Shown: one piece after another, positions 1 through 64,000 of the stretch | How the letters are laid out: every line of letters begins with the position of its first letter | Numbering within the stretch: the stretch's first letter is position 1 | Assembly (NCBI RefSeq): GCF_000013045.1 | Contig: NC_007677.1 | Span: 62,001 to 126,000, forward strand | Direction of reading: 5' to 3' | Source: Salinibacter ruber DSM 13855 | GTDB taxonomy: Bacteria; Bacteroidota; Rhodothermia; Rhodothermales; Salinibacteraceae | Length of the DNA: 64,000 nt | Translations under genes and position numbers: made by a program | The notes under the pieces: model-generated | Told to the model about the DNA's origin: nothing | What the model saw: the letters and a program-made list of their open reading frames with translations, nothing else | Databases searched by the model: none

Positions 1-2994
1 CAGGTACGACTCCGGGATGTAGGCGTCCTCCTCCACGTCGACGGAGGTTTCGGGCCCGGGCGGCACGGCCTCCCCGTCGAACACGTCGTCGAACTCTTCC
101 TCGCGGAGCTCCTTGACGGCCTGGTCGAGGATCTTGTGGTAGGTCTCGTAGCCGACGTCCTCGATGAAGCCGCTCTGCTCGGCGCCCAGCAGCGAGCCGG
201 CGCCGCGGATGTCGAGGTCGCGCATGGCGATGTCGAACCCGCTGCCGAGGTCGGAGAACTGCTCCACCGCCTTCAGCCGCTCGCGGGCGTCGTCGGTGAG
301 GCCGTGCACGGAGGGCACCAGGAGGTGGCAGAACGCCTTCCGCTGCGATCGCCCCACGCGGCCCCGCAGCTGGTGGAGCTCGGAGAGCCCAAAGTGCTCG
401 CCCGCGTGGTTGATGATCATCGTGTTCGCGTTCGAGATGTCGAGCCCGTTCTCGATGATGGAGGTGGAGACGAGGACGTCGAGCTTCTCGTTGACGAAGT
501 CGAGCATCACGTCTTCCAGCTCGCTCGCGCTCATCTGGCCGTGGCCCACGCCGACCCGCACGTTCGGGACCATGGCGCGCACCATCTCGGCCACCTCGTG
601 GATCGTCTTCACGCGGTTGTGGATGAAGAAGACCTGCCCCCCGCGGCTCGTCTCGTAGACGATCGCGTCGCGGATGACGTCCTCGTCGAAAGTGTGGATC
701 TCGGTGTTGATCGGCTGGCGGTTCGGGGGCGGCGTCTCGATGAGCGACAGGTCCCGCGCCCCGAGAAGCGAAAACTGGAGCGTTCGAGGGATGGGTGTGG
801 CGGTCAGCGTGAGCGTATCGATGGCTTCCCGCATCTTGCGGAGCTTCTCCTTCGTCTTCACGCCGAAGCGCTGCTCCTCGTCGACGACGAGGAGCCCGAG
901 ATCGTCGAACGTAATGTCGTCGGACGTGATGCGGTGCGTGCCGATGAGGATGTCGACCTGGCCCTTTTCCAGCTTCTCGAGAACCTTGGACTGTTCGGTC
1001 CGGGAGCGGAAGCGGGAGAGCACCTCCACGTTCACGGGAAAGCGCTCCATCCGCTCGCTAAACGTGTCGTGGTGCTGCTGGGCGAGGATGGTGGTGGGCA
1101 CGAGCATGGCCACCTGCTTGCCGTCCTGTACGGCCTTGAAGGCGGCGCGCACGGCCACCTCGGTCTTGCCGAAGCCGACGTCGCCACAGACGAGTCGATC
1201 CATCGGCACCGGCTCCTCCATGTCGCGCTTCACCGCCTTGGTGGCCTCGGCCTGGTCCGGCGTGTCCTCGAATTCGAAGCTCGCCTCCATCTCGCGCTGC
1301 CAGGTCGTGTCGCTGGAGAAGGCGTAGCCGTCCGACGCCTTCCGCTTCGCGTACAGCTTGATGAGGTCGCGCGCGACCTCCTTGACCTGATCCTTCGTCC
1401 GCTGCTTTTTCTTCTCCCACTGCTCGGAGCCGAGCTTCGTGAGGGTGGGCTGGTGCCCCTCCTTGCCGGTGTACTTGTTGAGCTTGTGGAGGGCGTGGAC
1501 GTTGACGTACAGCACGTCGTTGTCGGCAAAATTGAGGCGGACGGCCTCCTGCTGGTTGTCGCGGACGGTAATCTTCTTCATGCCGTCGAACCGCCCGATG
1601 CCGTGGTCCACGTGCACCACGAAGTCGCCCCGCGTCAGGTTCTTGATGTCGCGGAGGTTCATCCCGTCCGCGTGGCCCTCCCACTGCTTGGTGGAGGGGC
1701 GGTGGTAGCGGTTAAAGATCTGGTGGTCGGTGAAGACGGCCAGACCCGCCCCGGGCCACTCGAAGCCCTCGTGCAGCGACTCCACGACGAGCCGCGCCCA
1801 GCCGTGGTCGATCTCCGACTCCAGCAGGTCGCGGAGGCGAGAGCTCTGGCCGTGGCTGTCGCAGAGAATGAACGTATCGAGGTCGCGGTCGCCGTTTTTC
1901 TGGAGCCGCTTCCGCACCAGGTCCATGTCGCTGTTGAAGGACGGCTGCGGGTCGGCCTCCAGGTCGAGCGTGTCGGTGGGCGTGCCGTTGGTGGAAGACT
2001 GGCTGAACGTCCCGAACTGAAGGCGCGGGTGCCGCGTGAGGGCCGCCGCCATTTGGTCCCCGGTGAGAAAGCGATCGTCCGGCGGCGTGAGGTCCTCGGG
2101 CGTCTGTTCGACTTCGTCGTTCTCCGCGAGCTCCGCCCGGCGCTCCTCGTAGGCGGCCGCGGCCTCCTCGAACTGCGCCTGTGCGCCCTCCCGCACCTGC
2201 GCCTCGTCGAGCGTCGCGAGCACCGCCTCGTCGGGCAGGTACTGGAAGAGGGCGATGGACCCGCGGGCCGCCTCCTCGCGCTCCAGGTTGGGGACGAGGC
2301 GGGCGGTGGTGAGGCGGCTCACCGAGCGCTGCGTCTGCGGGTCAAACTCGCGCAGGCCGTCCACCTCGTCGCCGAAGAAGTCGATGCGGATGGGATAGGT
2401 GCCGGCGTAGGGAAACACGTCGAGGATGCCGCCGCGCCGCGCGAACTCGCCGGGCTCCTCCACGAATTCGACCGGCGAGAAGTCCTGCTCCAGCAGCCGA
2501 TCGGCCAGCGCCTCCAGCGCGATTTCTTCGCCGTTCTCCACGGTCAGCGTTTCCCGCTGCACGGCCTGGGGCGGGGGCACCAGCTCGCCGACCGCCGGGA
2601 CGCTCGTCACGAGGATGCCCTCGAAGCCCTCCGCCAGCCGCTGCAGGGCGTCGGCCCGCTCGATGAGCGGCGTTGAGTCCGCGATCTGGTCGGGGTCGTA
2701 GGGCGTCTTCTGCGTGGCGGGGACGCGGAGGATCGCCTCGTCCGGCTCCCCGACGAGCTGCTCCAGGTCGCTCTGCAGGTACGCCGCCGCGTCCTCGTCG
2801 GGCGTCAGCACGCAGAGTGGGGCCCCAGGCTCCCGGTGGAGGTGATATAGAAGAAAGGCCGGAAGGGACCCGGCGGCCCCGTTCACGTGAAGGGCAGGAG
2901 AGCGGTCGCCCCGTTGCGCCTCGGCGGTCCAGGCGCGGAGGCGACTGACGGCCGCAGTGGTTTCGATGCGGTTGGCGATGGCGGTGAGGGACAC
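1..2994 (-). CDS. mfd: Transcription-repair coupling factor Mfd (C-terminus runs off the window)
   Basis: Mfd displaces RNA polymerase stalled at DNA lesions and recruits UvrA for nucleotide excision repair. Reading the minus strand from a GTG at 2994 gives 998 codons open to the window edge; the family is about 1150 residues, so the C-terminal part is missing. The N-terminus has the UvrB-like segment (GAAGSLPAFLLYHL). The RNA polymerase-interacting region lies in the middle. The helicase core shows Walker A GDVGFGKTE with its lysine near residue 610, the DEEQ box near 702, and the motifs TATPIPRT and QLRGRVGRS. The GTG start was chosen because it lies just before the conserved N-terminus and no ATG precedes it in frame nearby. 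A long open frame on the opposite strand across this gene is only a codon-bias shadow. Confidence 0.95.
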   Translation of the reverse strand, partial: MSLTAIANRIETTAAVSRLRAWTAEAQRGDRSPALHVNGAAGSLPAFLLYHLHREPGAPLCVLTPDEDAAAYLQSDLEQLVGEPDEAILRVPATQKTPYDPDQIADSTPLIERADALQRLAEGFEGILVTSVPAVGELVPPPQAVQRETLTVENGEEIALEALADRLLEQDFSPVEFVEEPGEFARRGGILDVFPYAGTYPIRIDFFGDEVDGLREFDPQTQRSVSRLTTARLVPNLEREEAARGSIALFQYLPDEAVLATLDEAQVREGAQAQFEEAAAAYEERRAELAENDEVEQTPEDLTPPDDRFLTGDQMAAALTRHPRLQFGTFSQSSTNGTPTDTLDLEADPQPSFNSDMDLVRKRLQKNGDRDLDTFILCDSHGQSSRLRDLLESEIDHGWARLVVESLHEGFEWPGAGLAVFTDHQIFNRYHRPSTKQWEGHADGMNLRDIKNLTRGDFVVHVDHGIGRFDGMKKITVRDNQQEAVRLNFADNDVLYVNVHALHKLNKYTGKEGHQPTLTKLGSEQWEKKKQRTKDQVKEVARDLIKLYAKRKASDGYAFSSDTTWQREMEASFEFEDTPDQAEATKAVKRDMEEPVPMDRLVCGDVGFGKTEVAVRAAFKAVQDGKQVAMLVPTTILAQQHHDTFSERMERFPVNVEVLSRFRSRTEQSKVLEKLEKGQVDILIGTHRITSDDITFDDLGLLVVDEEQRFGVKTKEKLRKMREAIDTLTLTATPIPRTLQFSLLGARDLSLIETPPPNRQPINTEIHTFDEDVIRDAIVYETSRGGQVFFIHNRVKTIHEVAEMVRAMVPNVRVGVGHGQMSASELEDVMLDFVNEKLDVLVSTSIIENGLDISNANTMIINHAGEHFGLSELHQLRGRVGRSQRKAFCHLLVPSVHGLTDDARERLKAVEQFSDLGSGFDIAMRDLDIRGAGSLLGAEQSGFIEDVGYETYHKILDQAVKELREEEFDDVFDGEAVPPGPETSVDVEEDAYIPESYL

Positions 2995-3333
2995 GGGCGG
3001 CGGGTTTTCTGATTCGAGAGAACGGTCGTCCTCGAGCGTGCAGCTTCGCTCGGACGTGCCTGGGAGGGAGGAACCCCAGGGGAGAGGGCGAGTGGGCGAA
3101 AGGGCGATTCCCACACTCTGGTCGCGTGGTTCGCGCCCTCTCGCCCTTCACGCATTCGCAGCCCCCAAACACCGAAAGCCCGACGCCGCAACATCAGCGG
3201 CGGTCGGGGAGGGGGAGGCAGACCCGAGTGCGGATGGCAAGAGGATTCACTTCGGAAGAATCAACGGCGCAAACGAGCGAGGAGGTTCCTCCGTCGTTGC
3301 GCGTTGACGCAACGGGTGGCGAAGAGTCGCAGA

Positions 3334-3349
3334 TGTTTCACGTGGAACG
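3334..3349. other. parS: parS-like centromere site 1
   Basis: The 16-mer TGTTTCACGTGGAACG matches the known ParB-binding parS consensus (TGTTNCACGTGAAACA read on the complementary strand) at 15 of 16 positions, including the full CACGTG core and both GTTTC/GGAAC arms. It is intergenic. parS sites are bound by ParB/Spo0J for chromosome segregation and usually sit in the origin-proximal part of the chromosome. ParB itself is not in this window. Confidence 0.75.
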
Positions 3350-3389
3350 CGCGGTCGAGCGTCGAGGGTGGAGAACCGAAGGGAGGGCA

Positions 3390-3405
3390 CGTTTCACGTG
3401 AAACG
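3390..3405. other. parS: parS-like centromere site 2
   Basis: CGTTTCACGTGAAACG is a perfect 16-base palindrome differing from the ideal parS only at the two outermost bases. It lies 56 bases from the first site, start to start. Two near-consensus sites this close in a non-coding region are very unlikely by chance and look like a small centromere cluster. Confidence 0.8.
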
Positions 3406-3479
3406 GGGTGGGCACGTCCACGAGTGCTCTCCCCGTTTGGTCTGTAATCGCGAATCGTCTTCCCCAATCCGCAGGAGCG

Positions 3480-3836
3480 ATGGTCACGGACCCGAGGAAG
3501 GCCTACGACCGCTGGCCAGGGCACGTCGAGGCCCTCGGCCCGGTCTTCCAAGAGGCACGGCGCGTGCTGCGGGACGGGGGCACCTTTTACCTCGCGGAGC
3601 TACACCCGACCCGGCAGTTCGGCGGCACGCAGGCACATTTCGAGGACGAGGCCACCGGCGAGACGGTTGTGATCGACGCCTGTGCGCATCCGGTCTCCGA
3701 ATTCGTCAGTGCGGGCGTGGAGGCCGGGTTTGCCGTGCGGGGGATGGGCGAGTGGCGGGCGGATGGCGACGAGCAGCCGCGGCTGTTGTCCATTCGCTTC
3801 GGGGCGGGGCTCGATGTGGCGGATTTGCAGCAATAG
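3480..3836 (+). pseudogene. C-terminal remnant of a SAM-dependent methyltransferase
   Basis: The 118-residue frame from ATG 3480 carries the second half of a class I methyltransferase: an ARRVLRDGGTFYLAELHP-type strand-turn segment, then a substrate-side region ending in PRLLSIRFGAG. The SAM-binding first half (Rossmann motif I, E/DxGxGxG) is absent. Upstream sequence in frame has no family resemblance, and the parS sites lie there. I read it as a truncated gene, perhaps left after a deletion or rearrangement next to mfd. It might still be translated from ATG 3480 but should lack activity. A weak stem (TCCCGG/CCGGGA, 3840-3856) follows the stop. Confidence 0.55.
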
Positions 3837-3873
3837 GATTCCCGGTGCAGCCGGGAGGGGCGAGAGATCAACA

Positions 3874-3885
3874 GTGTCGGGACAC
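3874..3885. promoter_or_regulatory. Short inverted repeat upstream of the MNT/HEPN pair
   Basis: GTGTC-GG-GACAC is a perfect 5-bp-arm inverted repeat 57 bases before the MNT start. Toxin-antitoxin operons are often autoregulated through such palindromes, so it is a candidate operator. The short arms make chance occurrence possible. Confidence 0.3.
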
Positions 3886-3942
3886 ATTGGGGCTCCGTTC
3901 TGTAGGAAAGAACGCCTACCTCGACACCGAGCTGTGAGAGCC

Positions 3943-4278
3943 ATGCAAGTCACCCGCACGCCGGCCGACGTATTGGCGACGCTCTCGCGCCGCTACCGGG
4001 AGCACTACGGCGACCGTCTGGTGGGGATCTACGCGGTGCCCGAATTTCCCTTCTCCGACGAAGGCCCTGAAGAAACGGAGGACGATGACGTGCGGGCAAT
4101 CGAGATCCTCGTTATTCTACAGGGGCCGTACGATCACTTCGAGGAAACGGACCCGGTGGTGGACATTGCGATGGACGTGACGGAGGAATACGATTGGTGG
4201 ATGGGCATCTTTGCTCGTTATGCAGCACACGACGACGATCTCGCGGACTGGGCCCGAGAGAAAGGAGTGGAGCTATGA
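3943..4278 (+). CDS. MNT-like (nucleotidyltransferase-fold) antitoxin, divergent
   Basis: A 111-residue acidic protein placed directly before a HEPN gene, the classic position of an MNT partner. In active MNT antitoxins the motif GSxARG...SDxDLLV transfers AMP to the HEPN toxin. Here the corresponding stretch reads VGIYAVPEF followed by DDDVRAIEILVIL, so the Gly-Ser and the second catalytic Asp are not recognisable. The fold assignment therefore rests on strand pattern and context. The stop codon overlaps the ATG of the next gene (ATGA), so the two are translationally coupled. It may neutralise the toxin by binding alone, or be a different small acidic partner. Confidence 0.55.
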   Translation: MQVTRTPADVLATLSRRYREHYGDRLVGIYAVPEFPFSDEGPEETEDDDVRAIEILVILQGPYDHFEETDPVVDIAMDVTEEYDWWMGIFARYAAHDDDLADWAREKGVEL

Positions 4279-4634
4279 GCGAAGTCCAGGAGCGACTCCA
4301 GACTGCACGGCGGCGGCTCGACGCGGCGCAGTGTCTTCATCGTAACGAGTTCGAGTCAGATGCGATAAACCGACTGTACTTCGGCGTTCTGGAAAGTGCA
4401 CGGGCACTACTCCTGCTCCGCGATCTCACGCCGAAGACCCATAAGGGTACCGGAATGAAACTGGGACAGCACTTCCGAAACGACGTGGAGGTTGGTCTAC
4501 TGACAAAGTTGCGCCAAAATCGAGAAGAGGCGGACTACGATCTGTGGAATCCGTCCTCGGATGAGGTGGAGATGTGGCTCGGAAGGGCCGACGAATTTGT
4601 GGACGCATCGGCGCATATCGTCGGCAGGGAGTGA
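4275..4634 (+). CDS. HEPN-domain toxin-like protein
   Basis: A 119-residue helical protein with the HEPN pattern: RNEFESDAINRLYFGVLESARALLLL, then a segment with KTHKG and GQHF, and a late RQNREEADYD that matches the Rx4-6[H/D]Y-type catalytic motif of HEPN ribonucleases (residues about 76-84). HEPN toxins of this class cleave RNA and are held inactive by the upstream MNT protein. It overlaps that gene by 4 bases. The nearby murQ gene is convergent, 11 bases away. The pair looks mobile relative to the housekeeping genes around it. Confidence 0.7.
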   Translation: MSEVQERLQTARRRLDAAQCLHRNEFESDAINRLYFGVLESARALLLLRDLTPKTHKGTGMKLGQHFRNDVEVGLLTKLRQNREEADYDLWNPSSDEVEMWLGRADEFVDASAHIVGRE

Positions 4635-4645
4635 GGAGGGGAGAG

Positions 4646-5572
4646 TTACTCGTCCCCCTCAATCGCCGGCCGCACGAAGCCGTCCGTCGCGTCCAATCGC
4701 CGCCGCGCCTCGTCCACCTCCACGTCCGCGAGAATCATCACGAGGGCGGTCTTCACGTGCCCGTCGCAGCGGGTGAGCACCGCATCCGCCGCGTCGTAGT
4801 CCACGCCCGTCACCATCATCACCGTGCGGATGCCGCGCTCCACGAGCTTCTCGCTGGTGCGCCGCAGGTCCACCATCATGTTCTCGTAGACCTTGCCGAG
4901 GCGCACCATCGCCGCGGTGGTGATCATGTTGAGCACCAGCTTCTGCGCCGTGCCGCTCTTCATGCGCGTGGAGCCCATGATCACCTCCGGCCCCACCACC
5001 GGGCAGATCGCCACGTCCGGGTCCACGTCCAGCTCCTCCCGCGGGATTGTCGTCACGAACAGCGTGGGGCACCCGATCGCGTCGCGGGCGTGCTCCACGG
5101 CCCCCACCACGAACGGCGTGCGCCCGCTAGACGCAATCCCGCACACGACGTCGTTTTCTGTAACCCCCTGACCTTTAAGGGCTTGGGCGCCCCGTTCGGG
5201 CACGTCCTCCGCCCCCTCCTGTGAGCGAAAGACCGCCTCGCGCCCGCCGGCGATGATGCCCTGCACCCGCTCCGGGTCGGTGCCGAACGTGGGCGGGCAC
5301 TCCGAGGCGTCCACCACGCCGAGCCGCCCGCTCGTGCCGGCGCCCACGTAGAAGAGGCGCCCGTCCGCCTCGAAGGCCTCGACGACAATCTCGACGGCCT
5401 CCGCAATGTGCGGGAGCTCCCGGCGCACGGCGATGGGCACCTTGTGGTCCTCCGTGTTGATGACGCGCAGAATTTCCTCCACCGACGCCGTGTCGATGTG
5501 GGTCGAGTGGGGGTTCTGCTGCTCGGTGGCGAGGTCCTGAAGCTCGTCGAAGAGAGAGGACGAGTCGGGCAT
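4646..5572 (-). CDS. murQ: N-acetylmuramic acid 6-phosphate etherase
   Basis: MurQ cleaves the lactyl ether of MurNAc-6-phosphate to give GlcNAc-6-phosphate during cell-wall recycling. The 308-residue length is typical. The SIS domain is clear: GAGTSGRLGVVDASECPPTF (residues about 68-87), the AGGREA loop, GIASSGRTPFVVGA, and the family signature GSTRMKSGTAQKLVLN. The start MPDSSSLFDELQDLATEQQN matches the usual N-terminus (L..L.TE..N); longer upstream open frame is not family-like. It lies downstream of the CHAT gene on the same strand with 68 bases between, including a hairpin. Confidence 0.95.
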   Translation of the reverse strand: MPDSSSLFDELQDLATEQQNPHSTHIDTASVEEILRVINTEDHKVPIAVRRELPHIAEAVEIVVEAFEADGRLFYVGAGTSGRLGVVDASECPPTFGTDPERVQGIIAGGREAVFRSQEGAEDVPERGAQALKGQGVTENDVVCGIASSGRTPFVVGAVEHARDAIGCPTLFVTTIPREELDVDPDVAICPVVGPEVIMGSTRMKSGTAQKLVLNMITTAAMVRLGKVYENMMVDLRRTSEKLVERGIRTVMMVTGVDYDAADAVLTRCDGHVKTALVMILADVEVDEARRRLDATDGFVRPAIEGDE

Positions 5573-5608
5573 GCGGGGCAAGGGGGGGGGCAATGCGGGC
5601 GTACTGCG

Positions 5609-5642
5609 AAGGGAGACGCTCCTACACCGGAGGCGTCCCTTT
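5609..5642 (-). terminator. Hairpin between the CHAT gene and murQ
   Basis: Immediately after the CHAT stop codon, arms of about 12 bases (GGGAGACGCTCC and GGAGGCGTCCC) can pair with a 6-base loop and a 2-base bulge. There is no long U-tract on the minus-strand transcript, so it may be an attenuating or RNA-protecting stem rather than a full intrinsic terminator. Confidence 0.4.
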
Positions 5643-8460
5643 ATTGCTGCGAGGCTGTGAGCCCCAGCTGGGAGCGAAATCGAACGATGGACCAGCCGAG
5701 AAGAACCACGAGGAGCGCGAGGGCGACAGGGCCCCAGGTCCGGAGCGACGAGCCGTCGGAGGCGTTCATCTGGAGAGGACGAGGGGACCCGTAGAGCACT
5801 GCGGACGCCCAGAAGAAGGGGCTCAGGTTGTCGGGGTGATTCTCCAGGTACGTGAGTTTGGCCCGCCGAAGGGCCTGGTCTTTGGGCTGTCCCGCTCGAA
5901 GGTTCTCGTAGAAGCTCTCCATGAGCGCGACGCTGGACCGATCGGCCGTGGGCCACAGGTTGGACACCGTGGACTGGGCCCCCATGATCCGGAAGGCATA
6001 CTGGAGCCCCGCCATGCCCTCCCCCCCTCGGAGGGCCCCGCGGGCGGTGTTGCACCCACTGAGGACGGCCAACGGGAGGGCCCGGTCGCGGGTCTGGAGC
6101 TCGTGGAGAAACAAAAGCCCGTCCGAGCTGGAGTCGGGGTGGAGAAGAAAGGCGTTCCGGAGGGAGGAGGATGGGGAGACGAGGGCGTGCGAGGCCAGAT
6201 GCAGAACGTCGGCCTCTTGGCTGGCGGCGGCGAAGGCCGGCTCCGTCGCCTGCTCGTCGAGGAACGTCTTCGCGTCGTCGAACAGCCGGTCGAGGGCGTT
6301 AATCTCGGACTGCACGCCGGGCAGAGGGGGCAAGGACAGGGACGAGGCTGCGGTCGTGTCGGCGCGGGAGGACGGCAGGGACGGAGGCGGGGGGCGGAGG
6401 GAATCAAACGAGGACACCCCGAAGGCCGCCAGGTCGGACGAAGACGATGCGGCGTCGCCTCGTGTTGCCGAGGTGTCGGTCGCCAGCGAGGCCGAGAGAT
6501 CAAGTGCCGTCGGGCGTTCGTGGAGCACAAAGCGGGCCTGTTCGTGGTCGTAGCGCCCCCCCGGCGCCGCCGTGGCCAGCATCGAAAATGGCACGTGAAA
6601 CATCGGCCCGTCGGGGATGACCGTTAGGGGCTGTCCGTCGGGGAGGTGCGCCGCCACGGGGGCGTAAAGGTGGTCGTGCAGCGCCCGAAGCGGGCGGAGG
6701 TCGAAGTGCATCGCGCTGATGCTCCGAGACGCCTGCCGGTCCGCGAACAGGGAAGAGATGGTGTTGACGTGAGCCCGGATCGAATCCTGAGAGAGGCCCG
6801 GAAGGGCGACTGCCTGGAGCGTGTCCCCCGTCAGGACGAAGGCCGCAGAGCGAGGGGGGCGGTCGTACACGGGCCACGGGTCGTCGAGGAAGTACGAGAC
6901 GAGGGTCCGATCCTGCTGGGCGATCGACGCAGCGATTTCGTCCACCGACGGTCGCGGCGTCCTTGCCGAGTCGAGACGCAGGACGCGCTGCCGGTTGGCC
7001 ATGAGGCTCGCCTTGCGGGCGCGGAGGGCGGCCTCCGTGGCGTCGGACAACGAGTCGGTGCCGAGCCGGTTGCGCACGTCCGTGAGGGCACGGCCGAGGC
7101 TGTCGAACCGGGCCCGAGTCGCGGGGGAGAGCTGGGTCGCCACCCGGTTCCGCGTACGCAGGTCCCGGAGATAGCGGGCCCGGGTGCGGTCCAGAGCGGC
7201 CAGGGCCGCACGGGGCTGGTTTTGAGCCAGAAGGGTGCGCACGAGCCCGCGGTGCACGTCGCGCCACTGGGTAAAGGCCGTTGAGGCCCACTGCGTGGCG
7301 GTAAGCGACTCCCGATACCGCTTGATCACGGCCACGCCCGCCCGGTATTGAGCCTCTGCCGTGGCCCAATTTTGCTGTAGCTCGTGCAGGCGCCCCAATC
7401 CCCGGCGGATGCGTCGCTGCTGGTCGAGGTTGCCCATCCGTTCGGCGATGGCGAGTGACGTGTTCAGCACCGACTCGGCCTCCGTCCAGCGCTCGGTTTG
7501 CATGTGTAGCACGCCGAGCTTGAGCAGGGCGAAGGCGCGGAGCTGCGCGTCGTCCCGGGCCTGGGCGTACCGGCGCACCTCTGCGTTCAGCGCGTAGGCA
7601 CGGTCGAACGACCCTAGGTACCCGAGGCTTTCGGACAGCGCAAGCGCAAGGTCGATGCGTCGGTCGGAAGACGTGGCGAGCGAACGGCCCTTGCGGGCGA
7701 GATCGCGGGCTCGACGCAGGGACGCCCGATCGAACTCGGTGTTGAGGGTTTCTTCCAGGAGCAGGTTGGCCTGGAGGTAGAGCAGGCGGGCCCATTCGGA
7801 AGGGTGTTCCTCGGACGTACGGTCGTGCTCGCGCGCCAGCCGCCGTGCGCGGGTGTAGTAGCGACGGGCTGACTGGTAGTCCTGGGTGTACTGATGCAGA
7901 AGGCCCACATCGAGAAGGTGGGTGACCCGGAGCCCAACCTCGTGCTCCGAGGTCTTCCGAAGGGCCGTCGAGTAGTGGGTGATGGACGCGGAGAGGTTCC
8001 CGATCCGGAAGTGAAGGAATCCCTGATCCTGATGGAGGGCGCGGATCCACCCCGTGCGGGTGCCCTCGGCGGACGGAATGTTGGGGGCGGCGTTGAGGTA
8101 AGAGCGGGCGTCTTCGAAGGTCTCAAACGCATCGGCGAACCGGCGCAGGGCGGCGAGCAGGGCTGTTTCTACCTGAAACGTGCGCATGATGTTGCCGAGG
8201 TAGGGCCGTTCGACCCGCGAGGGGTCGAGGGTCCGGAAGCAAGCCCGCGCCGCACGCACTTGAGAAAGGTACGCTCGCACCGTGTCCCGGGGCACGGGCG
8301 GGGTGCTGGACCACATTTGGGGCACCCCCTCTCCCCAGTTGATCGGTGGGGGCGACTGGACCGGCGCCTGACGCAGGCACGCATCCAGGTCGTCGGCCGC
8401 GTCGACCGAGAACGGCGGGACGACCAACAGCGATGTGGCCAAGAGAACGACGAGCATCAC
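5641..8460 (-). CDS. Membrane-anchored TPR-CHAT (caspase-like) protein
   Basis: A 939-residue protein. An N-terminal hydrophobic segment (LVVLLATSLLVVPPFSVDA) looks like a signal peptide. A long region of TPR-like helical hairpins follows (residues about 90-430, e.g. repeats with A..Y..A....R). A charged coiled segment leads to a C-terminal CHAT domain. CHAT is a caspase-family cysteine protease fold. The dyad is intact: His758 in LHLASHA and Cys803 in SGCNTARG, followed by the usual GEGMAGLQYAF and WP..D motifs. A final hydrophobic helix (WGPVALALLVVLLGWSIV) and a basic tail suggest membrane anchoring with most of the protein outside the cytoplasm. TPR-CHAT proteins often act in regulated proteolysis or defence; the substrate here is unknown. 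A divergent small gene and a palindrome lie upstream. Confidence 0.88.
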   Translation of the reverse strand: MMLVVLLATSLLVVPPFSVDAADDLDACLRQAPVQSPPPINWGEGVPQMWSSTPPVPRDTVRAYLSQVRAARACFRTLDPSRVERPYLGNIMRTFQVETALLAALRRFADAFETFEDARSYLNAAPNIPSAEGTRTGWIRALHQDQGFLHFRIGNLSASITHYSTALRKTSEHEVGLRVTHLLDVGLLHQYTQDYQSARRYYTRARRLAREHDRTSEEHPSEWARLLYLQANLLLEETLNTEFDRASLRRARDLARKGRSLATSSDRRIDLALALSESLGYLGSFDRAYALNAEVRRYAQARDDAQLRAFALLKLGVLHMQTERWTEAESVLNTSLAIAERMGNLDQQRRIRRGLGRLHELQQNWATAEAQYRAGVAVIKRYRESLTATQWASTAFTQWRDVHRGLVRTLLAQNQPRAALAALDRTRARYLRDLRTRNRVATQLSPATRARFDSLGRALTDVRNRLGTDSLSDATEAALRARKASLMANRQRVLRLDSARTPRPSVDEIAASIAQQDRTLVSYFLDDPWPVYDRPPRSAAFVLTGDTLQAVALPGLSQDSIRAHVNTISSLFADRQASRSISAMHFDLRPLRALHDHLYAPVAAHLPDGQPLTVIPDGPMFHVPFSMLATAAPGGRYDHEQARFVLHERPTALDLSASLATDTSATRGDAASSSSDLAAFGVSSFDSLRPPPPSLPSSRADTTAASSLSLPPLPGVQSEINALDRLFDDAKTFLDEQATEPAFAAASQEADVLHLASHALVSPSSSLRNAFLLHPDSSSDGLLFLHELQTRDRALPLAVLSGCNTARGALRGGEGMAGLQYAFRIMGAQSTVSNLWPTADRSSVALMESFYENLRAGQPKDQALRRAKLTYLENHPDNLSPFFWASAVLYGSPRPLQMNASDGSSLRTWGPVALALLVVLLGWSIVRFRSQLGLTASQQ

Positions 8461-8484
8461 CGGGGGCTAGACGGAAAGCGGTCT

Positions 8485-8503
8485 GTTTGTTAGGTTAACA
8501 AAC
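8485..8503. promoter_or_regulatory. Inverted repeat between the CHAT gene and the Gly-rich small gene
   Basis: GTTTGTTA-GGT-TAACAAAC is a perfect 8-bp-arm inverted repeat, AT-rich in a GC-rich genome. It lies 25-43 bases upstream of the CHAT start and 62-80 bases upstream of the divergent small gene. This is the place and shape expected of a shared operator controlling both genes. Confidence 0.55.
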
Positions 8504-8564
8504 GCTTCTCCTCAAGAGGGACACCAACGTTCACGCTTCTTTCCATAGTGTCCGGTATCACGCC

Positions 8565-8726
8565 ATGACCACAGCAACTGAGCACCTGCGCGACGCCTTT
8601 CGACGTTCTGTTCGTTATGCAGGCGGCGGGGCCGACCCCTCGTCGGGAAGCGGTGGGGGCGGTGGGTCAGGCGGCGGTGGGTCAGGCGGTGGGGGGAGTG
8701 AGGAGGACGAAGAACTTGAAACCTAA
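8565..8726 (+). CDS. Small Gly/Ser-rich protein with basic head and acidic tail
   Basis: A 53-residue open frame divergent from the CHAT gene. It starts MTTATEHLRDAFRRSVRYAGGGADP and then runs into three copies of a GGGGS-like linker repeat (residues about 30-44), ending EEDEELET. Support for it being real: correct start and stop, a shared divergent regulatory region, and a sharply biased composition (helical basic N-terminus, flexible linker, acidic end) rather than random GC-rich translation. No strong Shine-Dalgarno is visible, which is common in this lineage. Function is unknown. Because its neighbour is a CHAT protease, it could be a substrate or inhibitor, but that is speculation. Confidence 0.5.
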   Translation: MTTATEHLRDAFRRSVRYAGGGADPSSGSGGGGGSGGGGSGGGGSEEDEELET

Positions 8727-8814
8727 AGACAGGCCCCGACCATCGCAAAGGCCCACGAGGTCGCGACGAAAACGAGACGGGGGCGTAGACAACACGTCGC
8801 GGAGCGCCGGTCGC

Positions 8815-9393
8815 TCAGAACGATTCCGGGCGCCCGTAGAGGGAGGCCGTGCACGTGCAGGTGCCGCCACAGGCGGGACAGTGAGGACGACTGTTCGTCC
8901 GGGCGTAGTAGCGCTCGATGGTGGCAATCCGCGTGAAATCGTGCTTTTCGAACAGCACGCGGCTGCCGACGGGGGCGGGCCGGTGCCACGCGATGCCGAA
9001 CACGCGGGAGACGCCCCGATCGGTAAGCCGCTCAAGCCGGCGCTTGTAGAAGGCGGTCCCGACCCCACGGTTTTCCCAGTCCGCCCGCACACAGGTGAGA
9101 TGGAACAGGCCGTTCTGGGACGCGAGCGGCACGTCCAGGTCAAGCGTGTCGAGCCCAAGGTAGTGGCGGGTGTAGCGCCGGGTGCCCACCTCAAGGAACG
9201 AGACGCCCACGAGGGCATCGTCCGGGCCGACGGCCACGAGTCCAGCGGCCGAGTGGGTCGGGTCCAGGGCCGCCTCAATCCACTTGCGACGCGTATCGGG
9301 CGCGCCCCCGAACCGACTGGCCCAGAGCCGGTCGGCCGCGGAGACATCGGTGGGGGCGAGCGGACGGAGGCGAAACGACGAAGTGTTGTGCAT
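8815..9393 (-). CDS. GNAT-family N-acetyltransferase with C-terminal Cys cluster
   Basis: A 192-residue protein starting MHNTSSFRLRPL. It has the GNAT order: an R.L.P.D..A.. start, a central VGVSFLEV strand and the acetyl-CoA loop CVRADWENRGVGTAFYKRR (Q/RxxGxG/A type, residues about 108-126). The catalytic core ends near FEKHDF. A short tail, CPACGGTCTC, could bind a metal. The start was placed at ATG 9393 because the longer frame upstream is an antisense shadow of recF. It is convergent with the small gene at 8565 and divergent from recF. The substrate cannot be predicted. Confidence 0.85.
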   Translation of the reverse strand: MHNTSSFRLRPLAPTDVSAADRLWASRFGGAPDTRRKWIEAALDPTHSAAGLVAVGPDDALVGVSFLEVGTRRYTRHYLGLDTLDLDVPLASQNGLFHLTCVRADWENRGVGTAFYKRRLERLTDRGVSRVFGIAWHRPAPVGSRVLFEKHDFTRIATIERYYARTNSRPHCPACGGTCTCTASLYGRPESF

Positions 9394-9481
9394 AAACAGC
9401 GTCGGACGCAACAAAGGAGGGCCGGCGGCGTCATTGGGGGCCAACGAACGAAGGCCCCGCCCCTGCCGTAATGGTAGCCTT

Positions 9482-9499
9482 GGAGCTCGCGCGAGCTCC
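9482..9499. promoter_or_regulatory. 18-bp perfect palindrome in the recF leader
   Basis: GGAGCTCGCGCGAGCTCC is fully self-complementary and ends 32 bases before the recF ATG. It could be an operator or fold into a stem in the leader RNA. No consensus for a named regulator is recognised. Confidence 0.4.
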
Positions 9500-9531
9500 C
9501 GTTCAGGTTTTCCAGAGCTGGTGCCCCGTCC

Positions 9532-10770
9532 ATGATTCTGCACACCCTTCGCCTCCGGTCGTTCCGGGCCCACGCGGAGAGCGAGTTCGACCTCGCCCCG
9601 TCGATCAACCTCCTCTACGGGGCCAACGGGGCGGGCAAGACAAACGTCCTGGAGGCGGTTCACTACCTGTGCCTCACCAAGAGCTTTACGGCCTCGCGAG
9701 ACCGGTATGCCGTCCGCAAAGACGCGCCCTACTTCGAGATTGAAGGCCGCATCGGGCAGGTCCGCGAGGAGCCGATGACCGTGCGGCTGGCGTACGTGCC
9801 GGGCGAGGGCAAGAGCATCTTCGTAAACGGCGCGGAGCTCGACCGGCTGGCGGACATCGTCGGCACGCTGCCGGTGGTTGTCTTCTCGCCGGAGGACTAC
9901 GACCTGACGGCCGGCGGGCCCAGCGAGCGGCGCCGCTTCGTCAACAACATCCTCAGCCAGGCGCGGTCCGTCTACATGGAGACGCTGATGAAGTACCGTC
10001 GCGCGCGGCGCCAGCGCAACGAGGTGCTCCGCAGCTACAAGAAGCGGTCCGCCCCGCCGCCCGACGAGCTCCTGGCCCCCTGGACGGAAAAGCTCGTCGG
10101 GCTCGGCAGCCGCATCGTGCACCGGCGCCAGCAGTTCCTGCAGGCGTTCGCGGACGACCTCGAAGAGGCGTACCGCCGCATCGACGCGGTGGCCGAGCGG
10201 CCCACGATCGAGTACGACACGATTGCGGACCTGGCCCCCGACGCGACGCCCGACGCCATCGAAGACGAATTCCGGGCGGCCCTCGCCCGCAAGCAGGGGC
10301 AGGAACGAGACCGCGGCACCACCCTCGTGGGGCCGCAGCGGGACGAGCTCGTCTTCCGCCTCGACGACCTGGAGGTGCGCCGGTACGGCTCGCAGGGCCA
10401 GCACCGCACCTTTGCCATGGCCCTCAAGCTGGCGCAGTACTTCTACCTGCAACAGCGGAACGACACCGAGCCGCTGCTGCTCCTCGACGACGCCTTCGGC
10501 AAGCTCGACGCGGAGCGCACCGGGGTCTTTCTCGACCTCCTCCGGTCGGACGCCGTGGGGCAGAGCCTCGTCACCGCCACCCGCCGGGGGCCCTTCGAGC
10601 CGGCGCTCAACGCAGAGCCCGCGTCGCACCGTGCCCTGCAGGTCCGCCCGGGCGGCGGGACGGCGGCGGTGACGCCGGATCCGGAGTACGCCCGTGGAGA
10701 GGCGACGGCCGCCAACGGCGCGGCGTCGGCGCCCACAGGGGCTGACGCGGCGTCCACGTCCCGCGACTGA
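9532..10770 (+). CDS. recF: DNA replication and repair protein RecF
   Basis: RecF is an SMC-like ATPase that loads RecA at single-strand gaps with RecO and RecR. The 412-residue frame has Walker A GANGAGKTN at residues 30-38. The arm region includes the RecF-typical RRFVNNILSQ. The ABC signature GSQGQHRTFAMALKLAQ is near 285-301 and Walker B PLLLLDDAFGKLD near 314-326. The last 45 residues are an Ala/Thr/Gly-rich extension beyond the usual end. In many bacteria recF sits with dnaA/dnaN near the origin; here those genes are absent, although parS-like sites lie 6 kb away. Confidence 0.96.
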   Translation: MILHTLRLRSFRAHAESEFDLAPSINLLYGANGAGKTNVLEAVHYLCLTKSFTASRDRYAVRKDAPYFEIEGRIGQVREEPMTVRLAYVPGEGKSIFVNGAELDRLADIVGTLPVVVFSPEDYDLTAGGPSERRRFVNNILSQARSVYMETLMKYRRARRQRNEVLRSYKKRSAPPPDELLAPWTEKLVGLGSRIVHRRQQFLQAFADDLEEAYRRIDAVAERPTIEYDTIADLAPDATPDAIEDEFRAALARKQGQERDRGTTLVGPQRDELVFRLDDLEVRRYGSQGQHRTFAMALKLAQYFYLQQRNDTEPLLLLDDAFGKLDAERTGVFLDLLRSDAVGQSLVTATRRGPFEPALNAEPASHRALQVRPGGGTAAVTPDPEYARGEATAANGAASAPTGADAASTSRD

Positions 10771-10819
10771 GCGGAGAACGACGCACCTATCTTTGCCAAC
10801 AAGCGACAGCACGTCTCCG

Positions 10820-12355
10820 ATGAGCAGGTCTTTGACCGCACGCCGCGCCCCCGCTCGACGCACGAGGCTTTGGGCCCTTGTGCCCGTCCTCGTACTGCTC
10901 CTGGCGGTCGGCACCGGGTGTGTCTCGACGGGCACGAACCCGGTTTCCGGAAACACGCGCGCCTACGGGTACTCGTGGCAGGAGGAGGTAACGATGGGCC
11001 AGAAGGCGGACAAGCAGATTCAGAGCCAGTACGGCGTCTACGACGACGAGGAGCTCCAGGAGTACGTCGACGGGGTGGCGCAGGAGGTGCTGGCGGAGAG
11101 CCACATGCGGCGGCCCGACACGCCCGAGCGGTTTCGAAATACGGAGTTTGAGTTCCGCGTGCTCGACAGTCCCATTATCAACGCGTTTGCGCTCCCCGGC
11201 GGCTACGTGTACGTAACCCGGGGCCTCGTGGCCCACCTCAACAACGAGGCCCAGCTGGCCATGGTGCTTGGGCACGAGATTGGACACGTCGCCGCCCGGC
11301 ACGCCTCGCAGCAGGCGGCCCGCCAGAAGTTCACGCAGGGGCTTCTGCTCAGCGGGGCCGTCGCCGGGCAGGTGGCGTTCGGGGGCAATGTGGCGGAGAA
11401 CGTCATGGGGCTTGGGGGGCAGGCCGCGCAGTTGCTGTCCCTCAGCTACAGCCGCGACAACGAGCGCGAGTCCGACCGGCTCGGGGTGGAGTATGCCGTC
11501 CGGGCGGGCTACGATGGGGCCGAGGGGGCGGCCTTCTTCGAGTCCCTCGAACGGGTGCGGGAGCAGGGGGGGCAGTCCATCCCGACGTGGCAGTCGACCC
11601 ACCCAGACCCAGGGGCGCGGCAGCAGACGATTCCGGAGCTGGCCCAGACGTGGCGGAAGAAGGTGGACAGGCCGGCCACGACGATCGACCAGGATGCGTA
11701 CTACAACGCCCTCGAGGGCACCGTGCTCGGCAAAAATCCGCGTCAGGGCTTCGTGGAGGAGGGGGTGTTCTATCAGCCCGAGCTGGCGTTCCGGTTTTCG
11801 ATCCCGAGCCGCTGGGACGTACAGAATCAGCCCCAACAGGTGGCCCTGGTGCAGCCCGACCAGTCGGCCTACATGATCTTCACGTTCTCCGACGCCGAGA
11901 CCCCCGACGCCGCGGCCCGCAAATTTGCCGGACAGGACGGCCTCTCGGTCCTCGATCGCCAGAGCACTTCCGTGAACGGAAACGACGCCCGGCGCGTCCT
12001 GGCCGAGGGGAAGACGCAGCAGGGGCAGGTCGTTCGCCTGCTGACCTACTTCATCGCCTACGGAGACAACGTGTACCAATTTCAGGGAACCACCAGTGCC
12101 GATCGGTACGACGCCTACCGGCCCGACTTCGAGCGGACGATGACAAGCTTCGCGCGGCTCACCGACTCGGAGAAGCTGAACCGACAGCCCGCGCGCATCG
12201 CGATCCAGGCGGCGGACCGGGAGGGGGCCTTTCGGTCCTTCGTCGATACGGACGCGCTGCCGTCCGACATGACGGAGGAGGACCTCGCGATTATCAATCA
12301 ACTGGACGTGGACCAGGTCGTCGCTCCGGACCGCCCCCTGAAGCTGCCGAACTAA
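10820..12355 (+). CDS. M48-family metallopeptidase lipoprotein (BepA/YfgC-like)
   Basis: A 511-residue secreted protein. The start at ATG 10820 gives a good lipoprotein signal: basic head, hydrophobic LWALVPVLVLLLAVG and lipobox TGC. The peptidase domain has the zinc motif HEIGH at residues 152-156, preceded by INAFALPGGYVYV and followed by the third ligand region ESDRLGVEYA near 217. These are the hallmarks of the M48 family that degrades misassembled outer-membrane proteins. The C-terminal 200 residues form a separate domain that could bind partners. It follows recF with 49 bases between, on the same strand, so the two may be co-transcribed. Confidence 0.9.
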   Translation: MSRSLTARRAPARRTRLWALVPVLVLLLAVGTGCVSTGTNPVSGNTRAYGYSWQEEVTMGQKADKQIQSQYGVYDDEELQEYVDGVAQEVLAESHMRRPDTPERFRNTEFEFRVLDSPIINAFALPGGYVYVTRGLVAHLNNEAQLAMVLGHEIGHVAARHASQQAARQKFTQGLLLSGAVAGQVAFGGNVAENVMGLGGQAAQLLSLSYSRDNERESDRLGVEYAVRAGYDGAEGAAFFESLERVREQGGQSIPTWQSTHPDPGARQQTIPELAQTWRKKVDRPATTIDQDAYYNALEGTVLGKNPRQGFVEEGVFYQPELAFRFSIPSRWDVQNQPQQVALVQPDQSAYMIFTFSDAETPDAAARKFAGQDGLSVLDRQSTSVNGNDARRVLAEGKTQQGQVVRLLTYFIAYGDNVYQFQGTTSADRYDAYRPDFERTMTSFARLTDSEKLNRQPARIAIQAADREGAFRSFVDTDALPSDMTEEDLAIINQLDVDQVVAPDRPLKLPN

Positions 12356-12454
12356 CGGGGGAACAGCTCCAGGAGGCCTCGGGGCAGGTGTCCCCCGGCT
12401 CCCGCGAAGCCGATCCGGCCGTGCGGGGGGCGAGCGACGCGGGTCTGCTTTCCA

Positions 12455-12901
12455 CTAACGGCGGGCCCGGTGGGGATCCTCCTCTTCCTCCGTCGGGGGA
12501 ATGACGCGCCCCTCGCCGCCGACGACCATCTGGTCGTCCCGGTAGATGTACGTGCGCAACTTGACGTGCTTCTTGTCCTCGATCTTCTCTGAGACCTTCA
12601 CCTGGACGCGGACCTCGGAGCCGACCGGGACGGGGCGGAGAAAGCGGCACGAAATGCCGACGGCGATGCTGCCGTGCCCGGGAAAGTCGCGGCCCAGCAC
12701 CTTTGAGATGAGGCCGAGCAGGAGCACGCCGTGGACGATGGGCTTGCCGAATCGGGAGTGTTCTTCCGCGTAGTCCGGATCGACGTGCACAGGGTTGTCG
12801 TCGCCCGTGATGTCGGCGAACTTCTTCACGTCCTCCGCCGTGACGACCCGTGTCCACTCGTGGGAGTCGCCAATCTCAATCGATTCGTAGGTGTTGACCA
12901 T
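12455..12901 (-). CDS. MaoC-like (R)-enoyl-CoA hydratase
   Basis: A 148-residue hot-dog-fold protein. The hydratase-2 motif is present: FADITGDDNPVHVDPDYAEE (residues about 27-46) contains the catalytic Asp and His, followed by VHGVLLLGLISKVLG. Such enzymes hydrate trans-2-enoyl-CoA to (R)-3-hydroxyacyl-CoA, linking fatty-acid oxidation to other pathways such as polyhydroxyalkanoate supply. The C-terminal 15 residues are charged and outside the domain. It is convergent with the M48 gene and divergent from the MMPL exporter. Confidence 0.85.
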   Translation of the reverse strand: MVNTYESIEIGDSHEWTRVVTAEDVKKFADITGDDNPVHVDPDYAEEHSRFGKPIVHGVLLLGLISKVLGRDFPGHGSIAVGISCRFLRPVPVGSEVRVQVKVSEKIEDKKHVKLRTYIYRDDQMVVGGEGRVIPPTEEEEDPHRARR

Positions 12902-13151
12902 GGGCAGCGAGTGGTTGGAGAGGGAAAGGGCAAAAGAAGAAAAGAGCGTTCCGCACCCAAGGTAGAAAGAAACGACGGAAAAACCTACCGATGGGGGCGG
13001 CGAGACGGATCAGAACCCCGTCGGCGTGTTTAGGAGCCGGGCATCAACGCCCGAGCGGACCGGGGCGTTACTCCTGCGTGGAGGCGGGCGGCCCGTTGAC
13101 ACGGGACGGGAGAATGCATCTCCGTTTTCGGTCATTCAACGCACAAACGTG

Positions 13152-15701
13152 ATGGATCGTCTTTTTCGGGCCCTTCGGCCGTTCATCCGGCGCGTAACGC
13201 AGCGTGCCGGAGGGGTGCTCGTGCTCGCCGTCCTGGCGACGATCCTGGGCGGCTACGGGGCGTCTCAGCTCTCCATCGACACCGACATTTCCAATCTCGT
13301 CCCCGAAGACTACGAGAGCGTCCAGGCGCTCGATACCCTCCAGCGCACCGTCGGGGGGGAGCGCGACATGGCGGTTGCCATCTCCAGCCCGTCGTTCGAG
13401 GCCAACAAGGCGTTTGCGGAAGATTTCATTCCGAGGGCCCTGTCTTTGAGGCGAGAGGCGGACACGAGTGCGACGTACCTGACGCGGGTCGAGTACAAGC
13501 GCGAGGTCAAGTTTCTGAAGGACAACGCGCTCTACTTTGCGTCCGACCAGGAGCTGCGCCAGGTCGAAGACTTTTTGGACGATCAGATCGCGGAGGCGAA
13601 GCGGGCCCGCCAGGAGGCCAACCCGTTCTACTTCGAGCTCGAGGAAGAAGAGGGGGGGACGGCCGACACTGCCGAAACGACGGAAGAGTCCGGCGAGGCG
13701 CTGGAGGGGGTCTACGACCGCCTCATCGGAAAACGATACCCGATCTCCGACGACAGCACCACGATGGTGCTGCGCTTCTACCCGTCGGGGGCGAACACGA
13801 ACATCGGCTACATCGAGAACCTGTACGCCGACACGCGGGCCCTGGTCGACCGGATGGAGCCCGCGTCGTACCACCCGGAGATGGAGGTTGTGCTCGCCGG
13901 GCGCCTGTACCGGCAGCTCGTGGAGGTGGAGACCATCTGGAGCGACGTGACCGGCTCGTTCGGGGTGGGCGTGGGGACCGTACTGCTCGTGGTCATTCTG
14001 TACTTCCTGTACAAGGCCTACCGGGTGCGGTCGGGCCCGGGCTTTGACGGGCGGGTGCTGCTGCGCGAGCTGGTGCGGGCGCCGGTGATGGGCCTCGTGA
14101 TCGGGGTGCCCTTGTTCATGAGCCTGGCGTGGACGGGCGGCGTGGCGGCCCTGCTGTTCGGGCGCCTCAACCTTATGACCTCCACCCTCGGGCTCGTGCT
14201 CTTCGGGCTGGGGATCGACTTCGGCATCCACTTCTACGCCCGGTACGCCGAGGAGCGGGCCGACGGGCACTCGGTCGTCGACGCGGTGGAGCGGACCTTC
14301 GTCAGCACCGGCCAGGCCATCGCCGTCGGGGCCTTCACGACGGCCGGGGCCCTCTACGTGCTCGTGGTGGCCGACTTCAAGGGCTTCAGCGAGTTTGGGG
14401 CCATCGCGGGGACGGGCGTGCTCTTTGCACTCGTCGCCATGACGGTGGTGATGCCGGCCCTGTTGGCCCTGCTGGAACGGACTGGCCTGCTCGACCTGCG
14501 GAGGGGCGCCGGCATGGAGGCGGCGCCCGACGACGCCCCGCGGCGGTATTCGGCGGCACGGCCCGTCGTGGTGGGGGGCCTCGTGGCCGTCCTCTTGGCC
14601 CTGGCGCTCGCCCCGCGGGTGGACTTTCAGTACGACTTTGGGGCGCTGGAGCCCGAGTACACCGAGTACGAGCAGCGGGACCGGTACGTTGACCGCGTCA
14701 GCACCGGGGGCAGCAACAACCGCCGCAACCCGGCCTACATCGTGGCGGACAGCCGAGACGCCGTGCCCAAGATTGTAGCGGCCGTCCGCAAGAAAATGCG
14801 GGCGGACACGACCTCCCCGACCATCCTGGCGGTGGAGAGCCTGCAGGAGCGGTTCCCGCTTCGCGATACGGCGCAGGCCTCCAAGCTGGCCCGCATCGCC
14901 CAGATCCGGGAGACCGCCACGGAGAACCGGTACCTCCGGGACGAGTCGACCGACGCGCTCGAACGGCTGCGCCGCGCCGCGCAGCCCCGCGCGCCCATCC
15001 CGCTCGATCAGGTGCCCCGGTCGCTCCGGAAGCAGTTTACGACGAAGGACGGCGAGCTCGGGCGGTTCGTCATGATCTACCCCTCGGTCGGCCTCTCCGA
15101 CGGGCGGAAGTCGATTGCCTTCGCCAAAGACGTGGGCACCATCACGACCGAGGACGGCACCACCTACCACGCGGGCTCGACCTCGCTCGTGGCGGCGGAC
15201 ATGCTGATGCTGCTGCAACGGGAGGCGCCCTGGATGATCGCCGGGACGTTCGTCATTGTCGCCCTGCTGATGCTGCTCAACTTCCGGTCGCTCCGGTGGG
15301 CGGGCCTGGCGCTCGTGCCGCTCGTGGTGGGCCTGCTGTGGATGCTCCTGGTGATGGAGGTCTTCGGGCTGAAGGTCAATTTCTACAACATGATCGTCTT
15401 TCCGGCCATCCTGGGGATCGGCAACGACGCGGGTGTGCACATGGTGCACCGGTACCGGGAGGAGGGCCCCGGCTCGCTCTGGACGGTACTGCGGTCGACG
15501 GGCGAGCACGTGACGATGGGCACGCTCACGACGATGGTCGGGTTTGGGGGGCTGCTTCTGAGCTTCCACCCCGGCCTCAACTCGATGGGCACCCTCGCGG
15601 TGCTGGGGCTGGGCACGACCCTGCTGGCGGCGGTGGGCTTCCTGCCCGCCCTCTGGCAGTGGCTGGAGGATCGGGGGTTTTGGGGGAGTGTTGAGCGTTG
15701 A
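13152..15701 (+). CDS. MMPL/RND-superfamily exporter
   Basis: An 849-residue membrane protein with the RND layout: one N-terminal helix (GGVLVLAVLATILGGYG), a large periplasmic loop, a block of helices, then the same arrangement repeated. The MMPL/SSD signature STLGLVLFGLGIDFGIHFYA occurs in the first half and FYNMIVFPAILGIGNDAGVH in the second, carrying the intramembrane Asp of the proton path. It belongs with the 'predicted exporters of the RND superfamily' (lipid or hopanoid transport type), not the AcrB drug pumps. ATG 13152 was chosen over the in-frame codon at 13026 because the upstream part is low-complexity. The cargo is not predictable. Confidence 0.87.
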   Translation: MDRLFRALRPFIRRVTQRAGGVLVLAVLATILGGYGASQLSIDTDISNLVPEDYESVQALDTLQRTVGGERDMAVAISSPSFEANKAFAEDFIPRALSLRREADTSATYLTRVEYKREVKFLKDNALYFASDQELRQVEDFLDDQIAEAKRARQEANPFYFELEEEEGGTADTAETTEESGEALEGVYDRLIGKRYPISDDSTTMVLRFYPSGANTNIGYIENLYADTRALVDRMEPASYHPEMEVVLAGRLYRQLVEVETIWSDVTGSFGVGVGTVLLVVILYFLYKAYRVRSGPGFDGRVLLRELVRAPVMGLVIGVPLFMSLAWTGGVAALLFGRLNLMTSTLGLVLFGLGIDFGIHFYARYAEERADGHSVVDAVERTFVSTGQAIAVGAFTTAGALYVLVVADFKGFSEFGAIAGTGVLFALVAMTVVMPALLALLERTGLLDLRRGAGMEAAPDDAPRRYSAARPVVVGGLVAVLLALALAPRVDFQYDFGALEPEYTEYEQRDRYVDRVSTGGSNNRRNPAYIVADSRDAVPKIVAAVRKKMRADTTSPTILAVESLQERFPLRDTAQASKLARIAQIRETATENRYLRDESTDALERLRRAAQPRAPIPLDQVPRSLRKQFTTKDGELGRFVMIYPSVGLSDGRKSIAFAKDVGTITTEDGTTYHAGSTSLVAADMLMLLQREAPWMIAGTFVIVALLMLLNFRSLRWAGLALVPLVVGLLWMLLVMEVFGLKVNFYNMIVFPAILGIGNDAGVHMVHRYREEGPGSLWTVLRSTGEHVTMGTLTTMVGFGGLLLSFHPGLNSMGTLAVLGLGTTLLAAVGFLPALWQWLEDRGFWGSVER

Positions 15702-15735
15702 GGGGTGAGCGTTGAGGTTGAGAGGGGGCGGGGAG
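15702..15735. repeat. GTTGAG-rich spacer between exporter and integron
   Basis: The hexamer GTTGAG occurs four times within about 33 bases (15690-15722), including the exporter stop. It is a small direct-repeat patch at the edge of the integron region; function unknown. Confidence 0.35.
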
Positions 15736-16775
15736 CTACGTCGGGTCTTCGGGCAACGTGTCGAGGGGGCTGGTGACGCCGTCGTCGCTCTGCTCCAGGA
15801 CGTGGACGTACTGCATGGTGGTGCGCAGCTGCTCGTGCGCGAGCAGCTTCTGGATGGTGCGCACGTCGGTGCCGTCCTGCAGCCGGTGCGTGGCGAACGA
15901 GTGACGAAGGGTATGGCAGGTGGCCCGCTTCTCGATGTCGGTCGCGTCGGCGGCCTTCTTGACGGCCCGCTGCACGGCCGAGTCGGAGCGGTGGTGGCGG
16001 CGGACGGCCCCACTGCGCGGGTCCTCCGAGAGGGTCGTGGAGGGAAACACGTACTGCCAGCGCCACTCGGTTTTTGCAGTCGGATACTTCTCTGCAATGG
16101 CATCCGGCAGATAGACGCCGCCTACGCCGTCGGCACAGTCCGCCTCGTGCTGGGCCTTCACTGTTTTCAGGTGGCGCCGGAGCGGGCCGTGGAGGCGCTC
16201 GGGCAGCACCGTCGTCCGGTCCGTGCCGCCCTTTCCGTCCCAGACGTGGAGGCGGCTGGTTCCAACGTCGAGTTCTTTGACCCGAAGACGGAGGGCTTCG
16301 GACAGCCGGAGGCCGCTTCCGTAGAGAAGATGCGCGGTCAGGCGATTCGGGCCGGGAGAGAGGGCCGCGAAGAGCTGCCGCACCTCCTCGCGCGAGAGCA
16401 CCGTGGGGAGGCGTTTGGGGCGGTCGGCGCGGTCGAGCGGTCCAATGTCGTCCAGCTCAATTTCAAGCACCTGTTCGTAGAGGAAGATCAGGGCGCGGTC
16501 TAAAACCACTTCCGCCCTCACGTTCGTTCGGTCAGGGCGTTGAGGGCCTGGTTCTGCGTGGAGGCGGCCACGTTGCGCTCCGACGCGAGGTGACCTAAGA
16601 AGGCGCGAATGTCGTCCTCGTTGAGGTGGCGGGGATGGGTGGTGTCGTGGAAGCAGGCGAAGCGTTCGGCCCAGCGGACGTACGCTTTTTCCGTGTGGTA
16701 GCCGTACTGGCGGCGCCGGCAGGTCTGCCGCACCTGATCGAGGAGTTTGGGCGACTGGTCTGGGGCATCGGGCAT
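15736..16775 (-). pseudogene. intI: Integron integrase IntI, interrupted by a 44-bp insertion
   Basis: IntI recombines attI and attC sites. The N-terminal core-binding half (from ATG 16775, MPDAPDQSPKLLDQVRQTCR) ends at an early stop at 16518. The catalytic half continues in another frame. Removing the 44-bp duplication/insertion at about 16488-16531 restores one 331-residue frame (996 bases including stop). Catalytic residues are intact: Arg in GSGLRLSEAL, Lys in GKGGTDR, HTLRHSFATH, LLAHEQ and Tyr in TMQYVHV. The IntI-specific insertion between the Lys and the HxxR box is present, with AEKYPTAKTEWRWQYVFPS and DPRSGAVRRHH. That insertion distinguishes it from XerC/D and phage integrases. As sequenced it should be inactive. 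Confidence 0.88.
16488..16539. repeat. 8-bp direct repeats flanking a 36-bp insert inside intI
   Basis: TCAGGGCG occurs at 16488-16495 and 16532-16539 on the plus strand. The 36 bases between them plus one repeat copy (44 in all) are exactly what must be removed to repair the integrase frame. This looks like a target-site duplication around the footprint of an excised insertion sequence or a tiny element; the insert reads CGGTCTAAAACC at one end and GTTCGTTCGG at the other. Confidence 0.7.
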
Positions 16776-16972
16776 GGCGACCGGCAGTTGGCTCCGACAC
16801 GACGTATGGCTTGAAAATAAGATTGCCAATATCGAGTATGCCAAGCGGTAGGCGATATTCCGTCAATCGAACCTGCTTGACATATGAACAGTCCTGTTCG
16901 CCCAACTGCGTTGGGTCCACGGGGTTACGAAACGAGTGCGTGGATATGTTGAGTGCTCTGATATAATTACAG
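16776..16972. other. attI: Presumed attI/promoter region of the integron
   Basis: This 197-base gap separates intI from cassette 1, where attI and the cassette promoter lie in integrons. It contains a LexA-like palindrome (16886-16899), a perfect inverted repeat CCCAAC-TGC-GTTGGG (16901-16915) whose halves match the RYYYAAC/GTTRRRY core pattern, a TTGACA (16877-16882), and a TATAAT (16962-16967) just before the cassette. No well-spaced -35/-10 pair was found. The inferred attI-cassette junction is at about 16972, where GCTATAAGGCTC begins. Confidence 0.5.
16886..16899. promoter_or_regulatory. LexA-box-like palindrome upstream of intI
   Basis: GAACAG-TC-CTGTTC is a perfect 6-bp-arm inverted repeat carrying the GAAC...GTTC halves seen in many LexA operators. 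In several bacteria intI is SOS-controlled through a LexA site. Here it lies 111 bases from the intI start, further than usual. The exact LexA consensus of this lineage is unknown to me. Confidence 0.4.
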
Positions 16973-17005
16973 GCTATAAGGCTCGTCCATAAGCTTCTTC
17001 TCCCA

Positions 17006-17932
17006 ATGATCGATCTGAAAGCCTCGTCACTTGAGGAACCGGATTTTGCTGCTCTGACCACAAACCGCCAGTTTCTTGCACTGCGTGTCAAACTGGATCA
17101 GAAGTCATTATTGGATGAGCTGAAAAATCTCAGTCATCTAAATAGACTCAGAAGCAAGAGGAGTAGTCATAAGCAAGAGGTGAGAAAATGGATGGTAAAT
17201 GGTTGGAGTACCGAAAAAATGATAAAGGTGAATAAGGAGAATCTGGATGGAGATGCACTTCTCCAGGCAGTTCACTGGGTATTCCCTCAGGCGTACTATT
17301 CCATCTATGCTTGTCTGCAGGCCTACCTCAAGGCAAAGGGGGCACCACACGAAACCCACGCTTCGGTAAGAAAAGAGTTTGCCAAATTTGCCGAGCAAGG
17401 TAAGTATCCTGACTTGATATCTTTTCTGGCAAAAGGCGAAAGGTATAGTATAGTTTTTGAAAACATAAAAGACTATGGTAAAGGATCGAGCATATCTTTA
17501 GATATAGACGATGAAGAGTCTGTGGAATCAATGATCTGCAGCTTCTTGCGAGCAACTAGAAAATACTTTCTCGACGAAATGAGAGAAAAGAGAAATTTTA
17601 CTACGAAAAGTGGAAATAAGAAAGAGAGGCTGTCAGAAGAGGAGAGAAAAGATGTTTCAAGTAGCGTAGGGCCAACATCATTAATAGATCTAATATACAG
17701 GAAGAGGATAAAGCCAAACTACGACGAAATAGACACATTTCATAGCGATGATATTGATGCTATGGGTATACACAAGAGCCTTCGCAAAATTACCTCTTGC
17801 CTAAACTTTGTGCATGAGGTTTATGTGGCTTCAATTATGGGATATAATTGGCTTCATGGAGTCTATACGTCACACCCACTTGAGTACGGGCGTCTTGACA
17901 AGAGAATGGATTTCATCGAGGATATATTTTAG
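17006..17932 (+). CDS. Cassette 1: AT-rich HEPN-like hypothetical protein
   Basis: A 308-residue soluble, Lys/Glu/Ile-rich protein, very unlike the Arg/Ala-rich genome background, so probably acquired. I do not recognise a named family. A helical segment, AYYSIYACLQAYLKAKGAPH followed by ETHASVRKEFAKFA (residues about 95-130), resembles the core of HEPN proteins (Tyr-rich helix, then a G..TH..V turn). A charged, probably disordered stretch follows at about 200-220. The ATG at 17006 lies 34 bases inside the cassette and the stop sits 2 bases before the attC left arm, the compact packing typical of cassettes. A defence role is only a guess from the neighbours. Confidence 0.8.
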   Translation: MIDLKASSLEEPDFAALTTNRQFLALRVKLDQKSLLDELKNLSHLNRLRSKRSSHKQEVRKWMVNGWSTEKMIKVNKENLDGDALLQAVHWVFPQAYYSIYACLQAYLKAKGAPHETHASVRKEFAKFAEQGKYPDLISFLAKGERYSIVFENIKDYGKGSSISLDIDDEESVESMICSFLRATRKYFLDEMREKRNFTTKSGNKKERLSEEERKDVSSSVGPTSLIDLIYRKRIKPNYDEIDTFHSDDIDAMGIHKSLRKITSCLNFVHEVYVASIMGYNWLHGVYTSHPLEYGRLDKRMDFIEDIF

Positions 17933-17934
17933 AG

Positions 17935-18125
17935 CCTTATAACAATTGTTACACCTGAACCCGGGCTGCTGCCGTTTCCGTGCGCTGTCGGTAGTGCAGG
18001 TTGCTTTTGTCGAGCGAAAGTGATGATGCGAGCGGGTGGAAATGTGATCGAACGCATTAGTTCAGACGTTGTGAGTCGATCCAAACCTTTTCCCCACCCG
18101 GCTCAGGTGAGCGTCCACGTTATGG
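17935..18125 (+). repeat. attC: attC-like site of cassette 1
   Basis: Left arm CCTTATAACAATTG then CACCTGAACCCGGGCTG; right arm CGGCTCAGGTGAGCG then CACGTTATGG. The rc of the left arm (CGGGTTCAGGTG...GTTATAAGG) pairs well with the right arm over both ends, with an unmatched stretch between, as in attC folding. The inferred crossover is after G18119 in CGTTATGG. At about 190 bases it is long for an attC. The bases before the left core (GAGCCTTATA) are the rc of TATAAGGCTC at 16974-16983, the proposed start of the cassette. Confidence 0.7.
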
Positions 18126-18197
18126 CGCGGAAGGATTGGTATTTAGAAGCGATGGATCTACACTGGTTGTGCAATTGTACGATCAGTACGCCGAATC

Positions 18198-18590
18198 ATG
18201 AAAGTTGTCATCGATACTTCCGCCCTCATCGCCGTTGTGTTGGGTGAAGAGCACCGGGACCGGATCATCCGACAGACGGAGGGAGCCGACCTGATTGCGC
18301 CGGAGACGCTTCATTGGGAGGTGGGAAATGCTTTCTCGGCGATGTTTACGCGGGATCGTCTCGGTCTGGATGCGGCCGTAGAGGCCCTCCGGCGATACGA
18401 CGAGATTCCGATCCAGTGGGTGGAGGTGGCGTTGGACGATGCCCTTCGTGTTTCCGATCGGCACGATCTCTATGCATATGACGCCTACATGCTCGTCGCC
18501 GCGAGGCGCCATCAGGCGCCGCTCTTGACGCTGGATGAAGGGCTGAAGGAGGCAGCTCGCGAATCCGACATCGATCTTTTGGAGGTGTAG
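18198..18590 (+). CDS. Cassette 2: PIN-domain (VapC-type) toxin
   Basis: A 130-residue PIN-domain ribonuclease. The acidic metal-binding residues are present: Asp6 in VVIDTSALIAV, Glu in LHWEVGNAF (about 41), and Asp pairs in YAYDAYMLVAA (about 95) and LLTLDEGL (about 113). Such toxins cleave RNA and are neutralised by a partner antitoxin. Here the antitoxin gene starts 2 bases after the stop, an inverted order (toxin first) compared with most vapBC operons. The gene starts 72 bases after the cassette boundary. Confidence 0.88.
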   Translation: MKVVIDTSALIAVVLGEEHRDRIIRQTEGADLIAPETLHWEVGNAFSAMFTRDRLGLDAAVEALRRYDEIPIQWVEVALDDALRVSDRHDLYAYDAYMLVAARRHQAPLLTLDEGLKEAARESDIDLLEV

Positions 18591-18592
18591 AT

Positions 18593-18820
18593 ATGAGAGT
18601 ATACACGTATTCGGAGGCTCGTCAAAATCTTGCTGATCTGCTGGACCAAGCCGGAGATGAGGGAGAGGTGCGGATTCGCAGGCGCGATGGGAGTGAGTAT
18701 GTCATTCGGCCACGCCGGCGTGACGGATCGCCCCTTGATGTCCCGCCTGTGAATACTGAGGTCAGTACTGAGGAAATCGTGGCCGCCGTTCGGGAGGGAC
18801 GCGAGCGAACCCCCCAGTAG
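18593..18820 (+). CDS. Cassette 2: Phd/YefM-like antitoxin
   Basis: A 75-residue protein with the Phd fold start YTYSEARQNLADLLDQAGDEGEVRIRRRDG, then a short basic segment and a C-terminal helix (STEEIVAAVREGRE) suited to wrapping the toxin. It should repress its own operon and neutralise the PIN toxin encoded just upstream. The stop is 24 bases before the attC2 left arm, so toxin and antitoxin travel as one cassette. Confidence 0.85.
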   Translation: MRVYTYSEARQNLADLLDQAGDEGEVRIRRRDGSEYVIRPRRRDGSPLDVPPVNTEVSTEEIVAAVREGRERTPQ

Positions 18821-18844
18821 GTTCAGCCCGGTCGGTGCATTGTG

Positions 18845-19040
18845 CGCCATAACCCGGTTGCGACAGCTGACAAGGGGCGCGAGCTGTTTTCGGGCGGACT
18901 CGGCCAATCGGGATCGGCTTCGCAGACCCGGAGGGGCGAGACGGGTGCGTAGGAACTGCGACCGGCGAGGTCGTCTGGAGCGGGAGAGGTTCTTCCGGAC
19001 AGTTTCCTGCCACTTGTAGCTGAGCTATGGCGTTATCCCG
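18845..19040 (+). repeat. attC: attC-like site of cassette 2
   Basis: Left arm GCGCCATAACCCGG then CAGCTGACAAGG; right arm CCACTTGTAGCTGAG then GGCGTTATCCCG. The rc of the left core end, GTTATGGCGC, is identical over 10 bases to the 5' end of this cassette (18119-18128). That identity is expected because the two ends are joined in the circular cassette. The inner AGCTGACAAG/CTTGTAGCT arms pair with a bulge, as in attC stems. Length is about 195 bases. Confidence 0.78.
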
Positions 19041-19067
19041 AGGTCTTAGAAACCTACACATTGTGGA

Positions 19068-19814
19068 ATGAAAGATGAAGAGCTTTTGGAAGAAGTAGAG
19101 GCGTTTCAGAAACTACTGATTGATTACTCCACGGGGGGAGACGTAGAAGGGAAGGAGTATAAGCGTCTAAGACGAGATCTTCTTTCGAATCCAAAAGTGA
19201 AGGATGAGCTTCCCGAGTTCATTCAGAACTGTCGCTCACTGAGGCAATTCTGGAGTTTTATCAAATCGGAATCGGGAAATTATGAGGGGAGAAGACGATT
19301 TATCTGGTCGGAATTTGCTCCCGTCCTAAACAAGCTTGAGGGTGGACTGGAAAGCCCGGCTGATGATCCTATAACTGAGGCTCTCGCATCACTTGATGCA
19401 GGACATGTAGATCGTATCTGGCACAAAGCTCTGGAGCGGAAAGAGAAAGATCCTGAAGGAGCTGTAACTGCTGCTCGCACGCTTCTCGAATCGGTGTGCA
19501 AAACCATCCTTGACGAGATGGAGATCGATTATGACGACAAAGCAGATCTGCCGAAACTATACCATCAGACCGCAGACGAATTGAATTTAGCTCCTGGGCA
19601 ATATTCCGAAGAGCTGTTCAGAAAAATTCTCGGCAACTGTCAATCAGTGGTTGGTACACTTGGTGCTATCCGAAATGCTCATAGCGATGCTCACGGAGAT
19701 GGAAAAGCTTCTTACAAACCAGCTTCCCGACACGCTGAGCTAGCTGTTAATCTCGCTGGCTCCATGGCGATGTTTTTAGTGCGGACTTGGGAAAATGCGT
19801 CTGAGTCGGCATAA
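19068..19814 (+). CDS. Cassette 3: abortive-infection family protein (Abi_C domain)
   Basis: A 248-residue protein. The C-terminal half (residues about 125-245) matches the Abi_C domain: DPEGAVTAARTLLESVCKTI, then DLPKLYHQTADELNLAPGQY, GNCQSVVGTLGAIRNAHSDAHG and RHAELAVNLAGSMAMFLV. The RNAHSDAHG and RHA motifs are typical. Abi_C proteins are associated with phage-triggered growth arrest. The N-terminal half is an acidic helical region. The TAA stop (19812-19814) lies inside the attC left core (CATAAC), a frequent feature of integron cassette genes. Confidence 0.85.
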   Translation: MKDEELLEEVEAFQKLLIDYSTGGDVEGKEYKRLRRDLLSNPKVKDELPEFIQNCRSLRQFWSFIKSESGNYEGRRRFIWSEFAPVLNKLEGGLESPADDPITEALASLDAGHVDRIWHKALERKEKDPEGAVTAARTLLESVCKTILDEMEIDYDDKADLPKLYHQTADELNLAPGQYSEELFRKILGNCQSVVGTLGAIRNAHSDAHGDGKASYKPASRHAELAVNLAGSMAMFLVRTWENASESA

Positions 19815-19938
19815 CCATCGATGTAGCTGACAAAAAGCTCGGGCTGTTTTGCCTCATTGATTAGAGGGATGATTCCTGTGCTCGAATCAGGTGATGTACC
19901 GCGACTTTTCGTGAGCTAATCTCATCCGCTATGCATAG
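19808..19938 (+). repeat. attC: attC-like site of cassette 3
   Basis: Left arm GGCATAACCATCG then GTAGCTGACAAAAAG; right arm CTTTTCGTGAGCTAATCTC then CATCCGCTATGC. The rc of the left arm (CTTTTTGTCAGCTACATCG) matches the right arm over most positions. The rc of the left core, GTTATGCCGA, matches the cassette's 5' end GTTATCCCGA (19032) at 9 of 10 positions. The right core reads GCTATGC rather than GTTATGC. About 130 bases. Confidence 0.72.
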
Positions 19939-20003
19939 CCGAACGGTGATCTTCCTCCCCCATAATAGGGGATGCGTCGCTCATGCCCTACTAGCTCAGA
20001 ACC

Positions 20004-20249
20004 ATGCCGAAAACTGTTGAGGCTATCGTCGGCGAAGATGGATCCATCCAGCTCCCGGATTCGATTTCTCTGAAGAGAGACCAGCGGGTGCTCGTAACGA
20101 TCCTTGAGGAGACCGACGAAGCGAACCAAGATCTCAAGTCTGACTCCAGCGTGGGAGAGCCCGCGCTGCTAGGTGAGAAGGCCCTCGCTGAAGATTGGAC
20201 TCGTGAAGAGGAGGATGAGGCATGGAAGCACCTTCAGCCGGATCAGTAG
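20004..20249 (+). CDS. Cassette 4: small antitoxin-like protein
   Basis: An 81-residue protein. MPKTVEAIVGEDGSIQLPDSISLKRDQRVLVTILEE resembles the AbrB/DUF-type swapped-hairpin DNA-binding start of small antitoxins. The tail with ALAEDWTREEEDEAW is the acidic helix that typically binds a MazF/PemK toxin. The reading frame overlaps the first 28 bases of a MazF-like gene. The frame is intact, but because its toxin is broken it may now be an orphan. Confidence 0.75.
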   Translation: MPKTVEAIVGEDGSIQLPDSISLKRDQRVLVTILEETDEANQDLKSDSSVGEPALLGEKALAEDWTREEEDEAWKHLQPDQ

Positions 20250-20587
20250 TCCTGGTTCTATTCCCGTTTCGGATTTGTCGGAGTCGAAGCTACGTCCAGC
20301 GGTCGTGCTGGCGGAAATTAGTCGGGACGACTTCGTGCTTTGTCAGGTGATGAGCAATCCGTACGCGGATCCGAATGCTGTTGGGCTCACGGATAAGGAG
20401 TTCGAAGAAGGGAGCTCGAAACGAGTAAGCTACGCTCGTTCCCGGAAGCTCGTCACGGCCAATCTTCAGCTGTTTGAGGGAGAGGCGGGAGCGCTCACGG
20501 AGGAACCGAGAACAGAAAATCGTCCAACAGGTCGTTCGGTTGCTCCGCTCCGGGAGACGGAACGCCAATCCACTTCATCGGGCTTGA
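20222..20587 (+). pseudogene. Cassette 4: MazF/PemK-like toxin with two frameshifts
   Basis: MazF-type toxins are mRNA endonucleases. Reading from ATG 20222 gives MEAPSAGSVVLVLFPF; after one missing base near 20271 the next frame continues SDLSESKLRPAVVLAE, then DDFVLCQVMSNPYADP and VSYARSRKLVTANLQLFEG; near 20510-20520 the frame returns with KIVQQVVRLLRSG. The FPFSDL...K.RPAVVL motif is the MazF/PemK hallmark. Two opposite shifts in one short gene argue for real decay, though sequencing errors cannot be excluded. Confidence 0.75.
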
Positions 20588-20657
20588 GAAGTTGAAGCAG
20601 AACAAGCGGGCAAGCGGCCGACACAAAGACCTCGACGACCTGGAGAATCTTCCGTAG
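20553..20657 (+). pseudogene. C-terminal remnant of a nucleotidyltransferase-fold protein
   Basis: In a third frame, overlapping the end of the MazF remnant, the sequence GDGTPIHFIGLEKLKQNKRA followed by SGRHKDLDDLENLP ends at a proper stop. The pattern 'ihFIgle.L..NKrA.GR.KDl.Dle.L' is the usual C-terminus of small nucleotidyltransferase-like (AbiEii/MNT-type) proteins. The rest of that gene is missing, so a deletion appears to have joined two unrelated gene ends. Confidence 0.6.
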
Positions 20658-20676
20658 CAGAGGGACGCCTCAGGCT

Positions 20677-20720
20677 GCTCTATAACCCTGGGCTAGAGCT
20701 GACGGAAGGCTTTTGCCGCC
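20677..20720 (+). repeat. attC: Half attC at the right end of the array
   Basis: CTCTATAACCCTGGGCTAG followed by AGCTGACGGAAGGC closely resembles the attC2 left arm (CCATAACCCGG...AGCTGACAAGG). No matching right arm is seen before the glycogen phosphorylase stop at 20754. This looks like the truncated last attC and marks the end of the integron. Confidence 0.6.
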
Positions 20721-20753
20721 ATCGAGCGAGGCCGGTCGAGACTGGTCCCCGTC

Positions 20754-22814
20754 TCACCCGTCGTGCCGGTACATCTCCTCCACGTAGTCGAGCACCATCC
20801 GCTTGGCGCTGAAGGGGGCCGGGACGCCCGTCATCGCCTCGCGCATCATGTCGATCCAGTCGGTGGGCAGGCCGTCGTCGTTGCGGGTGTAGAAGGTGGG
20901 AAGGACGCCCTCTTCGAGCTGCCGATAAAGCGAGGCGGCGTCCTGCTCGTCCTGCACCTCGGGGTCGGCCGTGCCGTAGTCGCCGGTCGGTTCCGGCCCG
21001 ATCGCCCAGCCGTTGTTGCCGTTGTAGCCCTCCGGCCACCAGCCGTCGAGCACGCTCAGGTTGAGCCCGCCGTGCGCGGCCACCTTCTGGCCGCTCGTGC
21101 CGGAGGCCTCCAGCGGGCGGCGCGGGTTGTTGAGCCACACGTCGCAGCCGGACGTGAGCATGCGGCCCATCTCCATGTCGTAGTTCTCCAGGAAGACGAC
21201 CTTTCCCTCAAAGCCTGCTTCCTGACTGAGGGCGTAGATGCGCCGAATGAACTCCTTGCCGGCGTCGTCGTCGGGGTGGGCCTTGCCCGCGTAGAGAATC
21301 TGCAGCGGGCGGTCCGCGTCGGAGAAGAGGGCCCGGGCGCGCTCCCGATCCCGAAAGAGGAGCGGGGCGCGCTTGTAGGTGGCGAAGCGGCGGGCGAAGC
21401 CAATGGTGAGGGCCTCGGGGTCGAGGTCGAGGTGCATCGGAAGGCTCTGTGCCTGCACCTTCTCCGCGACGTAGTTGAGCAGGCGCTCGCGGAGCGAACA
21501 CCGGAAGTCCCAGAGCGTCTCGTCACTCAGGTCCGCGAGGGCGGCCCAGTCGTCCGGGTCCTGCGCCTCCGTGAGGTCGACGTGGATGTGGTCGGCGAAG
21601 AAGTCGCGGGCCGGCCCGGCCGTCCACGTGGGGAGGTGGACGCCATTCGTGATCGCGTCGATGGGCACCTCGTCCAAGGCGCGATCCGGGTAGAGGTCCT
21701 CCCACTGCTGGCGCGCCACGTGGCCGTTCAGCTCCGACACCCCGTTCGCCGCCCGGGACAGCTTGAGGCCGAGAACGGTCATCGTGAAGGTCTCCTCGTG
21801 GTCGTCCGTGTGGACGCGGCCGTAGCCGAGCAGGTCGTGGTTGCTGAGATGAATTTCGTCCCGGAATCCGGCCATGGCCTCCGAGAAGAGGTCGGGGTCG
21901 AAGTGGTCGTGCCCGGCCATCACCGGCGTGTGGGTGGTAAAGACGCTTCGGTCGCGCACCCACGTCTCGGCCTCGGCCACGTCGTCGCCCGCCGCCAGCC
22001 GCTCGCGCAGCAGCTCCAGCATGAGGAACGCGCAGTGGCCTTCGTTGGCGTGGTACACGTCGGGCGTCACGTCCAGGGCCCGCAGCATCCGGAGCCCCCC
22101 GATGCCGAGGACGATCTCCTGGCGGATGCGCTCGTGGTCGCCCCCCTGGTAGAGCCGGCGCGTGAGGGGCCGGTACTCGTCCGGGTTGGCGTCGAAGTCC
22201 GTGTCGAGCAGGTACAGGTCGGTGTGCCCCAGCGCCACCTTCCAGGCGCGCACCGAAATCTCGTGGGTGCCGATGGGCACCGTGACGGTCAACGGATCGC
22301 CGCCGCCCTCCGAAACGAGCGAGACGGGGTGCTTGGCCGGGTCGAGCACCGGATACGTGGCCTCCTGCCAGCCGTCGGCGTCGAACGACTGTCGGAAGTA
22401 GCCCTCCCGCAGGAAGAGGCCGATGCCCGTGAAGGGAAGGCCCAGATCGGAGGCGGCCTTCGAGTGGTCGCCGGCCAGCACGCCGAGGCCGCCCGAGTAG
22501 AGCGGCATGCTCTCGTGGAGGCCGTACTCCATGCAGAAGTACGCCGTCTCGGGGGCGTCCTCCACCTGCGGCGTCCGCTCCATGTAATCCCGGTAGCGCT
22601 GGTAGACCGCGTCGACATCGTCCTGGAAGGACGAATCGTTGAGCACCTCGTCCTTGGCCGTCGCGAGGGCGGCCCGAGGGTTGTCGTCCGACGCCCGGTA
22701 TACCTCAGGATTGAGGCGTCGGAAGAGAGAACGGGCGTCGGGGGTCCAGGTCCACCAGAGGTTGGTGGCGATGGACTCGAGCTTGTCGCGCGACGTCATG
22801 TGGCCGAAAGACAT
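20754..22814 (-). CDS. glgP: Alpha-glucan (glycogen/maltodextrin) phosphorylase
   Basis: Phosphorylase of the GT35 family that releases glucose-1-phosphate from alpha-1,4-glucans using PLP. The 686-residue protein begins MSFGHMTSRDKLESIATNLWWTW, the standard start of the compact phosphorylase subfamily. It contains YSGGLGVLAGDHSKAASDLG, VYHANEGHCAFLMLELLRE, a VFTTHTPVMAGHD segment, and the PLP/substrate region EASGTSGQKVAAHGGLNLS followed by LDGWWPEGYNG. It ends sooner than the longest homologs. The start at 22814 was preferred over the in-frame Met further upstream. It is minus-strand, next to the integron end. Confidence 0.92.
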   Translation of the reverse strand: MSFGHMTSRDKLESIATNLWWTWTPDARSLFRRLNPEVYRASDDNPRAALATAKDEVLNDSSFQDDVDAVYQRYRDYMERTPQVEDAPETAYFCMEYGLHESMPLYSGGLGVLAGDHSKAASDLGLPFTGIGLFLREGYFRQSFDADGWQEATYPVLDPAKHPVSLVSEGGGDPLTVTVPIGTHEISVRAWKVALGHTDLYLLDTDFDANPDEYRPLTRRLYQGGDHERIRQEIVLGIGGLRMLRALDVTPDVYHANEGHCAFLMLELLRERLAAGDDVAEAETWVRDRSVFTTHTPVMAGHDHFDPDLFSEAMAGFRDEIHLSNHDLLGYGRVHTDDHEETFTMTVLGLKLSRAANGVSELNGHVARQQWEDLYPDRALDEVPIDAITNGVHLPTWTAGPARDFFADHIHVDLTEAQDPDDWAALADLSDETLWDFRCSLRERLLNYVAEKVQAQSLPMHLDLDPEALTIGFARRFATYKRAPLLFRDRERARALFSDADRPLQILYAGKAHPDDDAGKEFIRRIYALSQEAGFEGKVVFLENYDMEMGRMLTSGCDVWLNNPRRPLEASGTSGQKVAAHGGLNLSVLDGWWPEGYNGNNGWAIGPEPTGDYGTADPEVQDEQDAASLYRQLEEGVLPTFYTRNDDGLPTDWIDMMREAMTGVPAPFSAKRMVLDYVEEMYRHDG

Positions 22815-23343
22815 AGAAGGAAGGACGATGAGCAGACGTGGCGTGTTGCGGATACACTGGGAGCCCCGAAGACACCCCATGTATAAGGGTCGCAGTGCGG
22901 GACGGATTTGCCAAGTGCCTGGCGTGAAAATCTAATGACCCCCCAATGCAGAGGGAGCGGCTTCAATGCAGAGGGCGCGGCTTCGGCACAAAAAGCCAGT
23001 CGCCCGGACGGGCGCCCCGATTGCTGTGAACCGGGAGACACGGGAAAGTGTCCGCGGGGCCCTGGTGAAAACGACGTACGCTGGGGCAAGAGGAAATGAA
23101 GGAGGAAAAAAGTTTCGTTTCTACACAGCCTCGGCTCCGCATACCGTTCCCGGCCGGAACGCCTGGGGGCACGCGTGGGAGAGAACCGCCGTTGACGGCG
23201 CCGCCCGATTCAGACGGGGGCGCATTGGCACACGTTTTTCTCTATGTTGGCACCCATCGTCCCGCTTCATCCATCTGCCGGCGCTCGGACACACATCTGC
23301 GCGCCGGCGAACCGCTTACTCGCGCCCAAGCCCGACTGCCGTC
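22815..23343. other. Divergent intergenic region with a 20-bp tandem repeat
   Basis: These 529 bases lie between divergent glgP and the hybrid kinase gene. No gene is supported; a long upstream extension of the kinase frame is low-complexity. At 22945-22984 a 20-bp unit, AATGCAGAGGGAGCGGCTTC, is repeated in tandem with one mismatch, about 130 bases from the glgP start. It is a candidate regulator-binding or structural element. Confidence 0.5.
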
Positions 23344-25374
23344 ATGACTGCTTCCGCCCCGGCCGATTCCGACGGCCCCGCCGTTCGAGCGTGGGCGGGC
23401 CCATGGGGGATGGCTGTGGGCGCCGCTCTCTTCGGGCTCGGGGGGCTGGTGGCCGGACGCCTGGTGGGGGCGGCCGCAGTTGGGTGGGGCGGTGTGCTGC
23501 TCGCCGGGGGCGGAATCGGGGCGATGGTGCTCCTGCACGGGCGTCGCCTGCGCCGGGCGCGCCGACGGGCGGCGGCCCGCATCGACGCGGCGCGTGACGA
23601 CCGGGACGCGGCTCGGGAGGCGCTTGACACGGCCACCGACCGGATCGAGACGCTCGAAGAGATGCGTACGGCCAAGTCCCAGTTCCTCGAAGAGATCAGC
23701 CACGCGTTTCGGCGCCCGCTGACCCTTACCCTCGGTCCCATCGACACCCTCCTGGAGGGCCGCCACGGGGCCCTCGGCGACGAGGTGCGGACGCAACTCC
23801 GCCTCGCGGAGCGGAACGGGACGCGCCTCCTGTGGCTCGTGAACCAGCTGCTGGACCTGGCGGAACTGGAGACCGGCCGCATGTCCCTCACGCCCACCGA
23901 CGGCCACCTGCCGTCGGTCGTGGTCCAGGGCGTTCGGTCCTTCGAGGGCCTTGCCGAGCGTCGCAACGTGCACCTCCACTTCGAGTCGACGCTCGACGAT
24001 CCCGTCGCCCGGTTTGACGAGACAAAGATGGAGACGATGCTCGCGAACCTGCTTTCCAGCGCCTTCCAGGCCGCAGGGGAGGACGGGACGATTCAGGTGA
24101 TCGTCCGCCCGTGTGCCGCCCCGCCGTCCGCCGAACCCGAGACGGACGGCCTCGAACTCGTCGTCGAGCATACAGGGACGCAGGGGCATCCGCCCGCGGA
24201 GGACGATCTGTGGGGGACCCGCGACGAGCCGTCCTTCCGGGCGCCGGACCGCATCAGCACGCGGCTCGGGCTGCGCCTCGTGGACGAGTTGGCGACCCTG
24301 CACGAGGGCGCCCTGCAGATCGACCCGGCGGCCGACGGCACGGTGCGGTACGCCGTCCGGCTGCCCCGGTGCCCCCCGGGCCGCGAGGGGCCCACGTCGG
24401 ACGCGAATGCGGGGGCATCCTCGAGCGACACAGGGATCGCGGCGCCGGACGACGACCTCGGGCAAGATCCCCTGGCGCTCTCCCGCGAGGCCCTGGCCGG
24501 CCGGGCAGACGCCTCCGCTCCGGCCCCGGAGGCGCCCGCCGCGTCGCCGGACGAGGACCGGACGACCGTGCTGGTCATCGACGACAACTCGGTGGTCTGT
24601 ACCCTCGTGCGGACCCACCTGGAGCCGGAGTACCGGGTGGAGGAGGCCCACGACGGGGCGGAGGGCTACACCCTGGCCCGGACGCTGCTGCCGGACCTGG
24701 TGATCAGCGACGTGATGATGCCGGAGGTAGACGGGTTCGAGCTGTGCCGGAAGATCAAGCAGGACCCGGACATCGACCACGTACCGGTGGTGTTTCTCAC
24801 CGCGCGGGCCGACCTCGAGGACAAGGTGGAGGGCCTGGACGTGGGCGCCGATGCGTATCTCACCAAGCCCTTCGAGCCGGAGGCGCTGATTGCACGCATC
24901 GAGAACCTGATCGCCACGCGACGGACGCTGCGGGAGTCGTTCCAGGACGCGGGGACGGCGGGAGGGGAGTCCCGGCATTCCTCAGACGAGGCGGGCAACG
25001 GGGCCGAAAAGGCGAAGGAGGCACTTCCCCCGACCGCCGAGGCGGCGCCGTTGCGCGATCGAATCGAGGAGGCAATCGCGGAGCGCCTCACCGATCCGGA
25101 CTTCGGCGTGTCGGAGCTGGCGACGGCGACGGCCCTGAGCGCCTCCCAACTGCGGCGTCGGATGAAGGCGATGTACGACCGCACGCCGGTGCAGCTCATT
25201 CGCCATCGTCGGCTGGAGGCGGGGGCGCGGCTGCTCCAGGAGCGGGCGGACGTGACGATCGGAGAGGTGGCCTACGCGGTCGGCTTCAACAGCCAGTCCT
25301 ACTTCTCCCGCTCGTTCCGGGAGGCGTTCGGCGTGCCGCCGTCGCAGTACCGGGGCGAGGGCGCGGCCGCGTAG
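23344..25374 (+). CDS. Hybrid histidine kinase / receiver / AraC regulator
   Basis: A 676-residue one-protein two-component system. Two close hydrophobic segments (residues about 22-65) form the membrane anchor, with almost no periplasmic domain. A short coiled coil leads to the HisKA box EEISHAFRRPLTLTLGPIDT with His120. The ATPase domain follows but its N/G boxes are weak. The receiver has Asp456 in DLVISDVMMPEVDG, and VFLTAR and LTKPFE. The last 105 residues are an AraC HTH: FGVSELATATALSASQLRRR, then VAYAVGFNSQSYFSRSFRE. Unlike classic HTCS proteins of Bacteroidetes it lacks a large periplasmic sensor. Carbohydrate neighbours suggest it may regulate sugar metabolism. Confidence 0.88.
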   Translation: MTASAPADSDGPAVRAWAGPWGMAVGAALFGLGGLVAGRLVGAAAVGWGGVLLAGGGIGAMVLLHGRRLRRARRRAAARIDAARDDRDAAREALDTATDRIETLEEMRTAKSQFLEEISHAFRRPLTLTLGPIDTLLEGRHGALGDEVRTQLRLAERNGTRLLWLVNQLLDLAELETGRMSLTPTDGHLPSVVVQGVRSFEGLAERRNVHLHFESTLDDPVARFDETKMETMLANLLSSAFQAAGEDGTIQVIVRPCAAPPSAEPETDGLELVVEHTGTQGHPPAEDDLWGTRDEPSFRAPDRISTRLGLRLVDELATLHEGALQIDPAADGTVRYAVRLPRCPPGREGPTSDANAGASSSDTGIAAPDDDLGQDPLALSREALAGRADASAPAPEAPAASPDEDRTTVLVIDDNSVVCTLVRTHLEPEYRVEEAHDGAEGYTLARTLLPDLVISDVMMPEVDGFELCRKIKQDPDIDHVPVVFLTARADLEDKVEGLDVGADAYLTKPFEPEALIARIENLIATRRTLRESFQDAGTAGGESRHSSDEAGNGAEKAKEALPPTAEAAPLRDRIEEAIAERLTDPDFGVSELATATALSASQLRRRMKAMYDRTPVQLIRHRRLEAGARLLQERADVTIGEVAYAVGFNSQSYFSRSFREAFGVPPSQYRGEGAAA

Positions 25375-25383
25375 CGTCGCTCC

Positions 25384-26328
25384 TTACGTCTCGCCCGGAA
25401 GCGATACAACCCGCGCGTTTTCCGGCGGCTCCAGCTTTGTCGCGTCGAACGAGCGGCGGTACGAAATGCTGTCGGCGACGGCCTCATTGCGGAGCGTATC
25501 GCCGGGCCCGTCGTCCTCGTCGTACGCGTAGCCCTCGAACCGAGTGGGCACCGTCAGGCCGTCGACGGTCACGTAGTCCTGATAGTCGAAAAACGTCTGG
25601 GGGAGGTCCGCGTCGGCCCCCACCTCGCGCCCGTAGCTTACCGTGTACCGGATGGCGTCGACCCGTCCGGTCTCCTTGTCGAGGTAGAGGACGTACGTAT
25701 CGTCGGGCGAGTCGCCCACGTTCTTTCCAAACGTGACCCGCACCATGTCGTGGGGCGTGCCGTCGATCGAGTCGTCCGGGAGGGCCTCGTACCGGGCGCC
25801 GGGGTCGGCCAGGACGAACGGGATCTGCTGGAAGTAGAAGCCGGTCAGTGCCCAGAAGCGGGGGTTGGGGCGCTTGAGGGAGGCCGGCGCGATCCACGCC
25901 CGCTCCCCGGTCCACGCAAAGCGGGCGTCCACCGGCCGGGCGTCGTCGTACGCCCCCACCGCCAAGAGGTCGTGGTAGGCGCGGCGCGTGCGGTTGTCGA
26001 CGACGAGAAAGGATTTGAAGCGGAGGTCGGCCCCTTTGTTGGCGTAGGTCCAGGTGTAGGAGCTGGTCGGGGCCCGGTGCCACGCCGGGAGCCCGCCGTG
26101 GGCCTCGATGGCCCGGAGGAGGCGCTGCCCGCCCTCGTTCTGGGAAAGCCGGTTCCGGGCGTCCGCAACCCGCCGCTCCACCTCGTCCTCGGGCACGACG
26201 TTTGCCGCCGGGGACGACGACGAGTCTCCGGCGCCGCAGCCCGTCATTCCGAGCGCGACGGCGAGCAGGAGCACGCCCCCCATGACGAGGCGGTGGGGCG
26301 GGGCGAGGGGAAGGGGACGAAGTGGCAT
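25384..26328 (-). CDS. Outer-membrane lipoprotein of unknown function (DUF6503-like)
   Basis: A 314-residue lipoprotein: signal MGGVLLLAVALGMTGCGAG with lipobox TGC. The mature part begins with a Ser/acidic linker, then EHGG..AW (AIEAHGGLPAWHRAP), and a beta-rich body with repeated YxxDF/Y strands (e.g. YVLYLDKETGRVDAIRYTVS and FFDYQDYVTVDGLTVPTR). This is the pattern of periplasmic LolA-like 'DUF6503' proteins in Bacteroidetes. It ends 9 bases from the convergent hybrid kinase. It follows the FAD oxidoreductase by 37 bases and is probably the last gene of that operon. Confidence 0.7.
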   Translation of the reverse strand: MPLRPLPLAPPHRLVMGGVLLLAVALGMTGCGAGDSSSSPAANVVPEDEVERRVADARNRLSQNEGGQRLLRAIEAHGGLPAWHRAPTSSYTWTYANKGADLRFKSFLVVDNRTRRAYHDLLAVGAYDDARPVDARFAWTGERAWIAPASLKRPNPRFWALTGFYFQQIPFVLADPGARYEALPDDSIDGTPHDMVRVTFGKNVGDSPDDTYVLYLDKETGRVDAIRYTVSYGREVGADADLPQTFFDYQDYVTVDGLTVPTRFEGYAYDEDDGPGDTLRNEAVADSISYRRSFDATKLEPPENARVVSLPGET

Positions 26329-26365
26329 GAGGGTACCAGGAGGACGAGAGAAGAAGAGAGATGGG

Positions 26366-27799
26366 TCACCCGTCTGCCCGCCGCTCCGCGGCGGGGCCGA
26401 GGTCGAGGCCCGCAAAGAGGTTGTTGAGCGATTCGGCCAGCGTGGGGTGGGCGAAGGGGGCAGCCCGGAGGCGGCCGACCGGCAGGTCCCCCATCATCGC
26501 CGTCTGCAGGACCGACATCACCTCTCCGCCCTCAATGCCAAGAACGGCGGCGCCGAGGAGCCGGTTTGTCGTCGAGTCGATGACCGCCTTCATGAGGCCG
26601 CGCGTCTCGTCGACCTCCAGGGCGCGGGCCACGCGGGTCATCGGCATCTGCGCCACCGTCACGTCGAGGCCCCGGCTGCGTGCCTGCTCTTCGGTGAGGC
26701 CCACGCGGCCGAGCTGTGGGTCGGTGAAGAGGGTGTAAGCGATGAGGCGGTCCTCGGTGGTGCGGTCCCCACCGTGGAGCCAGTGGTCCTGGAGCACGCG
26801 GTAGTCGTCGTAGGAGACGTGCGTGAAGGCGGGGCCGCCGGTCACGTCCCCGATTGCGTAGATGCCGTCGGCGGTGGTGGCGAGCCGGGCGTCAACCTGC
26901 ACATAGCCCTGCTCGGTGGTCGCCACGCCCGCCGCGCCTGGGTTCAGCGCGTCGGTGTTCGGGCGCCGGCCCGCGGCCACCAGGAGCTCATCGCCCGTGA
27001 TGCGGGCCGGGGCGTCGTCCCCCTCCAGGTGCGCCGTGATCGTGCCGCCCGCCTCCTCGACGGCCGTCATGCTCGTCTCGTTGAGGAGACGGATCCCGTC
27101 CTCCCGCAGAATATCTTCAAGCGCCCCGGCCACGTCGGCGTCCTCACGGCCGAGGACGTGCTCGCCCCGATCGATAATCGTCACCTCCGCCCCGAACCGC
27201 CGGAACATCTGCCCGAACTCGAGCCCGATGTACCCGCCGCCGAGGATGAGCAGGTGGCCCGGCACCGCGCCCAGCTCCATGATGGAGGTCGAGGTCAGGA
27301 AGTCTACCGCATCGAGCCCGTCGATGGGCGGAATGGCGGGACGGGTGCCGGTGTTGATCACAATGCGGTCCGCCGTGAGGGCGCGGGGCCCGCCGTCATT
27401 GGCGTCGCCGTTGAGCGTAACCTCCACGGTGTTCGGATCGACGAACCGGCCGTCGCCCTCAATGAGGTCCAGGGTGTCTTTTTCTTCGATGCTGCTTCGG
27501 CTTCCCGACCGAAACATGCCGACGATGTCGCGCTTGCGCTGGCGGACCGTCTCCAGGTCGACACTCACGTCGCCGGTCTCCACGCCGTAGTCCCCGGCGC
27601 GGCGGGCGAGGTGGGCCACGCGGGCGCTGGCGATCATGGTCTTGGTGGGCGTGCAGCCCCGGTTGACACACGTGCCCCCCACGTGCCTCCGTTCGAGGAG
27701 GGCGACGTCGTGGCCGGCTTCGGCGACGGCGCCGGCGAGGGGCCCGCCGCCCTGACCGGCGCCGATGACGATGAGGTCGTAGGAGACTGGATCTGTCAT
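26366..27799 (-). CDS. FAD-dependent pyridine nucleotide-disulfide oxidoreductase (mercuric reductase-like)
   Basis: A 477-residue class I flavoprotein. FAD site IVIGAGQGGGPLAGAVAEAG; redox-active disulfide GGTCVNRGCTPTKTM (Cys-x4-Cys); NAD(P) site ILGGGYIGLEFGQMFRRFG; second FAD motif GIYAIGDVTGGPAFTH; C-terminal dimerisation domain with AVLGIEGGEVM and the interface His-Pro in FAHPTLAE. It lacks the N-terminal HMA domain and the C-terminal Cys pair of true MerA, so mercury reduction is unlikely. It is 50 bases after zwf and may use the NADPH that pathway makes. Confidence 0.85.
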   Translation of the reverse strand: MTDPVSYDLIVIGAGQGGGPLAGAVAEAGHDVALLERRHVGGTCVNRGCTPTKTMIASARVAHLARRAGDYGVETGDVSVDLETVRQRKRDIVGMFRSGSRSSIEEKDTLDLIEGDGRFVDPNTVEVTLNGDANDGGPRALTADRIVINTGTRPAIPPIDGLDAVDFLTSTSIMELGAVPGHLLILGGGYIGLEFGQMFRRFGAEVTIIDRGEHVLGREDADVAGALEDILREDGIRLLNETSMTAVEEAGGTITAHLEGDDAPARITGDELLVAAGRRPNTDALNPGAAGVATTEQGYVQVDARLATTADGIYAIGDVTGGPAFTHVSYDDYRVLQDHWLHGGDRTTEDRLIAYTLFTDPQLGRVGLTEEQARSRGLDVTVAQMPMTRVARALEVDETRGLMKAVIDSTTNRLLGAAVLGIEGGEVMSVLQTAMMGDLPVGRLRAAPFAHPTLAESLNNLFAGLDLGPAAERRADG

Positions 27800-27849
27800 T
27801 TTGGGAAGCGGTCGAGGGCTGAGGGAAGCGAGGAGCAGCCGGGCGCGGG

Positions 27850-29364
27850 CTACGAGGAGGAGGTCGCCTCGGCCCGATGAGATCGGGTGCGGCCGGTCGA
27901 GGTCCAGGTGGGGAGGAGGCGGTCTACCGCGTCGGGGCCCCACGTGCCCGCCTCGTAGGAATGCACCGGGAGGTCCGTCTCCAGGAGGGGCGTATAGAGT
28001 TGCCACGAGGCCTCCACCTCGTCGGCCCGGACGAAGAGCGTGGGGTCCCCAACGATGATGTCGCGCAGGAGCGTCTCGTAAGCGTCGGGGACGGGACCGA
28101 ACGCGTCCTGGTAGGAAAAGCTGAGCTGCTGCGTCTCCAGGGGCATCGAGCCGTCGTCGCTGTTGCCGGGGGCCTTCACCTCGAAGCGCAGGTCGAACCC
28201 CTCGTCCGGCTGCAGCGTGATCAGCAGCTCGTTCGGGGCGGCTTCACAGTCGGCGTCCCGTGGCACACACGGCCCCCCGTCCGCCTGGAAGAGCGACACC
28301 GGCGCGCTTTGGAAGCGCACGGCGATCTGGGTGAGCTTGCGGGGCAGCCGCTTGCCCGTCCGCAGGAAAAAGGGCACGCCCTGCCACCGCCAGTTGGCCA
28401 CATTCAGGCGCATCGCGGCGAACGTCTCGGTGTCAGAATCCGCTGGCACGTCCGGCTCGTCCCGGTAGCCGGGCACCGGCTCGCCCCCCATCGTGCCCGC
28501 CCGGTACTGCCCGAGGGCAACGTCGGCCCTGGGGTCGGGCTGCTGCACCGCATTCAGAACCTTCACCTTCTCGTCGCGGATGGCGTCGGCGTCCATGCTG
28601 GCGGGCGGCTCCATCGCCACCAACGACAGGAGCTGGGTGAGGTGGTTCTGGACCATATCGCGCACGTGGCCGGACTGGTCGTAGTAGCCGGCCCGCCCGC
28701 CCACCCCGAGCGGCTCGGCGACCGTGATCTCCACCCGATCGATGTGCTCCCGGTTCCACATCGACTCGAAGAGGGCATTCCCGAACCGGAAGGCCATGAG
28801 GTTCTGGACGGTCTCCTTGCCCAGGTAGTGGTCGATGCGGTACACCTGGTCCTCGTCGAAGTGCTGGTGGACCCGCTCGTTGAGGCGCTGTGCCGAGTCG
28901 AGGTCGTGGCCGAACGGCTTCTCCACGACGACGCGGCTCCAGCCCGAACTCGTGTTCAGGCCGACCGCCCCGAGCCCCTCAATGGCCTGGGTGTAGATGC
29001 TGGGCGGGAGGGAGAAGTAGAAGACCCGGTTGCCGGTCAGGTTGCGGTGCCGCTCCAGCTGTTCTACACGCTCACGCAGCCCCTCGTAGTCGTTTCCCTC
29101 GGGCCCGAGGCACTGGTAGTGCAAGTTTCGGGTGCACCAGGCGTCCACCGTCTCCTCCGCGTAGCCCTGCTCGCGGAGGGCCGTCCGGGCGGCCTCCCGA
29201 AACCGCTCGTCGGTCCAGTCCGACCGGGCCGCGCCCAGCACGACGCACCGCCGGGCCACGTCCTCGTCCTGCATCAAGTGGTAGAGGGCCGGGATCAGCT
29301 TCCGCTTCGTGAGGTCGCCGGTGGCCCCGAAGATGACGAAGAGGTGGGGGTCAATCTGAGACAT
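27850..29364 (-). CDS. zwf: Glucose-6-phosphate 1-dehydrogenase
   Basis: First step of the oxidative pentose-phosphate pathway: glucose-6-phosphate to 6-phosphogluconolactone with NADP+. The 504-residue length is standard. Nucleotide motif FGATGDLTKRKLIPALYHL at residues about 12-30; active-site RIDHYLGKETVQNLMAFRFG; coenzyme and substrate motifs EKPFGHDL and EVEASWQLYTPLLE near the C-terminus. It lies between gnd (75 bases upstream) and the FAD oxidoreductase on the same strand. No pgl (lactonase) gene is seen in the cluster. Confidence 0.96.
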   Translation of the reverse strand: MSQIDPHLFVIFGATGDLTKRKLIPALYHLMQDEDVARRCVVLGAARSDWTDERFREAARTALREQGYAEETVDAWCTRNLHYQCLGPEGNDYEGLRERVEQLERHRNLTGNRVFYFSLPPSIYTQAIEGLGAVGLNTSSGWSRVVVEKPFGHDLDSAQRLNERVHQHFDEDQVYRIDHYLGKETVQNLMAFRFGNALFESMWNREHIDRVEITVAEPLGVGGRAGYYDQSGHVRDMVQNHLTQLLSLVAMEPPASMDADAIRDEKVKVLNAVQQPDPRADVALGQYRAGTMGGEPVPGYRDEPDVPADSDTETFAAMRLNVANWRWQGVPFFLRTGKRLPRKLTQIAVRFQSAPVSLFQADGGPCVPRDADCEAAPNELLITLQPDEGFDLRFEVKAPGNSDDGSMPLETQQLSFSYQDAFGPVPDAYETLLRDIIVGDPTLFVRADEVEASWQLYTPLLETDLPVHSYEAGTWGPDAVDRLLPTWTSTGRTRSHRAEATSSS

Positions 29365-29439
29365 ATCCGGAGTGCGCGTGTCGAGGTACGAACGGGATCG
29401 CGGGAACGAGAGCCGTCCCCATTCGGCGTCTGGACGACA

Positions 29440-30351
29440 TCACTCGTCGCTGGATTTGACGTCGTGCCCGCCAAACTGGTTGCGCATAGCGGCCAGGAGC
29501 TTGTGGGTGTAGGAGTCCTCCACCCGCGAGTCGAGGCGCGAGATGAGGGCGTCGGTGATGACGGGCGCCGGCACGTCGAGGTCGATCGCCTCCTTCACCG
29601 TCCAGCGGCCCTCCCCGCTGTCGTCGACCCAGGGTTCGATGCCCGACAGGTCCTGGCCCTCCTCCAGCGCGCGGGCCGTGAGGTCGAGCAGCCAGGAGCG
29701 CACCACGCTCCCGAACCGCCACGTCTCGGCCACCTTCTGGAGGTCGAGGTCGAATTTCTCCTTCGACTTCATGATGTCGAAGCCCTCGGCGTAGGCCTGC
29801 ATCACGCCGTACTCGATGCCGTTGTGCACCATCTTGACGAAGTGGCCCGAGCCGACGTCGCCCATGTGGCCCCAGCCCTTGTCGGGGCCGGGCGCGAGGG
29901 TGGTGAGGGCGGGCCGCAGCTGGTCGACGGCCGCGTCCGGACCGCCCACCATCATGCTGTAGCCCTCCTCTAGGCCCCACACGCCGCCGGAGGTGCCCAC
30001 GTCGACGTAGTGAAGGCCATGCTCCTCCGCGCGCCCGGCGCGGCGGAGCGTGTCCTTGTAGTTCGAGTTGCCGCCGTCCACGACGATGTCGCCCTCGTCG
30101 AGGTGGGGCAGCAGGTCGCCCAGGGTGGCGTCCACGGCGTCGCCCGCCGGCACCATCATCCAGCAGACGCGTGGGGGCTCAAGCTCGTCGACGAGGGCCT
30201 CAAGGGCGGGGGCCCCCGTCGCGCCGTCGTCCTCAAGGGCCTGCACGGCGCTCTCGTCGAGGTCGAAGCCGACGACCTCGTGGCCGTCGCGCATCAGGCG
30301 CCGGCCCATGTTCGCGCCCATCTTGCCGAGTCCGATCATTCCGAGTTGCAT
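29440..30351 (-). CDS. gnd: 6-phosphogluconate dehydrogenase, decarboxylating (short form)
   Basis: Oxidises and decarboxylates 6-phosphogluconate to ribulose-5-phosphate. The 303-residue size is that of the short (GndA-like/YqeC) subfamily, often NAD-preferring, versus about 470 for the classical enzyme. Motifs: QLGMIGLGKMGANMGRRL dinucleotide site; DGGNSNYKDT; GTSGGVWGLEEGYSMMVGG; catalytic Lys in GHFVKMVHNGIEYG. The start was set at MQLGMIG, directly before the Rossmann strand. An 11-bp inverted repeat lies upstream. Confidence 0.93.
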   Translation of the reverse strand: MQLGMIGLGKMGANMGRRLMRDGHEVVGFDLDESAVQALEDDGATGAPALEALVDELEPPRVCWMMVPAGDAVDATLGDLLPHLDEGDIVVDGGNSNYKDTLRRAGRAEEHGLHYVDVGTSGGVWGLEEGYSMMVGGPDAAVDQLRPALTTLAPGPDKGWGHMGDVGSGHFVKMVHNGIEYGVMQAYAEGFDIMKSKEKFDLDLQKVAETWRFGSVVRSWLLDLTARALEEGQDLSGIEPWVDDSGEGRWTVKEAIDLDVPAPVITDALISRLDSRVEDSYTHKLLAAMRNQFGGHDVKSSDE

Positions 30352-30417
30352 GGGGGGAGGGGAGGGTCGTTTGGGAGATCGAGTGAGGTTCGAGCGCCGC
30401 GCCCGTTGAGCGGGAAA

Positions 30418-30486
30418 CGTATTGCGCATTTCGTATCTCGTCGTATCTCGGAGCGTACCGCGCCCTGTTGCGCACTGCGCAATACG
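30418..30486. promoter_or_regulatory. 11-bp inverted repeat with inner tandem repeat, upstream of gnd
   Basis: CGTATTGCGCA (30418-30428) and its exact complement TGCGCAATACG (30476-30486) flank 47 bases. That spacer contains a 10-bp tandem repeat, TCGTATCTCG twice at 30431-30450. It sits between the stop of tal-pgi and the gnd start on the minus strand. It might be a regulator site pair, a looped RNA leader for gnd, or a processing element. Confidence 0.45.
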
Positions 30487-30500
30487 CTCAAGAGAGACGC

Positions 30501-33263
30501 CTACCGCGCCCGGATCGCCTCAGCGAGATCGCCGAGGGAGTCGTCGTCCACCCGCACCCGGAGCACGGTCCGGTCCGCCTCCCGGAGGGCCTGGTGGTCG
30601 CCCGTGGCCTGGGCCGCGATGAGCTCCTCGAAGGTGTAGTCGGTCTCGGGCACCGGACCCGTCGCGTCCGGCGTGTCCACGAGCTGCAGGAAGAGCCCGT
30701 TCGGCGGGCCGCCCTTGTGCAGCTGGCCGGTGGAGTGGAGGAAGCGCGGGCCGTAGCCGAGCGTGGTGGCACAGCCGGTCGTGTCGCGCAGGGCCGTGAC
30801 GAGGTCGGTGAGCGCCGCGGTCGTCTCGTCGGACGGGGGGAGGTAGGCCTGTACGCCGAGGTAGCCCGTCTCGTCGGCCGTGCCGAGCCAGTCGGCCAGC
30901 TCCTGCTCCAGGACGTCGTGATCGTCGGCCGCGACGGTGTGTGTGTCGCTGCCGGTGCCGTTCTCGGCCTGCATGGCCTCGCGGGCGAGGCGCTTGGCGG
31001 CCTCCACGTTCGGCTGGTTGAAGGGGTGGATGCCGAGCACCGCCCCGGCCGCGGCGACGCCCATCTCCCAGCGGTACATCTCGCGGGCCAGGTCGTACCG
31101 GTCGTCAAGCCGGACGCTGATGACGGGATGGCCGGCCTCGTCGAGCGCGCTGAGGGTCTCGATCGTGTCCCGGTCCTGCTCCCCGTGGAGGTAGAAGTAG
31201 ACGAAGACGCGGTCCTCGCCGTAGGCGCCCGGGCCGGCCAGCGGCTCGTCGGCGACGGGGACGATGCCGGTGTCGTCCTTGCCGGTGCTCTCGGCGATGA
31301 GCTGCTCCTGCCACGCGGGGAACGCCTCGAGCGTCGGCGAGGTGACGAACGTGACCTTGTCGCGGCCGGCCGTGGCCAGCTCGCCGAGGGCGGCGCCGAG
31401 CTCCAGGCCCGAGTTGTTGGGCGCCGCCACGCAGAAGTCCGAGCCGGCCTCCGCGGCCCAGGCCCGATCCAGCAGCTGCTCAATGTCGACGCCCATCAGG
31501 GCCGCCGGCACGAGGCCGAAGGGGGTGAGGGCCGAGTAGCGGCCGCCGACGTCGGTGGGGGCGCGGAAGACGGCGCGAAAGTCGCGGTCCTCGGCGATCT
31601 CCTCCAGGTTCGAGCCCGGATCCGTGTTCGCCACGAAGTGATCCCCGGGCGTGTCGGTGAGGCCCGACACCCGGTCCCAGAAGTAGCGGAAGAAGGAAAG
31701 CGTTTCGGTGGTGGTGCCCGACTTGCTGGCGACGACGAAGAGGGTGCGCTCCAGGGCCAGGTCGTCGGCGAGGGCCGTCACGGCGTCGGGGTGCGTGCTG
31801 TCGAGCACGGTCACGTCCGGATAGCCGTCCGCCGGGTCGAACACCCTGCCGAAGACGTCCGGCGCGAGGCTGGAGCCGCCCATCCCGAGCACCACGACGT
31901 CGTCAAAGTCGCCCGTCACCGAGTCCGCGAAGGCCGTGATCTCCGCGGCCTGCTCCTGCATCGACTCCGGCAGGTCAAGCCAGCCGAGGCGGTTGGTCAG
32001 CTCGGGCGTGTCCTCGTCGGCCCAGAGCGTCGGGTCGCGGCGCCACATCCGGCACGCAAAGTCGTCCTCACGCCAGGCGTCCAGGCGCTCCGCCACGGCC
32101 GTCTCGTGCTCGTGCAGGTGCAGGGAGATCGGGTCGGGCAGATGGGCGGTAATCTCCTCGCGCTTCTCCTCGAGGACATCCATCAGGTCGTCGAACGGGG
32201 TGGCGAACTTCTCCACGCCGCGGGCCTGGAGCGTCTCGGTGACGTCGTCGAGGTCGATGCCCACCTCGTCGAGCCGCCGCAGCACCGCCTCGGCCCGGTC
32301 GAGGTCGTCGGTCACCGTCTGGCCGGCCACGGTGCCGTGGTCGCGGAAGGCATCGAGCGTGTCGGGGGGAATCGTGTTGACCGTCTGCTCCCCGATGAGC
32401 GACTCGACGTAGAGCACGTCCGAGCGCGTCGGGTCCTTGGTGCTGGTCGACGCCCAGAGCGGCCGCTGCACGAAGGCGCCCTGCTCGCGCAGGTCCGCAA
32501 AGTCGTCGCCGTGGAAGATTTCTTCGAAGCGGCGGTAGGCCATCCTGGCGTTGGCGATGGCCACGTCGCTGCCGTCGAAGTCGACCGCGTCGGTCAGGCC
32601 GCGCTCGTCGAGCCGGGTGTCGACCTCCCGGGCCACGCGGCTCACGAAGAAGGACGCCACCGAGACGATGCCGCTCGGGTCGTCGGCCCGGCGGAGCCCG
32701 CGCAGGTAGGCCTGGGCGACCTTCTCGTAGTGACCCAGCGAGAACATGAGGGTGACGTTGACATTGATCCCCTCACTCAACAGCTGCTCGATGGCCGGGA
32801 TGCCTTCCTCCGTGGCGGGCACCTTAATCATGAGGTTGGGCCGCCCCACGGCGTCCCAGAGGCGGCGCGCCTCCTCGATCGTGCCCTCGGTGTCGTGGGC
32901 GAGGTGGGGCGAGACCTCCAGGCTCACGACGCCGTCGACGCCGGTCTCCTCGTAGACCGGGCGCAGTGTATCGGCGGCGCGGCGGATGTCCTCCACCGCC
33001 AGCCGCTCGTAGATGGTGGCCGCGTCCATTGAGGGATCTTCCGTCAAGAACGCGGTGATGGCGTCGTCGTACTCGCTGCTCCCGCCGATGGCCTTCTCGA
33101 AGATGGCGGGGTTGGAGGTGAGGCCGCGGAGGGCGTCCTCCTCCACGAGCCGCTCAAGCTGGCCGCTCTCCATGAGGCTGCGGCGGATGTAGTCGAGCCA
33201 GAGGGACTGGCCCTCGGCGCGGACGGCGCGGGTCGGGGTGTCGGCAGTTTGGGCGGTCGGCAT
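30501..33263 (-). CDS. Bifunctional transaldolase / glucose-6-phosphate isomerase
   Basis: A 920-residue fusion. Residues about 1-370 are transaldolase: LDYIRRSLMESGQL, GLTSNPAIFEKAI, and the Schiff-base Lys147 in NLMIKVPATEEG, then NVNVTLMFSLGHYEKVA. Residues about 390-920 are phosphoglucose isomerase: VVLGMGGSSLAPDVFG, VASKSGTTTETLSFFRYFW, and GARHAAFEW-type C-terminal elements replaced by GVAAAGAVLGIHPFNQPNVE. The two enzymes catalyse neighbouring steps, returning pentose phosphates to glucose-6-phosphate. It is the first gene of a cluster with gnd and zwf. Such fusions are known in some bacteria. The start ATG 33263 precedes a short Thr/Ala leader. Confidence 0.92.
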   Translation of the reverse strand: MPTAQTADTPTRAVRAEGQSLWLDYIRRSLMESGQLERLVEEDALRGLTSNPAIFEKAIGGSSEYDDAITAFLTEDPSMDAATIYERLAVEDIRRAADTLRPVYEETGVDGVVSLEVSPHLAHDTEGTIEEARRLWDAVGRPNLMIKVPATEEGIPAIEQLLSEGINVNVTLMFSLGHYEKVAQAYLRGLRRADDPSGIVSVASFFVSRVAREVDTRLDERGLTDAVDFDGSDVAIANARMAYRRFEEIFHGDDFADLREQGAFVQRPLWASTSTKDPTRSDVLYVESLIGEQTVNTIPPDTLDAFRDHGTVAGQTVTDDLDRAEAVLRRLDEVGIDLDDVTETLQARGVEKFATPFDDLMDVLEEKREEITAHLPDPISLHLHEHETAVAERLDAWREDDFACRMWRRDPTLWADEDTPELTNRLGWLDLPESMQEQAAEITAFADSVTGDFDDVVVLGMGGSSLAPDVFGRVFDPADGYPDVTVLDSTHPDAVTALADDLALERTLFVVASKSGTTTETLSFFRYFWDRVSGLTDTPGDHFVANTDPGSNLEEIAEDRDFRAVFRAPTDVGGRYSALTPFGLVPAALMGVDIEQLLDRAWAAEAGSDFCVAAPNNSGLELGAALGELATAGRDKVTFVTSPTLEAFPAWQEQLIAESTGKDDTGIVPVADEPLAGPGAYGEDRVFVYFYLHGEQDRDTIETLSALDEAGHPVISVRLDDRYDLAREMYRWEMGVAAAGAVLGIHPFNQPNVEAAKRLAREAMQAENGTGSDTHTVAADDHDVLEQELADWLGTADETGYLGVQAYLPPSDETTAALTDLVTALRDTTGCATTLGYGPRFLHSTGQLHKGGPPNGLFLQLVDTPDATGPVPETDYTFEELIAAQATGDHQALREADRTVLRVRVDDDSLGDLAEAIRAR

Positions 33264-34340
33264 GGGACGGGGTCGGCTTGTTCGTGCGGAAACGACAGGG
33301 CGAACTGTGTGGACGTGCCGGGGGGCATGCGCCCCCGTGTCGGGGCAAAAATTTCTTCAATCGACGCCCAAAACGCATTACGTCCGAGGGGCGGGTGGGG
33401 TCCTTCCCCATATCCTCGTGTCAATGCCCGGCCGATGACCGTTTTGTCTGACATCGTCCCAGGAACGGCCCTTTCGTCCCGGACCGAGGAGCAGCGTTAC
33501 GCCGCGTTCCTGATCCCGGAGGGCCGTCTCAGCCGCCATGACGGTCCAGTCGGAACCCGCGTTTGCGATCAAAAGCAACGGCTCCGGCGTGGGCGGGATC
33601 GTTGTGATCGTGCAACAACCCGCGGATGCGGTGAGCCAGCTTGAGGACCTGATGCCCCCTTGTCTCCATCGTCGTCGGGTTCGGGGGCACGGGTCTCGTC
33701 CCGGGACTCTGGGAGCGGAGGGCCCGGGCCGTCCGGTGCGGTGGCAGGCGTTTCGGTTCGCTCGAAACGAGGCCCTCGCCCACGTCGCCGCCTTCGCGCC
33801 GGTGCTGCCGGCGTTTCTTCTCCTCTGTCCGCTCTGTTCCTTGCGCTTCCCAATCTGGAGCGGGCAACGTAGAGGATGCTGACGGGCCTGGAGGATGAGC
33901 GCGAGCCCGCCGGCGGACGCGGTAATGTGCTGCACCGGAGGCATTTCTTCTTGAGGGCCCACTGCCGACGATGGGGGATTAAGGCGGAGGGGGCCGCCTG
34001 GGGGGAACTTGCCGAAGGGATTGTGAGAGGCGATGGGAAACCCCGTGAAGTCCGGGGGGCGGGGGAACGACGTACCGCCATACAGATTACCGGAATGAAC
34101 ATTCATTCAGAAACGCAAAGCAGACCGGAAGCACGCAAAGCAAAGACACCGCCCGTCTCGGGTTCGGTGTTCGCCCCGCGTTTTGACCGGGGCCGTCTGC
34201 CATGTGCGCCGACGCCAACGCTCCGGCGCAGGATGAGCAAAAAGAAAACACAGGCAGCGCTGCGACCGACGGCACCACCCTATCCGCCGCAGCACCCCTG
34301 TGTCACACGATCTACCGCACAATCAACGTTTGTGTAGACC
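33264..34340. other. Long, apparently gene-poor region
   Basis: About 1.08 kb separates tal-pgi from the barrel gene. No open frame here has recognisable protein features. The most gene-like is 33538-33882 (+, 114 codons), with GGAGGG 14 bases before its ATG and a plausible first third, but its end is a random-looking Arg/Leu-rich tail. The region contains an operator-like palindrome at 34092 and a 10-bp direct repeat (ACGCAAAGCA at 34113 and 34133) whose copies start two helical turns apart. It probably holds regulatory sequence and gene debris. Confidence 0.5.
34092..34108. promoter_or_regulatory. TetR-type operator copy upstream of the barrel gene
   Basis: GGAATGAACATTCATTC contains 7-bp inverted arms GAATGAA/TTCATTC around CA. 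With its left flank TTACC it matches the palindrome at the TetR gene start (35189-35206, same TTACCGGAATGAAC) except for one central base and the last base. The conservation suggests the same regulator binds here, 233 bases before the barrel gene's ATG. Confidence 0.65.
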
Positions 34341-34973
34341 ATGCAAACCGCAACATCGAAACTCACAGCCTCAATCGCAACCTTCGCCCTCCTGCTGGGC
34401 CTTGCCCTGCCGATGTCCAGCCAGGCCCAGTCGCCGGTTGACCTCGGCGTCCGGGGCGGCCTCACGCAGGCGACCTTCTACGGCGATGACGTAAACTCGA
34501 ACGACTTCCGGCCGGGCTTCACGGGCGGCGTCTTCCTGAACTACCAGGTCAACGATGCCTTCGCCGTGCAGCCGGAGGTCCTCTACTCCCGGCGCGGCAC
34601 GAAGAACCACAACAGTGCCGCGGGCAATGACATCCGCGTCCGCCAGGACGTCATCGAAATTCCGGTGCTCCTGAAGCTCAGCGCCCCGACGGCGCCGGTC
34701 ACCCCGCGCCTGTACGTCGGGCCGGCCCTCGGCTTCATCACGAACAGCGAGTTGGGCAACGGCAATGACGCCGACGACAGCTTCACCGACGTGGACTTCA
34801 GCGGCGTCGTGGGCGGAGAGATCGCCTACGCCCTGAACAAGGGCCCGCTCAGCGAGATTGCGGTTGACGGGCGGTACAACCTCGGGCTTGCCAACCTGGG
34901 GGACGCCAACAACTTCGAAGACGTTCGGACGAGTGCCTTCACCGGCACGCTGAGCCTTCGCTTCGACATCTAA
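34341..34973 (+). CDS. Outer-membrane beta-barrel (porin-family) protein
   Basis: A 210-residue exported protein: signal LTASIATFALLLGLALPMSSQAQS with a clear AQA/AQ cleavage site. The mature chain is a small 8-strand barrel of the PF13568 type common in Bacteroidetes: VDLGVRGGLTQATFYG, FTGGVFLNYQVND, IEIPVLLKLS, RLYVGPALGF, ending in an aromatic/Ile-terminated strand (TGTLSLRFDI). It probably sits in the outer membrane. A strong hairpin-T terminator follows. An operator like that of the neighbouring TetR gene lies upstream, so it may be co-regulated with the efflux operon. Confidence 0.85.
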   Translation: MQTATSKLTASIATFALLLGLALPMSSQAQSPVDLGVRGGLTQATFYGDDVNSNDFRPGFTGGVFLNYQVNDAFAVQPEVLYSRRGTKNHNSAAGNDIRVRQDVIEIPVLLKLSAPTAPVTPRLYVGPALGFITNSELGNGNDADDSFTDVDFSGVVGGEIAYALNKGPLSEIAVDGRYNLGLANLGDANNFEDVRTSAFTGTLSLRFDI

Positions 34974-35012
34974 CCTCAGTCTCTGGCTGACGCCGCGTCC
35001 CGAGTGGACGCC

Positions 35013-35052
35013 AAAGGGCCGTCCCCTTCATGGGGGGCGGTCCTTTTTGTTT
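35013..35052 (+). terminator. Rho-independent terminator after the barrel gene
   Basis: AAGGGCCGTCCCC and GGGGGGCGGTCCTT form a GC stem with G-U pairs and a short TTCAT loop, followed by TTTTTGTTTT. It lies 40 bases after the stop and is the clearest intrinsic terminator in the window. Confidence 0.8.
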
Positions 35053-35067
35053 TGGCGGGGGGCTTGG

Positions 35068-35079
35068 GGAAAATTTTCC
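35068..35079. promoter_or_regulatory. AT-rich 12-bp palindrome before the TetR gene
   Basis: GGAAAATTTTCC is a perfect palindrome about 100 bases before the TetR start. It may be part of the promoter or bind a nucleoid protein; it does not resemble the TetR operator. Confidence 0.3.
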
Positions 35080-35170
35080 GATTGGGGCCCCTGTAGGTCG
35101 ACGGGGGCGTGGAGATGGGATAAAGGAGGAGCGAGCCCTGTGTGAATAGAGATGTGCGGCGAAACGCCCG

Positions 35171-35821
35171 ATGATGGTCCGGGTTACCGGAATGAACGTT
35201 CATTCCAAGCCACCGACCAGGCCAATCGAAGACACACAGGGCAAACGCGGCGACATTCTCGGGGCCGGCCTTCGCCTGTTCGACGAGCAGGGATTCCACG
35301 GCACCTCCATGTCGGAGATTGCGGAGGCCGCAGGAGTGGGGGCGGGGACCATCTACCGGTACTTCGACGGCAAAGAGGACCTCGTCGACCAGTTGTACGC
35401 GGAGGCGCGCGCCGCGGCCCACGAGTCGATCATGGAGATGGGCTTCGACGAAGACGCCTCGGTGCGGGACCGCCTCCGGACGACCTGGCGGGCCGTCATC
35501 CGGAACTACATGGAGTGCCCCCGGCTCTACCGGTTCATCCTGCAGTACGAGTCGTCGGCCTACCTCCGGCGTGCCCAGCGTGCCCAGCCCGAAGACCTGC
35601 GGTCCCCATTCCAGGAAATTTACCGGGACGGGGTGGAGCAGGGGCTCTTTCCCGCTCTTCCGCAGTCGGTGTACGGGTCGTTCTTCATCGGAACGGTGAC
35701 CCACCTGGTGCAGGAGCATCTCAACGATGGCCCGGAACTGGACGAGGAACTGATTGACCAGTCTTTCGAGATGCTCTGGGCCGCCTACACGAAGGCGTCG
35801 GTGGACCCCGGAACCGGCTAA
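35171..35821 (+). CDS. TetR/AcrR-family repressor of the efflux operon
   Basis: N-terminal TetR HTH: ILGAGLRLFDEQGFHGTSMSEIAEAAGVGAGTIYRYFDGKEDLVDQLY, the canonical helix-turn-helix and YxYF signature. The C-terminal ligand domain is helical with WRAVIRNYMECPRLYRFIL. The true start may be the ATG at 35192, which lies inside the 18-bp palindrome; the open frame begins at 35171 (216 residues). Either way the operator overlaps the translation start, so binding would block its own transcription. The TolC-like gene starts 130 bases after the stop, without a visible terminator, so TetR and the pump genes are probably one operon. Confidence 0.88.
   Translation: MMVRVTGMNVHSKPPTRPIEDTQGKRGDILGAGLRLFDEQGFHGTSMSEIAEAAGVGAGTIYRYFDGKEDLVDQLYAEARAAAHESIMEMGFDEDASVRDRLRTTWRAVIRNYMECPRLYRFILQYESSAYLRRAQRAQPEDLRSPFQEIYRDGVEQGLFPALPQSVYGSFFIGTVTHLVQEHLNDGPELDEELIDQSFEMLWAAYTKASVDPGTG
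35189..35206. promoter_or_regulatory. 18-bp palindromic TetR operator
   Basis: GGAATGAACGTTCATTCC is fully palindromic and overlaps the start of the TetR coding region. A second, slightly degenerate copy lies at 34092. TetR-family dimers bind such 16-20 bp palindromes, which makes autoregulation of the efflux operon very likely. Confidence 0.75.
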
Positions 35822-35951
35822 ACGATCCGCCGCTGCGCGTGAGTATGCCGCCCTGAAGTGGCGTGGTGTTTGGTGTCGCATTTTCCTGCTCCGGCACGGC
35901 ATTCCCAGTCGGGTGCCGGTGTCCGTCATCGCTAATGTCTACTGTTTCCAC

Positions 35952-38429
35952 ATGGATTCCTCGACGTTCGCGGCTCGCCTGTGTGTCAACCGCTGGTTTG
36001 CCGACGTGGCCCGTCGGTCCTGGGCCCAGGGCCTCGCGGTGGCCCTTCTGGGGGGGCTTCTCGGAATGATGGCCCGTCCGCCCCAGCCCGCGGCGGCCCA
36101 GTCTGCGCCCGGCGAGGACGCAACCGTGGGGATCGTGCTCGGCGACTCCTCGCAGGCGCACCGGCGGGCCGCAAATGCCATTCGGCGAGAACTGCGATCG
36201 CTCATGCGCCCGGAGCGCCGGGTGCAGTTTCCGGAGGCGTACCGTCGAGTCCTGGACACGGGAGGCAATGCGGATCTGAAGCGCCTGTTGAGCGGCGAGA
36301 CGGGCCCCTCGGTCGTCATCGCCGTGGGGCTATCGGCCTCTCATCGACTGGCCACGACGTCCAGGCCGGACGTACCGGTGGTGGCCGCCCACGTCCTGGA
36401 CCCGAGCCTTCAGGGAGTGCCGAGGGCGGGGGACGCCAGCGGCGCGGCGAATTTGACGTACGTAACCGAGCCGGATCTGGTGCGCGAAAACATGGCCCTG
36501 TTGCGGTCCCTGACGCCGGCCTCGGCCCCGGCGCTGCTGGTGCCGGCCCGCATGCTGGAGGCGGCGCCCGCGCTCGCCGACCGGATGCGCCGCCGGCTCG
36601 GCCGGCAGGACTCGTCGGACGCGAACTGGCGGGTGGTGCCGGTGCGCTCCACGGCCGAGGCCACGCTGGAGGCCCTGCCCGCCGGCACGGACGCGGCCTA
36701 CCTGGCGACGCCCCTGCCGCTCTCCTCCGTAGAGCGGGACCGTTTGATTTCGGGCCTGCGTGCGCGACAAATTCCGGCGGCCGTCCATCGGGGACGTGAA
36801 CTCGTGGACCGGGGGGCGCTGGCGACGGCGTCCGCGCCGTCCGTTGCCCCCGTTCCCCGACGCACGGCCCTCCACGCCGCCGACGTGCTCCGGGGCGCGG
36901 CCGCCGGGTCGCTCGCCGTGGCGCTTCCGTCCCCGCGCACCCCCTACGTCAACAAGGCGACGGCCCGGCGGCTCGGCCTCTCCGTGCCGGACGCCCTGCG
37001 CCTGCGGGTGACCCTGACCGGCACGCCCGCCCCGGCGCCCACGGACTCGATCACCTACGCGCAGGCGGTGCGCCGGGGCATCGGCGCGAACTACGGGCTG
37101 AACGCCCGGCGGTCGGGGCTGGAGGCCGCGCGCGAGGACGTGCGGGTCGAGCGGGGCGACCTGCTCCCGCAGGTGCGAGTCGGGGCGCGGGCGCAGCAGG
37201 TGGACGCCGACCAGGCCGCCGCCAGCTTCGGGGCCCAGCCCGAGCGGACGCTGAGCGGGTCGGTGTCGTTCTCGCAGACCCTGTTTTCCCCCCAAGAGTG
37301 GGGCGACCTGGCGATCGCGAAGCGCCAGCAGGCGGCCGACGCGGCCGAGGTGGAACGCTCCGAGCAGGACCTTGCGCTTCAGGTGTCGAGGGCCTACGTG
37401 TCGGTCCTGCAGGCCCGCGCCCTGGCCCAGGTCCGGCGGAGCGACCTTGCCCTCAGCCGCGAGAACCTGTCGCTTGCCCGGGCCCGCCAAGAGTCCGGGC
37501 AGGTGGGCCGCCAGCAGGTGCTGCGCTTCAAGACCCAGGTGGCTCAGTCACGGCGCACGGTCCTCGATGCCGAGTCGCGGGTTGAGGTGGCCCGGACCCG
37601 CCTCGCGCAGGTGCTGGCCCGGTCCCCCGACGAGCTGGTGGGGGTGGCCGGGCTGTCCCCCTCCGATTCCATCCTGACGCTTCCGGAGTCGGTCTTTGCG
37701 GCGTACGGCCACACGTCGGCCGCCCGCCAGCGGCTCACCGACTTTCTGCTGGAGGAGGGGCTGTCGAACGCCCCTGAACTGCAGGCGCTCGACGAACAGA
37801 TCGCGGCGGCCCGGCGGGGCGTCGAGGCGGGACAGCAGTCGTACTGGGCGCCCACCGTGGCCCTGGAGGGGCAGCTTAGCAGCCGCGCGCTGGAGGGCGG
37901 GGCGGGCACCGAGTCGTTGTCCCTGCCCGGAGGCCCCCCGGGCGGGGCTGCCCTCCCGCAGGCCCCCAACACCACCTGGAACGTGGGCCTTTCCCTCAGC
38001 CTGCCGCTCTTTACGGGCCTCAAGCGCGACGGGCAGATTGAGCGGGGGCGCGCCCGGCTCAGCCAACTGAAGGCCCAGCGCCGGGAGGTCCGCTCCAGCC
38101 TCGAGGAACGCATCCGGTCGCGAACCGAGCAGGCCACGTCCGGCTACCTCAGTCTGCGGGAGGCGGAGGCCGGCCGGCGCACGGCCCAGGAGACGATCGA
38201 CCTCGTCCAGGACTCCTACACCGCCGGCGCGGCCGACGTGCTCGATCTCCTCGACGCGCAGGAGGCGGTCCTCAATGCCCGTCTGGCGGAGGTCGACGCC
38301 CGCTATTCGTTCCTGCTCCGTCTCCTGCAGACCGAGCGGGCCATCGCGCGCATCGGGCCCCTCCAGACCGCCGACGAGCGGACGGCCGTCCGCGAGCGCC
38401 TCCGTGCCTTCATGGACGGGGGGCGGTAG
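35952..38429 (+). CDS. TolC-like outer-membrane factor fused to an ABC substrate-binding-like domain
   Basis: An 825-residue exported protein (signal region about 23-50, ending PAAAQS). Residues about 57-330 resemble the periplasmic ABC_sub_bind fold: VGIVLGDSSQAHRRAANAIR, VVIAVGLSASHRLA, VPVVAAHVLDPS, then LTPASAPALLVPARM and DAAYLATPLPLSS. Residues about 365-820 are a TolC/OEP outer-membrane efflux protein with paired long coiled-coil repeats (ITYAQAVRRGIGANYGLNA, LALQVSRAYVSVLQARALAQ, VGLSLSLPLFTGLKRDGQIE, YTAGAADVLDLLDAQEAVLN). The fusion is unusual for a TolC protein. It heads the pump genes, followed by the adaptor 49 bases later. Confidence 0.85.
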   Translation: MDSSTFAARLCVNRWFADVARRSWAQGLAVALLGGLLGMMARPPQPAAAQSAPGEDATVGIVLGDSSQAHRRAANAIRRELRSLMRPERRVQFPEAYRRVLDTGGNADLKRLLSGETGPSVVIAVGLSASHRLATTSRPDVPVVAAHVLDPSLQGVPRAGDASGAANLTYVTEPDLVRENMALLRSLTPASAPALLVPARMLEAAPALADRMRRRLGRQDSSDANWRVVPVRSTAEATLEALPAGTDAAYLATPLPLSSVERDRLISGLRARQIPAAVHRGRELVDRGALATASAPSVAPVPRRTALHAADVLRGAAAGSLAVALPSPRTPYVNKATARRLGLSVPDALRLRVTLTGTPAPAPTDSITYAQAVRRGIGANYGLNARRSGLEAAREDVRVERGDLLPQVRVGARAQQVDADQAAASFGAQPERTLSGSVSFSQTLFSPQEWGDLAIAKRQQAADAAEVERSEQDLALQVSRAYVSVLQARALAQVRRSDLALSRENLSLARARQESGQVGRQQVLRFKTQVAQSRRTVLDAESRVEVARTRLAQVLARSPDELVGVAGLSPSDSILTLPESVFAAYGHTSAARQRLTDFLLEEGLSNAPELQALDEQIAAARRGVEAGQQSYWAPTVALEGQLSSRALEGGAGTESLSLPGGPPGGAALPQAPNTTWNVGLSLSLPLFTGLKRDGQIERGRARLSQLKAQRREVRSSLEERIRSRTEQATSGYLSLREAEAGRRTAQETIDLVQDSYTAGAADVLDLLDAQEAVLNARLAEVDARYSFLLRLLQTERAIARIGPLQTADERTAVRERLRAFMDGGR

Positions 38430-38478
38430 GGGACCTGCCCGTTTCCACTGTTTTCTTCACCGACGGCACTCTCCATCG

Positions 38479-39579
38479 ATGCCTACGTCTTGTTTTTCGT
38501 TTTCGCGCGTCTCCGTGCCATCGGGGATCGGGCTTGTGCTCATGATTGGCGCGGCCGTGCTTCTGAGCGCCTGTGGCGCCGAGAGCGCGTCCGCGCCGCC
38601 GCTGGAGCCGCCGGTGCGTCCGGTCAAAATGCATACCGTCCAGGAGGCGGGGGCGACGCCGGCCCGGGAGTACCCGGGCACCGTCTCGGCGGCCGAGACG
38701 GCCACCCTTTCGTTCGAGCTCCCCGGGACGGTCGTCGACCTGCCCGTGCAGGAAGGCGAGCGCGTCGAGGCGGGGCAGCTCATCGCCCGCCTCGACGGCA
38801 CCGACGCACAGTCGCGCCTGCAGTCCGCCCGTGCGACCCGAAACGCGGCCCGGTCGGCGTACGAGCGGGCCAAGTCCCTGTACGCACAGGGCATCGTGTC
38901 GCAGCAGCAACTGGAGGCGCGGCAGCGCGAGTACGAGGTGGCCCAGTCGCAGCTCGAGCAGGCCCAAACCCAGGTGGGGGATACGCGCATCACCGCCCCG
39001 TTCGACGGGCGCGTGGCCGAGAAAATGGTGGAGCTCAACGAGAACGTGGGGCCGCAGCAGCCCGTCGTGACGGTGCAGGACCTGTCCCGGATGGAGGTGG
39101 TGATCGACGTGCCGGAGCAGAGCCGGATGCGCCGCGCGCTGCAGTCGGAATCGCTCGCCGTCACCTTCTCGATGCGTCCGGGCCGTCGCCTCCCGGCCAC
39201 GCTCAAGGAAATCACGACGACGGCGGACCCGCGCACCCGCACCTACGAGGCGACGCTCACGATTCGGCCGCCCGACGACGCCGGCATCCTGCCCGGCATG
39301 ACGGCCCGTGCCATTGTGGGGGGCGGGCCGGCCCCGGCGGCCGACGGGGCGGGGACGATTGCAATTCCAACCAGTGCCGTCTTTTCGAGATCGGGCGGGA
39401 CCGCCTCCGTCTGGGCAGTGCGCGACTCGTCGACGACCGTGGCCCGCCGGTCCGTGTCGCTCGGAACGATGCGCGACAGCACGGTGGTCGTCACCTCGGG
39501 CCTCCGGGCCGGCGACCGCATCGCCGCCACCGGGGTCCACCAGCTCAACGACGGCCAACCCGTCCGTCCACTGGAGTGA
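38479..39579 (+). CDS. RND efflux periplasmic adaptor (membrane fusion protein), lipoprotein
   Basis: A 366-residue lipoprotein with lipobox LLSACGAE. The adaptor layout is standard: lipoyl-like halves (GTVVDLPVQEGERVEAGQLIARLD and ITAPFDGRVAEKMVELNENVG) flank a coiled-coil hairpin (RATRNAARSAYERAKSLYAQ, then QLEARQREYEVAQSQLEQAQ). A beta-barrel and membrane-proximal domain ending ATGVHQLNDGQPV follow. It bridges the inner-membrane RND pump and the TolC-like protein encoded on either side. The start was placed at ATG 38479 because the signal peptide begins there. Confidence 0.92.
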   Translation: MPTSCFSFSRVSVPSGIGLVLMIGAAVLLSACGAESASAPPLEPPVRPVKMHTVQEAGATPAREYPGTVSAAETATLSFELPGTVVDLPVQEGERVEAGQLIARLDGTDAQSRLQSARATRNAARSAYERAKSLYAQGIVSQQQLEARQREYEVAQSQLEQAQTQVGDTRITAPFDGRVAEKMVELNENVGPQQPVVTVQDLSRMEVVIDVPEQSRMRRALQSESLAVTFSMRPGRRLPATLKEITTTADPRTRTYEATLTIRPPDDAGILPGMTARAIVGGGPAPAADGAGTIAIPTSAVFSRSGGTASVWAVRDSSTTVARRSVSLGTMRDSTVVVTSGLRAGDRIAATGVHQLNDGQPVRPLE

Positions 39580-39638
39580 CCTGAAGAAGGCTCCTGCAGC
39601 CGACCGCTCTCTTTTCACGTGTTCCGCCGTGAGCAACT

Positions 39639-42600
39639 ATGGACATCGCCAAGGCCGCCATTGAGAACCGAACGCTGACGTACGTCACCACGTTGCTCGT
39701 GGTGGTGGGGGGCGTCATTGCGTTCCTGAACCTGGGGCGCCTGGAGGATCCGGAGTTTACCATCAAGCGCGCCCTGGTGGTGACCCAGTACCCCGGGGCG
39801 ACCGCCCACGAGGTGGAGGCGGAGGTGTCCGACCCCATCGAGGAGGCCGTTCAGGCAATGGGAAAGGTGAAGGAGATCAAGTCCCGCTCCAGCCGGGGGC
39901 GCTCGACCCTGGAGGTCGAGATGAAGAGTGACGTCATCGGGGATGCGGTGACGCAGGCCTTCGACGACCTGCGCGACAAGGTCAACGACGCTCAGGGACG
40001 CCTGCCGCCCGGGGCGGGCCCGTCCGTCGTGGAGGACGACTTTGGGGACGTGTACGGCATCTTTATGGCCATTACCGGGGAGGGCTACAGCAAGCAGGAG
40101 CTGAAGGACCACGCGGAGGCCTTGAAGCGGGAGCTGGTGCAGGTGCAGGGCGTCGCGAAAGTTCGCCTTTTTGCGGACCGACAGGAGACCATCTACGTCG
40201 AGCCGAACCGCGACCGGTTGTCGAACCTGGGGATCAGTGTCGACCGGATCGCGGGAAGGCTGCGCACACAGAACATTGTCGTTGATGCCGGGCGCGTGCG
40301 GGTAGGAGACAGCCACATTTCGGTCCGGCCGTCGGGGGCAACGGCGTCGCTGGACGACCTGCGGTCGATTCTGATCGCGAGTCAGGGGGGACGCCAAATC
40401 TTCCTGGAGGACATCGCCACGGTGCGGCGCGGCTACGCCGCCCCGCCCCGGGCCCTCATGCGGTACGACGGCGAGCCGGCAATCGGCCTCGGCGTATCGA
40501 CCGTCGACGGGGGCAACGTCGTTACGATGGGACGGGCCGTGAAGGCCCGCCTCGATGAATTGAAGGCCGATCGCCCCGTGGGCATCGAGTACAACTACAT
40601 CAACTTCCAGGCCGAGGACGTGAGCGAGGCGGTGAGTGGCTTTGTCTGGAACCTGGTCACCGCCATCGCGATCGTGATCGTCGTGCTGCTGCTGGCGATG
40701 GGGTGGCGCAGCGGGCTCCTCATGGGGTTTGTGCTGGCGGTGACCGTGCTCGGCACGTTTATCCTGATGTACGCGACGGACGTGGTGCTGCAGCGGATCT
40801 CGCTGGGCGCGCTCATCATCGCGCTCGGGATGCTCGTCGACAACGCCGTGGTGATCGTGGACGGCATCCTGACGCGCCTCAAGGAGGGGCGGGAGCGGGT
40901 GGAGGCCGCGTCGGAGATTGTGGAGCAGACGAAGTGGCCGCTCTTCGGGGCCACGGCCGTGGCCATCCTGGGCTTCGCCGCCATCGGGACCTCCTCCGAC
41001 AGCAGCGGGGAGTTTTTGGGGTCGTTGTTCCTCGTGATCCTCTACTCGCTGTCTCTGAGCTGGGTGCTCTCCGTTACGCTCGCGCCGCTCCTGGGGGTTG
41101 ACTTTCTGAAGAAGCCCGACCCGGACGAGGCGGTGGAGAGCGCCCACGACGGGCCGGTCTACACTGTGTACCGGCGCCTGCTTCAGGGCGCGATCAACTA
41201 CCGGTGGGTGACGGTGGCGGTCATCACGGTGCTCATGGGGCTGTCGATCTGGGGGAGCGGGTTCGTCAAGCAAAGCTTCTTTCCCGACTCCACGCGGCCG
41301 CAGTTTCTCGTGGACGTGTGGATGCCCCAGGGCACGCACATTCGGGACACTGAGGATGCCGTCAAGGAGGCGGAGCAGTACGTGCAGGGCCTCGACGCCG
41401 TCACCCACGTCAGTTCGGTGGTGGGGCAGGGGGCGCTCCGGTTCGTGCTGCCGTACAGCCCGGAGCGGCCCAACTCGTCCTACGCCCAGCTGATCGTGGA
41501 CGTCGACGACTGGCGGACGATTTCCAGTCTCAAAGACTCGGTGGACGCCCGCCTCTCCGCGATGCTGCCGCGGGCCAACGTGTACGCGTTTCCGTTTGTC
41601 TTCGGGCCCGGGGGCGGCACCGGGCGCATTCAGGCGCGCATCAGCGGCCCCAACCCCGACTCGCTGCGGGCCATCGCCCAGCGCGTGGAGGGCATCTTTC
41701 GGGCGCACGACAACACCAAGGCCGTCCGCAACGACTGGCGCAACCGGGTGGAGGTCACCCGCCCCCAGGTCGCCGAGGACGCGGCGAGTGCCCTTGGGGT
41801 GACGCGCCCCGACGTGGCCCGCGCCGTTCAGCGGACCTTTGAGGGCACCCGCATGGGGGTGTACCGAAGAGGGGAGGACCTGCTGCCCATCATGATGCGG
41901 GCCCCGTCCGAGGAGCGGGCCCGCGCCAGCAACATGAAAAACGCGCAGGTGTGGAGTCCCGTGGCGGGCGCGTACGTCCCGATCCGGCAGGTCGTCTCCG
42001 GGTTCGAGACCGGCTTCGAGGACGGCATTGTGTGGCGGTACAAGCGCGCCCCGACGGTGAGCGTGTACGCCGACCCCATCTCGGGGACGGCGACCTCGGT
42101 CTTCCAGCAGGTGCGCCCGACGGTGGAGAAGCTCTCGCTTCCGCGAGGGTACGACATCGAATGGGGCGGCCAGTACGAGAACTCGAACGAGGCCAATGCC
42201 TCGCTCTTCTCGGCGGTCCCGATTTTCTTCGTGCTGATGGTGCTGATCACGGTGGCACTCTTCAACGCGCTCCGCCAGCCGCTCATCATCTGGCTGACCG
42301 TGCCCCTGGCCCTGATCGGCGTGGTGGCGGGCCTGCTCGCCACGGGGGCGGCCTTCGGGTTTACGGCCCTGCTGGGCTTCCTGAGCCTGTCGGGCCTGCT
42401 CATCAAGAATGCCGTCGTCGTGATCGACGAGATCGAGATCTGGAAGCAGGACGAATCGCTCTACCAGGCCATCGTGGGCGCGAGCGTCGTCCGGCTGCGC
42501 CCGGTCATGATGGCGTCGATTACGACGGCCCTGGGCATGATTCCGCTCTTTACCGACGCGTTCTTCGTGGCCATGGCGGTGACCATCACGTCCGGGCTGC

Positions 42601-42689
42601 TCTTCGCCACGGTGCTCACAATGATCGTGGTACCGGTCCTCTACGCCATCCTCTTTGGCGTCGAGCGCCTCCCGTATTCGGAACGCTAG
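39639..42689 (+). CDS. RND (HAE1/AcrB-type) efflux pump
   Basis: A 1016-residue inner-membrane proton antiporter. The N-terminus is typical (AAIENRTLTYVTTLLVVVGGVIAFLNLGRLEDPEF), with the porter-domain motif YPGATAHEVEAEVSDPIEEA. Transmembrane helix 4 has LIIALGMLVDNAVVIVDGIL, carrying the proton-relay Asp pair region, and the second half repeats the pattern with GLLIKNAVVVIDEIEIWKQ and MASITTALGMIPLF. It completes a tripartite system with the adaptor 59 bases upstream and the TolC-like protein. The substrate is unknown; TetR control suggests induction by a toxic compound. Confidence 0.94.
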   Translation: MDIAKAAIENRTLTYVTTLLVVVGGVIAFLNLGRLEDPEFTIKRALVVTQYPGATAHEVEAEVSDPIEEAVQAMGKVKEIKSRSSRGRSTLEVEMKSDVIGDAVTQAFDDLRDKVNDAQGRLPPGAGPSVVEDDFGDVYGIFMAITGEGYSKQELKDHAEALKRELVQVQGVAKVRLFADRQETIYVEPNRDRLSNLGISVDRIAGRLRTQNIVVDAGRVRVGDSHISVRPSGATASLDDLRSILIASQGGRQIFLEDIATVRRGYAAPPRALMRYDGEPAIGLGVSTVDGGNVVTMGRAVKARLDELKADRPVGIEYNYINFQAEDVSEAVSGFVWNLVTAIAIVIVVLLLAMGWRSGLLMGFVLAVTVLGTFILMYATDVVLQRISLGALIIALGMLVDNAVVIVDGILTRLKEGRERVEAASEIVEQTKWPLFGATAVAILGFAAIGTSSDSSGEFLGSLFLVILYSLSLSWVLSVTLAPLLGVDFLKKPDPDEAVESAHDGPVYTVYRRLLQGAINYRWVTVAVITVLMGLSIWGSGFVKQSFFPDSTRPQFLVDVWMPQGTHIRDTEDAVKEAEQYVQGLDAVTHVSSVVGQGALRFVLPYSPERPNSSYAQLIVDVDDWRTISSLKDSVDARLSAMLPRANVYAFPFVFGPGGGTGRIQARISGPNPDSLRAIAQRVEGIFRAHDNTKAVRNDWRNRVEVTRPQVAEDAASALGVTRPDVARAVQRTFEGTRMGVYRRGEDLLPIMMRAPSEERARASNMKNAQVWSPVAGAYVPIRQVVSGFETGFEDGIVWRYKRAPTVSVYADPISGTATSVFQQVRPTVEKLSLPRGYDIEWGGQYENSNEANASLFSAVPIFFVLMVLITVALFNALRQPLIIWLTVPLALIGVVAGLLATGAAFGFTALLGFLSLSGLLIKNAVVVIDEIEIWKQDESLYQAIVGASVVRLRPVMMASITTALGMIPLFTDAFFVAMAVTITSGLLFATVLTMIVVPVLYAILFGVERLPYSER

Positions 42690-43155
42690 CCGGTCGTCCG
42701 CGGGGCGCCCGTCCGCGATCGCTCGGAAACCGGGCGTGCGGCGCCGAGGGGCGCCCGCCTGCCGGTCCCGATGCCGACGGACGGCGAGGTCTCGGCCTCG
42801 TTCGGAGGCCCTGAGTCCGAACGGGGGCGACCCGCCCCGCCCGACGCGAGTCCCTGGGCCGTTTGGGGTGTTCTCGGGCCGTGAGAATTGCACGGCGCCC
42901 CAGCCTGCATCGGTTCTTTTGACGGCCCGCACTGCCGAGCCGAGGGCGGCATGGGGATGGCACCCCCGGCAGCGAACTGTGGTGTGTGGAGTCGAGGCCA
43001 CGTCGCAACCCGAAAGGAGGGGGACGTACGTGTTTCCTTCGTGAAATTTCACGGACTGTCGAGTCCTCCTGGACCTGCCCCGGGAATGGAGTGTTTTTTG
43101 CTCGATCTGTGTGCAGTAGGCGTCCACCTCCATCTCCGTCCGTCGCGTCGATCCC
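42690..43155. other. Intergenic region with a 14-bp palindrome
   Basis: 466 bases between the RND pump and the OB-fold kinase gene. No gene is supported. CGTGAAATTTCACG (43040-43053) is a perfect palindrome 103 bases before the kinase ATG and is an operator candidate. GGGGCGCCCG occurs twice just after the pump stop, but without a T-tract. Confidence 0.5.
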
Positions 43156-45294
43156 ATGATACCCCGCCCGGTCCTCTGGGGACTGCTCGCCGTCGGCCTG
43201 CTGCCGCACTGGAGCGGTGTTTGTTCCGCGGACGCCGCCCCGACGGACAGCCTTCAATACGGGGCGCCCGCCCCCATCGCGCAGGTCCGGCGGGACGTCG
43301 ATGGGGACAGCATCCCGGACCGCGTGGGCGATACGGTGGTGGTGGCGGGGCGCGTGGCCGCCGCGCCCGGCGCCCTGCCGCTCCCAGAGGAGGGGGTTGG
43401 CAGTCTGCAGGACGGGACAGGAGGGATTCACGTGCGCCTCCCGGAGGCCCGCGCCCTCAGCCGTGGCGACAGTGCTCGGGTGTGGGGCGTGCTGAGACAC
43501 GAGGCGGGACTGGCCCAGATTGCGGGAATCGGCTACGAGCGCGTGGAGGCCGCCCGGCGGACGCCCGATCCGGTGCCGCTCTCGGTGCCGTCGGCCGCGT
43601 CGGACCGCCACGAGGGACAACTCGCACGCGTAGACGGCACGATTACGGCACGCAGCGCGAACCGGGGGGGCGAATACTTCGTCCTCCGCGAGGACGAGTC
43701 GTCCGACGCTCAGCTCACCGTGTTCGTGTCGAACCAGCACACGGAGCGCATCCGTCTGGGGCGGTTCGACGAGGGCGACCGGGTGGAGGTGACGGGCATC
43801 ATCAGCCAGTACGACCTCTCCTACCAGGTTCTTCCCCGCGGCGAAGACGATCTGGTCCACATCGGGCAGGCGTGGACCTACCTGCGATGGGCCCTGCTGG
43901 GCGTCGGGGGGCTCGGGCTGGTCTCCATTGCGGTGATCCTGTTCCTGCGGTCCGCCGTGCGGCGCCGAACCCAAGAGTTGACCCGGCGGGAGGCGGAGCT
44001 GAAGGACCGGCAGATGAAAGTCGAGGCCCTTTACTCGGCGACCGATCACCTGCTCCGGGCCGCCAGTCGCACGGAGGTCGCGGGGGCCCTCATTGACCTC
44101 GTCCGTGAGGTGCTGGGCTATCGGGGCGTGTCGGTGCGCTTCGCCGAGGACGGGGCCCTGAAGGCCTTCGACGTGGCGGAGACGACCTTTACGTTCATGC
44201 CCGAGCGGCCGGATTTTAACATTGAGGGGGACAGTGCCGTCGCGGAGGTATACCGGAGCGGCACTACGCTCGCGGTTGAGGACGTGGAGGAGATGGAGAT
44301 GGACGACCCGGCTGCGCACGGCGACCTGCGATCGGTCGTGGTGGTCCCGATCGGCGAGCACGGCACCTTCGCGGTGGCGTCGCCGGAGCCCGGCGCGATC
44401 AGTGGGTTCGACACGCACCTGATTGAGGTGCTCGGAAGCTACGCCACGACGACGCTCGACCGACTCGACCGGGAGAAGGCCCTGCGTGCGGCAAAGGAAG
44501 AGGCGGAGCGGGCCCGAACGGAGGCGGAGGTGGCGCGGGATCAGGCCGAGGAGGCCGCCCGGCTGAAGTCGGCCTTCCTGGCGAACATGAGCCACGAAAT
44601 CCGCACGCCCCTCACCTCGATCATCGGGTTTGCCGAGGCCCTCGGCGACGAGGTCGGCGACGGGAACGGCAATACCGGTCGGTTTGCCGGGCTCATCGAG
44701 CGGAGCGGGCGCCGCCTGCTCGACACGCTCGACGGGGTGTTGAACCTCTCGAAGCTGGAGGCGGGGCAGATGGGGCTCGAAACGGAGCCGGTCGACCTGG
44801 TCACGAAGGCGCGCCGGGCCGCCGAGGAGCTGCGGCCGCAGGCGACAGAGAAGGGGCTGGGGCTGACGGTCGAGACAGGCCGCCCGGAGGTCTGGGCGCG
44901 GGCCGACGCGGGCAGCGTGCAAATTGTGCTGCAGAACCTGGTCTCCAACGCCATCAAGTACACCGAGGAGGGGGGCGTCCACGTCCGAGTGTTTCGGGAG
45001 AACGGCTGGGCGGTCTTGGAGGTTGAGGACACCGGGATTGGGATGGATCCGGCGCTGGCCGACGATCTGTTCAAGCCGTTCCGGCAGGCGTCGGAGGGCC
45101 TCGGTCGGGCCTACGAGGGCAGCGGCGTGGGGCTGGCGGTAACCCAGAAGGCGACGGAGGAGATGGGGGGGCAGGTCGACGTCGAGACGGAGGCAGGGGC
45201 CGGCAGCTGCTTCACTGTGCGGCTTCCCGAGGCCACGTCGCCGGAGGCCGAGGTGGCCGAGGGCGGGAAGACCGAACCGATCGGGGAGGCGTAG
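43156..45294 (+). CDS. Sensor histidine kinase with periplasmic OB-fold sensor and GAF domain
   Basis: A 712-residue kinase. A signal/anchor helix (residues 1-28) is followed by a periplasmic region with two OB-fold-like beta domains (DTVVVAGRVAAAPGALPLPE then VGSLQDGTGGIHVRL; and GQLARVDGTITARSANRGGEYFVLR then VEVTGIISQY). One transmembrane helix lies at about 237-262. A coiled coil and a GAF-like domain (about 290-440) precede HisKA with His480 in LANMSHEIRTPLTSIIGFAE. HATPase has NLVSNAIKYTEEGG and DTGIGMDP, GSGVGLAVTQK. Kinases sensing through OB-fold modules are uncommon. There is no response regulator in the neighbourhood. Confidence 0.9.
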   Translation: MIPRPVLWGLLAVGLLPHWSGVCSADAAPTDSLQYGAPAPIAQVRRDVDGDSIPDRVGDTVVVAGRVAAAPGALPLPEEGVGSLQDGTGGIHVRLPEARALSRGDSARVWGVLRHEAGLAQIAGIGYERVEAARRTPDPVPLSVPSAASDRHEGQLARVDGTITARSANRGGEYFVLREDESSDAQLTVFVSNQHTERIRLGRFDEGDRVEVTGIISQYDLSYQVLPRGEDDLVHIGQAWTYLRWALLGVGGLGLVSIAVILFLRSAVRRRTQELTRREAELKDRQMKVEALYSATDHLLRAASRTEVAGALIDLVREVLGYRGVSVRFAEDGALKAFDVAETTFTFMPERPDFNIEGDSAVAEVYRSGTTLAVEDVEEMEMDDPAAHGDLRSVVVVPIGEHGTFAVASPEPGAISGFDTHLIEVLGSYATTTLDRLDREKALRAAKEEAERARTEAEVARDQAEEAARLKSAFLANMSHEIRTPLTSIIGFAEALGDEVGDGNGNTGRFAGLIERSGRRLLDTLDGVLNLSKLEAGQMGLETEPVDLVTKARRAAEELRPQATEKGLGLTVETGRPEVWARADAGSVQIVLQNLVSNAIKYTEEGGVHVRVFRENGWAVLEVEDTGIGMDPALADDLFKPFRQASEGLGRAYEGSGVGLAVTQKATEEMGGQVDVETEAGAGSCFTVRLPEATSPEAEVAEGGKTEPIGEA

Positions 45295-45352
45295 AGACCC
45301 TCACGTTGAGCAAGATCCCGCCCATCGGTTCTGCGCCGTGCGCAGCCCATGC

Positions 45353-47308
45353 CTACTCGCGGTCCACCTCGGCGCCGGTAACCTCGAAGCGCGCCCCGCC
45401 GTCGCGCCCCTCCGTCAGAGCGAGGGACCATCCGTGGGCGTCCACGATGGTCTTCACGATGCTCAGGCCGAGCCCCGTGCCTTCCTCGTCCGACGAGTAC
45501 CCGGCCTTGAGCACCTCCTCCTGCTGATCGGACGGGATGCCCGGGCCGTCGTCTTCTACGAAGAACCCGTCGTCGAGTGCGCCGATCCGGAGGGTTACGT
45601 CCTCGCCTCCGTGCTCGATGGCGTTGCGGAACAGGTTTTCCAGAAGTCGCTGGAGGCGGTTTGCGTCGGCGCGCACACGGGGGGGGGCGTCGGCCACGAG
45701 GCCGGCCTCCGGCACGTCGACGCGCTCCCAGCACGACGCAATTAGGGAGGCAAGGTCACAGTATTCCAGGTCCTCGTTGCTGAGTTTTTGCCCGCCCCAG
45801 GTAATTGCCAGCAGGTCCTCGATGATCTCGTCCATCCGCGCTAGGGCCCGGTCGATGGCCGAAAGGTGGCTCAGGTCCTCCGTGTCCTCGACGAGTTCAA
45901 GGCGGCCCTTCGCCACGTTGAGCGGGTTTCGGAGGTCGTGGGCCACGAGGCCGGCGAAGTTGTCGAGTCGTTCGTTCTGGCGCTCGAGCTGCTCCGTGGC
46001 GCGGCGGTGCTCGAGCTCGTAGCTCGCCCACCGGGACATCAGTTCCACGAAGGTGCGCTCCCGCTCCGTGAACGCGGTGGGGCGGGCGTCGGAGGCCGCG
46101 AAGCACAGCGTGCCGTAAAGCGTCCCGTCGACCAGGATTTGCGAGCCGATGTAGGTTCTCAACCCGAATTTCTCGTGGGCCGGGTCGCCCGTCCAGCCCG
46201 CAGCCGCGGCGTCCTGGACGGCCAGCAGGGTCTCCTGCTCCACCGTCGTTCGGCAGTACGATTCGGAGAGGGGGCACGACTTGCCGGGTTGGAGCAACGG
46301 GTGGTCCCCCGTCGCCTGGAGGATGTGCTGCGTGCCGTCCGAGATGCGGGTCAAAAACCCGTACGGGAGGTCCAGGTACGTGCACCCGAGCTCGATGAGG
46401 CGGCGCACCTTGTCGTCGAAGGGGGCGTTTTGGTCGGCGGTGATGCGGTACATCGACCGCAGGGCGGCCTGCTCGTCGCGCAGCGTCTGCTCCCGTTCCT
46501 TCTGCTCGGTGATGTCGGTGTAGATTGCGTACCCTTCCGGCGTCTCGCTATCGGAAAACAGCACCGAGTTGAGCCGGAAGTGCCGGCGCCCTTCGTTCGT
46601 TTCGCGGATCACTTCGGCCTGCACACTGCCCTCCTCCACGGCCCGTCGGGTGAGCGTCTCGGCCTGGGAGAGCCGTTCGTCGGGGGCGAGAAGCGCATCG
46701 AGGTCGTGGCCGACCACCTCGCTCCGGGATACGCCGAAGGCCTCCTCAAACGCCACGTTGGCGCCGCGGGCGATGGCGACCCCGCCCTGTACCTCGTAGT
46801 GTACCACCGGGCTCGGCAGGCCCGTGTAGAGCGCCGCCAGCCGGTCGCGTTCGAGCCGAAGCGTTTCGTCCTGGGCCGTAGACAGAGGCGCCATCCGCGC
46901 AATGCCCACGACGCAGTTTGGCGGCCCCACGTCGCCGGACAGCGGCCGCGCGGTGAACGTGCACGGGCGGGGCGGGCCTTCGCGAGGAAGAAGCGCAACC
47001 TCCGCCGTTGCGGTGTCGCGCCCCGCCCGCACGGCATCGAGGGCCTGTTCGACGGCCGCGGCGTCGCCCTTCCCGAACAGTTCCGGCAGGCTTTTTCCAC
47101 GGAGGGCAGCGGCCGAGTGCCCGACGGCCTGCCGAAGAGGAGGGTTGCCCCACGCGAGTGTGTTCTGCGGGCCGAACACGAACACCGGGTCGGGCATGGC
47201 CGCCAGCACGGCGTCCGCGAAGTCGGACTGTTCGGGCAGCGGCGGGGGGGGCTCCGCGTCTGTATGGTCGTCGGGCGGGGGGCCGCCCTGCGTCTCGCTT
47301 GCGGGCAT
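45353..47308 (-). CDS. PAS-PAS-GAF histidine kinase of haloarchaeal type
   Basis: A 651-residue cytoplasmic kinase without transmembrane helices. Two PAS domains (about 28-140 and 155-270, the second ending IYTDITEQKEREQTLR), then a GAF domain (about 285-445) with SYCRTTVEQETLLAVQDA and YIGSQILVDGTLYGTLCF. HisKA has His457 in LVAHDLRNPLNVAKGRLEL followed by LSAIDRALARMDEIIEDLLA. HATPase has LFRNAIEHGGEDV and DDGPGIP, TGLGLSIVKTIVDAHGW. The HDLRNPLNVA...ALARMDEIIEDLL pattern is that of haloarchaeal sensor kinases, so the gene may have come from haloarchaea. It is convergent with the previous kinase, 58 bases away. Confidence 0.9.
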   Translation of the reverse strand: MPASETQGGPPPDDHTDAEPPPPLPEQSDFADAVLAAMPDPVFVFGPQNTLAWGNPPLRQAVGHSAAALRGKSLPELFGKGDAAAVEQALDAVRAGRDTATAEVALLPREGPPRPCTFTARPLSGDVGPPNCVVGIARMAPLSTAQDETLRLERDRLAALYTGLPSPVVHYEVQGGVAIARGANVAFEEAFGVSRSEVVGHDLDALLAPDERLSQAETLTRRAVEEGSVQAEVIRETNEGRRHFRLNSVLFSDSETPEGYAIYTDITEQKEREQTLRDEQAALRSMYRITADQNAPFDDKVRRLIELGCTYLDLPYGFLTRISDGTQHILQATGDHPLLQPGKSCPLSESYCRTTVEQETLLAVQDAAAAGWTGDPAHEKFGLRTYIGSQILVDGTLYGTLCFAASDARPTAFTERERTFVELMSRWASYELEHRRATEQLERQNERLDNFAGLVAHDLRNPLNVAKGRLELVEDTEDLSHLSAIDRALARMDEIIEDLLAITWGGQKLSNEDLEYCDLASLIASCWERVDVPEAGLVADAPPRVRADANRLQRLLENLFRNAIEHGGEDVTLRIGALDDGFFVEDDGPGIPSDQQEEVLKAGYSSDEEGTGLGLSIVKTIVDAHGWSLALTEGRDGGARFEVTGAEVDRE

Positions 47309-47550
47309 TGCGGTGCGGGCTGGAGCAAAAGGGGGACGTGAAGCACGCCTCCCGGCAGGCGGTCGGCGAGCGCTTCACTTTCGGGCTTCACGTTCGTTTT
47401 GTATCGGTGTCCTACTACGACTCTCCCAGGCCAACGATTCGGCCAGCGCGAAGGCCCTGGGGGAAGTATAGAGATCAGCAAGATTGGTGCCAAGTTTGGA
47501 GCGCAACGGGGGCGTGGCGGACGGGCGGCCCACAACAGGCCGGGGCGACA
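47309..47550. promoter_or_regulatory. Leader of the haloarchaeal-type kinase with inverted repeats
   Basis: The minus-strand kinase is preceded by ACGTGAAGC (47336-47344) and its exact complement GCTTCACGT (47385-47393), with another GCTTCACtT copy at 47372. Three half-sites in 60 bases suggest a regulator-binding region. The rest of the gap has no gene. Confidence 0.4.
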
Positions 47551-49854
47551 CTACGCCGCGGTGCCGTTTTCGTGCTCCTGAATGCGGGTGAGCGAGGCCT
47601 CCAGTGCGTCGCGGTGGATCACCTCGCCGGTGTTGGGCTGTACCTGTCCAAATTCGAGCACACCGGTCGGGCACGTCTCCACGCACGCCGAGCACCGGAC
47701 GCACTCCGGATCGTCCATCGGCTCGCCCTTCTGGGCGTACGCCATCACGTCGATGCCCTGGTGGCAGACGCTCGTGCACTGGTTGCACGAGATGCACTTC
47801 TTCTTGTCGGCCAGGATGCGGAAGCGGCTAAACCGGTGGTAGATGTGCATAATCGCCGCCAGGGGACAGAAAAAGCGGCACCAGAAGCGCCCGCTGAGCC
47901 AGAAGTACACCCCGAAGCCCACCATGCCGGCCAGCAGAATGTCCACCACCCAGCTGTAGCCCAGGCCGAGGCTCCCGCCGTAGAGGACGGCCCGGTAGGC
48001 CTCCGCCGCCCAGCTGCCCGGCCAGATCCACCCGCCGATCCGCAGGACCAGCAGCGCAAACGCCACCCCCATAATCACCTGCCCCGCCAGGTTCAGCTTG
48101 TTCCAGCCGGGGCCGTGCGGCATCTTCTCGCGGTGCTGGTCGCCGAGGGTCTCGGCCAGGGCGCCGCAGGTGCAAATCCAGCCGCAGTAGGCCCCCTTCC
48201 CCCAGAAGTAGATCATCCCGGGGATGAGCACGAAGGTCTGCACGAAGCAGATGGCGAGCCACCACCAGAGCGGGTCGGTGGTGAACACGTTCCAGATGAA
48301 GAGGGGCCACGCCAGGATGAACCCGTAGGCCCGCCAGTACTGGCGCCCGTGGACCGCGTACTCGCTCGTGGGGAAGAGGGCGTCGAGGACGCCGGTGGGC
48401 AGAAGGCCGTTCGCCCCGAGGTAGGGAAGGACGAATTCCGGAAGGATGAAGAGCGGCAGCACCTGAATGCCCATCAGGGTGAGCGTCTGCACCTTGATGT
48501 AGGGCGTTTTGCGCCGCCGGATGCGTTTCACCCCAAAGACGACCACGAGCGCCGAGTAGGCGAACGTGTAGTAGAAGCCCGGCTTCTGCATCGAGGTCAG
48601 CAGAATGTCGAGCGCGCCCGTTCCGCTCGTGTCGGGGGACCAACCGAACGGGAAGAACCCGGTGGCCTGCGCCCACTGGCCCACCCAGCCGCCGTCCTTC
48701 CAGCTGTAGACGGCCACCATGAAGAAAAAGAAGGCCGCGAACGCCGTGATGCGGTCCCAGCGCAGGTCCGTCAGCCAGGAGAGGCCCGACACCGCCTCCT
48801 GGAGGGAGTCGGGCACCTCGCCCCAGTCGTTGCGGAGCTCGATGCCGGAGCGGCGGAAGAAGTCAAGCGGCGCCTCCCGCCCGATCGTCGCGAAGACGTG
48901 GTCCGCGTCGACCGTCTCCGTATCGCCGTTTTCGTCGGAGAGGACGACCTCGTCCTCGCGGATCTCCTCCACGTCGGTCGGCATCTTGAGGGTGAGGCTG
49001 CCCTCGCCCTCGTGGTACGTGGCCCGCTCGTAGAGGCGCTCCACGTTCTCCTCCTTCGGCCGCACGAACTCGTCGCGCCGGTACGAGAGGGTGACGTCCG
49101 CCCCCGCCTCCGTCAGTGCAGTGGCCGCTTCCGCCGCCGAGTCGCCCCCGCCGATGACCAGGGCCCGGTCGCCGCGGCACCGCGTGGGGTCGTGCAGGCG
49201 GTGTTGCACGTGGTCCTTGTCCTCGCCGGGCACGTCCAGGCTTCGGAAGTTGCCGCTCCGCCCGATGGCCACGATCACGCGCTGGCCTCGGATGCGATCC
49301 CCGTCGGTCGTGACCACCTCGTGGCCCTCGGGGGCCGGGTCGATCCGGTGGGCCGTCGCGTGCCGCACCGGAAGGTCCTTTGTCTGGGCCTCCAACTCGT
49401 CAACGAGCGCCTCTTTCACCTGCGCGGTCACCTCAAGGTCGCTTGCCGGCGTCATTGCCTCCGGGTAGGTGTAGATCGGCTTTCCGGCCTGGAAGTCTTT
49501 GATCGTCGCAAACCGGCGCTGCGACTCCAGGACGCAGAAGGAGAGCCCGCTCTTTTGGGCCTCCCGGGCGGCGGCCATGCCGCTGGCCCCCGCGCCGATG
49601 ATGACCACGTCGTACGGCCCGTCCGCGCCCGTCGGCTCCACGGGGTCGATGCCCCGCGTGAGGAGGTCCCGCACGGCTTGTGCTCCGCCCTCGACCGAGA
49701 ATTTGAGGAGGGGCACCCCGGCCAGGTCGCCCACGACGTACACCCCGTCGACGTTGGTGCGAAAGTGGTCGTCGACCTTGGGAAGTTTTTCGGGCTTGCC
49801 GGCGGGCCACTGCAGGTGGAGCCAGTTGGCGTAGCGGGCGAGCGCGTCGAGCAT
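47551..49854 (-). CDS. Flavin oxidoreductase fused to a membrane polyferredoxin (NapH-like)
   Basis: A 767-residue protein joining a thioredoxin-reductase-like flavoprotein to a membrane iron-sulfur protein. Residues about 1-55 carry a TNVDGVYVVGDLAG motif. An FAD site IIGAGASGMAAAREAQKSGL (about 75-94) and an NAD(P) site VIGGGDSAAEAATALTEAG follow, then a GREAPLDFF stretch. The C-terminal half has several membrane helices with the NapH-type motifs CGWICTCGALAE and CRFFCPLAAI, and two [4Fe-4S] motifs, CISCNQCTSVCHQG and CVRCSACVETCPTG. It could pass electrons between NAD(P)H and a membrane or periplasmic partner. Permuted order (FAD C-terminal motif first) is notable. Confidence 0.85.
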   Translation of the reverse strand: MLDALARYANWLHLQWPAGKPEKLPKVDDHFRTNVDGVYVVGDLAGVPLLKFSVEGGAQAVRDLLTRGIDPVEPTGADGPYDVVIIGAGASGMAAAREAQKSGLSFCVLESQRRFATIKDFQAGKPIYTYPEAMTPASDLEVTAQVKEALVDELEAQTKDLPVRHATAHRIDPAPEGHEVVTTDGDRIRGQRVIVAIGRSGNFRSLDVPGEDKDHVQHRLHDPTRCRGDRALVIGGGDSAAEAATALTEAGADVTLSYRRDEFVRPKEENVERLYERATYHEGEGSLTLKMPTDVEEIREDEVVLSDENGDTETVDADHVFATIGREAPLDFFRRSGIELRNDWGEVPDSLQEAVSGLSWLTDLRWDRITAFAAFFFFMVAVYSWKDGGWVGQWAQATGFFPFGWSPDTSGTGALDILLTSMQKPGFYYTFAYSALVVVFGVKRIRRRKTPYIKVQTLTLMGIQVLPLFILPEFVLPYLGANGLLPTGVLDALFPTSEYAVHGRQYWRAYGFILAWPLFIWNVFTTDPLWWWLAICFVQTFVLIPGMIYFWGKGAYCGWICTCGALAETLGDQHREKMPHGPGWNKLNLAGQVIMGVAFALLVLRIGGWIWPGSWAAEAYRAVLYGGSLGLGYSWVVDILLAGMVGFGVYFWLSGRFWCRFFCPLAAIMHIYHRFSRFRILADKKKCISCNQCTSVCHQGIDVMAYAQKGEPMDDPECVRCSACVETCPTGVLEFGQVQPNTGEVIHRDALEASLTRIQEHENGTAA

Positions 49855-50162
49855 GGGAGCTACAGAACGGTAGGGCGAAGGCCAGGGCGGGAGAAGCGTC
49901 CGTGGACCCCAAACGAGTGGACCCCAAACAAGTGGTCGGAGGCTACCGGCCGGCGTTACGGAACCGACCCGGTGTGCAAACACACGGACAAGTTTGTGCG
50001 AAGTGCCCTTGAGCCCCGTGCGCACCCGATGCCGTGTGTTGGGGGAGCGCCGCAGGGGGCTCATCCTCATCCATGGAGGGCCGGAGGGCAAAACAGGGGA
50101 GACCGAGGACGTCGGCCCGCGTCCCTGTGCCCAACCGGATGAACCGCGGGGCGCGGGCGGCG
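49855..50162. other. Upstream region of the flavo-polyferredoxin gene with tandem repeats
   Basis: 308 bases. A 15-bp unit, GTGGACCCCAAACGA, is repeated directly (49902-49916 and 49917-49931, last copy ...CAA, plus a further GTGG), 48 bases upstream of the gene start. A GTGTG-CAAA-CACAC hairpin occurs near 49975-49988. No gene is supported. Confidence 0.5.
49902..49935. repeat. 15-bp tandem direct repeat
   Basis: GTGGACCCCAAACGA and GTGGACCCCAAACAA followed by GTGG. Iteron-like repeats this close to a start codon often bind transcription factors in a row; no known box is recognised. Confidence 0.55.
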
Positions 50163-51695
50163 CTAGGAGACAAACCACCGCCGGCTCACCTGGACGCCGA
50201 CCGCGAGCACAGTGCCCCACAGAAGGTGCGCCAGCAGGCTGTTCGGATTGAGGTTCGGGACCGGGGTCGCGATGCCGACGAGGTTAAGCCAGATCGGCAT
50301 CACGAGTCCCCCCGCCACGAGCCATAGCACGGCCCCCCACGCGGCCCCCACACCGGCCGTCCCGATCCAGGTTGTCCGCCACCACCGCGGCAGAAGGGTG
50401 AGGAGGCCGGCGTAGATGAGGGCAAAGACGAGACTGTGAAACTCGTGGGTCAGGACGCCGACGAGAAGGCTCTTTGTGCCGTAGAGCGCGCCGATGACCG
50501 GCACGACGCCGGTGGTGACGTGCATGTACGCCCCCATGACCACGCCCGCGATCAGCCCTGACAGGGCGGTGGCCCCGAGCCGGGCCGGCGCGACGCCCAC
50601 GAGGGACGAATCTGCCGGGGCGGCGGATTCGCCTTCGGCGGACTCGGAGACGCGTTCGAGGGCGATCGACACGGTGGTCCCCGCGTCGGTCACCTCAGTG
50701 TGGACGGATCCCCGAAACGTGTGGACGAATAGCCGCACGAGATACAACCCGAGCCCCGCTGTGGGGTCCCCGCGTTCGGAGATGGTCGTGCCGTTCTCCA
50801 GTGCTTCCCGGTTCTTGTCCGGCAGCCCGGGCCCCTCGTCGGACACAGAGATCGTCGCGGTGTCGGGGGTCGTGTCGAGGGCGACGGCCACGCGGGGGGC
50901 CTCCACGCCGGCGTGCTCGGCTCCGTTTTTGAGCAACTGCCCCACCACGTCCGCCAGCCGGTGATTCGCGTACGCCAATAGGTCGGAGGGAAGCGATTGG
51001 GCCACGAATGTCGCGTCGGGGTGTCTCTCTCGTGCCTGCTGGAGGGCCGTCTCGACGGCTTCCGGGACGTCCACCGGCTGCCGCTCGGCCCCGGCGCCCG
51101 GCTCGGTGAGGTCGTGCACGCTTCCCATGACGGCCTCGATGGACTCGGCCTTTTCCAGAATGGCGTCCACCGACTCCAGTCCCGTGTCCGCACCGTCCCG
51201 CAGGAGCGGGGCGCTTCCTTTGATTACCGTGACGGCGTTCATCACCCGGTCGTGTAGCAAGCGATTCAGGATGACGAGCCGATTCTGACGGTTCAGGAGT
51301 TTGCGCTGGGCGGCTTTGTTTTGGGCGGCGTACACGCCGGTGAGGGCCCCGCCCACGCTGCCCCCAATCAGCACATTCGAGAAGAGGCCGATCGTCCGGA
51401 CGTCTTCGGCGAAGGAGGACGGGCCTCCGTAGACGGTCGCCACGATGAGCAGGCCGATCACGCCGGCCCCGAGCACCGTCCACTGCGCAATAGTGCGCAC
51501 GTACCACGTCTCGAACGAGCCGATGGCGAGGGCCACGCCGCACACCGACAACGACAGCCCGAGGACGAGGGGGACGATGCCCCCGACCACAAACGCCGTC
51601 GACGCCTCCGCGTGGGCGAACGTGATGGTGTAGCGGGTCAGCACAAACCCCAAAAGTGCGATGACCAGCCCGCTAGGGGTGAATGTCCGACGCAT
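50163..51695 (-). CDS. Histidine kinase sandwiched between two membrane domains
   Basis: A 510-residue kinase. Four N-terminal helices (about 7-130). HisKA has His148 in LNRLLHDRVMNAVTVIKGSAPLL. A HATPase domain follows: LLKNGAEHAG, SDEGPGLPDK, and GLGLYLVRLFVHTFRG. After about residue 350 a second set of four membrane helices follows (ALSGLIAGVVMGAYMHVTTG, HSLVFALIYAGLLTLLPR, GVGAAWGAVLWLVAGGLVM, LLAHLLWGTVLAVGV). The HDR.MNA phosphoacceptor and domain style resemble haloarchaeal kinases. A C-terminal membrane module after the ATPase is uncommon. No receiver gene is adjacent. Confidence 0.85.
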   Translation of the reverse strand: MRRTFTPSGLVIALLGFVLTRYTITFAHAEASTAFVVGGIVPLVLGLSLSVCGVALAIGSFETWYVRTIAQWTVLGAGVIGLLIVATVYGGPSSFAEDVRTIGLFSNVLIGGSVGGALTGVYAAQNKAAQRKLLNRQNRLVILNRLLHDRVMNAVTVIKGSAPLLRDGADTGLESVDAILEKAESIEAVMGSVHDLTEPGAGAERQPVDVPEAVETALQQARERHPDATFVAQSLPSDLLAYANHRLADVVGQLLKNGAEHAGVEAPRVAVALDTTPDTATISVSDEGPGLPDKNREALENGTTISERGDPTAGLGLYLVRLFVHTFRGSVHTEVTDAGTTVSIALERVSESAEGESAAPADSSLVGVAPARLGATALSGLIAGVVMGAYMHVTTGVVPVIGALYGTKSLLVGVLTHEFHSLVFALIYAGLLTLLPRWWRTTWIGTAGVGAAWGAVLWLVAGGLVMPIWLNLVGIATPVPNLNPNSLLAHLLWGTVLAVGVQVSRRWFVS

Positions 51696-52217
51696 GCTCT
51701 CGTGCGTGTGGCAGAAGACAACAGAAGCAACGACGCGGAACGTGTTTAGGCGACGCGGGGCCGGGACGCAACCGATTCGTGTTACGTCCGGCTGCGCCCC
51801 GCTGCGTGCTGGTCGGCAAGAGAGGCCGCACACCGAACGAGGGGGGCGGTGTTCGCGGCCGGGCGATCCCAAGCTCGGATCCCGGCCCGGGCGACCGCAG
51901 CCTCGTTCCGGTGTTCTGGAGGCCCTCCGACCGGTGCCGACGAGGCATCTCTCCGTTCCGCTCGCCCCCGGTTATCGGCGGTCGGGGCGCGTGCCTTCAA
52001 CGCGGCCCTGGGTCCGACGGGGCCATTCGAGGGGGCACACGCGGGCGACCGAGGAACGAATTCCGTTGACGGAGGCACCGAAGGGGCGAGAACACTCGGC
52101 GTGCGCCCCTCCTCGATTCGGGGGCTTCCGGTGTGGAGTTCGCCCGGTGCGTAACGCTGCCCCGAAAAAGCGCCCTAAGCACAGCCGTAGATGGCTGCTG
52201 ACCTCGCGTCTTGTCCG
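51696..52217. other. Intergenic region, no gene seen
   Basis: 522 bases between a minus-strand kinase and the DUF3179 operon, i.e. a divergent promoter region. Open frames on both strands look random. I see no strong repeat, hairpin or regulator box, apart from a GC-rich, low-complexity texture. Confidence 0.5.
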
Positions 52218-53387
52218 ATGACCGATTCTCCGTCCGTGCAGCATCGATTGGTTTTCGTACTGGGTCTGGTGGGGCTCTGGATCGTTTCCGTTGCGCCGGG
52301 GGCGCGAGCGCAGTCGTCCCTCCCCCCGGACGCGCCACCGGCCCTCCAGCAGTTCGACACGGCGTACTCGAAGCACAACATCGACCTTTCGACGCTGATG
52401 TCGGGCGGGCCGCCGAAGGACGGCATCCCGTCGGTCGACAATCCCTCGTTCGTTTCGGTGGGGGAGGCGAGCAACTGGGTGTCGCCGGAGGAGCCGGTGA
52501 TCCTGCTCGAACACAAGGGCACGGCGCGGGCCTATCCGCTTCAGATCCTCACGCACCACGAGATCGTGAACGATCGGGTCGCGGGCACACCCGTGGCCGT
52601 TACCTTCTGTCCGCTCTGCTACAGCGCCCTCGTGTTCGAGCGTACGCTCGACGGCGAGCCCGTCGAATTCGGCGTCTCCGGCCTGCTCCGCAACTCGGAT
52701 CTGGTGATGTACGACCGCAAGACCGAAACGCTGTGGCAGCAGCTCACCGGCAAAGCGATCGTCGGCGACCTTGCGGGCCGGACGCTGACGCAGATTCCGT
52801 CGCAGATCGTCTCCTTCCGCCAGTTTGGGGAGACCCATCCGGACGGAGCGGTGCTCTCGCGCGACACGGGGCACGACCGACCGTACGGCCGCAATCCGTA
52901 CGCCGGCTACGACGACATCGACAACAAGCCCTTCGCCTACCGGGGCCCCACGGACGACCGCCTGCCCCCGATGGCGAAGGTCGTGGCCGTCACCATCGGC
53001 GACCGCTACAAGGCCTACCCGCACTCGAAAACCGAAAAGAAGCGTGTCCTTCACGACACGGTCGCCGGCCGGCCGCTGGCCGTGTTTCACGCCCCTGGCG
53101 CCGTCTCTGCGCTCGACGCGGCCGAGATCGCGGAGTCGAAAGAGACCGGCTCCACCGGCGTCTTCGACCGCCGCGTAGACGGGCGCACGCTCACCTTCTC
53201 CTACGTGGACGACGGGCGCTTCGAGGACGAAGACACCGAAAGCACGTGGACGGTGACCGGCAAGGCGGTAGACGGCCCGCTGGAGGGGACCCAGCTCGAC
53301 CGCGTCCAGCACGGCGACTACTTCGCCTTCGCCTGGTTTGCCTTCCGTCCCGATGCTGCACTTTATGGGGCCGGAGGAAGCTTGTAG
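52218..53387 (+). CDS. DUF3179 domain protein (exported), with CPLC motif
   Basis: A 389-residue exported protein. The start at ATG 52218 gives a signal peptide (LVFVLGLVGLWIVSVAPGARAQS). DUF3179 features: PKDGIPSVDNPSFVS, YPLQILTHHEIVND, VAVTFCPLCYSALVFER with the conserved CPLC pair, FGVSGLLRNSDLVMYDR and LWQQLTGKAIVGDL. The family has no established function. The conserved His-His and CxxC-like elements suggest metal or redox chemistry in the periplasm (inference). It is followed 54 bases later by a paralogue. Confidence 0.85.
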   Translation: MTDSPSVQHRLVFVLGLVGLWIVSVAPGARAQSSLPPDAPPALQQFDTAYSKHNIDLSTLMSGGPPKDGIPSVDNPSFVSVGEASNWVSPEEPVILLEHKGTARAYPLQILTHHEIVNDRVAGTPVAVTFCPLCYSALVFERTLDGEPVEFGVSGLLRNSDLVMYDRKTETLWQQLTGKAIVGDLAGRTLTQIPSQIVSFRQFGETHPDGAVLSRDTGHDRPYGRNPYAGYDDIDNKPFAYRGPTDDRLPPMAKVVAVTIGDRYKAYPHSKTEKKRVLHDTVAGRPLAVFHAPGAVSALDAAEIAESKETGSTGVFDRRVDGRTLTFSYVDDGRFEDEDTESTWTVTGKAVDGPLEGTQLDRVQHGDYFAFAWFAFRPDAALYGAGGSL

Positions 53388-53441
53388 GCGTGTGTCTCCC
53401 CATCCCCGCGCACGGACTTTTGCAATCATCGACGCGTTTCC

Positions 53442-54584
53442 ATGATGCCTCCTCGATCCACAGCTTGGCTGTCCGTTGGAGTGCTCGCCGGCTTCCTCGT
53501 GCTCGCGGGCTGCGACGTGGGAAGCGTTAGTGACAGTGGGAATGGGAACTCGGGCTTCAACCTCGACAGCTGTACCATTCCGACCGACCGGCTCGTGGAC
53601 GGGGGCGTTCCTCGAGACGGAATTCCCTCCCTCGACGAATTTACGTCCGGAGACGATCGACTCGTCGAAAAAGACGCGAGTAGTGCCGGCTACCTCGAAG
53701 ACGACAACCGCATTATCGGGCTGCTCTTCGGGGATCAGGCGCTGGCCGTGCCCCACAACATTCTCTGGCACCACGAGATCGTGAACGTTGACAATTGGGC
53801 CGGCCAGACCTTTGCGGTGACGTACTGCCCCCTCACAGGAACCAGTCTTGCGTTCGACCGGAGCGTGATCGATGGGGCCGAGTTCGGCGTCTCCGGGCTC
53901 CTGTTCAACAACAACCTCACGATGTTCGACCGTCGCGACGACGAGTCGCTCTGGCCCCAGATGAATCGAGAAGCGAACTGCGGGGCCAGCGTGGGCACCG
54001 ACCTGGAGATGCTCCCCGTCATGGAGATGACCTGGGGGAAATGGAAGGAGCTCCACCCGGACACGAAAGTCATTTCCTCGGAGACGGGATTCTCCCGCAA
54101 CTACACGACCTCGGGGTATCCGTACGGCGATCCCGATCCGGAGTCGTCGTACGAGCGCCCGAACAACGACAATCTGCTCTTCGACATGCCGATTGACGAC
54201 CGCCGCCCGCCCAAGGAACGAGTGCTCGGCATTCCGAACGGCGACGGGGGACTGGCCGTGCCCTTCGGCGAGCTCGACGATGGCTCCGAGGCCCGGGCCG
54301 TCGAGGTAACGGTCGGCGGAACGGACATGGTGGTCCTCTGGCGGGCCGACGCCGAGGGGGCAATGGCCTACCATCCCCGAACGCAAAGCGGCCAGTCGCT
54401 CTCACTTACCGTCGAGAATGGCCGCTTCGTAGACGGCAGCGGGCGCACGTGGACGCTCGACGGCCGCGCCCAGAACGGGTCTGCCCGACTTGAGCCGGTA
54501 CAGACCGCATATGTGTCGTTCTGGTTCGCCTGGGCGGCCGATTCCTTCCAGCCCGAAACGCGCATCTGGGACGGAAGCGAATGA
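53442..54584 (+). CDS. DUF3179 lipoprotein, second paralogue
   Basis: A 380-residue lipoprotein (lipobox VLAGCDVG). Same DUF3179 core: VPRDGIPSLDEFTSGDDRLV, PHNILWHHEIVNVDN, AVTYCPLTGTSLAFDR, FGVSGLLFNNNLTMFDR and LWPQMN. The second Cys of the CPLC motif is replaced (CPLT), and the C-terminal half has diverged from the first copy, so it may have a changed role. The last codons overlap the start of the next gene by 4 bases (ATGA), showing tight coupling. Confidence 0.85.
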   Translation: MMPPRSTAWLSVGVLAGFLVLAGCDVGSVSDSGNGNSGFNLDSCTIPTDRLVDGGVPRDGIPSLDEFTSGDDRLVEKDASSAGYLEDDNRIIGLLFGDQALAVPHNILWHHEIVNVDNWAGQTFAVTYCPLTGTSLAFDRSVIDGAEFGVSGLLFNNNLTMFDRRDDESLWPQMNREANCGASVGTDLEMLPVMEMTWGKWKELHPDTKVISSETGFSRNYTTSGYPYGDPDPESSYERPNNDNLLFDMPIDDRRPPKERVLGIPNGDGGLAVPFGELDDGSEARAVEVTVGGTDMVVLWRADAEGAMAYHPRTQSGQSLSLTVENGRFVDGSGRTWTLDGRAQNGSARLEPVQTAYVSFWFAWAADSFQPETRIWDGSE

Positions 54585-55471
54585 CCATGATCCGTCAGAG
54601 TGTCGTTGGTACCGCCGTTCTGCTTTTGCTCCTGACGGCAACCCCCAGTCACGGCCAGTGGGTCGAGGCCCCGGGCACGGGATGGGTCCAGCTTCAGGTT
54701 GCGCACCAGCGCACGCAGGAGGGCTTCAGCAAGGACGGGACGGTCGTGCCCCTAGACGAACTCGACCCGGACGCCGAGTCCATCACCACAACGGCCCGCC
54801 TTACGGGGGCGCTCGGGCTCTTCCGCGGGCTCGATGCGTGGGTCGACCTGCCCCTCCACCGCCAGGCATTCAACGGCTCGGGGTCGGACCTGCTGACCAC
54901 GGGGCTGGGGGATCCGCGCGTCTTTCTTCGGGCCGGGCCCTCTCTGCTGGGCATCCCCGAATTGCCGGTCGCCGTCGCGCTCCGCGGGGGCGTAAAGTTG
55001 ACGACGGGCACCTTCGAGAACGACGCCGAGACGATCTCCCTCTCGCAGGGGCAGCGCGACTGGAGTCTTCTGCTGGAGGCGGGGACGAGCCTCCATCCGG
55101 TGCCGATATACGTATCGGGGTGGGCGGGGCACCGGTGGCGCGAGGAGAACGAGCAGATCGCGCGCGACCCCGGAAACGAATGGGTGTTCAACACGGCCGT
55201 GGGCGGGTCCCTCGGCCGCTTCGAGTGGAAGGTGGCCGTCGACGGGCTGTTCGGACGGCCCTCCATCGACACCCGTACGGGGTTCGAGTTTGCCGCCCGC
55301 GAACTGGTGCAGGTGATCCCGACAGTGGGGTGGAGCGTGGGGCCGGGGGCCGTGCAGCTTGGGGCCCGCCTCCCGGTCCACGGCCAGTCGACCCGCTCGG
55401 ACCGCCTCCCCGCAAGCCCGACGGTTACCCTCGGGTATTTTCTGTCGTGGGACGACCCGCTTTGGAAATGA
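54581..55471 (+). CDS. Outer-membrane beta-barrel transporter-like protein
   Basis: A 296-residue exported protein (signal LLLLTATPSHGQ). The mature part has repeating amphipathic strands ending in aromatics: WVQLQVAHQRTQEGF, TARLTGALGLFRGLDAWVDL, GLGDPRVFLRAG, VALRGGVKLTTGTF, and the terminal strand VTLGYFLSWDDPLW. This resembles the 'phenol-degradation MetA-like/transporter' outer-membrane family. Translational coupling to the DUF3179 lipoprotein suggests they act together in the envelope. Confidence 0.75.
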   Translation: MTMIRQSVVGTAVLLLLLTATPSHGQWVEAPGTGWVQLQVAHQRTQEGFSKDGTVVPLDELDPDAESITTTARLTGALGLFRGLDAWVDLPLHRQAFNGSGSDLLTTGLGDPRVFLRAGPSLLGIPELPVAVALRGGVKLTTGTFENDAETISLSQGQRDWSLLLEAGTSLHPVPIYVSGWAGHRWREENEQIARDPGNEWVFNTAVGGSLGRFEWKVAVDGLFGRPSIDTRTGFEFAARELVQVIPTVGWSVGPGAVQLGARLPVHGQSTRSDRLPASPTVTLGYFLSWDDPLWK

Positions 55472-55624
55472 CGACTGCGGGAGCGCTTCCATCCTAGACG
55501 GGCGTCCGGCGGGTGTTACGATTGACTGAAGAGCCCCCTGTACGCGGCTGAAAACTTGGAGCCGTCGCGGTCGCCCTGTACCTTAGAGGCGGTCTCACAG
55601 TCTATTCACATTCCCCGATCCATC

Positions 55625-58498
55625 ATGCCCCGCTGGGACGACCTTGACCTGGAGACGGAGGGCACCGGCATCTCCAAGCCCCTGAGCCGCCAGGTCAACC
55701 TGGTGGGCAGCATGCTCGGGCACATCGCGGAAGAGCAGAGTGGGGAAGCCCTCTTCGAGCACGTCGAGGGGCTGCGCGCGCTCTGCAAGGCGGCGGAGCA
55801 GGAGGACGCGCCGGAAAAGCGGGAGGAGGCCGCGGAGCGGATTGCAGCGCTCGACCAGGACACGCTGGAGCGGCTGCTGCACGTGTACACCACCTTTTTC
55901 CACCTCGTCAACCAGGCGGAGCAGCAGGAGATCATCCGCATCAACCGCGAGCGGGCCCGCCAGTCCGGCCCGTCGGAGTGGCCGCTGGGGCCGGGGGACG
56001 GCCCCGGGGCCGACGGGGCGGAGCCGCGCCCGCAGTCGATCGACGCGGCGGTGGCGGACCTGAAGGCGGAGGGCTACACGGCCGACGAGGTGGTGGCCTT
56101 CTTCCGGCAGCTCGACATTCAGCCCACCCTCACGGCCCACCCCACGGAGGCGCGCCGCCGTTCGGTGCTGCGCAAGGAGCAGCACATCGCCGACCTACTC
56201 TCGACCCTGCGCCGCCCGGACGCCACGCCCGACGAGCGCGCCGAGACGCTGGACCGCCTCTACAGCCAGGTGGCCTTCCTCCTGGGGACCGATGAGGTGC
56301 GGGCCGAGCGCCCCACGGTGCGGGAGGAGGTGGAGCAGGGCCACTACTTCCTGCACGGATCCATCTGGGACACCATTCCTGCGATCCACCGCGACGTGCA
56401 GCAGGCCCTGCGCCGCCACTACGACGCCACGGCCGAGCTGCCGGCCTTCCTGCAGTACCGCTCCTGGATCGGCAGCGACCGGGACGGCAACCCCAACGTG
56501 ACGGCCGACGTCACGCGCTGGACCGTCGCCCGCCAGCGCCGCACCACGCTGGAGCACTACCTCGACGAGATCGACGAGCTGCGCGACGACCTGAGCATCT
56601 CCACGCGCCAGCTCACCGTCTCGGACGCCCTGGAGGCCTCCCTGGAGGCGGACGCCGAGGAGATCGCTCTGCCCGACGACGTGCGGCGCCAGTACCAGCG
56701 CGAGCCGTACCGTCTCAAGCTCTGCTACATTGAGGAACGCCTCCGCGGCCTGCTCGACCGGATCGACGCGACCGACGTGGCGGCGATGGCGGGCGCCTAC
56801 GCCGCCGACGACCTGCTCGCCGACCTCGACCTCATCGCCGAAAGCCTCCAGGGGCACGGCTTCGAGGACGCGGCGCAGAGCGGGCAGCTCCACCGCCTCC
56901 GCTCGCTGGTCAAGACGTTCGGGTTCCACCTTGCCGCCCTCGACGTGCGCCAGCACAGCAGGGTCCACGAGGACACGGTGGCCGCGTTGCTGGACGCGGG
57001 CGACGTGGTGGACGATTACGGCGCCCTGTCCGAAGAGGAAAAGCTGGAGGTGCTGTCGCGAGAGCTCCAGAACCCGCGTCCGCTGGTGAGCCGCCACGCG
57101 GACCTGCCCGCCGACGCGGCGGAGCTGATGGAGGTGTTCGGGGTCCTCCGGGCAATGCACGCGGTCGACCCCGACATCGTGGGCAGCTACGTGGTGAGCA
57201 TGACCCACACCGTGAGCGATCTGTTGGAGCCGATGCTGCTGGCGAAGGAGGCGGGGCTCGGCGCGGTGGTCGACGGCAGCTACCGGTGCCCGCTCGACGT
57301 GGTGCCGCTCTTCGAGACGATCGAGGACCTCGACGCCGCCGACGACCGGATGGAGACGCTCTTTACGCACCCGGTCTACGCCGCGCAGCTGGAGGGGCGC
57401 GACGGCTTCCAGGAGATCATGCTGGGCTACTCCGACAGCAACAAGGACGGCGGCTACTGGATGGCCAACTGGGCGCTCCACAAGGCCATTCACGCGCTCG
57501 GGGTGGTGTGCGACGAGCACGACGTGGACCTGCGTCTCTTCCACGGGCGCGGCGGCACCGTGGGGCGCGGCGGCGGCCACACCTCACAGGCCATTCGGGC
57601 GCTCCCGCCGGTCGTCCACAACGGCCGCATCCGGATGACCGAGCAGGGCGAGATCATCTCCTTTCGGTACGCCCTGCCCGACATTGCGCGGCGCCACGTG
57701 GAGCAAATCGTGAACGCGACCCTCACGGCCACGGCCCGCGCCCAGAACACCCCGGCTCCCGAGAACCCCCTGCTGGCCGACAAGGTGTCGATGGAATCCG
57801 ACGTGGTCGCCCTTATGGACCGCCTCGCCGAGGAGGGCATGTCCGCCTACCGCGAATTCATCGACGACCCGGAGGGGTGGCAGTGGTACACCGCGGCCAC
57901 GCCCATCGAACACATCAGCCGCCTGCCCATCGCCTCGCGGCCCGTCTCCCGGGCCTCGGAGGGGGAGCAGGTCGAGTTCGAGAACCTGCGCGCCATCCCG
58001 TGGGTGTTCGCGTGGACGCAGACGCGCTACATCGCGCCGGGCTGGTACGGCACCGGCCAGGGCCTCGCTACCCTCCTAGAGAACGAGCCCGACGCCCGCG
58101 ACACGCTCCGGGATCTGTACGAGAACTGGCCCTTCTTTCGGACCGTCCTCGACAGCGCCCAGCGCGAGATGGCCCGCGCGCGCCTCCCCATCGCCGAGCG
58201 GTACGACGCCCTCGCCGAGGTGGAGACGTCGTTTCACGCCCCCATCGTGGACGACTACGAGCGGGCGGAGTCCGCCATTCTCGAAATTACCGACCAGGCG
58301 GCCCTGTTCGACGGCAATCCGGTCCTCAAGAAGTCGATCGAGCTCCGGAACCCGTACACCGACGTGCTCAATCTGATTCAGATCGAACTTCTGAAGCGGT
58401 ATCGGGCCAGCACGGACGACGCCGAACAGGAGGCCCTCCGCGAGGCCATCTTCCTGAGCATCAACGGCGTCGCCGCCGCCATGCAGAGCACGGGGTAG
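55625..58498 (+). CDS. ppc: Phosphoenolpyruvate carboxylase
   Basis: Carboxylates PEP to oxaloacetate, feeding the TCA cycle. The 957-residue frame starts MPRWDDLDLETEG. Key motifs: TAHPTEARRRSVL with catalytic His172, GSDRDGNPNVTADVT, QHSRVHEDTVAALL, GYSDSNKDGGYWMANW with Lys607, the FHGRGGTVGRGGG glycine loop, and a C-terminus SINGVAAAMQSTG close to the usual N-G-I-A-A-x-x-x-N-T-G. The start ATG 55625 was preferred to an upstream in-frame codon whose peptide is not family-like. Confidence 0.96.
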   Translation: MPRWDDLDLETEGTGISKPLSRQVNLVGSMLGHIAEEQSGEALFEHVEGLRALCKAAEQEDAPEKREEAAERIAALDQDTLERLLHVYTTFFHLVNQAEQQEIIRINRERARQSGPSEWPLGPGDGPGADGAEPRPQSIDAAVADLKAEGYTADEVVAFFRQLDIQPTLTAHPTEARRRSVLRKEQHIADLLSTLRRPDATPDERAETLDRLYSQVAFLLGTDEVRAERPTVREEVEQGHYFLHGSIWDTIPAIHRDVQQALRRHYDATAELPAFLQYRSWIGSDRDGNPNVTADVTRWTVARQRRTTLEHYLDEIDELRDDLSISTRQLTVSDALEASLEADAEEIALPDDVRRQYQREPYRLKLCYIEERLRGLLDRIDATDVAAMAGAYAADDLLADLDLIAESLQGHGFEDAAQSGQLHRLRSLVKTFGFHLAALDVRQHSRVHEDTVAALLDAGDVVDDYGALSEEEKLEVLSRELQNPRPLVSRHADLPADAAELMEVFGVLRAMHAVDPDIVGSYVVSMTHTVSDLLEPMLLAKEAGLGAVVDGSYRCPLDVVPLFETIEDLDAADDRMETLFTHPVYAAQLEGRDGFQEIMLGYSDSNKDGGYWMANWALHKAIHALGVVCDEHDVDLRLFHGRGGTVGRGGGHTSQAIRALPPVVHNGRIRMTEQGEIISFRYALPDIARRHVEQIVNATLTATARAQNTPAPENPLLADKVSMESDVVALMDRLAEEGMSAYREFIDDPEGWQWYTAATPIEHISRLPIASRPVSRASEGEQVEFENLRAIPWVFAWTQTRYIAPGWYGTGQGLATLLENEPDARDTLRDLYENWPFFRTVLDSAQREMARARLPIAERYDALAEVETSFHAPIVDDYERAESAILEITDQAALFDGNPVLKKSIELRNPYTDVLNLIQIELLKRYRASTDDAEQEALREAIFLSINGVAAAMQSTG

Positions 58499-58653
58499 TG
58501 TGGGCGGGGGAGTGTGAGGGCGCGGGAACGGGGGAGTGCAGCAGGGGCATTCCGTGCCTCTTTCCCCCAGCGGCGTACGCTTTGAGCACGAAACAAGTGT
58601 GCGGCTCCCGATCTACAAGCGGCCCGTTTTCTTCACCCATCGTCCGGCGTGCC

Positions 58654-59160
58654 ATGGCCGATCCCGACTCGACGCCCGACACCGGTGCTGCTTCGCCCGT
58701 CCGGTACGGGACGGACGCGTTTGACCGGGCCCTCCAGGCCCTCCACAGTGGCGAGGACGAGCCGTCTACGGCCCGCATTCTCTTCCACGGCGGCACGCGG
58801 GAGACGCGCCAGCAGGCCCTTGCGGCCCTCACCCGCCACACCACCGCCAACCTGCACCAGTTCCGGGTGCCGTCCCTGCTGAACGAGCAGCGCATGCAGA
58901 CCCAGAACGCCCTGCGCAAGGCCTTCGACCACGCGGCCGAGGAGTCGGCGCTGCTCTATTTCGACGCCGCGGACGCCCTCTTTACGCACTCGCACGTCGA
59001 CACGCCCGACGGCGACGCGGAGCGGGCCGTCCCCTCCACCGTCGAGTACTTCTTTGATCGCGTGCTGGCCTACGAGAATGCGGTCGTGATCGCCCTCCAG
59101 ACGCAGCGTCACGTGGACTGGGCGGAGGAGCACGTCCATCTCGTCGTCCGCTTCGAGTAG
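58654..59160 (+). CDS. Degenerate AAA-like ATPase domain protein
   Basis: A 168-residue protein shaped like the large half of an AAA+ domain: RILFHGGTRETRQQALAAL where a Walker A (GxxGTGKT) should be, then FRVPSLLNEQRMQTQNALRKAFDHA, a Walker B-like SALLYFDAADALF, and VEYFFDRVLAYENAVVIALQTQRH. The Walker A Lys is missing and the Walker B Glu is Ala, so it should not hydrolyse ATP. It may be a binding-only relative of FtsH/proteasome-type AAA proteins. It is 155 bases after ppc on the same strand. Confidence 0.6.
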   Translation: MADPDSTPDTGAASPVRYGTDAFDRALQALHSGEDEPSTARILFHGGTRETRQQALAALTRHTTANLHQFRVPSLLNEQRMQTQNALRKAFDHAAEESALLYFDAADALFTHSHVDTPDGDAERAVPSTVEYFFDRVLAYENAVVIALQTQRHVDWAEEHVHLVVRFE

Positions 59161-59195
59161 GGACGAGCGCAGTCCGGGGCGGCGCGCACCCTCCC

Positions 59196-62516
<3,321 letters not shown>

Positions 62517-63188
62517 ACTGGAGCGTGTGGGAGGGCGCGTAAGAAAGAGCTCTGTCGGACGATGCGAACGCTGGCCTGCCGACCCGCTGGGGGCGCCGGA
62601 AGCAGTGCGAGTTCTAAAAGAAGGACGAGTTCTTTCCTTTCAGAAAAGCAAAAGTTGTTCCCCGAACGCGCTCCGGCCCGGTCGAGGCCCCTGCCGGAGG
62701 GGCATTCGAAAATCGGCCGGCCCGAACGAGACGCCCCGTCGTCGTGCGGGTCGGGGGAGCGGCGGGTCGCTCCGCGTTGCTGCGCGCGGTACGCGGTTGG
62801 CCGTACAGGCAACGGTCGTTGGGGAGCAGGCGCGATTGACAACAGGGCCGATTGACAACAGGGAGTGCGGAAAACGAAGTCGCCCTTCTCAACCAGTTCC
62901 GGAGAGAAACAGGTCTTCTCCGTTCGAACGTCTTGTTGGGAACGGTCTCGTCCGCAGGCACGCCCGGCTCGTGATGGAAAGAGCCCCCGGACACCCCGCG
63001 AAGCATATTCTTTCAGCGTGGTGGGGAGGCGAACAGCGATGGCAGTTCCCTCCCCGCGCCCTTCTTGGAATCTTTGCGGCTCTTCTGAGACTCTTCGTTT
63101 GCGAGGCCGCCGTCGTCCTCTGTACAACAGTCCCAGATTGTTTGTAATAAGTCTAAATAAGAAGCAACCCCGCGCTCAGCTCCTTCCG
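62517..63188. other. Divergent upstream region of the TonB-receptor gene
   Basis: 672 bases with no supported gene. A 16-bp tandem repeat (CGATTGACAACAGGG, copies at 62833 and 62849) lies in the middle. The last 50 bases before the receptor include an AT-rich stretch (TTTGTAATAAGTCTAAATAAG near 63138) that stands out from the background and is the likely promoter. Confidence 0.5.
62833..62864. repeat. 16-bp tandem direct repeat
   Basis: CGATTGACAACAGGG occurs twice with 16-base periodicity. The TTGACA-like core in each copy might simply be promoter -35 elements, but the exact repetition suggests a binding site pair. Confidence 0.45.
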
Positions 63189-64000
63189 ATGCGCTTGCCC
63201 CTCCTTGCGATGCTTCTCACTGTGGTTCTGTCCTCGGGGGCTGTTCTTGGTCAGGACACCGATGAGCTCACCCTCCACGGGGTCGTTTCGAATGCAGACG
63301 GGGCTCCGCTACTCAACGCCACCGTGCGTGTCCAGGAGAATCACGTTGCCCTCACCGATACCACTGGCTACTACGAGCTTCGCGTACCGCGGAACGGCCT
63401 GCCGACCCGGATTGACGTAGAGGTGCGCTACGTGGGCAAGCGCACTCACCGGGCGACGCTGCAAGTTCCAGAGGATTCCAGTCGCCTGCGGCACGACGTC
63501 CGGCTTCCCGCCCTCGACCTATACATGGACGAGGTGACGGTGACGGCCGAGCGGGCACGGGAAAGCGTCTCGAACTCGACCTACATCATTGATCGTGCCG
63601 CCGTCGAGCAGTCCCAAGCGTTTACCCTTGCGGGTTTGTTGCAGCTCATCCCGGGGCAATCGATCACCAACCCCAGCCTGCAAGGGGCTCAGACGATCAA
63701 CTTCCGCACCGATGCCTCCGGCCCCTACAGCCGCAACAACGCGTTCGGGGTCGGCATCTTCATGAACGGTCGGGAGATCAACAACAACGCGAATATGCAG
63801 GGGCTCAATCCGGTCGAGAACCCGAGAGTGCCCTTCCGGTCGTTGGAAGGCGGTCGATTTGGGGATCGGGAGTACGAGACCGGCGATACACCCGGCGGCG
63901 GCTTCGACCTTCGCGAAATTCCGGTCGGCAACATCGAAGAGGTCGAAGTTGTCCGGGGGGTTGCCTCGGCCGAGCACGGGGATATTCTTGAGGGGGGCGT
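63189..64000 (+). CDS. TonB-dependent outer-membrane receptor (5' part)
   Basis: The first 270 residues of a TonB-dependent receptor that runs off the window. Signal peptide LLAMLLTVVLSSGAVLGQ, then a carboxypeptidase-regulatory-like domain (LHGVVSNADGAPLLNATVRV, TTGYYELRVP). A short MDEVTVTAER TonB-box/linker follows, and the plug domain begins with VEQSQAFTLAGLLQLIPGQS. It has SLQGAQTINFRTDASG, GVGIFMNGREINNNANMQG and a later PVGNIEEVEVVRGVASAEHG, the typical plug ending. Such receptors import siderophores, glycans or other large ligands; this ligand is unknown. Confidence 0.9.
   Translation, partial: MRLPLLAMLLTVVLSSGAVLGQDTDELTLHGVVSNADGAPLLNATVRVQENHVALTDTTGYYELRVPRNGLPTRIDVEVRYVGKRTHRATLQVPEDSSRLRHDVRLPALDLYMDEVTVTAERARESVSNSTYIIDRAAVEQSQAFTLAGLLQLIPGQSITNPSLQGAQTINFRTDASGPYSRNNAFGVGIFMNGREINNNANMQGLNPVENPRVPFRSLEGGRFGDREYETGDTPGGGFDLREIPVGNIEEVEVVRGVASAEHGDILEGG

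Follow-up and report, generated by a model that had tools for sequence, protein, structure and literature searches.

The window (the whole stretch of 64,000 nucleotides analysed here) encodes a TPR-CHAT protein and, divergently from it, a small acidic protein, and the two genes are linked in most of the related genomes that could be checked. We give somewhat less than even weight to the reading that they form an old protease/small-protein module, in which the small protein would be a dedicated ligand (regulator or substrate) that binds the protease and may be cleaved by it. The data on which this reading rests are the conservation of both genes, the coding-like character of the small frame, the invariance of the catalytic dyad, the linkage of the genes, and the absence of the small gene from loci where the CHAT gene is missing. 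The class that carries the two-gene module is presumably Rhodothermia.

Table 1. Features of the CHAT/small-protein locus (positions in the window)
Feature	Position	Strand	Remarks
SIS-domain protein	4646..5572	-	adjoins the CHAT gene in most loci searched
TPR-CHAT protein, 938 aa	5641..8457	-	ATG at 8457; alternative GTG at 8460
Predicted C-terminal membrane helix of the CHAT protein, residues 903-930, then short tail	5668..5751	-	AlphaFold model and alignment of 38 members
CHAT peptidase domain	5785..6696	-	PF12770, E=2.3e-69
Catalytic Cys802 codon	6052..6054	-	invariant in alignment
Catalytic His757 codon	6187..6189	-	invariant in alignment
TPR-type helical repeats, residues about 57-493	6979..8289	-	partial Pfam TPR matches and AlphaFold helices
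Hydrophobic N-terminus of the CHAT protein, residues 1-20, read as signal peptide	8398..8457	-	sequence inspection
Small acidic protein, 53 aa, ATG...TAA, proposed partner gene	8565..8726	+	
N-terminal basic segment, helix 4-20 in model	8565..8624	+	single-sequence model, pLDDT 82-86 here
GGGADP, the window member's version of the conserved GG(x)GG-x-DP core	8622..8639	+	alignment
GGGGS repeats, variable	8655..8699	+	4 residues shorter in G010; missing from most relatives
Acidic C-terminal tail EEDEELET	8700..8723	+	
GNAT-like protein	8815..9393	-	Pfam below cut-off; among loci searched, same genus only
RecF/RecN/SMC-domain protein	9532..10770	+	neighbour in most loci searched

The larger protein is a predicted cysteine protease of the CHAT peptidase family (at 234.5 bits, the PF12770 match exceeds the cut-off of 24), with TPR_12 and TPR_2 matches in its TPR part. 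Its open frame begins three codons ahead of the hydrophobic N-terminus. The aligned relatives also have a hydrophobic N-terminus, and several of them agree better with the ATG than with the GTG start. His757 and Cys802 are unchanged across a 19-row alignment of relatives, and the dyad His, the dyad Cys and the C-terminal hydrophobic segment are present in all 38 aligned family members. Thus the initial annotation of an exported, membrane-anchored TPR-CHAT protein with an intact dyad holds, export being judged by inspection; by the same kind of evidence, the protease probably has its anchor in the inner membrane and faces the periplasm. The CHAT protein does not match known anti-phage defence proteins: in the PADLOC scan no defence model was covered over most of its length, and only residues 718-873 gave a partial match, to BovA (E 1.9e-8).

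The 53-residue frame likewise agrees with the earlier description of a basic helix, Gly/Ser repeats and an acidic tail; beyond the helix, the single-sequence model has low confidence. Across the small-protein family, what is kept is a short N-terminal segment, the GG(x)GG-x-DP core and net acidity, with a negative net charge in all 27 proteins for which it was computed (-2 to -16) and a possible ATG start in 27 of 27 frames (the start being picked by the analyst). The GGGGS repeats, absent from most relatives, were rejected as the functional core, and an amphipathic N-terminal helix is unconvincing as a common trait (mean z 0.49 over 27 small proteins). No export signal was seen on inspection of the 27 aligned sequences. 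Double-glycine leader peptides have a conserved leader motif before the GG and are served by their own peptidase-containing ABC exporter; most Salinibacter small proteins have a GG after a segment of 18-21 residues, with no leader motif in common. The window's small protein has no significant match in Pfam, NCBIfam, PADLOC or plasmids, nor do five other members in NCBIfam.

When the divergent pair was sought in relatives, as the initial annotation had proposed, the small frame proved to be conserved: a divergent Gly/Pro/Asp-rich frame lies just upstream of the CHAT gene in 28 of the 39 family genomes with readable upstream sequence, counted at one locus each (G024, G018, G342, G353, G373 and G398, with the upstream region cut or not fetched, are outside the count). 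One of the frames found, that of G017, has no stop nearby. Because the genes adjoin in most of the related genomes that could be checked, the two proteins may well work together. The other 11 genomes retain the CHAT gene, including the dyad, with no small gene beside it, so the small gene is not obligatory for CHAT; this counts against the module reading. On a quick tree of the CHAT family (27 members with and 11 without the small gene, the truncated G013 being left out), its presence requires at least three changes, only one of which is forced by well-supported branches. Across 195 genomes, a small-protein profile matched at 17 places in 16 genomes, 11 of these places being beside this CHAT family, one beside a CHAT gene of a second subfamily, and five elsewhere or not tied to CHAT. 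Given these five matches and the poor sensitivity of the profile, which missed the window's own genome (G000), exclusiveness of the small gene to the CHAT neighbourhood is not established genome-wide.

Small genes also accompany other CHAT genes. In the second subfamily (f18), a divergent small Gly/Asp/Pro-rich frame was recognized by eye in 17 of 17 fetched loci, two or three of these frames not being net acidic; 14 of the 17 pass a test, compared to 0/17 on the other strand and 4/1700 shuffles. Among 20 further CHAT loci, six (L179, L180, L183, L187, L189 and L196) contain small co-directional lipoprotein-like genes, in tandem copies at three of them, and the remaining 14, which speak against the module reading, have neither kind of small gene. 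The strict test found no small frame clear of a larger frame in these 20 loci; it demands many Gly and Pro residues and passed over the lipoprotein-like genes. As in the window, the small gene at the six loci adjoins a CHAT gene with a hydrophobic N-terminus and a C-terminal membrane helix, whereas the lipoprotein-like products, co-directional orientation and tandem copies have no counterpart in the window. These lipoprotein-like proteins would reach the compartment of the protease.

In the mechanism that we propose, the TPR-CHAT cysteine protease would be exported and would stay attached to the inner membrane through its C-terminal helix, facing the periplasm, and the divergent, largely disordered acidic protein would serve as the dedicated ligand of the neighbouring CHAT protein, with its short N-terminal segment and GG-x-DP/acidic tail binding the TPR/CHAT ectodomain. 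The small protein could restrain the protease as a pseudo-substrate, to be displaced or consumed under envelope stress, or else be a substrate, the cleavage of which would pass a signal on. Here we infer export, topology, direct binding, the choice of role, the signal and the route by which a leaderless protein would get to a periplasmic enzyme. The last point counts against a dedicated ligand: a periplasmic location is expected for the CHAT domain, yet no signal peptide is seen in the small protein. The same observation favours a different and rather unlikely explanation, namely that the small protein is cytoplasmic and serves CHAT indirectly, aiding its insertion or anchoring or binding its basic cytoplasmic tail, and never meets the protease domain. 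The charges are opposite, the tail behind the membrane helix having a median of +25 per 100 aa among the 27 members that carry the small gene; however, the tail is equally basic (median +30) in the 11 members without this gene, a basic tail in this position is expected anyway from the positive-inside rule, and the small genes at the six other CHAT loci are lipoprotein-like. The TPR region, too, is more basic in members with the small gene (raw p=0.0005; p=0.003 relative to recF/murQ). Charge complementarity was rejected, the clade-averaged values not being significant (p=0.08 and 0.19; G055 and G109 were left out for lack of recF/murQ).

An accident of stable gene order, with the small gene going with recF or being an unrelated neighbour, is improbable. 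Around the CHAT loci we identified murQ, recF and M48-like genes (in the window, the SIS-domain gene is presumably murQ and the RecF/RecN/SMC-domain gene is taken to be recF), and recF does lie beyond the small gene, in the same direction, in most loci searched. Against this explanation, none of the eight readable recF-murQ loci without this CHAT contains the small gene (G002, G012, G019 and G023 were unreadable, and in G016 and G022 the scan covered only the recF-side part of the gap); in L154, all 7 kb of which were scanned, there is one 49-aa frame, judged unlike the small-protein family. Joint loss of both genes can be explained by a single deletion of the whole block, which counts against the pair reading. 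In G055, G109 and G015 the small gene adjoins CHAT although the 12-13 kb fetched there contain no recF, in Salinibacter a gene in the opposite direction lies between the small gene and recF, and the CHAT genes of the second subfamily, most of which adjoin an ftsY-like gene, have a similar small gene.

RRNPP systems are adjacent peptide-TPR receptor pairs of Gram-positive bacteria, the peptide being made as an exported propeptide with a signal sequence, and by analogy the small protein could be an exported signal sensed by a TPR-CHAT receptor. The gene order, with a small gene adjoining that of a TPR protein, is compatible with such a role, and the TPR part matches Rap proteins structurally (4i1a, Z 19.6; 8rtc, Z 17.8), although TPR folds match widely. 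This we consider a long shot: the small proteins have no visible export signal, the receptor here appears to be exported and protease-like, and the small-protein sequences diverge strongly while keeping their composition.

Compared to CHAT (PF12770) and TPR-CHAT proteins in general, the window protein has the whole CHAT domain, TPR repeats and the His/Cys dyad, and differs in its hydrophobic N-terminus, membrane helix and adjoining divergent small gene. The solved structures nearest to its model are DdvA and Csx29. DdvA of Myxococcus xanthus (8rot, 8rw5), the biology of which is treated in the available part of PMC4374960, is the best Foldseek match (E 7.6e-14, with a TM-score of only 0.22-0.24 over the full length) and aligns with Z 20.9 over 608 residues. 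Its structure title names a transmembrane anti-sigma factor, and it has about 360 extra residues before the aligned part, whereas the window protein has none before its hydrophobic N-terminus. Going by the PDB title and by where the alignment lies, we take this extra part to be the anti-sigma part; the frame start and the Pfam scan show no such domain in the window protein, which speaks against a DdvA-type anti-sigma factor. No ECF sigma gene was found among the neighbouring proteins scanned or mapped. Csx29 of the type III-E CRISPR Craspase, which is encoded with Cas7-11 (gRAMP) and a crRNA array, shares the TPR-CHAT fold (7y9x_B aligns over 641 residues with Z 28.2 and rmsd 11.1). According to the available part of PMC10028731, Csx29 cuts Csx30, which is encoded in its own locus and inhibits an ECF sigma factor; Csx29 acts together with Cas7-11 and is activated by RNA, and Csx30 has 565 residues in two predicted domains, compared to 53 residues for the window's small protein.

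The small frame looks protein-coding and under selection, judging from its sequence in the different genomes. The main test, which was defined after the first examples had been seen, accepts 24 of 33 regions in the focal family, as against 1/33 on the other strand and 4/1980 dinucleotide shuffles; G007 and G017 fail, and G165 was misplaced by the script though the gene is present. A looser second test is less clean (24/32 regions, 3/32 on the other strand, 27/1600 shuffles). In all 13 chosen pairs of small genes, aligned as proteins, pS exceeds pN (0.13 vs 0.02 for G000/G010). A chance open frame, for which one could point to the abundance of frames in this GC-rich DNA (88 with 50 aa or more within 16 kb), can be practically dismissed in view of both frame tests and the codon pattern.

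The perfect inverted repeat with 8-bp arms reported between the genes is real (GTTTGTTA-GGT-TAACAAAC, 8485-8503). The window contains 31 perfect repeats with arms of 8 and spacers of up to 8, and a search of the 3.59-Mb genome, with up to two mismatches allowed, finds the palindrome at this position only. Its supposed role as an element shared by the pair did not survive comparison, only G010 among eight Salinibacter-genus loci keeping it, and it was rejected as an operator. From the suggested undescribed protease-peptide pair there remain, without the palindrome and the GGGGS repeats, a conserved linked gene pair and a selected, coding-like small frame; the open-licence PMC papers among the matches listed contain no description of such a pair.

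We know of no established substrate or regulator of exported TPR-CHAT proteins; TPR-CHAT proteins as such, exported or otherwise, are common in the phylum, with matches to this profile at E 1e-40 or better in 90 of the 296 genomes sampled. A gene that travels with an exported CHAT provides a named candidate ligand, and the target of an exported bacterial caspase-like protein becomes testable with two purified proteins. More tentatively, exported CHAT proteases of this class might often have a small disordered partner of their own, which is leaderless and encoded divergently in two subfamilies and is a sometimes amplified lipoprotein in others, and which would serve an envelope-sensing caspase-like switch as its consumable inhibitor or substrate. 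If true, this would be a new protease-microprotein signalling system in bacteria.

The CHAT frame, its His/Cys dyad, the divergent small frame and the inverted repeat between them are all found in the window as the initial annotation described them. The CHAT protein begins with a short hydrophobic stretch, followed by TPR helices, a complete CHAT domain (Pfam, E=2.3e-69) and a C-terminal membrane helix; as its start, the ATG at 8457 is preferable to the GTG at 8460 because several relatives begin there. His757 and Cys802, the catalytic residues, do not vary across a 19-row alignment, and the His, the Cys and a C-terminal hydrophobic segment are retained in all 38 members aligned. Two cysteines close to where the presumed exported part begins, C27 and C73, are likewise invariant in the 19 rows and might form a disulfide bond. 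The solved structures nearest to the AlphaFold model (pLDDT 80.9, pTM 0.80) are DdvA, Csx29 and separase, with low full-length TM-scores (about 0.2-0.4) because the domain arrangement differs or that of the model is uncertain.

Coordinates of the CHAT locus and of an additional small-protein profile match
Feature	Location	Strand	Remark
Window	G000:C1:62001-126000	+	3.59-Mb two-contig genome
murQ (SIS-domain gene)	4646-5572	-	
CHAT gene	5641-8457	-	938 aa
Palindrome	8485-8503		perfect 8-bp arms
Small gene	8565-8726	+	53 aa
recF	9532-10770	+	
Profile match, locus L243	G336:C230:2608-2697		E 6.7e-4

The small gene is real and is kept in relatives. Seven further genomes of the genus carry an orthologous CHAT gene (one relative of the genus with this locus is Salinibacter altiplanensis), and in each of them a 35-49-aa frame begins at about the corresponding position on the opposite strand; such frames also occur outside the genus, in Longimonas, Rhodothermus, Roseithermus and further genomes. 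On the divergent strand, 24 of 33 loci passed the main test, which took in as many as 450 bases upstream of CHAT; 1 of 33 did so on the other strand, as did 4 of 1980 dinucleotide shuffles. The corresponding figures in a looser second test were 24/32, 3/32 and 27/1600, both tests having been defined after examples had already been seen. In all 13 chosen pairs of small frames, aligned as proteins, pS exceeds pN, and an ATG start is possible in each of the 27 frames examined, the start being our choice where several were possible. The 27-row protein alignment consists of M followed by a majority GG(x)GG-x-DP-x-x-P and little else (mean column identity 20%), and all 27 proteins are net acidic (charge -2 to -16). 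The GGGGS repeats, initially considered a key feature, are just one way in which the middle part is filled, and the palindrome, proposed as a shared element of the pair, is not conserved. For the small protein of the window, a single-sequence model predicts a helix at residues 4-20, with low confidence beyond.

The recurrent gene order in the majority of mapped loci is murQ - CHAT - small gene - recF - M48, where the names murQ, recF and M48 are our presumed assignments, based on Pfam domains where scanned. Among the 39 genomes with readable sequence upstream of CHAT, the small gene is present in 28, including G017 (a frame without a nearby stop) and G007 (below the automatic threshold), and absent in 11 (G020, G418, G033, G383, G379, G389, G375, G345, G036, G034 and locus L076), in which recF begins close to CHAT. 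No such frame was found between recF and its neighbor in any of the eight readable recF-murQ loci that lack this CHAT family (G001, G005, G008, G016, G022, G032, G037, G038); the CHAT-small gene pair occurs with neither recF nor murQ inside the 13 kb fetched in G055 and G109, and with murQ but no recF in the region fetched in G015. The small gene therefore tracks CHAT, not recF. Its presence requires at least three changes on a quick tree, which is compatible with, but no proof of, an old origin followed by a few losses; joint losses could be explained by single deletions and thus do not amount to many independent events. In G021 (L158), two tandem CHAT genes flank a small gene. In G016 (L144), where CHAT is located elsewhere, a 593-aa frame, by reading a putative ABC transporter, lies between recF and murQ, and the corresponding gap in G022 (L154) is similar in size.

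The small-protein profile also yielded five matches without a tie to a CHAT gene. At L243, no CHAT was recognized among the large frames in the 9 kb fetched. CHAT members accompanied by the small gene have a more basic TPR part (p=0.0005; p=0.003 vs recF/murQ of the same genomes), but clade averaging gave p=0.08 and 0.19, so that the association is not significant by clade.

A further profile match lies beside a different CHAT subfamily, sampled as 17 loci (L226-L242), all of family f18, possibly Balneolaceae. A divergent small Gly/Asp/Pro-rich frame is seen by eye in all 17, two or three of these not net acidic, and 14/17 passed a test (vs 0/17 on the other strand and 4/1700 shuffles). An ftsY-like gene adjoins CHAT in 12 of the 17 loci (one Pfam-confirmed). 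These CHAT proteins (about 930-1010 aa) have a hydrophobic N-terminus, but no membrane helix follows the CHAT domain, which is their last part. Six of 20 other CHAT loci (L179, L180, L183, L187, L189, L196) contain, just upstream, a co-directional small lipoprotein-like gene (61-85 aa), in tandem copies in L189 (four) and in L183 and L196 (two each, one copy partly masked); the remaining 14 show no such gene upstream. Several of the 14 adjoin a sigma-factor-like gene. By reading, CHAT lies beside genes resembling a sigma factor and a small TPR/anti-sigma protein in L178, L184, L185, L186, L191 and L193; in L184, the sole locus of the six scanned, Pfam identifies Sigma70_r2 (E 3.9e-10) and TPR. 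A nearby divergent gene in L196 has a weak sigma-70 region 4 match (E 4.5e-5, below the cut-off).

In the portions of the literature consulted, Csx29 is the best characterized TPR-CHAT protease; it cleaves Csx30, a protein of its own locus that restrains a sigma factor (PMC10028731), and DdvA is described as an anti-sigma factor (PDB titles; PMC4374960). By analogy, the exported CHAT protein might act as an envelope sensor, with the small protein as its private ligand, either a pseudo-substrate that would restrain the protease or a substrate that would be spent; the tandem lipoprotein-like copies would fit a partner required in quantity. The strongest objection to this reading is a compartment mismatch: no export signal is apparent by inspection in any aligned small protein, whereas the CHAT domain should be outside. 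Alternatively, the small protein possibly acts in the cytoplasm, for example, by binding the basic tail of CHAT.

Among the matches listed in the open-licence PMC literature, there is no account of the CHAT-small gene pair, although a description in subscription journals is possible, and no paper there joins 'CHAT domain' with 'Salinibacter'. Of the proposed protease-peptide pair, the pair itself, conserved and linked, stands, whereas the details held to be important, the repeats and the palindrome, do not. CHAT proteases with a partner in their own locus are an already known kind, of which the CHAT-small gene pair is a new variant.
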